Assembly: GCA_020725195.1 (NCBI GenBank)
Contig: DYFL01000022.1
Span: 1 to 40,184, forward strand
Length of the DNA: 40,184 bases
From: Hydrogenophilus sp.
Lineage (GTDB): Bacteria > Pseudomonadota > Gammaproteobacteria > Burkholderiales > Thiobacillaceae
Direction of reading: 5' to 3'
Position numbers and translations under genes: made by a program. Under the pieces are notes generated by a model. The model was not told the DNA's origin and did no database searches. It saw nothing but the letters and a program-made list of their open reading frames with translations. Below are positions 1 to 40,184 of this stretch, piece after piece (the stretch's first letter is position 1; each line of letters begins with the position of its first letter).

Positions 1-1113
<1,113 letters not shown>

Positions 1114-1398
1114 ATGCTGAGCCTGGAAGACGTCCGACGCATCGCCCATCTCGCCCGCATCCGCGTGAGCCCCGAGGAGGCCGCCCGGTACCAGGCCCAG
1201 CTCAACGGCATCCTCGGGCTCATCGAGCAGATGCAGGCGGTGGACACCTCCGGCGTCGAGCCCATGGCCCACGCCCAGGAGGTCTACCAGCGCCTGCGCG
1301 AGGACGCGGTGACCGAGCCGGACCGCCGCGACGCCTTCCAGGCCGTGGCCCCCCAGGTGGAGGCCGGCCTGTACCTCGTGCCCAAAGTGATTGAGTAA
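1114..1398 (+). CDS. gatC: GatC, Asp-tRNA(Asn)/Glu-tRNA(Gln) amidotransferase subunit C
   Basis: Small subunit of the GatCAB complex, which converts misacylated Glu-tRNA(Gln) and Asp-tRNA(Asn) to Gln-tRNA(Gln) and Asn-tRNA(Asn). GatC is the belt that holds GatA to GatB. The 94-residue protein has the family start ([16 protein letters not shown]) and the conserved DAVTEPD segment in its C-terminal half. The ATG at 1114 gives the usual length; a TTG at 1087 would add nine residues. Neither has a clear Shine-Dalgarno sequence. It is first of three genes in order C-A-B, 69 bp before gatA. Confidence 0.95.
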
Positions 1399-1467
1399 GG
1401 AGTCGGGGGTGGGGAGTCGGGAGGGGGCGCCGTTCCTCACCCCGCACTCCTCCCTCCTCGCCAGCCC
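1399..1467. repeat. Strand-biased imperfect inverted repeat in the gatC-gatA gap
   Basis: The 69-bp gap is G-rich in its first half and C-rich in its second. GGGGTGGGG near 1407-1415 can pair, with one mismatch, with CCTCACCCC near 1435-1443. The C-rich half runs up to the gatA start, so gatA has no visible Shine-Dalgarno site. It looks like another intergenic repeat, but I see no second copy here to prove that. Confidence 0.35.
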
Positions 1468-2919
<1,452 letters not shown>

Positions 2920-2921
2920 CC

Positions 2922-4394
2922 ATGCAGTGGGAAACCGTCATCGGACTCGAAGTCCATACGCAACTGACGACGCGGTCGAAGATCTTCTCCGGGGCGCCCA
3001 TCGAATTCGGCGCCGCGCCCAACACCCAGGCCTGCGCCGTGGACCTCGCCCTGCCCGGGGTGCTGCCGGTGCTGAACCGCGGCGCGGTCGAGCGCGCGAT
3101 CAAGTTCGGCCTGGCCATCGGGGCCAGGCTCAACCGCGTCAACGTCTTCGCGCGCAAGAACTACTTCTACCCGGATCTGCCCAAGGGCTACCAGATCAGC
3201 CAGTTCGAGCTGCCCATCGTCGAGGGCGGCGAGCTGGCCATCCAGGTCGGCGATGCAAGCAAGGTGATCCGCCTGACCCGCGCCCACCTCGAGGAGGACG
3301 CCGGCAAGAGCCTGCACGAGGACTTTCATGGCTGCACCGGCATCGACCTCAACCGCGCCGGCACGCCGCTCCTCGAGATCGTCTCCGAGCCGGACATGAG
3401 GAGCGCGAAGGAGGCCGTGGCCTACGCCCGCGCGCTCTACAACCTGGTGACCTGGATCGGCATCTGCGACGGCAACATGCAGGAGGGCAGCTTCCGGGTC
3501 GACGCCAACGTCTCGGTGCGCCCCGCGGGCCAGAAAGAGTTCGGCACCCGGCGCGAGATCAAGAACCTCAACTCCTTCCGCTTCCTGGAGCAGGCCATCG
3601 ACTACGAGGTGCGCTGGCAGATCGAGCGGATCGAGGACGGCCACGCCATCCAGCAGGCCACGGTGCTCTTCGACCCGGACAGCGGCGCCACGCGCATGAT
3701 GCGCACCAAGGAGGAGGCCCACGACTACCGCTACTTCCCCGACCCCGACCTCTTGCCCGTGCGGCTCGACGACGCGCTCATCGCACGCATGCAGTCCGAG
3801 CTGCCCGAACTGCCGCAGGCCAAGCAGGCGCGCTACCAGTCCGACTGGGGCCTGTCGGCCTACGATGCCGCCACCCTGACCGCCTCCCACGCGCTGGCCG
3901 AATACTTCGAGGCCGTCGTTGCCAAGCTCCTTGTCTCCCCTCGCCCGCAAGCGGGAGAGGGGCAGGGGGAGAGGGTTGCCAAGCTCGCCGCCAACTGGGT
4001 CATGGGCGAGCTCTCCGGCACCCTCAACAAGGAAGGCCTCGACATCGCAGAGAGCCGGATCGGCGCGGCGAGCCTCGCGGGGCTCCTCGCCCGGCTACAG
4101 GACGGCACCCTCTCGGGCAAACTCGCCAAGGAGGTCTTCGCCGCCATGTGGGCGGGCGAGGGCGAGGCCGACGCCATCATCGAGGCCAAGGGCCTCAAGC
4201 AGATGTCCGACACGGGCGAGATCGAGCGCATCCTCGACGAGGTCCTCGCCGCCAACCCGAAGTCGGTCGAGGAATTCCGCGCCGGCAAGGACAAGGCCTT
4301 CAACGCCCTGGTCGGCCAGGTGATGAAGGCGACCCGCGGCAAGGCCAATCCCCAGCAGGTCAACGAGCTCCTGAAGAAGAAGCTGGCGGGCTGA
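2922..4394 (+). CDS. gatB: GatB, Asp/Glu-tRNA amidotransferase subunit B, with an in-frame repeat insertion
   Basis: Kinase-transamidase subunit of GatCAB, which phosphorylates the misacylated Glu or Asp on the tRNA and replaces the phosphate with ammonia. The N-terminal cradle is intact ([13 protein letters not shown] at residues 3-15; [12 protein letters not shown] near 86-97), and the helical and YqeY-like tail domains follow. The protein is 490 residues, slightly longer than usual. Residues 333-355 are odd: VAKL occurs twice, on either side of a Pro/Gly/Glu-rich stretch encoded by a palindromic DNA repeat (3918-3986). The reading frame stays open and the downstream AANWVMGEL motif is normal, so the protein is probably functional. 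Confidence 0.96.
3918..3986 (+). repeat. Palindromic repeat inserted in frame in gatB, flanked by a 12-bp direct repeat
   Basis: GTTGCCAAGCTC occurs at 3918-3929 and again at 3975-3986, exactly 57 bp (19 codons) apart. Between them, 3930-3974 holds a hairpin: CCCCTCGCCCGC, loop AA, GCGGGAGAGGGG (one mismatch), then a G-rich tail GCAGGGGGAGAGG. The same hairpin-plus-tail lies between atpE and atpF at 21491-21527. The direct repeats look like a target-site duplication, but many GatB proteins have a few extra residues here that this one lacks, so replacement of native sequence is also possible. Confidence 0.85.
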
Positions 4395-4414
4395 GCCCGC
4401 CTCGCCCAAGGCCG

Positions 4415-4436
4415 GACGGGGGCCGCGGCCCCCGTC
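4415..4436. terminator. Bidirectional terminator-like hairpin between gatB and pyrE
   Basis: A perfect 22-bp palindrome (GACGGGGGCCG and its complement) lies between the convergent stop codons of gatB (4394) and pyrE (4458). Its position fits a shared transcription terminator. A strong U-run is missing on either strand; TCTGCGTTTG follows on the plus strand, so termination may be weak or factor-assisted. Confidence 0.65.
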
Positions 4437-4457
4437 TGCGTTTGCGGGACCCGCCCC

Positions 4458-5099
4458 TCAGGCGACGCCGTACCGGGCGCGGTAGCCCCGGATCGCCTCC
4501 AGGGTGGCCGCCCACTCCGGATGCCCCTCAAGATAACCCGTGAGGTCGTCCAGGTTGACGATGCTCACCACCGGGATGCCGTGCTGCGCCTCGACCTCCT
4601 GCACCGCGGAGAGCGCGCCCTGGCCGCGCTCCATGCGGTCGAGGGCGATGGCCACGCCGCAGGGCGTCGCGCCGGCGGCGCGGATCAGCGCCACCGACTC
4701 GCGCACCGAGGTGCCGGCGGAGATGACGTCGTCGACGATCAGCACCCGGCCCTCAAGCGGCGCGCCGACGATGGTGCCGCCCTCGCCGTGGTCCTTGGCC
4801 TCCTTGCGGTTGTAGCTGTAGGGCACGTTGCGGCCCATGCCGGCGAGCGCCACGGCGACGCTGGCCGCGAGCGGGATGCCCTTGTAGGCCGGGCCGAACA
4901 GGCCGTCGAAGGCCACGCCGGAATCGAGGATGGCTTTCGCGTAGAATTCGCCCAGCCGCTTGAGCGAGGCGCCGTCGTTGAACAGGCCGGCGTTGAAGAA
5001 ATAGGGACTCATGCGCCCCGCCTTGGTCTTGAATTCGCCGAAGAGCAGCACCTTCTGGGCGATGGCGAACTCGATGAATGCGTTTTTGTAATCCTGCAT
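4458..5099 (-). CDS. pyrE: Orotate phosphoribosyltransferase
   Basis: Joins orotate to PRPP to give orotidine 5'-monophosphate, the fifth step of pyrimidine synthesis. The 213-residue length equals that of the E. coli enzyme. The PRPP-binding signature [12 protein letters not shown] is at residues 119-130, the orotate/PRPP lysine region [14 protein letters not shown] is at 21-34, and the flexible loop [11 protein letters not shown] is at 98-108. The ATG at 5099 gives the family start [12 protein letters not shown] with a weak AGGCGG ribosome site; the longer open frame upstream only reads through the inverted repeat at 5130-5201. Convergent with gatB, divergent from xth. Confidence 0.97.
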
Positions 5100-5129
5100 A
5101 GTAACCGCCTGAAAATCTGAAAAAACGGT

Positions 5130-5201
5130 ATCCGCAGATGACACAGATGGACGCAGATTTTTCCTTTGATTCATCTGTGTAAATCTGTGTCATCTGCGGA
5201 T
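5130..5201. repeat. Long inverted repeat between pyrE and xth
   Basis: The 19-bp arms ATCCGCAGATGACACAGAT (5130-5148) and its exact complement (5183-5201) enclose a further 10-bp pair (5149-5158 with 5173-5182; two mismatches and one G-T). The whole can form a hairpin of about 29 bp. The internal CAGAT units are themselves repeated. Such CGCAGATGACACAGAT repeats are common between genes in many bacteria. It fills the divergent pyrE-xth promoter region. Confidence 0.9.
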
Positions 5202-5219
5202 CATTTAGATTCAACAACC

Positions 5220-6002
5220 ATGCGAATTGTAACCCTCAACCTCAACGGCATCCGCTCCGCCGCGCGCAAGGGCTTCCTCGAATGGCTGCCCCGGCAGGGC
5301 GCCGACGTGGTCTGCGTGCAGGAGCTCAAGGCCCAGGTGGGCGACATGACCAAACACCTGCTGAACCCGGAAGGGTTCTACGGCTACTTCCACTACGCCG
5401 AGAAGAAGGGCTACAGCGGCGTGGGCCTCTACTCGAAGACGCAGCCCGACCAGATCATCGAGGGCCTGGGGCTGCCGGACATCGATGTCGAGGGCCGCTA
5501 CCTCGAGGCGGTGTTCGGCAACACCTCCGTCGTTTCCGTCTACCTGCCCTCCGGCTCCGCGGGCGAGCACCGCCAGGCCGCCAAGTTCGCCTTCATGGAC
5601 CGCTTCTTTCCCCATCTCGAGCGGCTCTACGCCTCCGGGCGCGAGGTGATCCTCTGCGGCGACTGGAACATCGCCCACACAGAGAAGGATCTCAGGAACT
5701 GGAAGGGCAACCAGAAGAACTCGGGCTTCCTGCCCGAGGAGCGGGCCTGGATCGGCCGGCTCTTCGACGGCGGCTGGGTCGACGTCCACCGCCGCCTCCA
5801 CCCCGAGGCCGAGGGCGAGGCCTATACCTGGTGGAGCAACCGCGGCCAGGCCTGGGCGAAGAACGTGGGCTGGCGCATCGACTACCAGATCGCCACCCCG
5901 GGCATCGCGGCGAGGGCGCGGGCCGCGGCGGTCTACAAGGACGAGCGCTTTTCCGACCACGCGCCGCTGATCGTGGATTACGGTGACCCGATCGGAAAAT
6001 GA
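5220..6002 (+). CDS. xth: AP endonuclease / exodeoxyribonuclease III family
   Basis: Mg-dependent nuclease of the exonuclease III family that cleaves DNA 5' to abasic sites in base excision repair. All the usual active-site motifs are present: LNLNGIRSA near residue 6, CVQELK with the metal-binding Glu near 35, CGDWNIAH with the Asp/Asn pair near 147-149, WRIDYQI near 217-223 and SDHAPLIVDY with the Asp-His near 245. About 260 residues, a normal length. The ATG at 5220 is the family start; 18 upstream codons that stay in frame come from the inverted repeat. Divergent from pyrE, with 120 bp between the start codons. Confidence 0.95.
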   Translation: MRIVTLNLNGIRSAARKGFLEWLPRQGADVVCVQELKAQVGDMTKHLLNPEGFYGYFHYAEKKGYSGVGLYSKTQPDQIIEGLGLPDIDVEGRYLEAVFGNTSVVSVYLPSGSAGEHRQAAKFAFMDRFFPHLERLYASGREVILCGDWNIAHTEKDLRNWKGNQKNSGFLPEERAWIGRLFDGGWVDVHRRLHPEAEGEAYTWWSNRGQAWAKNVGWRIDYQIATPGIAARARAAAVYKDERFSDHAPLIVDYGDPIGK

Positions 6003-6082
6003 GCACCGAGTTGGAAGCCTCAATCGGGGCACCTGAGCGAGCATGGATTGTTTCTACCCCGAGTGCAATAAAGGCAGTATTA

Positions 6083-6116
6083 GACTAATATCAACAAATA
6101 TTTGTTGATATTAGTC
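6083..6116. promoter_or_regulatory. Perfect 34-bp AT-rich palindrome upstream of the AAA ATPase gene
   Basis: GACTAATATCAACAAAT at 6083-6099 is followed directly by its exact reverse complement at 6100-6116, with no loop. It ends 16 bp before the ATG at 6133. A no-loop palindrome of this length fits a dimeric repressor operator or a recombination site better than an RNA terminator. Its function is unknown. Confidence 0.8.
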
Positions 6117-6132
6117 CTGCAAGGCCACAACC

Positions 6133-7317
6133 ATGCTCCACTCGTACACGATCAAGAACTTTCTGTCCTTTGGCGTGGCCACGGAGGTCTCCTTCCGGCT
6201 CAACAAGCATGCGCCGCGGAATGACCTCTCGGCGACGGACACGACCGGCCAGCGGCTGACCAAGGCGATGGCCGTGATCGGCCCCAATGGCAGCGGCAAG
6301 ACCAATCTGCTGAAACCCCTGGCGTTTCTCGGCTGGTTCGTGAGCGGTTCATTTCGGAGCGACCCCAAGGCGAGAATCCCGGTCCAAGCCCATTTCTTCG
6401 GCGCTGACCAGGTCAGCGAGTTCGAGATCGAGTTCGATTTCGACGGCCGCTTGTGGCGCTATGAGCTTGCCGTGACGCCAGACCGGGTCGTCAGCGAGGC
6501 GCTGCATGTGAAGACCAGCCGTCTGTTCAGCTACGTCTTCACGCGCGAGTGGCTGGAGAGTGCGCAAGGCTACCGCATCAAGCAGCAGGATTTCGGCTTC
6601 AACCCGCGCGAGGCGGAGAAAGTCCGGGAGAACGCATCACTGATCTCCACGGCAGCCCAGTACCAAGTACCGCTGGCGAGCGATTTCGCCTCGCTCTCGC
6701 TGACGACCAACGTCAACTACCTGGGCCGTCAACACTTCCATGATGCGGATGTGATGACGGCATCGCGTTTCTTTGCGAACGACGAACCGGCCTTGCGCCA
6801 GATGAGCGCGCTGCTTCAAGCGTGGGACCTGGGCCTGGCCGAGGTGACCGTTGAAATGCTGGATATCCCCAACGACAAGGGCGAGATGCAAAAGGTACCG
6901 CTGCCCTTCGGCATGCACCGGCATGGCGACCGCACCGCCAAGCTGCCGCTGTTCCAGGAGTCCAGCGGCACGCAGAGCGCCTTCGTGCTGCTGTCGCGCC
7001 TGTTGCCGGTGTTGCGGGACGGCGGTCTGGCGGTGATCGACGAGTTCGAGGCGGACCTGCATCCCCACATGCTGACGCCGATCCTGGACCTGTTCTTCAG
7101 CCCGGCGACCAACCCCAACAATGCGCAGATCATATTCACCTGCCACTCGGTCGAGGTGCTGAACCTGCTGCACAAGTCGCAGATTACCCTGGTGCAGAAG
7201 GACGAGGCGTGTGGCAGCGAGGCCTGGCGGCTCGACAGCATGCGAGGCGTGCGCAACGACGACAACCTCTACGCCAAGTACATGGCGGGCGCCTACGGCG
7301 CGATCCCGAATGTCTGA
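6133..7317 (+). CDS. AAA ATPase, RloA/AbiLi-like (AAA_15/AAA_21 type)
   Basis: ABC/SMC-fold ATPase of 394 residues, of the type found in several phage-defence and abortive-infection systems. Visible motifs: Walker A GPNGSGKT at 50-57, signature-like ESSGTQ at 276-281, Walker B LAVIDEFE at 299-306 and an H-loop His338 in TCHS. The ending YGAIPNV resembles the conserved GRYGAIP tail of RloA/AbiLi proteins. The central part (about 80-230) is a variable lid or sensor region. The gene follows the palindrome at 6083 and lies 17 bp before a TOPRIM-like gene. GC content is visibly lower than in the flanking genes, which suggests transfer. Defence function is inference. Confidence 0.85.
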   Translation: MLHSYTIKNFLSFGVATEVSFRLNKHAPRNDLSATDTTGQRLTKAMAVIGPNGSGKTNLLKPLAFLGWFVSGSFRSDPKARIPVQAHFFGADQVSEFEIEFDFDGRLWRYELAVTPDRVVSEALHVKTSRLFSYVFTREWLESAQGYRIKQQDFGFNPREAEKVRENASLISTAAQYQVPLASDFASLSLTTNVNYLGRQHFHDADVMTASRFFANDEPALRQMSALLQAWDLGLAEVTVEMLDIPNDKGEMQKVPLPFGMHRHGDRTAKLPLFQESSGTQSAFVLLSRLLPVLRDGGLAVIDEFEADLHPHMLTPILDLFFSPATNPNNAQIIFTCHSVEVLNLLHKSQITLVQKDEACGSEAWRLDSMRGVRNDDNLYAKYMAGAYGAIPNV

Positions 7318-7334
7318 GCGAGCCTAGACAGTCC

Positions 7335-7868
7335 ATGATCCGGCGTCCCAGTCAGGTGCTGCGCAAGGCCCGGACCACCGTGCTCATTGTGGGTGAGGGC
7401 GACACGGAGAAGGCATTTCTCGACCACCTGAAGGCACTCTATGTCACGCGTGGGTGCGGCGTATCGGTCGCTGTCAGGAATGCCCACGGCAAAGGCCCGG
7501 ACAATGTGGTCGACGTAGCGATCCGCCATGCCCGAGGTGCGGCTTACAGCATCGTGGCCGTGCTCATGGACGAGGACCTGCCCTGGACGCCCGAGTTGCG
7601 GAAGCTGGCCCGGTCGAAAAGGATATGCCTGATCGGGGCAGACCCTTGTTGTGACGGCCTGTTGCTGGACATTCTGGGTGTGCCCGTCCCAACCGAGTCG
7701 GCCAAATGCAAGGCGGGGCTCTTCGCACGCCTGGGGAAAAATCCACACACCTCGGATGCGTACCGGCGCGAATTCACGAAGGCCCTGCTCGACAGTCGGC
7801 GGGGGACGGTGGCGTCTCTGGACAAGCTGTTGAGCCTGATGGCAGGGGTGCGGCCAGATGGCCGGTGA
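7335..7868 (+). CDS. TOPRIM/RloB-like protein, partner of the AAA ATPase
   Basis: A 177-residue protein that looks like a compact TOPRIM or RloB-type domain. TVLIVGEGDTE at 15-25 supplies the acidic first motif, VLMDED at 77-81 gives the DxD pair (Asp79, Asp81), and IGADPCCDGLLLDIL at 100-114 sits where RloB proteins have an NPCFE-like motif. The start at 7335 was chosen because the residues before it in the open frame read like out-of-frame ATPase sequence. No good ribosome site is seen, so coupling to the upstream gene is likely. Together with the ATPase it would form a two-gene effector module of the AbiL/RloAB or PARIS kind; which family is uncertain. Confidence 0.65.
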   Translation: MIRRPSQVLRKARTTVLIVGEGDTEKAFLDHLKALYVTRGCGVSVAVRNAHGKGPDNVVDVAIRHARGAAYSIVAVLMDEDLPWTPELRKLARSKRICLIGADPCCDGLLLDILGVPVPTESAKCKAGLFARLGKNPHTSDAYRREFTKALLDSRRGTVASLDKLLSLMAGVRPDGR

Positions 7869-7896
7869 GACACCGCACAGGCCCCAGGCAAGGTTA

Positions 7897-7916
7897 GGAG
7901 CGGCTTCAGCCGCTCC
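7897..7916. repeat. REP-like hairpin
   Basis: GGAGCGGC-TTCA-GCCGCTCC is a perfect 8-bp stem with a four-base loop. It closely resembles the core of the GTAG-type REP sequences (TAGGAGCGGCTTCAGCCGC) seen between genes in many gamma- and betaproteobacteria. It follows the TOPRIM-like gene and may also end its transcription, though no T-run follows. Confidence 0.75.
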
Positions 7917-7964
7917 CACATACCGCAGTTGTCCGATCCGTATTCAAAAACGAATGGTTTAACG

Positions 7965-9461
7965 ATGCCCGACTCCCCCGCCGCCTTCCACCGCCTCGCC
8001 GCCGTCCTCTTCCTGGGCTTCGCCTCGGGACTGCCTTTGGCGCTCACCGGCCAGGCCATGCAGGCCTGGCTCTCGGTGGACGGGGTGGACATCGCCACCA
8101 TCGGCTTCCTGGGGCTGGTGGGCGTGCCCTACACCTTCAAGTTCCTCTGGGCCCCGCTCATGGACCGCTTCGAGCCGCCCTGGCTGGGGCGCCGGCGCGG
8201 CTGGCTGGTGCTCACCCAGCTCGCGCTCGCCGCGGCGCTGTCCTGGATGGCCGGGCTCTCGCCCTCGGCCGCGCCGGGGCTCTTCGCCGTCGCCGCGCTC
8301 AGCATCGCCTTCCTCTCCGCCTCGCAGGACGTGGTGATCGACGCCTACCGCACCGACGTCCTGGAGCCCAGGGAGCGCGGCCTGGGGGGGTCGCTGTCGG
8401 TGTTCGGCTACCGCCTCGCGATGATCCTCTCGGGCGGCGTGGCGCTGATCTGGGCCGAGCAGTGGGGCAGCTGGTCGCAGGTCTACCTCACCATGTCCGG
8501 CATCATGCTCGCCGCGGCGGGGGTGTCGCTGCTCACCCTGCCGCGGGTGAACAGCGCCTCCAAGCCCCTCGCCTCGGACCCCCGGCGCGAGCTCGCCGGC
8601 TTCCTCGCCATGGCCGCAGCGGTGGCCGTGGGCTGGTTCGCCGCCCGCGGCCTGCTGACGCTCGCCGGGCTCGACCCCGAGGACGAGAACAAGTGGATCC
8701 AGCTCCTCTTCGTGCTCGCCGGCATCGCCGCCGCCCTGCCCCTGGCGTATTGGGCGGCGCGGCGGGTCGGCTTCGAGACCCTGAACCGCTCGCTCGCGAG
8801 CTTCTTCGAGCAGCCGGGGGCCTGGGCCCTGCTCGCGCTGATCGTGCTCTACAAGCTGGGCGACGCCTTCGCGGGCACGCTCACCACGCCCTTCCTCATC
8901 AAGGGCATGGGCTTCGCCCAGGCCGAGGTCGGCATCGTCAACAAGGTGATCGGCATCTGGCTCACCATCTTCGGGGCGCTCGCCGCGGGGGCGGTGATGC
9001 TGAGGATCCGGCTGGACCAGGCCCTGCTCGCCTTCGGCGTGCTGCAGCTGGTGTCCAATTTCGGGTTCTATCTATTGGCGGTGCTAGGCAGGGGCGCCTG
9101 GGGCAGCTTCGCCCTCGCCCCCTTCGACCTGGGGTTCGTCGCCCTGGACACCCCCACCGAGATCGACGCCCTGCTGCTCGCCGCCATCGCCTTCGAGAAC
9201 GTCTCCGGCGGCATGGGCACCGCGGCCTTCGTGGCGCTCCTCATGGGCCTGTGCAACCACCGCTACACCGCCACCCACTATGCCCTGCTCTCGGCCCTGG
9301 CGGCGGTGGGGCGCATCTACGTGAGCCCGCTCTCCGGGGTGCTCTCGGAGTCCATCGGCTGGCCGGCCTTCTTCCTCTTCTCCGTGGCCGCCGCGGTGCC
9401 GGGCCTGGTGATGGTGTGGTGGATGCGGGGGACGATCCGGCGCCTGGGCAACGGCGGCTGA
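7965..9461 (+). CDS. ampG: AmpG-like muropeptide permease (MFS)
   Basis: Inner-membrane major facilitator that imports GlcNAc-anhydroMurNAc peptides released during wall turnover, feeding peptidoglycan recycling and, in some species, beta-lactamase induction. The 498-residue protein has the AmpG look: FLGFASGLPLALTGQAMQAWL in the first membrane segment, FKFLWAPLMDRFEPP after the second, and ASQDVVIDAYRTDVL at about 123-137. Roughly 12-14 hydrophobic segments can be counted. The ATG at 7965 places the first segment about 15 residues in; a TTG at 7929 is possible but lies close to the REP-like hairpin. Convergent with the GGDEF-EAL gene. Confidence 0.9.
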   Translation: MPDSPAAFHRLAAVLFLGFASGLPLALTGQAMQAWLSVDGVDIATIGFLGLVGVPYTFKFLWAPLMDRFEPPWLGRRRGWLVLTQLALAAALSWMAGLSPSAAPGLFAVAALSIAFLSASQDVVIDAYRTDVLEPRERGLGGSLSVFGYRLAMILSGGVALIWAEQWGSWSQVYLTMSGIMLAAAGVSLLTLPRVNSASKPLASDPRRELAGFLAMAAAVAVGWFAARGLLTLAGLDPEDENKWIQLLFVLAGIAAALPLAYWAARRVGFETLNRSLASFFEQPGAWALLALIVLYKLGDAFAGTLTTPFLIKGMGFAQAEVGIVNKVIGIWLTIFGALAAGAVMLRIRLDQALLAFGVLQLVSNFGFYLLAVLGRGAWGSFALAPFDLGFVALDTPTEIDALLLAAIAFENVSGGMGTAAFVALLMGLCNHRYTATHYALLSALAAVGRIYVSPLSGVLSESIGWPAFFLFSVAAAVPGLVMVWWMRGTIRRLGNGG

Positions 9462-9474
9462 GCGGCCGCCGGGG

Positions 9475-11436
9475 TCAGGCCGCGCTCGCCCGCCCTTCGT
9501 CGCCCAGCAGCGCCACCCGCCACCCCGCCTCGGCGACGAAGGCCTCGACCCGGTCCGGCGGCATGGGCCGGCCGACGTGGTAGCCCTGCACCATGTCGCA
9601 CCCCAGCCGGGTCAGGTGCTTCAGGATGCGCGCGTTCTCCACCCCCTCGGCGACGACGTCGAGCCCCAGGTTGTGGGCCAGCCGGATGGTGGATTCGACG
9701 ATGACCAGGTCGTCCTGGTTCTTCTCCATGTCCATGACGAAGGCGCGGTCGATCTTCAGTTCGCTCACGGGCAGCTTGCGCAGGCGGGAGAGCGAGGAGT
9801 GCCCGGTGCCGAAGTCGTCGATGGACAGGCTCACGCCCAGCTTGCGGATCTCGTCGAGCAGGCCGGTGAGGCGCTCGTAGTCGCTCAGGAAGATGCTCTC
9901 GGTGATCTCGAAGATCAGGCCCTCGGCGCCCGCCTGGCGGGCCGAGGCCTTGTGCAGCTCGCCGAGGAAGCGCGGCTCCAGGATCACCGTCACGGGGAGG
10001 TTCACCGCCACCTGGATGTCCCAGCCCAGGCGCCGCCAGCGGGCGCACTGATCCAGGGCCGTGCGCAGCGCCCAGCAGCTGAACTCGTAGATCAGCCCGG
10101 TCTGCTCCATGGCGCTGATGAACATGTCCGGCGGCACGAAGCCGCGCTGCCCGTGCGGCCAGCGCGCCAGGGCCTCGAAGCCGACGATGGTGCCGGTGGC
10201 GAGCGCCACCTTGGGCTGGTAGTGGAGCTCGAACTCCTGGCGCTCCAGGGCCGCCTGCAGGTCGCTCACCAGGCTGAGGCGGCCGGAGGTGCATTCGCTG
10301 TAGGTCTCGTCGTAGACCCGCACGTCGTTGCGGCTGCGCTTGGCGGCGTACATGGCCGCGTCGGCGTGCTTGAGCAGCTGGGTCACGCTGTCGCCGTGCT
10401 GCGGGTAGAGGGTGATGCCGATGCTGGCGGTGACGGCCACGTCCTGGCCGCCCAGCCTGAAGGGCCGCTTCAGGGCCTCCTGCAGGGAGCGGGCGATGGC
10501 GACGGCCTGGCCCTCATCGGCATGGGGCAGGAGGGCCGCGAACTCGTCGCCGCCGATGCGGCTGAGCGTGCCCACGGCACCGATGAGCGCCTCGAAGCGC
10601 TCGGCCACGCCCCGGATGAGCAGATCGCCCTCCTCGTGGCCCAGGGTGTCGTTGACGTCCTGGAAGCGGTCGAGGTCGACGAGCAGGATGGCGAGCGGCT
10701 GCTCCGGGCCGGCGGCGGCCATGCGCTCCTGCAGGCGGTCGCGCAGCAGGGAGCGGTTGGGCAGCCCGGTGAGGGGGTCGTAGAGCGTGAGGTATTCCAG
10801 TTCCTGGTTGACGGCGAGCAGCTGCCTGTTGAGGCGCCGCAGCTGGCGCTGGTATTCCTCGGCCTCAGTCCGCGCCTCCTGCACCTTCTGCATGACCATG
10901 GCGTTCTCGATGGCGATGGCGACCTGGCCGGCGAAGAGCTCCAGCAGGCTGAGGTCCTTCTCCGTGAACTCGCCGCCGCGCTTGTTCATGCCGGCGATGC
11001 CGCCGAGGAAGTGCTCGCGGCCGATGAGCGGCACGAGGATGAGGCTGCCCGCCTCCTTCTCCCAGCGGTTGCGCTCCTGGGGCGTGAGCTCGTCGAGCAT
11101 GCCCCGCCACCAGGGCCTCTTGTGGCGCCAGACCCAGCCGCAGACGCCGTAATCGAGGGGCAGGGACTCGCCGACGATCTCCTCGGCGTGGCGGCCGGCG
11201 CCGGCCCGGTAGGTGTATTCGTCGCAGCCGGGGCTGAGGGTGGGGATGAGCACCGTGTCGGCGTCGAGCAGCGCCCGCGCCCGGTCGGCGACGAGCTGCA
11301 GCACCTTGTCCAGGTCGAGCTCGCTGCCGACCGCCATGGCCGTCTCCCTGAGCATGGCGATCTCGTTTTCGCGCTGGCGCAGCTCGTCTTCCAACCGGGC
11401 GACGCGCTGCGCCTGGGGCGTCGGCTTTGCAGCCAT
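9475..11436 (-). CDS. GAF-GGDEF-EAL cyclic-di-GMP protein
   Basis: Cytoplasmic 653-residue signalling protein. Order: short N-terminal coiled coil (about 8-32), GAF sensor domain (about 35-182), coiled-coil linker (about 183-215), GGDEF domain with intact GGDEF at 295-299, and EAL domain with intact EALARW from 421, NLPV, FEITES, SIDDFGTGHSSL, ELKID, VAEGVE and QGYHVG. Both catalytic sites look complete, so it could make and/or break c-di-GMP; the RxxD inhibitory site before GGDEF is missing. No membrane segment is seen. The ATG at 11436 has an AGGAG site ten bases upstream; a longer frame adds 15 residues without one. Confidence 0.92.
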   Translation of the reverse strand: MAAKPTPQAQRVARLEDELRQRENEIAMLRETAMAVGSELDLDKVLQLVADRARALLDADTVLIPTLSPGCDEYTYRAGAGRHAEEIVGESLPLDYGVCGWVWRHKRPWWRGMLDELTPQERNRWEKEAGSLILVPLIGREHFLGGIAGMNKRGGEFTEKDLSLLELFAGQVAIAIENAMVMQKVQEARTEAEEYQRQLRRLNRQLLAVNQELEYLTLYDPLTGLPNRSLLRDRLQERMAAAGPEQPLAILLVDLDRFQDVNDTLGHEEGDLLIRGVAERFEALIGAVGTLSRIGGDEFAALLPHADEGQAVAIARSLQEALKRPFRLGGQDVAVTASIGITLYPQHGDSVTQLLKHADAAMYAAKRSRNDVRVYDETYSECTSGRLSLVSDLQAALERQEFELHYQPKVALATGTIVGFEALARWPHGQRGFVPPDMFISAMEQTGLIYEFSCWALRTALDQCARWRRLGWDIQVAVNLPVTVILEPRFLGELHKASARQAGAEGLIFEITESIFLSDYERLTGLLDEIRKLGVSLSIDDFGTGHSSLSRLRKLPVSELKIDRAFVMDMEKNQDDLVIVESTIRLAHNLGLDVVAEGVENARILKHLTRLGCDMVQGYHVGRPMPPDRVEAFVAEAGWRVALLGDEGRASAA

Positions 11437-11564
11437 TGCGGTCCGTCTCCTCGCTTTCTTGTGGCGCCTCGGGCTCGGCAATACCCGAGCAGCGCTGTCA
11501 GGATATCACCCTGCCTTTCGGCATCGCCAGGGAAAACGCGATGCGCGCCTGCCGGCCGGCGTGT

Positions 11565-12338
11565 TTACGACACCGGCCTCTGGAAGAAGCCCTTGGACAG
11601 CAGCTCCATGGTGAGCAGCCGATAGTCGTGGGCGCCGGCGGAGTCGGCGGCGTAGGCGAAGATGTCCATGCCGTGGGCCGGGCTCTCGGCGAGCGCCGGG
11701 TCGTCGGAGATCTTGGTGTCGGTGAGCTCGCCGCCGTAGCGCTGCTTGAGCGTCGCCAGGGCGTCGCGGCTCTGGGTCTTTTCCTCGTCGTAGCGCGTGA
11801 GCACGATGCGCCGCTCCACGCGCCGCCCGAGCGGCCCCTCCAGCACGCGCAGGGCGATCTCCAGGCGGTTGAGGCCCTGCATGGCGAGGAAGTCGGAGGT
11901 GAGCGGGATGAGCACCCGGTCCGCGGCGAAGAGGGCGTTGAGGGTGAGCACGGACAGCGCCGGGGCGCAGTCGATGAGCACGGGGCACTCTTCCCCGGCG
12001 AGCTCGGCCAGGCCCTGCCTGAGGCGGCCGGCCACGCCCTTCACGCCGCCCAGGACGGTATCCGCCTTGGACAGGTCCGGGTGCCCCGGGATCAGGCGGA
12101 TGCCGCCGGGCAGCTGGCGGATCAGTCTGCCCAGCGGCCTGCCGTGCAGGAAGAAGGAGGAGGCGCAGGCCTCGCCGGGCAGGCCCTTGACGTTGAGCGA
12201 CAGGGACAGGTGCGCCTGGGGGTCCAGGTCGATGAGCAAGGGCCGCCGGTCGAGCATGGCCAGGGAGGCGGCGACGTTGAGGGTGGTGGTGGTCTTGCCC
12301 ACCCCGCCTTTCTGATTGAAGACCGCGATGACTGCCAT
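11565..12338 (-). CDS. Orphan ParA/MinD-family ATPase
   Basis: Deviant Walker A ATPase of 257 residues: KGGVGKTT at 10-17 with signature Lys10, Walker B-like PLLIDLDPQAH at 33-43, and CPVLIDCAPAL near 117. Proteins of this class position DNA, flagella or chemoreceptor arrays, usually with a partner. No parB-like or adaptor gene is next to it; neighbours are the GGDEF-EAL gene and glmS, on the same strand. It is clearly distinct from the chromosomal ParA at 23988-24770. The ATG at 12338 is preceded by AAGGGGA. Cargo unknown. Confidence 0.9.
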   Translation of the reverse strand: MAVIAVFNQKGGVGKTTTTLNVAASLAMLDRRPLLIDLDPQAHLSLSLNVKGLPGEACASSFFLHGRPLGRLIRQLPGGIRLIPGHPDLSKADTVLGGVKGVAGRLRQGLAELAGEECPVLIDCAPALSVLTLNALFAADRVLIPLTSDFLAMQGLNRLEIALRVLEGPLGRRVERRIVLTRYDEEKTQSRDALATLKQRYGGELTDTKISDDPALAESPAHGMDIFAYAADSAGAHDYRLLTMELLSKGFFQRPVS

Positions 12339-12423
12339 CGTTTCCCCTTGTGTTTACGCGACGGTCACGGATTCGGCCGCCGAGCCCGCGCGGCGAGGCA
12401 CGCCGTGAGCCCGGCAACGCGCA

Positions 12424-14253
<1,830 letters not shown>

Positions 14254-14269
14254 GGTCAATGCGCTCCGG

Positions 14270-14324
14270 GTGAAACGTGGAGGGTTGGGGTCATGGCTTT
14301 TGCTTTCCTCTTTTTACGTTTCAC
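14270..14324. repeat. Inverted repeat in the glmU-glmS gap, overlapping the glmU stop
   Basis: GTGAAACGT at 14270-14278 pairs perfectly with ACGTTTCAC at 14316-14324. On the mRNA strand the 3' arm ends a few bases before the glmS ribosome site (GGAG), and the 5' arm includes the glmU stop codon. Tandem GTGAAACGT-like units continue into glmU. It could affect glmS translation. Confidence 0.7.
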
Positions 14325-15703
14325 GTTTCACTCTTCACTTTCTTCACCGGCCTCTGCCAGCCCGGCACGGTGAGCTGCTTCGCGCGCGACAGGGTGAGCT
14401 CGCCTGCCGGGGCGTCGCGGGTGAGCACCGAGCCGGCCCCCACCGTAGCATTCTCGCCCACGGTCAGGGGCGCCACCAGGGCGGTGTTGGAGCCGATGAA
14501 GGCATTGTCGCCGATCACGGTGCGGTGCTTGTGGGCGCCGTCGTAGTTGCAGGTGATGGTGCCGGCGCCGATGTTCACCTTCTGCCCGACCGTGGCGTCG
14601 CCCACGTAGGAGAGGTGGTTGATCTTGGCATTGAAGCCGACCTGGCTGGCCTTCAGCTCGACGAAGTTGCCGATGTGGGCCTCGGCGGCCAGCACGGTGC
14701 CGGGGCGGATGCGGGAATAGGGGCCGATGCGGCTGGCGGCGCCCACCTGCGCGCCCTCGATGTGGCAGAAGGGCAGGATCTCGGCGCCGGCGGCCACCTC
14801 CACGTCCTTCAGCACGCAGTTGGCGCCCACTCTCACGCCGTCCCCGAGAATCACGCGCCCTTCGAAGACGCAGTTGACGTCGATCAGCACGTCCTGGCCG
14901 CAGGCGAGCTCGCCGCGGATGTCCAGGCGCGCCGGGTCGAGCAGGGTCACGCCCTGATTGAGCAGGGCCCCGGCGAGGTTGCGCTGGTGGGTGCGCTCCA
15001 GCGCGGCGAGCTGGGCCCGGCTGTTCACCCCCAGGACCTCCCACTCGGCCGCGGGGTGGCAGGGCAGGATGCGCTCGCCCTCGGCGGCGGCCATGCCGAT
15101 GACGTCGGTGAGGTAGTACTCGCCCTGGGCGTTGGCGCTGGACAGCCGCGCAAGCCAGCCCGCGAGCTTGGCCTCCGGCAGCGCCAGGATGCCGGTATTG
15201 ACCTCGTCGATGGCGAGCTCCTCGGCGCTGGCGTCCTTGTGCTCGACGATGCGCGTGACCTGGCCGCGGGCGTTGCGCACGATGCGGCCGTAGCCGGCGG
15301 GGTTCGCCAGGCGCACGGTGAGCAGGGCGAGCGCGCCCTCCCGGGCGATGAGCACCATCTCCTGCAGGGTCTCCTGGCGGATGAGCGGCACGTCGCCGTA
15401 GAGCACCAGCACCGCGGCCCCGGGATCGAGGTGCGGCGCGGCCTGCTGCACGGCGTGGCCGGTGCCGAGCTGGGGCTCCTGGCGCACCCAGACGACGTCC
15501 TGCCGGCCCATGGCCTCGGGCAGGCGCTCGCCGCCGTGGCCGTAGACCACGCAGATCCTCTGCGGCCGCAGGGCGTCGGCGGCGGCGAGCACGTGGGCGA
15601 GCAGCGGCCGGCCGGCGAGCGGATGCAGGACCTTGGGCAGCTCGGAGCGCATCCGGGTGCCCTTGCCGGCGGCGAGGATGACGATGTTCAGCGGGGCGGA
15701 CAT
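14321..15703 (-). CDS. glmU: GlmU, GlcN-1-P acetyltransferase / GlcNAc-1-P uridyltransferase
   Basis: Bifunctional enzyme that acetylates glucosamine 1-phosphate and couples GlcNAc-1-P to UTP, giving UDP-GlcNAc for peptidoglycan and LPS. The N-terminal nucleotidyltransferase shows LAAGKGTRM at 10-18, and the C-terminal left-handed beta helix has hexapeptide repeats with the acetyltransferase stretch [17 protein letters not shown]. It is 460 residues. The family usually ends near RPVKK; here KVKSET follows, encoded by the GTGAAACGT repeat, so the stop codon lies inside a repeat. It has no visible strong ribosome site at ATG 15703. Confidence 0.96.
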
Positions 15704-15788
15704 GGTGGATCGGGTGGCTGGCCTTCAGGGCTGGGGAAGCGCCTACAGGCGCGAGAGTATAAACCGCCGGGCGCGGCCGCGCCCAAGC

Positions 15789-15813
15789 AAAAAAGGCAGC
15801 CCTGGGCTGCCTT
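15789..15813 (-). terminator. Rho-independent terminator after atpC
   Basis: On the minus strand, AAGGCAGCC-CAG-GGCTGCCTT forms a perfect 9-bp stem with a three-base loop, followed by six T residues (15794-15789). It lies 21 bp past the atpC stop, at the end of the ATP synthase operon and before glmU. Confidence 0.9.
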
Positions 15814-15833
15814 CGGGGCGTTGCGGGCGCGGA

Positions 15834-16259
15834 TCAGGCCCTGTGCCGGCGCAGCTTCTCGATGGCTCGCAGCTGGGCGACGGCCATGGCGAGCTCCGCC
15901 TCGGCCTCGGCGTATTCCATGGCCGAGGTGCGGTTGCGGATCGCCTCCTCGGCATGGCGCTTGGCCTCCATGGCGCGCGCCTCGTCGAGGTCGGCGCCGC
16001 GGATGGCGGTGTCGGAGAGGATGGTCACCACGTGCGGCTGCACCTCGAGGATGCCGCTGGAGACGTAGATCAGGTCCTCCTCGGCCTCGAAGGGCTTCTT
16101 GATGCGCACCGAGCCGGGCTTGATGCGCGTGAGCATGGGCGCGTGGCGGGGGTAGATGCCCACCTCGCCCATCTCGGCGGGGACGATGACGTATTCCGCC
16201 GAGCCGGAGTAGATCGAGGTCTCCGCGCTCACGATGTCCACATGGAGAGTCATGGCCAT
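15834..16259 (-). CDS. atpC: ATP synthase epsilon subunit
   Basis: Central-stalk subunit of F1 that joins gamma to the c-ring and can inhibit hydrolysis. The 141-residue protein has the N-terminal beta sandwich ([35 protein letters not shown]) and the C-terminal helical pair rich in Ala/Glu/Arg. The ATG at 16259 has GAGGA nine bases upstream; an ATG six bases later is the alternative. Last gene of the atp operon, 93 bp after atpD; the gap holds a palindromic repeat. Confidence 0.95.
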
Positions 16260-16282
16260 AATTCTAGTTCCTCGTGACGAGT

Positions 16283-16341
16283 ACCGGGTACTACCGGGTA
16301 CCGGCTCGAGGTCTTGCTGGCCTCGGCGCCTTGTACCCGGT
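16283..16341. repeat. Inverted and direct repeat between atpD and atpC
   Basis: ACCGGGTAC (16283-16291) is followed by a partial direct copy ACCGGGTACC (16293-16302) and, after about 30 bp, the exact inverse GTACCCGGT (16333-16341). Either left copy can pair with the right arm to make a long-loop hairpin within the operon. Confidence 0.7.
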
Positions 16342-16352
16342 CCCCGCAACTC

Positions 16353-17735
<1,383 letters not shown>

Positions 17736-17780
17736 TCAAATTCCTAAAAATAAAATCTGTTACACCGCCGCCGCGCCGGC

Positions 17781-17854
17781 CACGATCTGGCTACGGCCGC
17801 TCGCTCTGCTCACTTAACGTTCACTTCGTTCACGTTAGCCTTCGCCGAATCGTG
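17781..17854 (-). repeat. Diverged copy of the 69-bp structured repeat, between atpG and atpD
   Basis: Read on the minus strand, it begins TTCGGCGAAGGCT (17849-17837), has TTAAG in the middle and ends GCGGCCGTAGCC (17800-17789). These blocks match the tandem copies at 842-983 in order and spacing; the core is 61 bp here and in the others. The hairpin arms have changed to AACGTGAACGAAGTGAACGT. An extra outer stem CACGAT/ATCGTG (17781-17786 with 17849-17854) closes it. Confidence 0.8.
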
Positions 17855-17867
17855 CTTCCGCCCCCGC

Positions 17868-18734
17868 TTAAACTGCGGCGGCTCCAGCAACGATTTCTGA
17901 GAGTTCCTTGGTGATCGCCGCCTGCCGGGTCTTGTTGTAGACCAGCTTCAGCTCGCCGATGACGTTCTTGGCGTTGTCGGAGGCCGACTTCATGGCCACC
18001 ATCCGGGCCGACTGCTCGCAGGCCATGTTCTCGGCCACCGCCTCGTAGATCTCGGCCTCGATGTAGCGGACCATGAGCGCGTCCACGACCCCCTTGGCCT
18101 CGGGCTCGTAGAGGTAGTCCCAGTGCACCGCGTGCCTCTCCACCGCGGCCTCGGCGGTCAGGGGCAAGAGCTGCTGCAGCCTGGGCTCCTGCTTCATGGT
18201 GTTGATGAAGCGGCTGTAGATGAGATAGAGGGCGTCGATGCGGCCTTCCTTGTAGGCGTCGAGCATGACCTGCACGGGGCCGATGAGGCGCTCCATGTGC
18301 GGGGTGTCGCCCAGGCCGGTGGCGTGCGAGACCAGATTGGCGTTCAGGCGCTGCATGAAGCCCAGGCCCTTGTTGCCGACCACGGTGACGTCCACCTCGA
18401 TCCCCTGCGCGTCCCATTCCTTCATCTTGGCCACGGTCAGGCGCAGGGCGTTGGTGTTGAGGCCGCCGCACAGGCCCTTGTCCGTCGTGACCACGATGAG
18501 CCCGACGCGCCTGTGCGATTCGCGCGGGACCACGAAGGGGTGGCGGTACTCGGGATGCGCCTGGCTCATGTGCGCCACGACCTGGGCGATCTTCTCGGCG
18601 TAGGGGCGGGCGGCCCGCATCCGCTCCTGCGCCTTGCGCATCTTGGATGCGGCCACCATCTCCATGGCCTTGGTGATCTTGCGCGTGTTCTCGACGCTCT
18701 TGATCTTGGTCCGTATTTCCTTGCCGGCAGCCAT
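17868..18734 (-). CDS. atpG: ATP synthase gamma subunit
   Basis: The rotating shaft of F1. The 288-residue protein has the conserved N-terminal coiled coil ([34 protein letters not shown]), the central [12 protein letters not shown] motif near 87-98 and the C-terminal helix ending [20 protein letters not shown] followed by [18 protein letters not shown]. The length is normal. It lies 12 bp after atpA in the standard order A-G-D-C. Confidence 0.97.
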
Positions 18735-18746
18735 GTCTCGGTCCGA

Positions 18747-20282
<1,536 letters not shown>

Positions 20283-20393
20283 ATCGACTCCGGATTAACT
20301 TGAATGTCGCGTCAGCGGCACGCCGGCCCCGCCCGCCCGCCTGCGGGGGGGCACCCCGAAGGGCATGAAGCGGCATGAGCATGGCGGGTCGCG

Positions 20394-20431
20394 ATGATCA
20401 TGTCCTGGGCGGCGCGTGTCGCCATGATCAT
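20394..20431. repeat. Inverted repeat with two TGATCA palindromes, atpH-atpA gap
   Basis: ATGATCATG (20394-20402) and CATGATCAT (20423-20431) are exact inverse arms around a 20-bp loop. Each arm also contains the palindrome TGATCA and is preceded by GTCGC, so the two halves are at the same time an approximate direct repeat. The rest of the gap (20283-20440) shows no gene. Confidence 0.6.
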
Positions 20432-20440
20432 TCCTTGGGA

Positions 20441-20977
20441 TCAGCCTGTCAGGGTGGCGGCCATCTCGGCCAGCTTCGTGCGCACGGAGGCATCGAGGAC
20501 TTCGTCGCCCACCGCGATCACGACGCCGCCGATGAGGCCGGCGTCCGTTTCCTGGCTCGCCGTCACCTTGCGCCCGTACTTGGCTTCCAGCTTGGCCACG
20601 AGGCCGGCCATCTGGGCCTCGCTCAGGGGGTAGGCGGTCGCGATGCGCGCCTCCAGCACCCCCTCGGCCTCCGAGCGGATCTCCTCGAACAGGCGGGCGA
20701 TCTCGGGCAGTGCCGCCAGGCGCTTGTTCTCGGCCAGCAGCCTGACGAGGTTGGCGCCCTGCGCGTCGAGGCTGTCGCCGCAGACCGCGACGACCAGCTC
20801 GGCGACGCGCTCGGCGGGCACGCCGGGGTTGCCGATGAGCTCGGCGACCTGGGGCTCGGCGACCACCGGGGCGGCCGCGCCCAGCATCCCGGACCAGGCG
20901 CTCCAGCTCTTGTTCGCCTTCGCGAGGCGGGCGACGGCCTCGGCGTAGGGGCGGGCGATAGTGACGACCTCGGCCAT
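20441..20977 (-). CDS. atpH: ATP synthase delta subunit
   Basis: Top of the peripheral stalk, linking the b dimer to the alpha N-termini. The 178-residue protein begins MAEVVTIARPYAEAVARLA and ends with the typical DAGLIGGVVIAVGDEVLDAS then a short helix. The ATG at 20977 lies two bases after the atpF stop, so the two genes are probably translationally coupled. Confidence 0.95.
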   Translation of the reverse strand: MAEVVTIARPYAEAVARLAKANKSWSAWSGMLGAAAPVVAEPQVAELIGNPGVPAERVAELVVAVCGDSLDAQGANLVRLLAENKRLAALPEIARLFEEIRSEAEGVLEARIATAYPLSEAQMAGLVAKLEAKYGRKVTASQETDAGLIGGVVIAVGDEVLDASVRTKLAEMAATLTG

Positions 20978-20979
20978 GG

Positions 20980-21450
20980 TTACAGCTCGCTCTCGATGGA
21001 TTCGAGCAGGTCGGCGTGGGCCTTGGCGTCAACCTCGCGGCGCAGGATCTTCCCGGCGCCGGCCACCACCAGGGCGGCGACCTCGCCGCGCAGCAGCTCG
21101 CGGGCGCGGTGGGCCTCCTGCTCGATCTCGGCCTTGGCGGCCAGGATCATGCGCTCGCCCTCGCCCTTGGCGTCGGCCTTGGCCTCGTCGACGAGCTGGG
21201 CCGCGCGCTTCTCGGCCTGGGAGATGATCTCCGCGGCCTTCTGCTTGGCATCGTGCAGGGTTTCCGTGGCGCGCTTGGCGGCGATCTCCAGCTCGTGCCT
21301 GCCGCGGTCGGCGGCGGCGAGGCCGTCGGCGATCTGCTTGCGGCGCGCGTCCAGCGCGTTGACGATGGGCGGCCAGACGAACCTCATGCAGAACCAGACG
21401 AACACGAAGAACGTGATGGATTGCCCGATCAGGGTCAGATTGATGTTCAT
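20980..21450 (-). CDS. atpF: ATP synthase b subunit
   Basis: Peripheral-stalk subunit of Fo, 156 residues as in E. coli. One N-terminal membrane helix (about residues 4-27: [20 protein letters not shown]) is followed by a long, charged, Ala/Glu/Arg-rich coiled coil. ATG at 21450. It follows atpE across 100 bp that contain a palindromic repeat (21491-21527), and sits directly before atpH. Confidence 0.96.
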
Positions 21451-21490
21451 GCGCGAACCTCGTTAAAGCATCCGCGAAGCGTCCTCGTCC

Positions 21491-21527
21491 CCCTCTCCCG
21501 CAGGCGGGAGAGGGCAGGGGCGAGGGC
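21491..21527. repeat. Palindromic repeat between atpE and atpF, same family as the gatB insertion
   Basis: CCCTCTCCCGC-AG-GCGGGAGAGGG is a perfect 11-bp stem (21491-21514), followed by a G-rich tail CAGGGGCGAGGG. Over about 40 bp it matches the element inside gatB (3930-3974) with only a few differences. The motif is of a kind common between genes in proteobacteria. It lies inside the operon between two transcribed genes. Confidence 0.85.
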
Positions 21528-21550
21528 GCCGGCGAAGGTTGGATGACCCA

Positions 21551-21802
<252 letters not shown>

Positions 21803-21829
21803 CTATGAACGAATCGTCGATTGAATGAT

Positions 21830-22711
<882 letters not shown>

Positions 22712-23062
22712 TCATCGAAACGACCAGGCAGCCGCGATCCAGGCGAGCTGCCCGACAACGAACCCCAGCAGCATCGGCAGGGCGGCAAGCCCCAAGACAC
22801 CGAACCCGACGGCCAGGCACACGCCTACAACAACAAAACGCTCCAGACTGGAGCGATAGAACTGCTTGAGGTGGCGGCCGGCATCGCCGAGGCGGTCCTG
22901 CGCGCCCCGCCCGTGCCGCCAGAGCAGCAGCCCCGAATTCGCCAAGGCCACCGCACCGCCGTAGAGCACGGCAACGACCGCCCCCGCGCCGACGGACACG
23001 GCGACGGCGAGCGCCGCGGCAGCGACACAGACGCCCTGGATTGCCGCTGCGCGCGAAAACAT
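22712..23062 (-). CDS. atpI: ATP synthase assembly protein I
   Basis: Small membrane protein at the head of the atp operon, thought to help c-ring assembly. The 116 residues show about four hydrophobic segments, with the conserved YGGAVALANSGLLLWR near 34-49. No Shine-Dalgarno sequence precedes the ATG at 23062; a -10-like element lies just ten bases upstream, so the mRNA may begin almost at the start codon. Confidence 0.88.
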   Translation of the reverse strand: MFSRAAAIQGVCVAAAALAVAVSVGAGAVVAVLYGGAVALANSGLLLWRHGRGAQDRLGDAGRHLKQFYRSSLERFVVVGVCLAVGFGVLGLAALPMLLGFVVGQLAWIAAAWSFR

Positions 23063-23071
23063 TAGACGTTA

Positions 23072-23101
23072 ATAATATACGAATTAGCAGGGGCGGCGCA
23101 A
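23072..23101 (-). promoter_or_regulatory. Candidate promoter of the atp operon
   Basis: On the minus strand, TTGCGC (23101-23096) lies 18 bp before TATTAT (23077-23072) in the only AT-rich stretch between parB and atpI. The -35 match is weak. Transcription would start only a few bases before the atpI ATG. A DnaA-box-like TTATCCATA is present at 23124-23132 on the plus strand. Confidence 0.4.
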
Positions 23102-23164
23102 CGCGCAAATCAGGATCGTTGATTTATCCATAAAAGGATTCAATGGTCCGGATGTCTCGCGTGC

Positions 23165-24001
23165 TCAGTGGATGTGCCCGAGGATGCCGTCGAGCTGGTC
23201 CAGGCTGGCGAATTCGATGGTCAGCCGCCCCTTGCCCTTGCGCCCGGCGCGGATGCTCACCTGGGCACCCAGCCTCTCCGACAGGCCCTCCTCCAGGCGC
23301 AGCACGTCGCGGTCCTTGGCCGCCTCCTTGTGCTCCCTGGGGTGCAGCAGCCGGGCGGCCAGGCGCTCCGCCTCGCGCACCGAGAGCCCGCGCCGCGCCA
23401 CCTCGTTGGCGGCGTCGACCTGCCTGGCGTGGGCGAGCGGCAGCAGCGCCCGGGCGTGGCCCATGTCCAGCCGGCCCTCCATCAGCATGGCCTGCACCGG
23501 CTTGGCCAGGTTCAGGAGGCGCAGCATGTTGGTCACCGCCACGCGGGAGCGGCCCACGGACTCGGCCGCCGTCTGATGGGTCATCTTGAATTCGTCGATC
23601 AGGCGCTGCAGGCCGTGGGCCTCCTCCATGGGGTTGAGGTTCTCGCGCTGGATGTTCTCGATGAGCGCCATCTTCAGCGCGGCCGCGTCGGGCACGTCGC
23701 GCACCAGGGCCGGCACCTCGCGCAACCCGGCGAGCTGGCTCGCGCGCCAGCGGCGCTCGCCGGCGATGATCTCGTAGCGGCCGCCCGGGAGCGTGCGGGC
23801 GAGGATGGGCTGCATCAGGCCCTGGGACCTGATCGACTCGGAAAGCTCCAGGAGCGCGGCCTCGTCCATGCGGGTGCGCGGCTGGTACCTGCCCGGCACC
23901 AGGCTCTCCACCGGCAACGTGAGCAAGCGCTCACCCTCCGCGGTTTCCCCACCGCTCAGCAGGGCATCCAGCCCCCGACCGAGTCCCTTAAGCTTTGCCA
24001 T
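23165..24001 (-). CDS. parB: ParB, chromosome partitioning CTPase
   Basis: Binds parS sites near the origin and spreads as a CTP-dependent clamp, giving ParA a centromere to move. The 278-residue protein has the ParA-contact N-terminus KGLGRGLDALL at 5-15, the CTP-binding motif GERRWRA at 81-87, ENIQREN at 115-121, a helix-turn-helix near 140-165 and a C-terminal dimer domain. It overlaps the parA end by 14 bases. Three parS-like sites lie in the window at 27480, 30253 and 38581. Confidence 0.97.
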   Translation of the reverse strand: MAKLKGLGRGLDALLSGGETAEGERLLTLPVESLVPGRYQPRTRMDEAALLELSESIRSQGLMQPILARTLPGGRYEIIAGERRWRASQLAGLREVPALVRDVPDAAALKMALIENIQRENLNPMEEAHGLQRLIDEFKMTHQTAAESVGRSRVAVTNMLRLLNLAKPVQAMLMEGRLDMGHARALLPLAHARQVDAANEVARRGLSVREAERLAARLLHPREHKEAAKDRDVLRLEEGLSERLGAQVSIRAGRKGKGRLTIEFASLDQLDGILGHIH

Positions 24002-24770
24002 GCTGCACGCCCTCCTGCCTGCGGATGATCTCTTCTGCCAGTTGCATGTACGCCTGCGCGCCCTTGGAGGCCTTGTCGTAGCCCAGGGCCGACAGGCCGT
24101 AGCTCGGGGCCTCGGCCAGGCGCACGTTGCGGGGGATGACCGTGTCGTAGACCTTGGCGCCGAAGTGGGCCTTGAGCTGGTCCGACACCTGCTGCGCCAG
24201 GGTGTTGCGCGGGTCGAACATGGCCCGCAGCAGCCCCTCGATCTCGATGCCCGGGTTGAGCCGGCCCTTGACCTTCTTCACCGTGTTGACCAGATCGGAC
24301 AGCCCCTCCAGGGCGAAGTATTCGCACTGCATGGGGATGATCACCGCCTGGGCCGCTGCCAGGGCGTTCACGGTGAGCAGGTTGAGCGCCGGCGGACAGT
24401 CGATGAGCACGAAGTCGTAGGCCCCGTCGATGCCCGCGAGGGCCTGGCCGAGCCGGTACTCCCGCTCGGCCTCGTCGACCAGTTCCACCTCCGCCCCGGC
24501 CAGGTCGCGGTTGGCGGGCACGAGATCGTAGCCGCCCTCCGAGCGGCGGGCCACGTCCGCGAGCTTGGCCTGGCGCAGCAGCAGGTGGTAGACGGTGCGC
24601 TCGAGGTGGCGCTTGTCCACGCCGCTGCCCATGGTGGCATTGCCCTGGGGATCCATGTCGACGAGCAGCACCCGCCGCCCCAGCAGGGCGAGCCCCGCGG
24701 CCAGGTTCACCGCCGTGGTGGTCTTGCCCACCCCGCCCTTCTGGTTGGTGATCGCCAAGATCCTCGCCAT
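23988..24770 (-). CDS. parA: ParA, chromosome partitioning ATPase
   Basis: Deviant Walker A ATPase (KGGVGKTT at 11-18; LLVDMDPQGN near 35-44) that binds the nucleoid and pulls ParB-parS complexes apart. The 260-residue protein starts at ATG 24770, whose A is shared with the rsmG TAA stop (TAATG), and it overlaps parB by 14 bases. Thus mnmG, rsmG, parA and parB are all overlapping and probably co-transcribed. Confidence 0.97.
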   Translation of the reverse strand: MARILAITNQKGGVGKTTTAVNLAAGLALLGRRVLLVDMDPQGNATMGSGVDKRHLERTVYHLLLRQAKLADVARRSEGGYDLVPANRDLAGAEVELVDEAEREYRLGQALAGIDGAYDFVLIDCPPALNLLTVNALAAAQAVIIPMQCEYFALEGLSDLVNTVKKVKGRLNPGIEIEGLLRAMFDPRNTLAQQVSDQLKAHFGAKVYDTVIPRNVRLAEAPSYGLSALGYDKASKGAQAYMQLAEEIIRRQEGVQHGKA

Positions 24771-25390
24771 TACACAGGCTCCATGATGATGATGTGCCGC
24801 GCCGCCTCCAGGCCGGGCACGTTCAGCGCCGCGTCGCGCGTGACCCGCGCCCCCTTGAGGGTCGCGACCTCCTCGTTGGGGTAGATCCCCTTCATGGCCA
24901 GCCATTCGCCGCCCTCGGCCAGCAGGTGCCGGGTCAGGGCGACGAATTCGGACAGGTCGCTGAAGGCGCGGGATACGATCTGCGCGTAGGGCCGCGGCGG
25001 CCGGAAGGCCTCCGCCCGCGCATGCACCACCTCCACGTTCTTGAGCCCCAGCTCGATGGCCGCCTGCTGCATGAAGGCGCACTTCTTCTGGCTCGCGTCG
25101 AGCAGCGTCACATGCATCGCCGGCCGCGCCATGGCCAGCGGGATGCCGGGCAGGCCGCCGCCGCTGCCCACGTCGAGGAGCCGGTCCGCCGTCACGTGCG
25201 GCAGCACCGCGAGGCTGTCGAGGAGATGATGGGTGAGCATGCGCTCCGGCTCGTGGATCGCGGTCAGGTTGTAGGTCTTGTTCCACCTGGCCAGGAGGCC
25301 CAGGTAGGCCATGAGCCTGCCCCGGACCCCGGCATCCAGCTCCAGGCCCATGCCCGCGATACCCTCGGCGAGCCGCGTCTCCAGGCTCAT
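24770..25390 (-). CDS. rsmG: 16S rRNA (guanine527-N7)-methyltransferase
   Basis: Methylates N7 of G527 in 16S rRNA with S-adenosylmethionine; loss gives low-level streptomycin resistance in other bacteria. The 206-residue protein has the SAM-binding motif [16 protein letters not shown] at about 71-86 and the N-terminal [10 protein letters not shown] at 36-45. The ATG at 25390 overlaps the mnmG stop (ATGA), so the longer open frame upstream is not coding. Normal length. Confidence 0.96.
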
Positions 25391-27411
25391 GCCGCCCCCT
25401 TCAGCAGATCCCCGCGCTTGAGGTGGACCAGCAGCACGGAGACGGCCGCGGGGGTCACGCCCTGGATGCGCGCGGCCTGGCCCAGGGTGGCCGGGCGCTG
25501 CTGGCAGAGTTTCTGGCGCACCTCCATGGACAGTCCCGTGAGGCTCATGTAGTCGATGCCCGCGGGCAGCCGCAGCTCCTCGTACTGGCGATGCCGCTCG
25601 ATTTCCTCGCGCTGACGCTCGATGTAGCCGGCGTACTTGGCCTGGATCTCCACCTGCTCCCTCGCCTCGGCATCGGTGAGGCCAGGCCCGGCGTCGGGCA
25701 GGGTCATCAGCGCCTCGTAGTCCACCTCCGGCCGGCGCAGCAGGTCGAACAGGCTGTATTGGCTGCGGCCGCCGCTGCGCGGCTTCACGCCGGCTTCGCC
25801 TGCATGGGCCTCCGCCGAAGCGAAGCCGCCGCCCTCGGCGCCGGCTGCGTTTTCCCGCTCGACGGGCTTGCCCCCGAGCCTGGCCACCACATCGGGTGGC
25901 AGCAGTTTGAGATCCACCCAAGTCGACCTCAGACGCTCGGCCTCGCGGGCGACGGCCTCGCGCTTCGCCTCGAAGCGGGCCCAGCGGGCGTCGTCGACCA
26001 CGCCGAGCCGGCGGCCGGTCTCGGTGAGCCTCAGGTCGGCGTTGTCCTCGCGCAGGCTCAAGCGGTATTCCGCCCGGCTGGTGAACATGCGGTAGGGCTC
26101 GCTCACCCCGCGGGTGATGAGGTCGTCGACCAGCACGCCGAGGTAGGCCTCGTCCCGGCGCGGCCACCAGGACTCCTTCTCCTGGACGAAGAGGCCGGCG
26201 TTGATGCCCGCGAGCAGCCCCTGGGCGGCGGCCTCCTCGTAGCCCGTGGTGCCGTTGATCTGGCCGGCGAAGAAGAGGCCGGCGATGGCCCGGGTCTCCA
26301 GGCTGGGCTGCAGGCCCCGCGGGTCGTAGTAGTCGTACTCGATGGCATAGCCCGGGCGCAGGATGTGCGCCCGCTCCAGGCCGCGGATGGAGCGCACGAG
26401 TGCGAGCTGCACGTCGAAGGGCAGGCTGGTGGAGATGCCGTTGGGGTAGACCTCGTGGGTGCCGAGCCCCTCGGGCTCCAGGAAGACCTGGTGCGAGGCC
26501 TTGTCGGCGAAGCGCTGAATCTTGTCCTCGATCGACGGGCAGTAGCGCGGCCCCACTCCCTCGATGACGCCCGCATACAGGGGCGAGCGGTCCAGCCCGC
26601 CGCGGATGATCTCGTGGGTGCGCGCGTTGGTCTGCGCGATCCAGCAGGGCAGCTGCCTGGGGTGCAGGTCGCGGCTGCCCAGGAAGGAGAAGACCGGCGC
26701 CGGGTCGTCGCCCGGCTGCAGCTGCAGCGCGGAATAGTCGATGCTGCGCCCGTCGATGCGCGGCGGCGTGCCGGTCTTGAGCCGCCCGACCGGCAGCTTC
26801 AGCTCCCTGAGCCGCGCCGCCAGGCTGACCGCGGGCGGGTCACCCATGCGCCCGGCCTGGAAGTGCTCCAGGCCGACGTGGATGAGGCCGTCGAGGAAGG
26901 TGCCGGCGGTGAGCACCACGGCGCGGGCCTGGAAGACGACCCCCAGCTGGGTCCTGACGCCCGCGACCCGGTCGCCCTCGAGCAGGAGGTCGTCCACCGC
27001 CTGCTGGAAGAGGGTGAGGTTGGCCTGGTTCTCCAGGCGGCGGCGGATCGCCTGCCTGTAGAGGACGCGGTCGGCCTGGGCGCGGGTGGCGCGCACCGCC
27101 GGGCCCTTGCTGGAATTGAGGATGCGGAACTGGATTCCGGCCTCGTCGGCGGCGAGGGCCATGGCCCCGCCCAGGGCGTCCACCTCCTTGACCAGATGTC
27201 CCTTGCCGATGCCCCCGATGGAGGGGTTGCAGGACATGGCCCCCAGGGTCTCGAGGTTGTGCGTGAGCAGCAGGGTCGCGACGCCCATGCGCGCGCAGGC
27301 GAGTGCGGCCTCGGTGCCGGCATGGCCCCCGCCCACCACGATCACGTCGAAAGCGTCCGGAAAACGAAACGGCGCAGGCGGCGCCCTCCGTTCCGTTTCT
27401 TTGGGAATCAT
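25387..27411 (-). CDS. mnmG: MnmG, tRNA U34 carboxymethylaminomethyl modification enzyme, with an in-frame repeat insertion
   Basis: FAD protein that acts with MnmE (here at 32121-33461) to modify U34 in tRNAs that read two-codon sets. The FAD fold shows [19 protein letters not shown] from 26, [13 protein letters not shown] follows, and the C-terminal helical domain ends with [18 protein letters not shown]. It is 674 residues, about 45 more than E. coli. Part is a longer N-terminus before the FAD motif. The rest is an Ala/Gly-rich insert before the conserved LLRRPEVDY; residues 531-551 of it are encoded by a copy of the 69-bp repeat. ATG at 27411 was chosen; upstream codons have no support. 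Confidence 0.96.
25759..25819 (-). repeat. Copy of the 69-bp structured repeat inside mnmG
   Basis: On the minus strand this 61-bp stretch aligns without gaps to the core of tandem copy 2 (921-981), with 48 of 61 bases equal by hand count. The translated frames agree too: [20 protein letters not shown] here against [20 protein letters not shown] in the intergenic copy, 14 of 20 identical. It begins TTCGGCGGAGGC and ends GGCCGCAGCCAA. It lies where other MnmG proteins go directly from the preceding helix to LLRRPE. Confidence 0.85.
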
Positions 27412-27809
27412 GCAGTTAGCCTGTGCCGCGCGATGCCGAAAAGGGGGCCCATCATACGCCAAAATCCGGGCCCGGGGTGTGTTCCACGTGAAACAGGCGC
27501 CCCTGCGAGGGCGGTGGCCGGGCGCCTATTTCCCCCCGCAACGGGCCAGCCGCCGTGGCGCCCGATCAGACCGATCCACCGGCCATTCTCGGCTGACCCC
27601 GTTTCGGAATCCGGCAAGATCGAGCTGCCGCAGGCGGCCTCGCCGCCCGGCTGGTGCAGCACATCCGGGGCACGGACACGGTCACCGCCCGCTGGATCGC
27701 CTCCTGCGGCCGACCCCCGGCTTGCCCCGCGGCGGCGGCGCGGGGTAAATTTCCAGCGCAAGGATATTCGAGCGGCAAGAAAACGCCTTTTTGGAGGGGG
27801 AGGAACGCC
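27412..27809. other. mnmG-lipoprotein intergenic region (398 bp)
   Basis: Divergent promoter region. It holds a parS site (27480-27495) and, just beside it, an inverted pair AGGCGCCC (27495-27502) / GGGCGCCT (27520-27527). In frame 1 around 27618-27707 a short translation, AARLVQHIRGTDTVTARW, recalls the segment before the GGDEF motif of diguanylate cyclases, so it may be a decayed fragment; stop codons and the lack of the rest make it non-coding. No promoter is obvious. Confidence 0.4.
27480..27495. promoter_or_regulatory. parS site 1
   Basis: TGTTCCACGTGAAACA is identical to the Bacillus subtilis parS sequence and a one-base variant of the perfect palindrome TGTTTCACGTGAAACA. It lies upstream of the mnmG-rsmG-parA-parB genes and about 8 kb from dnaA, as expected for a ParB centromere site. 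Confidence 0.93.
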
Positions 27810-28529
27810 ATGATCGGTCGCCTGCTGTCGGTCTGCCTGCTGCTGGTCCTGCTCGCCGGTTGCGCCGGCACCGGCAGCCTGTCCAACACCCGCGGCCAGC
27901 AGCTCGCCGCGCAAGGGGGGCTGAAGCGCCTGCTGGTGCTGCCGCCCGAGGTGACCGTGAGCCAGCTCTCCGCCGGCGGCCTGGTAGAGAAGGTGCCCGA
28001 GTGGAGCCGGCAGGCGGAGCACAACTTCACCACGGCCCTGGCCGGGCTGCACGCCAGCGGGCAGAAGGTGGCCCTGGTCCCATTGCCCGAGCTGGGCGAG
28101 GCCGAACAGGAGGCCCTGGAAGAGCACCTCGCCCTCTATGCCCAGGTGGCCAACGACGCCTTTTTCCTGCCCCGCGTCCCGGGCTGGCAGCACAAACAGG
28201 CCCGCTTCGACTACACCCTCGGCCCCGGCCTCGCCTATCTGCGGGACAGGACCGGCGCCGATGTCGCCCTGATGGTGGTGGGCCAGGACACCGTCTCCAC
28301 GCACGAGCGCAAGGCGTTGATGGTGGTGGGGGCGCTGTTCGGGGTGAGCGTGCCCCTGGGCGTCACCTTCATGACCGCCGGCGTGGTCGACCTGAAGACC
28401 GGCGATCTGCTCTGGGTCAACTACGACGTGAGCGGCACGGGGGACATGCGCGTATCCAAGGACGCCCGGTCGGCCTTGCAGTCGCTGCTCAAGGGCTACC
28501 CCGACAGCGCCCTGACCCTGCAGCCCTGA
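27810..28529 (+). CDS. Lipoprotein of unknown function
   Basis: A 239-residue protein with a lipoprotein signal: MIGRLLSVCLLLVLLAGC puts the lipidated cysteine at 18. It probably faces the periplasm. The body has alternating hydrophobic strands (LKRLLVLPPEVTV; ADVALMVVGQDTVS; VDLKTGDLLWVNYD) that suggest a mixed alpha/beta fold like that of other envelope lipoproteins that build on a GxxxxDL(K/R)TG motif. I do not recognise a named family. GGAGGGGGAGG lies just before ATG 27810. The stop overlaps the M48 start (TGATG), so the genes are coupled. Confidence 0.85.
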   Translation: MIGRLLSVCLLLVLLAGCAGTGSLSNTRGQQLAAQGGLKRLLVLPPEVTVSQLSAGGLVEKVPEWSRQAEHNFTTALAGLHASGQKVALVPLPELGEAEQEALEEHLALYAQVANDAFFLPRVPGWQHKQARFDYTLGPGLAYLRDRTGADVALMVVGQDTVSTHERKALMVVGALFGVSVPLGVTFMTAGVVDLKTGDLLWVNYDVSGTGDMRVSKDARSALQSLLKGYPDSALTLQP

Positions 28530-29677
28530 TGCGCCGCCGCCTGTTGCCCGCCCTGGCCTGGCTGCTGCTGGGGGCCGCCCAGCCCGCCTGGGCGGGCGGC
28601 GAGGTCCGGGCCTTCGTGGACAAGGTGGACCCGGCGGCGCTCGCCCGGGAGGAGGCGCGCCTGTGGCAGCTCTCGGACGAGGCCGACCGCATGCTGCGCA
28701 AGAGCGGCAAGCTCCTGGGCGATCCGGCCCTCGACGCCTACCTGCAGGGGGTGCTCGAGCGGCTCTATCCCGAGTTCCGCGGCAACCTGCGCATCCGCGC
28801 CGTGCGCGACCCCATGCTCAACGCCTTCGCCCTGCCCAGCGGCAGCCTTTACATCCACACCGGGCTCGTCGCCCGGCTGCAGAACGAGGCCCAGCTCGCC
28901 GCGGTACTCGCCCACGAGGGCGCGCATTTCGTCGGCCGCCACGGCTATCGCCACGGCAGCGCCGCCCGGAGCGCCACGGCGGCCATGGCCGTGATCCAGA
29001 TCCTGGGCGTGCCCATCGTCGGCGAGGTCATCGCGCTTTCCTCCATCAGCGGCTATTCCCGGGAGCACGAGACCGAGGCCGACGAGATCGGCTTCCAGCG
29101 CCTGGCCGCGGCCGGCTACGACCCGCGCGAGGGGGCGCGCATCTTCGAGTACCTCATGGCCGAGGTGAAGGTCGCCGAGCTCAAGGAGCCCTTCTTCTTT
29201 TCCAGCCATCCCAGGCTGTCGGAGCGCCTGGACAACTTCACCCGGCTTGCCGCCGCCCTGCCGCCCGCAGGCGAGGCCGGCGCCGCACGGTTCATGGCGG
29301 CCACGGCGGCGCTGCGCGAGCAGGCGATCGAGGCGGACCTGTCCGCCGGACGCTACAGGAGCGTCATCCTCATCCTGGAGGATGCGCAGCGCCGGCACGG
29401 CTATCCCCGCCATGCCGACTACTACCTGGGCGAGGCCTACCGCCTGCGCGCCGGCGAGGGCGACCTGGGCAAGGCCGAGGCGGCCCACCTCGGCGCCGCC
29501 CTGGCCGCGCCGGGCTTCGCGCCGACCTACCGGGCGCTCGGCCTGCTCAGGATGAAGGCCGGCGATCCCGCGCGTGCGCGCCGCTATTTCGAGCTGTACC
29601 TGGCCAAGGCGCCCGGGGCCCAGGACAGGGCCTACATCGAGCTCTACCTGGATCAAATCCGACAGGAGGCAAAATGA
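28529..29677 (+). CDS. Periplasmic M48 metalloprotease with C-terminal TPR-like helices
   Basis: Zinc protease related to BepA/YfgC and LoiP, probably for envelope quality control. The 382-residue protein has a cleavable signal peptide (MRRRLLPALAWLLLGAAQPAWA, cut near residue 22). The zinc motif HEGAH is at 129-133 and the third ligand is likely Glu181 in EHETEADEIG. The conserved PSGSLYIHTGL, which holds the strand beside the active site, is at 103-113. The last 110 or so residues are helical, TPR-like (YYLGEAYRLR; APTYRALGLLRMKAGDPARARRYFE in part). It sits between two lipoprotein genes with overlapping start and stop codons on both sides. Confidence 0.93.
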   Translation: MRRRLLPALAWLLLGAAQPAWAGGEVRAFVDKVDPAALAREEARLWQLSDEADRMLRKSGKLLGDPALDAYLQGVLERLYPEFRGNLRIRAVRDPMLNAFALPSGSLYIHTGLVARLQNEAQLAAVLAHEGAHFVGRHGYRHGSAARSATAAMAVIQILGVPIVGEVIALSSISGYSREHETEADEIGFQRLAAAGYDPREGARIFEYLMAEVKVAELKEPFFFSSHPRLSERLDNFTRLAAALPPAGEAGAARFMAATAALREQAIEADLSAGRYRSVILILEDAQRRHGYPRHADYYLGEAYRLRAGEGDLGKAEAAHLGAALAAPGFAPTYRALGLLRMKAGDPARARRYFELYLAKAPGAQDRAYIELYLDQIRQEAK

Positions 29678-30222
29678 AGCACCTCATCACGATCGCGCTG
29701 GCGCTCGGGCTTTCCGGCTGCGCCGCCTGGACCCACTATCCCCAGGGCGGGACGCTCGCCGACCCCAGCGGCCGGTTCAGCATCCAGGCGCCGCCGGACT
29801 GGGTGCGCAACAACCTGGCCAGCGACCGCATCCTGCTGACCCGCGACGGGCCGCATACGCAGCAGATCGTCCTCGCCCGGCACGACTTCGACAAGGCCTT
29901 CCCCAGGCTCAAGAAGACCGTGGATGCCAAGACCCTTCCCACGGAGCTGGCCGAGCTCGCCGTCGCCGAGATGAAGAGCCAGGACGCGATGGCCAACCTG
30001 CGCATCCTCGACAGCCGGCCGGCCCGGCTCGGCCCCCTGCTGGGGTTCCGCCTGCACGTGCGCTACCGGACCGATGCGGGGCTCACCATCGATCGGCTCG
30101 GCTACGGCGCGGTGAGCGAAAAAGGGGTGTTCCTGTTGAGCTACACGGCGCCGCAGCTGCACTATTTCGAGCGCGACCTGCCGGCCTTCGAGCGCGTCGT
30201 CGCCAGCTTCAAGCCCGTCTGA
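29674..30222 (+). CDS. Small lipoprotein of unknown function
   Basis: A 182-residue protein with signal MKHLITIALALGLSGC, cysteine 16 being the lipid site. The mature part opens with DPSGRFSIQAPPDWV, typical of secreted beta-rich proteins whose first strand is a PxxW-type motif, and ends VFLLSYTAPQLHYFERDLPAFERVVASFKPV in similar style (PsbP/DUF-like fold is possible). The ATG overlaps the M48 stop codon (ATGA). I cannot name a family. The set ends at 30222, followed by a parS site. Confidence 0.85.
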   Translation: MKHLITIALALGLSGCAAWTHYPQGGTLADPSGRFSIQAPPDWVRNNLASDRILLTRDGPHTQQIVLARHDFDKAFPRLKKTVDAKTLPTELAELAVAEMKSQDAMANLRILDSRPARLGPLLGFRLHVRYRTDAGLTIDRLGYGAVSEKGVFLLSYTAPQLHYFERDLPAFERVVASFKPV

Positions 30223-30252
30223 CGGGGCATCCGCCTTCGCGGTCGGAGGGCT

Positions 30253-30268
30253 TGTTCCACGTGGAACA
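30253..30268. promoter_or_regulatory. parS site 2
   Basis: TGTTCCACGTGGAACA is a perfect 16-bp palindrome and differs from the TGTTTCACGTGAAACA consensus at two symmetric positions. It lies in the short convergent gap between the small lipoprotein gene and the ABC exporter, five bases before the exporter stop codon. Confidence 0.9.
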
Positions 30269-30273
30269 AGACT

Positions 30274-32064
30274 TCAGGCGTGGACATAGAGCTTGTGGTA
30301 GAGCCCGCCGCGGCGCATGAGGGCTTCGTGGCTGCCCTCCTCCACCACGCGGCCGTTCTCGAAGACCAGGATGCGGTCGGCCTGGCGCACGGCCGACAGC
30401 CGGTGGGCGATGATCAGGGTGGTGCGCCCCCTGAGGAAGCCGGCCAGGGCCTGGTGCAGGTGCCGCTCGGTCTGCGCGTCGAGGGCCGAGGTGGCCTCGT
30501 CCAGGATGACCAGCCTGGGCCGGGCGAGGATCATGCGGGCGATGGCCAGGCGCTGGCGCTGGCCGCCGGAGAGCCGCACCCCCTGCCGCCCCACCACGGT
30601 GTCGAGGCCCTTGGGCAGCTGCGCCACCACGTCCTGGAGCTGGGCGATGGCCAGGGCCTGCCAGAGTTCGTCGTCCGTGCGCGTCTGCCCCATGTCGAGG
30701 TTGGCGCGCACGGTGTCGTTGAAGAGCACCGGGTGCTGCAGGACCGCGCCGACGTTGTCGCGCACCCGCTCCCAGCCGATCTCCTCCACCGGCACCCCGT
30801 CGAAGCGCAGCGTGCCGGTCTGGGCCGGATACAGCCCCAGGAGCACCTGCACCAGGGTGGACTTGCCGCCGCCCGAGGCCCCCACCAGGGCCACCTTCTC
30901 GCCGGGTGCGATGGCCAGGTCGACGCGGTCCAGGATGGGCTCGCCGTCGGTGTAGGCGAAGCTCACGCCCTCCAGGGTGAGGCCCACGGTCTCGCGCCCG
31001 GAGAAGGGGTCGGCGCGGGCCGGCCAGGACTCGACCGGCTTCAGGGCGAGCAGCCGGTTGATGCGGCCCAGCGCCCCATTGGCCGCGTACCAGGCGTGCT
31101 GGATGTTGATGATCTCCTGCACCGGCGACATCATGAACCAGAGGTAGCCGAAGACGGCCATCATCTGGCCGATCGTAAGGTCGGAGTACACCACCATGAA
31201 CATCGCCAGGGCGCGGAAGGCGTCGAAGCCCGCCAGGAAGACGAAGAAGGACACCCGGCTCAGGGCGTCGGACTTCCAGGCGTAGGCGGCGGCGTGGCGC
31301 CGGATGCCGGCGGCCTGCTCCGCCACCCGGGCGAGGTAATGCCGCTCCCGGTTCATGGCGCGGATCTGGGCGAGCGCGTCCAGGGTCTCGGCGAGGGCCG
31401 ACTGGAAGGCCTCGAAGGCGCTGTTCTCCCGCTTCTTCAGCTCCTTCACCCTTTTCCCCAGCCGGGTGGAGAAGAGGATCACCACCGGGTTCAGGAGCAG
31501 GATGAACAGCGCGAGCTGCCAGTGCATCCACAGCAGGATGATCGACACGCCGACGAGCGAGAGCGCCGCCACGATGAAGCCGGAGACCGACGCCCCGAGG
31601 AAGCTGTCGACCGCGTTGAGGTCGGTGACGAAATGCGAGGTGACCTTGCCCGAACCCAGGGTCTCGTATTCCGACAGGGCGATCCCTGAGAGCCGGTCCA
31701 GCATGCGCCTGCGGATGCGGTAGACCGCCTCCTTCGCGGCCAGGGAGAAGGTCCGGGTCTGCCAGACGTTGAGCAGAATGGCGGCCAGCCTCAGGATCAG
31801 GGTGAGGGCCAGGGCGGCGGCGATGAACAGCACCGGGCCGTGCCAGGCCTGCGGAAACAGGGGGCCCACGGCGGCGATGAAGGCGCCGGGGTGCCCCAGC
31901 AGGACCTCGTCCACCAGCAGGGGCAGGATCAGCGGGATCGGCACCGCGCAGATCACGGCGGCGAGGGCGATCAGGTTGCCCCTGACGAGGGCGGGCCTGT
32001 TCGCCTTCAGGCCATCGAGGATGCCGCCCCAGGTCAGCGGCGGCATGCGGTCGGGTTCGCTCAT
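30274..32064 (-). CDS. ABC exporter with fused membrane and ATPase domains
   Basis: Half-size exporter of the MsbA/LmrA type, 596 residues, likely a homodimer. Six membrane helices (about 28-345) precede the ATPase: Walker A GASGGGKST at 395-403, signature LSGGQRQ at 498-504, Walker B LVILDE at 518-523 and the H-loop in IIAHRLS. The substrate cannot be told; lipid, peptide or drug export are all possible. The ATG at 32064 was chosen; upstream codons add nine residues, and an ATG at 32046 is also possible. It lies 56 bp after mnmE on the same strand. Confidence 0.93.
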   Translation of the reverse strand: MSEPDRMPPLTWGGILDGLKANRPALVRGNLIALAAVICAVPIPLILPLLVDEVLLGHPGAFIAAVGPLFPQAWHGPVLFIAAALALTLILRLAAILLNVWQTRTFSLAAKEAVYRIRRRMLDRLSGIALSEYETLGSGKVTSHFVTDLNAVDSFLGASVSGFIVAALSLVGVSIILLWMHWQLALFILLLNPVVILFSTRLGKRVKELKKRENSAFEAFQSALAETLDALAQIRAMNRERHYLARVAEQAAGIRRHAAAYAWKSDALSRVSFFVFLAGFDAFRALAMFMVVYSDLTIGQMMAVFGYLWFMMSPVQEIINIQHAWYAANGALGRINRLLALKPVESWPARADPFSGRETVGLTLEGVSFAYTDGEPILDRVDLAIAPGEKVALVGASGGGKSTLVQVLLGLYPAQTGTLRFDGVPVEEIGWERVRDNVGAVLQHPVLFNDTVRANLDMGQTRTDDELWQALAIAQLQDVVAQLPKGLDTVVGRQGVRLSGGQRQRLAIARMILARPRLVILDEATSALDAQTERHLHQALAGFLRGRTTLIIAHRLSAVRQADRILVFENGRVVEEGSHEALMRRGGLYHKLYVHA

Positions 32065-32120
32065 CTCGGCATCTCTTCGCCTCGGTCCCATTCTATCCCT
32101 CGCGGCCGCGGGGCAAGGCC

Positions 32121-33461
32121 CTACTTGCCGATGCAGAACTGGCTGAAGATGCGGCCCAGGAGATCGTCGGCCGTGAACTCCCCGGTGATCCCGGCGAGGG
32201 CCTCCTGCGCGAGGCGCAGCTCCTCGGCGAGGAGCTCGGGCCGCCCGGCCGCGGCCCGGGCGCGTTCCAGGTGCCCGCCCGCGCGGGCCAGGGCCTCCAG
32301 GTGCCGGGTCCGGGCCATGAAGCTCCCCTCCCCCGCCGCCTGCCAGCCGGCCGCCTCGAGCAGGCGCCGGCGCAGCAGATCGAGCCCGGCCCCGGTCCTG
32401 GCCGACAGCCAGAGCTCGCGGCCGTCCGCCGAGCGCCGGGGCGCCTCGCCCGTGAGGTCGATCTTGTTGTGCACGGTGAGCACGGGAATGGCCGGCAGGC
32501 GAGCGAGGATCGCCGCCTCCCGGGCGCCCACGCCGTGGGCGGCATCCACCAGCAGCAGCGCCACGTCGGCGCGCTCCACCGCGGCCCAGGTGCGCTCGAT
32601 GCCGAGCCGCTCCACCGGGTCCTCGGTCTCGCGCAGGCCGGCCGTGTCGATCACATGCAGGGGCACGCCCTCGATCTGGATGGCCTCGCGCACGGTGTCG
32701 CGGGTGGTGCCGGCGATCTCGGTGACGATGGCCGCCTCGTAGCCGGCCAGGCGGTTGAGCAGGGCGGACTTGCCCACGTTGGGCTGGCCGATGAGGACCA
32801 CGTCGAGGCCCTCGCGCAGCAGCGCCCCCTGCCGGGCCTGGGCGAGCACCGCCCCGAGCTGCTCGCGGATCCCGTCCAGCCGGCCCCAGGCGTCCGCCTG
32901 CCCGAGGAAGTCGGTCTCCTCCTCGGGGAAGTCCAGGGTCGCCTCCACCAGCATGCGCAGGTCGATAAGGGTTTCCACCATCCCGTGCACCCGGCGCGAG
33001 AACTCCCCGGCGAGCGAGCGCATCGCCGAGCGGGCCGCCTCCCGGCTCTGGGCGTCGATGAGGTCGGCGATGGCCTCGGCCTGGGCGAGGTCGATCTTGC
33101 CGTTGAGGAAGGCGCGGCGGCTGAACTCGCCCGGCTCGGCGGGCCGCGCCCCGAGCTCGAGGCAGCGCGCCAGCACGAGCTGCAGCACCTGGGGCCCGCC
33201 GTGGCCCTGGAGCTCCAGCACGTGCTCGCCGGTGTAGGAATGCGGCGCCGGGAAGTAGAGCGCGAGCCCCTCGTCCAGGGCCCGGCCTGCGGCGTCGCGG
33301 AAGCGGGCGTAGGTGGCAAGCCGGGGCGTGGGCGTGCGGCCGACGATGCCTTCGATCAGGCCCGTGAGCTCGGGCCCGGAGACCCGCACCACCCCGATGC
33401 CGCCCCGCCCCGGCGGGGTGGCCACCGCCGCGATGGTGTCGCTATCTCTTGCGCGTGCCAT
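32121..33461 (-). CDS. mnmE: MnmE, tRNA modification GTPase
   Basis: K+-dependent GTPase that works with MnmG on U34 of tRNA. The 446-residue protein has the folate-binding N-terminal domain ([20 protein letters not shown]), the P-loop GQPNVGKS at 225-232, DTAGLRET and NKID, and the invariant C-terminal CIGK with Cys443. ATG at 33461 overlaps the yidC end by 20 bases, so translation is probably coupled. Usual betaproteobacterial order rpmH-rnpA-(yidD)-yidC-mnmE. Confidence 0.97.
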
Positions 33462-35085
33462 GCCCGGCGCGCTCGATCACGGTGTTGATGCGCCACTGCT
33501 GCAGGATGGAAAGCACGTTGTTCACCAGCCAGTAGAGCACCAGGCCGGCCGGGAAGAAGAAGAAGAAGACCGAGAACACGAGGGGCATGATCATCATGAC
33601 CTTGGCCTGCACCGGGTCCGGCGGGGTGGGCGAGAGCTTCTGCTGGATGAACATGGTCGCCGCCATCACCAGGGGCAGGATGTAGTAGGGGTCGGGCGAG
33701 GACAGGTCGTGGATCCACAGGGCCCAGGGCGCCTGGCGCAGCTCCACCGCGCCGAGCAGCACCCAGTACAGGGCGATGAACACCGGGATCTGCACCAGGA
33801 TGGGCAGGCAGCCGCCCAGGGGGTTGATCTTCTCCTCCTGGTAGATCTTCATCATGGCCTCGTGCAGCTTCTGCCGGTCGTCGCCGAACTTCTCCTTGAG
33901 GCTCTGCAGGCGCGGGGCGAGCTTGCGCATCTGGGCCATGGACTTGTAGCTGGCGGCCGAGAGCGGGTAGAAGGCGAGCTTGATCAGCACCGTGAGCAGC
34001 ACGATCGCCCAGCCCCAGTTGCCCACCAGGTTCTCCAGCCAGTTGAGCAGCACGAACAGGGGATAGGCCAGGACGGTGAAGATGCCGTAGTCGACCACGT
34101 GCTCCAGGCCGGGGGCCAGCGCCTTGAGCTTTTCCTGCTCCTGGGGGCCGGCATAGAGGCGGGTGGCCACGCTCCTGGTCTCGCCCGGGGCCACCTTGAT
34201 GGCCGGCAGGATCATCCCCGCCGTGTACTCGTCGCCCCCCACGGCGCGGGTGTAGAACTCGCGCCGGGAGGCGTCGGCCGGGTCCTGGGTCAGCCAGGTC
34301 GCGACGAAGTGGTGCTGGACCAGGCCGATCCAGCCGTCCTGGGCCTGCCTGGCATGGTCCTGCTTGCCCTTGGCGATGTCGCCGAAGTCCACCTTCTGGA
34401 ACTTGCCCGCCTCGGTGTAGACGGCCGGGCCGGTGAAGGTGTACATGAGGGCCGATTCGCCCTCGGGCGCCTTGCCGTGGCGCAGCAGCTGGTAGTAGGG
34501 GTGGCCCTCGACGGGCGTCGCGCCGGCGTTGCGCACCGTCTGCTCCACACCGATGACGTAGCTGCCGCGGCGGAAGGTGTAGGTCTTCACCACCTCCGCC
34601 CCGTCGACCGTGGCCTTGAGGGCGAGCTTCAGCTCGTCCTGGCCCGGCTGGAGCTCGTGCTCGCCGGGGACCAGCTCGAACAGGGTCTTGTGGTTGGGCA
34701 GGCCCTCGCCGATGAAGCCGGACTGGGCGAAGTAGTTGCGCCCGGCCCGCTCCTCGAAGAGCTTCATGGGCTGGGTCCTGTCGTCGTTGCGGCGGTAGGC
34801 GCCCAGGACCAGCTCGCGGATGTCGCCGCCGTTGGCGTCGATCACCGCGGTCAGCACGTCGGTCCTGACCAGCGCCCGCGCCCCCATGACCGCCTCGCCG
34901 GGCACGGCCGGCTCGACGACCGGGGCGGGCGTCGGCAGGGACGGGGTCGGCACCGCGGGGTCTGCGGGCTGGACGGCGACCTCCGGCGTCGGCGCCTTCG
35001 GCGCGGAGTAGTCCTGCCAGGCGTTCCACAGCAGCAGCAGGGAGAAGGAGAAGACGATAAAGGCGATCAGGCGCTGGGTGTCCAT
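33442..35085 (-). CDS. yidC: YidC membrane protein insertase
   Basis: Inserts and folds inner-membrane proteins, alone or with SecYEG; among its clients is ATP synthase subunit c. The 547-residue protein has an N-terminal membrane helix ([20 protein letters not shown]), a Pro-rich linker (about 30-60), a large periplasmic beta domain and five C-terminal membrane segments with [20 protein letters not shown]. It ends in a basic tail (RAGHGTRKR). It starts 18 bp after rnpA; there is no room for yidD between them. Confidence 0.97.
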
Positions 35086-35103
35086 GGACTGTTTCCGGGA
35101 ACT

Positions 35104-35472
35104 CTACGGTTTCGCTTTCGCGCAGGACCGGCAGGCATCGAGCAGCCGGTCGAATTCATCCTTGATCTCGTTCACCGGACAGGGGTTCCTGAGGCGGGCC
35201 ACGATATCGAGGGGGCCCAGCTCGTGCTGCCGTATCCGGAACCGCTCCCGAAGCACGCGCCGGACGCGGTTGCGATCCACGGCCCGGCCCAGGAGCTTGC
35301 GGGCGACCACCAGCCCCAGGCGCGGATGCCCCAGGCCGTTTGGGCGGGCATGGACATCGAGACAGACGCCGCGCTGGACGCTTTTGAAACGAAAAACGGA
35401 TGAAAACTCATCCGTTTTGTGCAGCTTCTTTTCCCAGCCGAGGGCGAGCGGCCGGGCGGGGGCCCCGCTCAA
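35104..35472 (-). CDS. rnpA: Ribonuclease P protein component
   Basis: Basic protein that helps the RNase P RNA bind pre-tRNA. The 122-residue protein has the RNR signature in [14 protein letters not shown] and the N-terminal [12 protein letters not shown]. The frame begins with TTG at 35472, overlapping the rpmH stop as TTGA, which gives a start coupled to rpmH; no downstream ATG keeps the conserved N-terminus. An 11-bp perfect hairpin lies inside the gene at 35393-35418. The first 15 or so residues are variable in the family, so the start is less sure than the gene. Confidence 0.93.
35393..35418. promoter_or_regulatory. Perfect hairpin inside the rnpA coding region
   Basis: AAAACGGATGA (35393-35403) and TCATCCGTTTT (35408-35418) are exact complements around a four-base loop. 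On the mRNA strand the downstream arm ends in a U-rich stretch, as in an intrinsic terminator. It encodes part of KTDEFSSVF, a motif whose codons favour this palindrome. It may reduce rnpA expression relative to rpmH. Confidence 0.55.
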
Positions 35473-35603
35473 ACGGCCAGACGCTTGCGGCCCTTGGCGC
35501 GGCGGGCGTTGATCACGGCGCGGCCGCCCTTGGTCTTCATGCGGGCACGGAAGCCATGAGTGCGCGCACGGCGGATTTTGGAGGGCTGGTAGGTGCGTTT
35601 CAT
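35469..35603 (-). CDS. rpmH: Ribosomal protein L34
   Basis: 44-residue basic protein of the large ribosomal subunit: [20 protein letters not shown], then [20 protein letters not shown] and RLAV. It is complete and of normal length. A strong promoter precedes it (35634-35663). The stop codon overlaps the rnpA TTG start. It is divergent from dnaA, the usual arrangement near the origin. Confidence 0.98.
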
Positions 35604-35633
35604 GATGTGTGACCCGAATCCGAAAAGGGTCGT

Positions 35634-35663
35634 ATTACACCCCGTAAAGCGCTAATTTGTCAA
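35634..35663 (-). promoter_or_regulatory. rpmH-rnpA promoter
   Basis: On the minus strand TTGACA (35663-35658) is followed after 18 bp by TGTAAT (35639-35634), a perfect -35 and a one-mismatch -10, about 30 bp before the rpmH start. The leader can pair GACCC with GGGTC (35611-35630 region). Confidence 0.85.
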
Positions 35664-35713
35664 ACCTTCCCTGCCCCGATTCCCCTGCCCGGCGTGCCGG
35701 CCCGGGTGCTAAA

Positions 35714-37123
35714 ATGCCGGATCACGATTCCGATAACGAGCCCCCTCCCCTGATGCAGGACTTCTGGACCCACTGCCTGGCCCACTTCCAGGACACCCTG
35801 ACCGAGCAGCAGCTGAACACCTGGATCCGGCCGCTGTCGGTGGATGTCGCCGCGGACAGGGTCGTGGTCAAGGCGCCGAACCGCTTCGTCGCCCAGTGGG
35901 TCAGGGACCGCTACATCGGGCAGATCGAGACGCTGGCCCAGGGCTACTTCGACGGGACCTGCCCCATCGAGCTCATCATCAGCGAGGGCAAGGCCGGCGG
36001 CCGCGGCGCCAAGCCGCCGGACACCGGCACCAGCCAGCCCGGCGGCCGCGGCGCCGGGGCCGCGGCACAGCCGCCCCGGGGCCATGCCCCCGTGGTCATC
36101 GACGAATCCCGCCTCAACCCCCTGTTCAACTTCGACAACTTCGTGCGCGGCAAGGCCAACGAACTCGCCCGCGCCGCCGCGCTGCAGGTGGCCGACAACC
36201 CCGGCGCGGGCTACAACCCGCTGTTCGTCTACGGCGGCGTCGGCCTGGGCAAGACCCATCTCATCCAGGCCATCGGCAACCAGGTGGTGGCCGGCGAGCG
36301 CCGCGCACACGTGCGCTACATCCATGCCGAGCGCTACTTCTCCGACATGGTGCGGGCGATCCGCACCAAGTCCTTCGACGACTTCAAGCGCAAGTACGAC
36401 TCCCTGGACGTGCTGATCATCGACGACATCCAGTTCTTCGCCGGCAAGGACCGCACGCAGGAGGAGTTCTTCCACACCTTCAACAGCCTGATCGAGTCCG
36501 GCAAGCAGGTGATCATCACCAGCGACACCTTCCCCAAGGACCTGGAGGGCATTGAGGAGCGCCTGAAGTCGCGCTTCAGCTGGGGGCTCACCGTCATGCT
36601 CGAGCCGCCCGAGCTGGAGATGCGGGTGGCCATCCTGATGAACAAGGCGCGCCAGGAGCACGAGAAGCTCGACGAGGCCACCGCCTTCTTCATCGCCAAG
36701 CAGATCCGCTCCAACGTGCGCGAGCTGGAGGGGGCGCTCAAGCGGGTCATGGCCTATGCCCGCTTCCACCTGCAGCCCATCAGCGTGGAGCTCGCCAAGG
36801 AGGCGCTCAAGGACCTGCTGGCGGTGCAGAACCGGCAGGTCTCCATCGAGAACATCCAGAAGACGGTGGCGGACTTCTACAAGATCAAGGTCGCGGAGAT
36901 GTACTCCAAGAAGCGCACCCGCAACCTCGCCCGACCCCGCCAGATGGCCATGCACCTGGCCAAGGAGCTTACCGACATGTCCCTGCCCGAGATCGGCCAG
37001 GCCTTCGGCGGGCGCGACCACACCACGGTCATCCACGCCTGCCGCAAGATCGAGGAGCTCAAGGGCAGCGACCTCACCCTGCGCCGGGACTACAATCTGC
37101 TGATCCAGGTGCTGACGGGATAA
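35714..37123 (+). CDS. dnaA: DnaA, chromosomal replication initiator
   Basis: AAA+ protein that binds DnaA boxes and opens the origin. The 469-residue protein has domain I ([21 protein letters not shown]; written from 17), a Gly/Pro-rich domain II linker (about 92-127), domain III with GGVGLGKT at 174-181 and LIIDDIQF from 234, and domain IV with the DNA-binding signature [16 protein letters not shown]. The linker includes an exact 17-bp duplication (CCGGCGGCCGCGGCGCC at 35994 and 36039). ATG at 35714 was chosen; ATG 35753, giving MQDFWTHC, is a fair alternative. Neither has a good ribosome site. Confidence 0.97.
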
Positions 37124-37147
37124 GCCATGTATAAGCCGGGGAAGAAA

Positions 37148-37156
37148 TGTGAATAA
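37148..37156 (-). promoter_or_regulatory. DnaA box (minus strand)
   Basis: TTATTCACA read on the minus strand, an exact match to the TTATNCACA consensus, 25 bp after the dnaA stop codon. Confidence 0.7.
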
Positions 37157-37229
37157 GCCCGGACCCCGGGGGACGGAGGCGAAACCATCCACATCCGTCC
37201 ACAGCCCGCACCCCGCTTTGTCCCTGGGA

Positions 37230-37238
37230 TTATCCACA
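37230..37238 (+). promoter_or_regulatory. DnaA box (plus strand)
   Basis: TTATCCACA, the strongest consensus box. It lies where the -35 of the dnaN promoter would be, so bound DnaA could regulate dnaN. Confidence 0.8.
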
Positions 37239-37255
37239 GCCTAACAGACTGATTT

Positions 37256-37264
37256 TGATATAAT
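37256..37264 (+). promoter_or_regulatory. Extended -10 promoter of dnaN
   Basis: TGATATAAT gives a consensus TATAAT with the extended -10 TG. No TTGACA-like -35 is seen at the right distance; that place is taken by the DnaA box. Transcription would start about 50 bp before the dnaN ATG. Confidence 0.65.
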
Positions 37265-37322
37265 TTCCGGGCTTATACAGAAAAACCCCCGTGACTAATA
37301 AACAACATCAGGAAGATTTCTT

Positions 37323-38426
37323 ATGCTTGTTCTGAAGACCAGCAAGGAGGCCATCCTCAAACCCCTGCAGGCCGTCGCCGGCGTGGTGGATCGCAAGCAC
37401 ACCCTGCCCATCCTGTCCAATGTGCTCATCGAGGCCCAGGGGGACCGGACCGCCTTCGTCGCCACCGACCTCGAGCTGCAGCTGACCGCCTGGGCCGAGC
37501 AGGGCGCCAGGGCGGAGGCCGCCTTCACCGTCTCCGCGCGCAAGCTGCTCGACATCTGCCGCAACCTGCCGGAGAGCGACATCGCCCTGGAGCTCGCCGG
37601 CGAGCAGCTCAAGCTCGCCGCGGGCAAGAGCCGCTTCAACCTGCAGACCCTGCCGGCCCGGGACTTCCCCCGCCTGCAGATCCCGGAGGGCGAGGGCGTG
37701 GCCTTCAGCCTGCCCCAGGGCCGGCTGCGCCACCTGCTCTCGCGCGTGCAGTACGCCATGGCGGTGCAGGACATCCGCTACTACCTCAACGGCATGCTGC
37801 TCAACCTGAAGGACGGCCGGATGAGCGTGGCCGCCACCGACGGCCACCGGCTGGCGGTGGATGCCGCCGCCCTGGAGGACGCCCCCGCCCGGGACCTGGA
37901 CGTGATCCTGCCGCGCAAGGCCGTGGTCGAGCTGGTGAAGCTCCTGGGCGACGGCGACGAGGCGGTGGAGCTGCAGGTCAGCCCCACCCAGGTGGTGGCG
38001 CGCTGCAGCCACTTCGAGCTCAGGAGCAAGGTCGTCGACGGCAAGTTCCCGGACTTCCAGCGGGTCATCCCCTCGGGCCACGACAAGGCATTCAGCATCG
38101 GCCGCAGCCGCTTCAACCAGTCCCTGACGCGGGCGGCCATCCTCACCAACGAGAAGTACCGCGGCGTGAGGTTGGCGCTCACTCCCGGCAGCCTGCGCAT
38201 CGTCTGCAGCAACAACGAGCAGGAAGAGGCCCAGGAGGAGTTGGACATCGCCTACGACAAGGAGCCCCTGGACATCGGCTTCAACGTCCAGTACCTGCAG
38301 GACGTGCTCAACAACCTGGACGGCGAGACCGTGCAGTGCAGCCTCGGAGACCCCTCCAGCAGCCTGCTCATCACCGTACCCGGCGAGGAGCACTTCCGCT
38401 ACGTCGTCATGCCCATGCGGATCTGA
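37323..38426 (+). CDS. dnaN: DNA polymerase III beta sliding clamp
   Basis: Ring-forming clamp that tethers DNA polymerases to DNA. The 367-residue protein is of normal length, with three repeated clamp domains: MLVLKTSKEAILKPLQAVAG at the start, HTLPILSNVLIEAQ at about 26-39, DIRYYLNGMLL near 155, TDGHRLAV near 172 and the C-terminal YVVMPMRI, the usual ending next to the clamp-binding pocket. AGGAAG precedes ATG 37323. gyrB follows 162 bp later with no recF between, as is common in Betaproteobacteria. Confidence 0.98.
   Translation: MLVLKTSKEAILKPLQAVAGVVDRKHTLPILSNVLIEAQGDRTAFVATDLELQLTAWAEQGARAEAAFTVSARKLLDICRNLPESDIALELAGEQLKLAAGKSRFNLQTLPARDFPRLQIPEGEGVAFSLPQGRLRHLLSRVQYAMAVQDIRYYLNGMLLNLKDGRMSVAATDGHRLAVDAAALEDAPARDLDVILPRKAVVELVKLLGDGDEAVELQVSPTQVVARCSHFELRSKVVDGKFPDFQRVIPSGHDKAFSIGRSRFNQSLTRAAILTNEKYRGVRLALTPGSLRIVCSNNEQEEAQEELDIAYDKEPLDIGFNVQYLQDVLNNLDGETVQCSLGDPSSSLLITVPGEEHFRYVVMPMRI

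Positions 38427-40184
<1,758 letters not shown>

Follow-up and report, generated by a model that had tools for sequence, protein, structure and literature searches.

The window, a stretch of 40,184 nucleotides, carries at 2922..4394 on the plus strand the gene gatB, encoding the Asp-tRNA(Asn)/Glu-tRNA(Gln) amidotransferase subunit B. The reading frame is uninterrupted over its 490 amino acids, an in-frame insert included. The product scores 792 bits against NCBIfam NF004014 (cut-off 414) and has the Pfam domains GatB_N and GatB_Yqey. As the preliminary description had stated, a 57-bp unit is bounded by identical 12-mers, GTTGCCAAGCTC, at 3918..3929 (codons V-A-K-L) and 3975..3986, both on the plus strand and 57 bp apart from start to start. 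The palindrome CTCGCCCGCAAGCGGGAGAG at 3940-3959 lies between them and forms the core of an element with the layout TCTCCC-CTCGCCCGCAAGCGGGAGAG-GGGCAGGGGGAGAGGG and the 3' head GGGGGAGAGGG, occupying 3934..3975 on the plus strand, with approximate ends that were set by comparison with other copies. On the left, the bases CTTG separate the repeat from TCTCCC, so that repeat and element do not touch; on the right, the two overlap by a single G, which ends the element and begins the repeat.

The likeness of the insert's interior to a palindrome between ATP-synthase genes, noticed in the same description, was confirmed. The core pattern, with up to three mismatches, occurs twice in the window, in gatB and at 21493-21512 within an intergenic family member at 21474..21530 (plus strand), whose ends pair too; two matches were reached in none of 100 shuffles (shuffle mean 0.18). 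The predicted RNA fold of the intergenic copy is -45.2 kcal/mol (z -5.5) and that of the gatB copy -33.6 kcal/mol (z -1.5). An Rfam search of the whole window gave no match above the gathering score, and partial matches in four records of a plasmid collection were uninformative. A second repeat family inside a second conserved gene had also been proposed, and it too proved real: the mnmG insert resembles a 69-bp tandem repeat at 842-983 with a local score of 59, which none of 500 mononucleotide shuffles reached (best 34). In mnmG (25387-27459, minus strand) the similar in-frame stretch lies near residues 540-570, and the match to the MnmG profile breaks after residue 518.

In the AlphaFold2 model of GatB, built from 31 sequences with a mean pLDDT of 81 and poorly modelled regions (below 50) within the catalytic domain, the insert occupies an inter-helix loop of the tail domain, at residues 339-347 between helices 323-338 and 348-371. 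The pLDDT is 63 for residues 341-350, 85 for 331-340, 93 for 321-330 and 94 for 351-360. The two best-matching solved homologues, 4wj3 and 2df4, have a gap at the position of the insert.

The named records nearest to the window's GatB were Tepidiphilus, Thiobacillaceae, Thiobacillus and Hydrogenophilales, and the genome is therefore taken as betaproteobacterial. This genome, of 2.84 Mb in 108 contigs and 98.8% completeness, contains 110 matches to the core with up to three mismatches, compared with 11 for the reversed control, and a blastn search with the gatB stretch returned 49 genomic matches. The best dispersed copies share 86-93% identity with the gatB insert over 39-55 bp, the asymmetric head included. 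In an alignment of copies from the window and from 157 kb of sequence surrounding matches, the core palindrome precedes a head of the form GGGG(A or T)GAGGG. Like REPs, the family is thus a short palindrome in high copy number located mostly outside genes, as 30 of the 44 well-formed copies, counting those in the composite frame of L153 described below, are outside the listed in-gene set. An extra upstream hairpin, defined by a loose motif, accompanies 18 of these 30 other copies versus 3 of the 14 in-gene copies. Copies outside genes often have the head GGGGTGAGGG, and in-gene copies mostly GGGGAGAGGG; the TGA-bearing head is rarer in genes (2/14 in-gene copies vs 20/30 others, p = 0.003). 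The GAGAGGG-headed form is free of stops in all six frames, and the GTGAGGG-headed form has a stop in one of the six. The difference in heads may reflect selection against a possible stop, or the existence of two subfamilies.

Copies of the element lie in frame in many unrelated conserved genes. From 79 core matches (up to four mismatches) in the window and the 157 kb of stretches, we identified 20 in-frame copies, distributed over 15 named genes, using an open frame and third-position G+C and then family searches (NCBIfam, Pfam). The genes are aroA (two copies), murB, phosphomannomutase, glcE, nirB (two), mpl, ybeY, metG, cobD, cmr6, valS, prmA (three), a uvrA homologue (two), hsdM and gatB. 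Thirteen of the 15 passed an NCBIfam equivalog cut-off; phosphomannomutase and the cut-off uvrA piece had high scores below theirs, and the hsdM copy is situated beyond the matched domain. Nine of the 29 in-gene candidate matches were left out of the count: five as chance or wrong-frame matches (L168:1227, L189:1077, window positions 9773 and 29256, and the minus frame of L173), two in the composite open frame of L153, and two in methylase fragments (the second ORF of L145, and L149). The frame of L153 (77-2989, contig C23 of the same genome) has 971 amino acids and combines a DUF559 domain with a YgiQ radical-SAM protein, several palindromes lying between them. For gatB, aroA, valS, the uvrA homologue and metG, the extra sequence is seen directly by comparison with orthologues of relatives. 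In that comparison L244, L252 and L268 have no sequence at the site, and of the seven rows for uvrA, four (L257-L260) represent more distantly related uvrA genes. In comparisons with solved homologous structures, which took in phosphomannomutase, prmA, murB, mpl, cobD and ybeY, the palindrome peptide fell in a gap, in a loop of poor match or between two stretches that did match. The prmA gene has tandem copies of a 57-bp unit that includes the palindrome, so that local duplication does occur after insertion. The prmA stretch L186:1412-1563 (contig C88) holds three palindromes, two of them in frame-keeping 57-bp tandem units (PLPQAGEGAIAEPRAPHPT).

Among 77 genomes from two families, 12 have palindrome-type inserts in this same inter-helix loop of GatB, in both orientations; long alleles were over-represented in the rows compared, and the ratio is therefore not a frequency. 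The inserts were judged by eye, with those of L010 and L230 being decayed and less certain. The 77 genomes were represented by 80 gatB rows, with L232/L234, L023/L287 and L026/L288 as same-gene pairs, after L233, L235 and L236 had been dropped as too weak. Insert-bearing genomes belong to the window's family (G000, G013, G010, G418, G456, G451 and G443) and to family f15 (G166, G398, G348, G513 and G512). One orientation is found in G000, G418 and G166, and the opposite one in G010, G456, G451, G443, G398 and G348. L110 (Nitrosomonadales) is a further case, and the protein of L108 (Sulfuricellaceae) equals the G513 allele over the 400 residues compared. Among 20 order-wide gatB stretches, comprising long alleles and controls picked among about 150 matches listed from 381 genomes, three have the palindrome, all in f15. 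As had been proposed, the gatB insert is supported as an inserted, repeated palindromic element kept in frame, with no counterpart in most relatives compared.

The aligned linker segment has 21-23 residues in 58 of the 67 palindrome-free rows, 25-55 in the other nine (L272, L229, L271, L198, L202, L286, L015, L017 and L199) and 35 in the window, so the GatB loop also lengthens by other means. Long alleles of families f2, f10, f11, f32 and f46 likewise have extra length without the palindrome. In L229 and L272 (gatB of G232 and G468) the long linkers are at the same loop. The core is more abundant in genomes with a gatB insert (median 45, n=12) than in those without (median 9, n=66; p = 0.0008), an association that is weaker within each family (p 0.016 and 0.08) and uncorrected for kinship. 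Exceptions among the insert-bearing genomes are G456, with no core match, and G443, an incomplete genome with four.

The linker of MetG before its C-terminal tRNA-binding domain is a second site of repeated occurrence. It has a palindrome-type insert in three of the seven genomes with sequence there, and the window's own genome, G021 and G013 each contain a different palindrome-type sequence. The native MetG linker is proline-rich. The metG gene of G021 (L263) bears two separate palindrome-type inserts.

The preliminary description took the 12-bp repeats in gatB for a target-site duplication, as would be left by a cut-and-paste transposase acting on a MITE-like element. The repeats are indeed perfect, they flank the element in the right order, and their length exceeds chance for this copy: only 1 of 1,866 left/right flank pairs swapped between copies reached 12 bp, which makes a chance origin unlikely. 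Even so, a classical duplication of this kind appears quite improbable to us. Excision of 57 bp would leave 16 residues in the linker segment, and the shortest allele in three aligned sets (110, 21 and 80 rows) has 20; most relatives compared lack the palindrome, but none of the aligned alleles is as short as such an excision predicts. Relative to its nearest relative, G002, the window's gatB shows a net gain of 12 codons (36 bp), which is less than the element of about 42 bp, so native bases seem to have been lost and not duplicated. The expected further in-gene copies were found in number, yet without the expected flanking duplications, as 41 of 44 well-formed copies show at most 7 bp of flanking repeat, within the range of flanks exchanged between copies, and not the direct repeats of constant length that abut most copies of a MITE. 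The exceptions are the gatB copy, with 12 bp, and two copies from the tandem duplication in prmA, with 20 and 15 bp, and the 12-bp flanking repeat is no family-wide trait. The 4 bp between the left repeat and the element also argue against a duplication. Moreover, native direct repeats of at least 8 bp occur in the linker of 10 of the 67 palindrome-free rows; the G002 linker has CCAAGCTCG twice, 12 bp apart, and the G430 linker a 12-bp tandem. By comparison with these alleles, the left 12-bp repeat is most likely native linker sequence. The simplest account of the 12-bp repeat is an insertion between two native A-K-L codon runs together with a few matching bases, although 3-4 matching bases of the window's 12-mers extend beyond the native repeat and are not accounted for by these runs. 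A duplication followed by a deletion at gatB is still conceivable, because no other genome of the window's genus was among the relatives recovered in the comparisons.

That the linker duplicates in tandem, as in G430, might suggest local slippage in a native low-complexity linker that merely resembles the palindrome, but the close match of the insert to dispersed copies, which extends to the asymmetric head, makes this hardly credible. The inserts at the GatB loop could also go back to a single old insertion, or have spread by horizontal exchange of parts of gatB, and have decayed since. The f15 inserts have similar 3' tails (e.g. GDGDAARLNGMAKL), and L010 (G013, from the window's family) ends alike in AARLRESAKL, so that some of the f15 and L010 inserts may be related by descent or exchange, as judged from their sequences. 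As an account of all the inserts we consider either origin unlikely, however, as they have opposite orientations and different starts, and insert-bearing alleles often have empty sisters, several of them in starred clades. On a GatB tree of 78 rows, inferred with the linker left out and the partial rows L285 and L286 omitted, the insert label has to change at least 10 times (range 10-10 in 200 bootstrap trees) and shows no more clustering than shuffled labels do (mean 10.5); L234, the same gene as L232, was unlabelled, which does not affect the count. Some of these changes may be losses. What might have moved the element is a separate matter. Two Y1_Tnp (RAYT-like) genes above the Pfam cut-off are present in the genome, the palindromes occur as inverted pairs 34 bp apart, REPIN-like, in three places, and there is no family-wide target-site duplication. 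HUH transposases are not known to leave target-site duplications. The element may therefore be a REP of the RAYT type (Y1/HUH), mobilized by the product of either RAYT-like gene or by a RAYT that the genome has since lost, a possibility that we put forward tentatively. A RAYT-mobilized REP would be expected to flank its RAYT gene, but the Y1_Tnp gene on contig C45 is bordered by a different inverted repeat of the GTGGGAGCGCCTTCAGGCGCGAA type, with the nearest copy of the gatB-type palindrome about 2.7 kb away, and no such palindrome lies in the 2.5 kb examined near the Y1_Tnp gene on contig C15. The constant tag of the GTAG/CGTC superfamily of REPs is also absent: CGTC is found ahead of the stem in 6 of the 30 other copies and in none of 14 in-gene copies, and GTAG in none of 44, the head end of the copies having only been looked over. 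The RAYT-like gene on C45, with its bordering GTGGGAGCGCCTTCAGGCGCGAA-type inverted repeat, is at L165:1-630.

We consider it highly probable that the gatB insert is a copy of a dispersed palindromic repeat of about 40-45 bp, which is mobile within betaproteobacterial genomes and translated where it has landed in tolerant loops. The element would have entered the loop between the two helices of the GatB tail domain, at residues 339-347 of the model, replacing or displacing a few native linker codons with a probable loss of native bases, and it would be translated there as a 15-residue peptide. A copy in either orientation might survive in a gene, because the GAGAGGG-headed form is stop-free in six frames, provided that the gene's length changes by whole codons and the loop is tolerant; selection would remove copies that break the frame or enter intolerant sites. 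Stop-free frames together with loop tolerance could explain why so many essential enzymes have copies in their loops and linkers, and why the GatB loop and the MetG linker have been hit repeatedly in different lineages. The account presupposes that the element is mobile and neutral or nearly so, and that its mover might be a Y1/HUH-type or another activity on hairpin DNA; against it stands that neither excision, transposition nor an enzyme was seen. A bolder proposal is that a tag-less element readable in six frames has been driven repeatedly into the GatB loop and the MetG linker across betaproteobacterial families by the target preference of an enzyme, or has been kept there by selection, as a source of new protein segments in essential enzymes. 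This we regard as rather doubtful.

The reading that fits best is a new betaproteobacterial family of protein-coding palindromic repeats, of the RPE or intragenic REP kind. An account of REPs, in the part available to us, describes them inside genes including uvrA and tRNA synthetases, reports different REPs at about the same recB site in two Xanthomonas species, and proposes flexible linkers or loops as REP-tolerant sites (PMC3733652). The present family resembles the intragenic REPs of that account in being 20-40-bp palindromes in high copy number that lie in frame in many genes. It differs in having neither a constant GTAG/CGTC tag nor a RAYT beside a copy, and here the repeated hits on one loop were counted on a tree; the gatB-type family is not named in the available part of the account (PMC3733652). 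RPEs are found in Rickettsia ORFs, where the frame is kept, the peptides are solvent-exposed and the same loci are occupied in orthologues (PMC3767692; review PMC10969869). Palindromic repeats in ORFs without frame loss, at occupied orthologous loci, are common to both, and in-frame copies in unrelated conserved genes, here 20 in 15 named genes, are RPE-like. As far as these sources describe them, Rickettsia RPEs are about 100-150 bp long, with one of 84 bp (PMC3767692, PMC10969869), whereas the gatB element has about 42 bp, is betaproteobacterial and occurs in both orientations at one site. The two are likened by behaviour. With REPINs and RAYT-linked REPs, as portrayed in the accessible portions of PMC3116915 and PMC3686654, the family shares inverted palindrome pairs and high copy number, but the 5' tetranucleotide and the adjoining RAYT gene were not found here. 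According to the part of a 2025 REP survey that was available, REPs seldom overlap coding regions (PMC12306157). Among the papers listed in an open-access collection for the element core, the encoded peptides, and palindromes in gatB or Thiobacillus, none dealt with the family.

The addition of peptides to essential proteins by selfish DNA is best known from Rickettsia. Another lineage, presumably free-living, shows peptide-adding palindromes in 15 named genes of a single genome. With the GatB loop hit many times, sister alleles can be compared to test an old question, namely whether the inserts are passengers without effect or serve as raw material for changes in proteins. The in-gene copies are also a natural map of the tolerant loops in essential enzymes.
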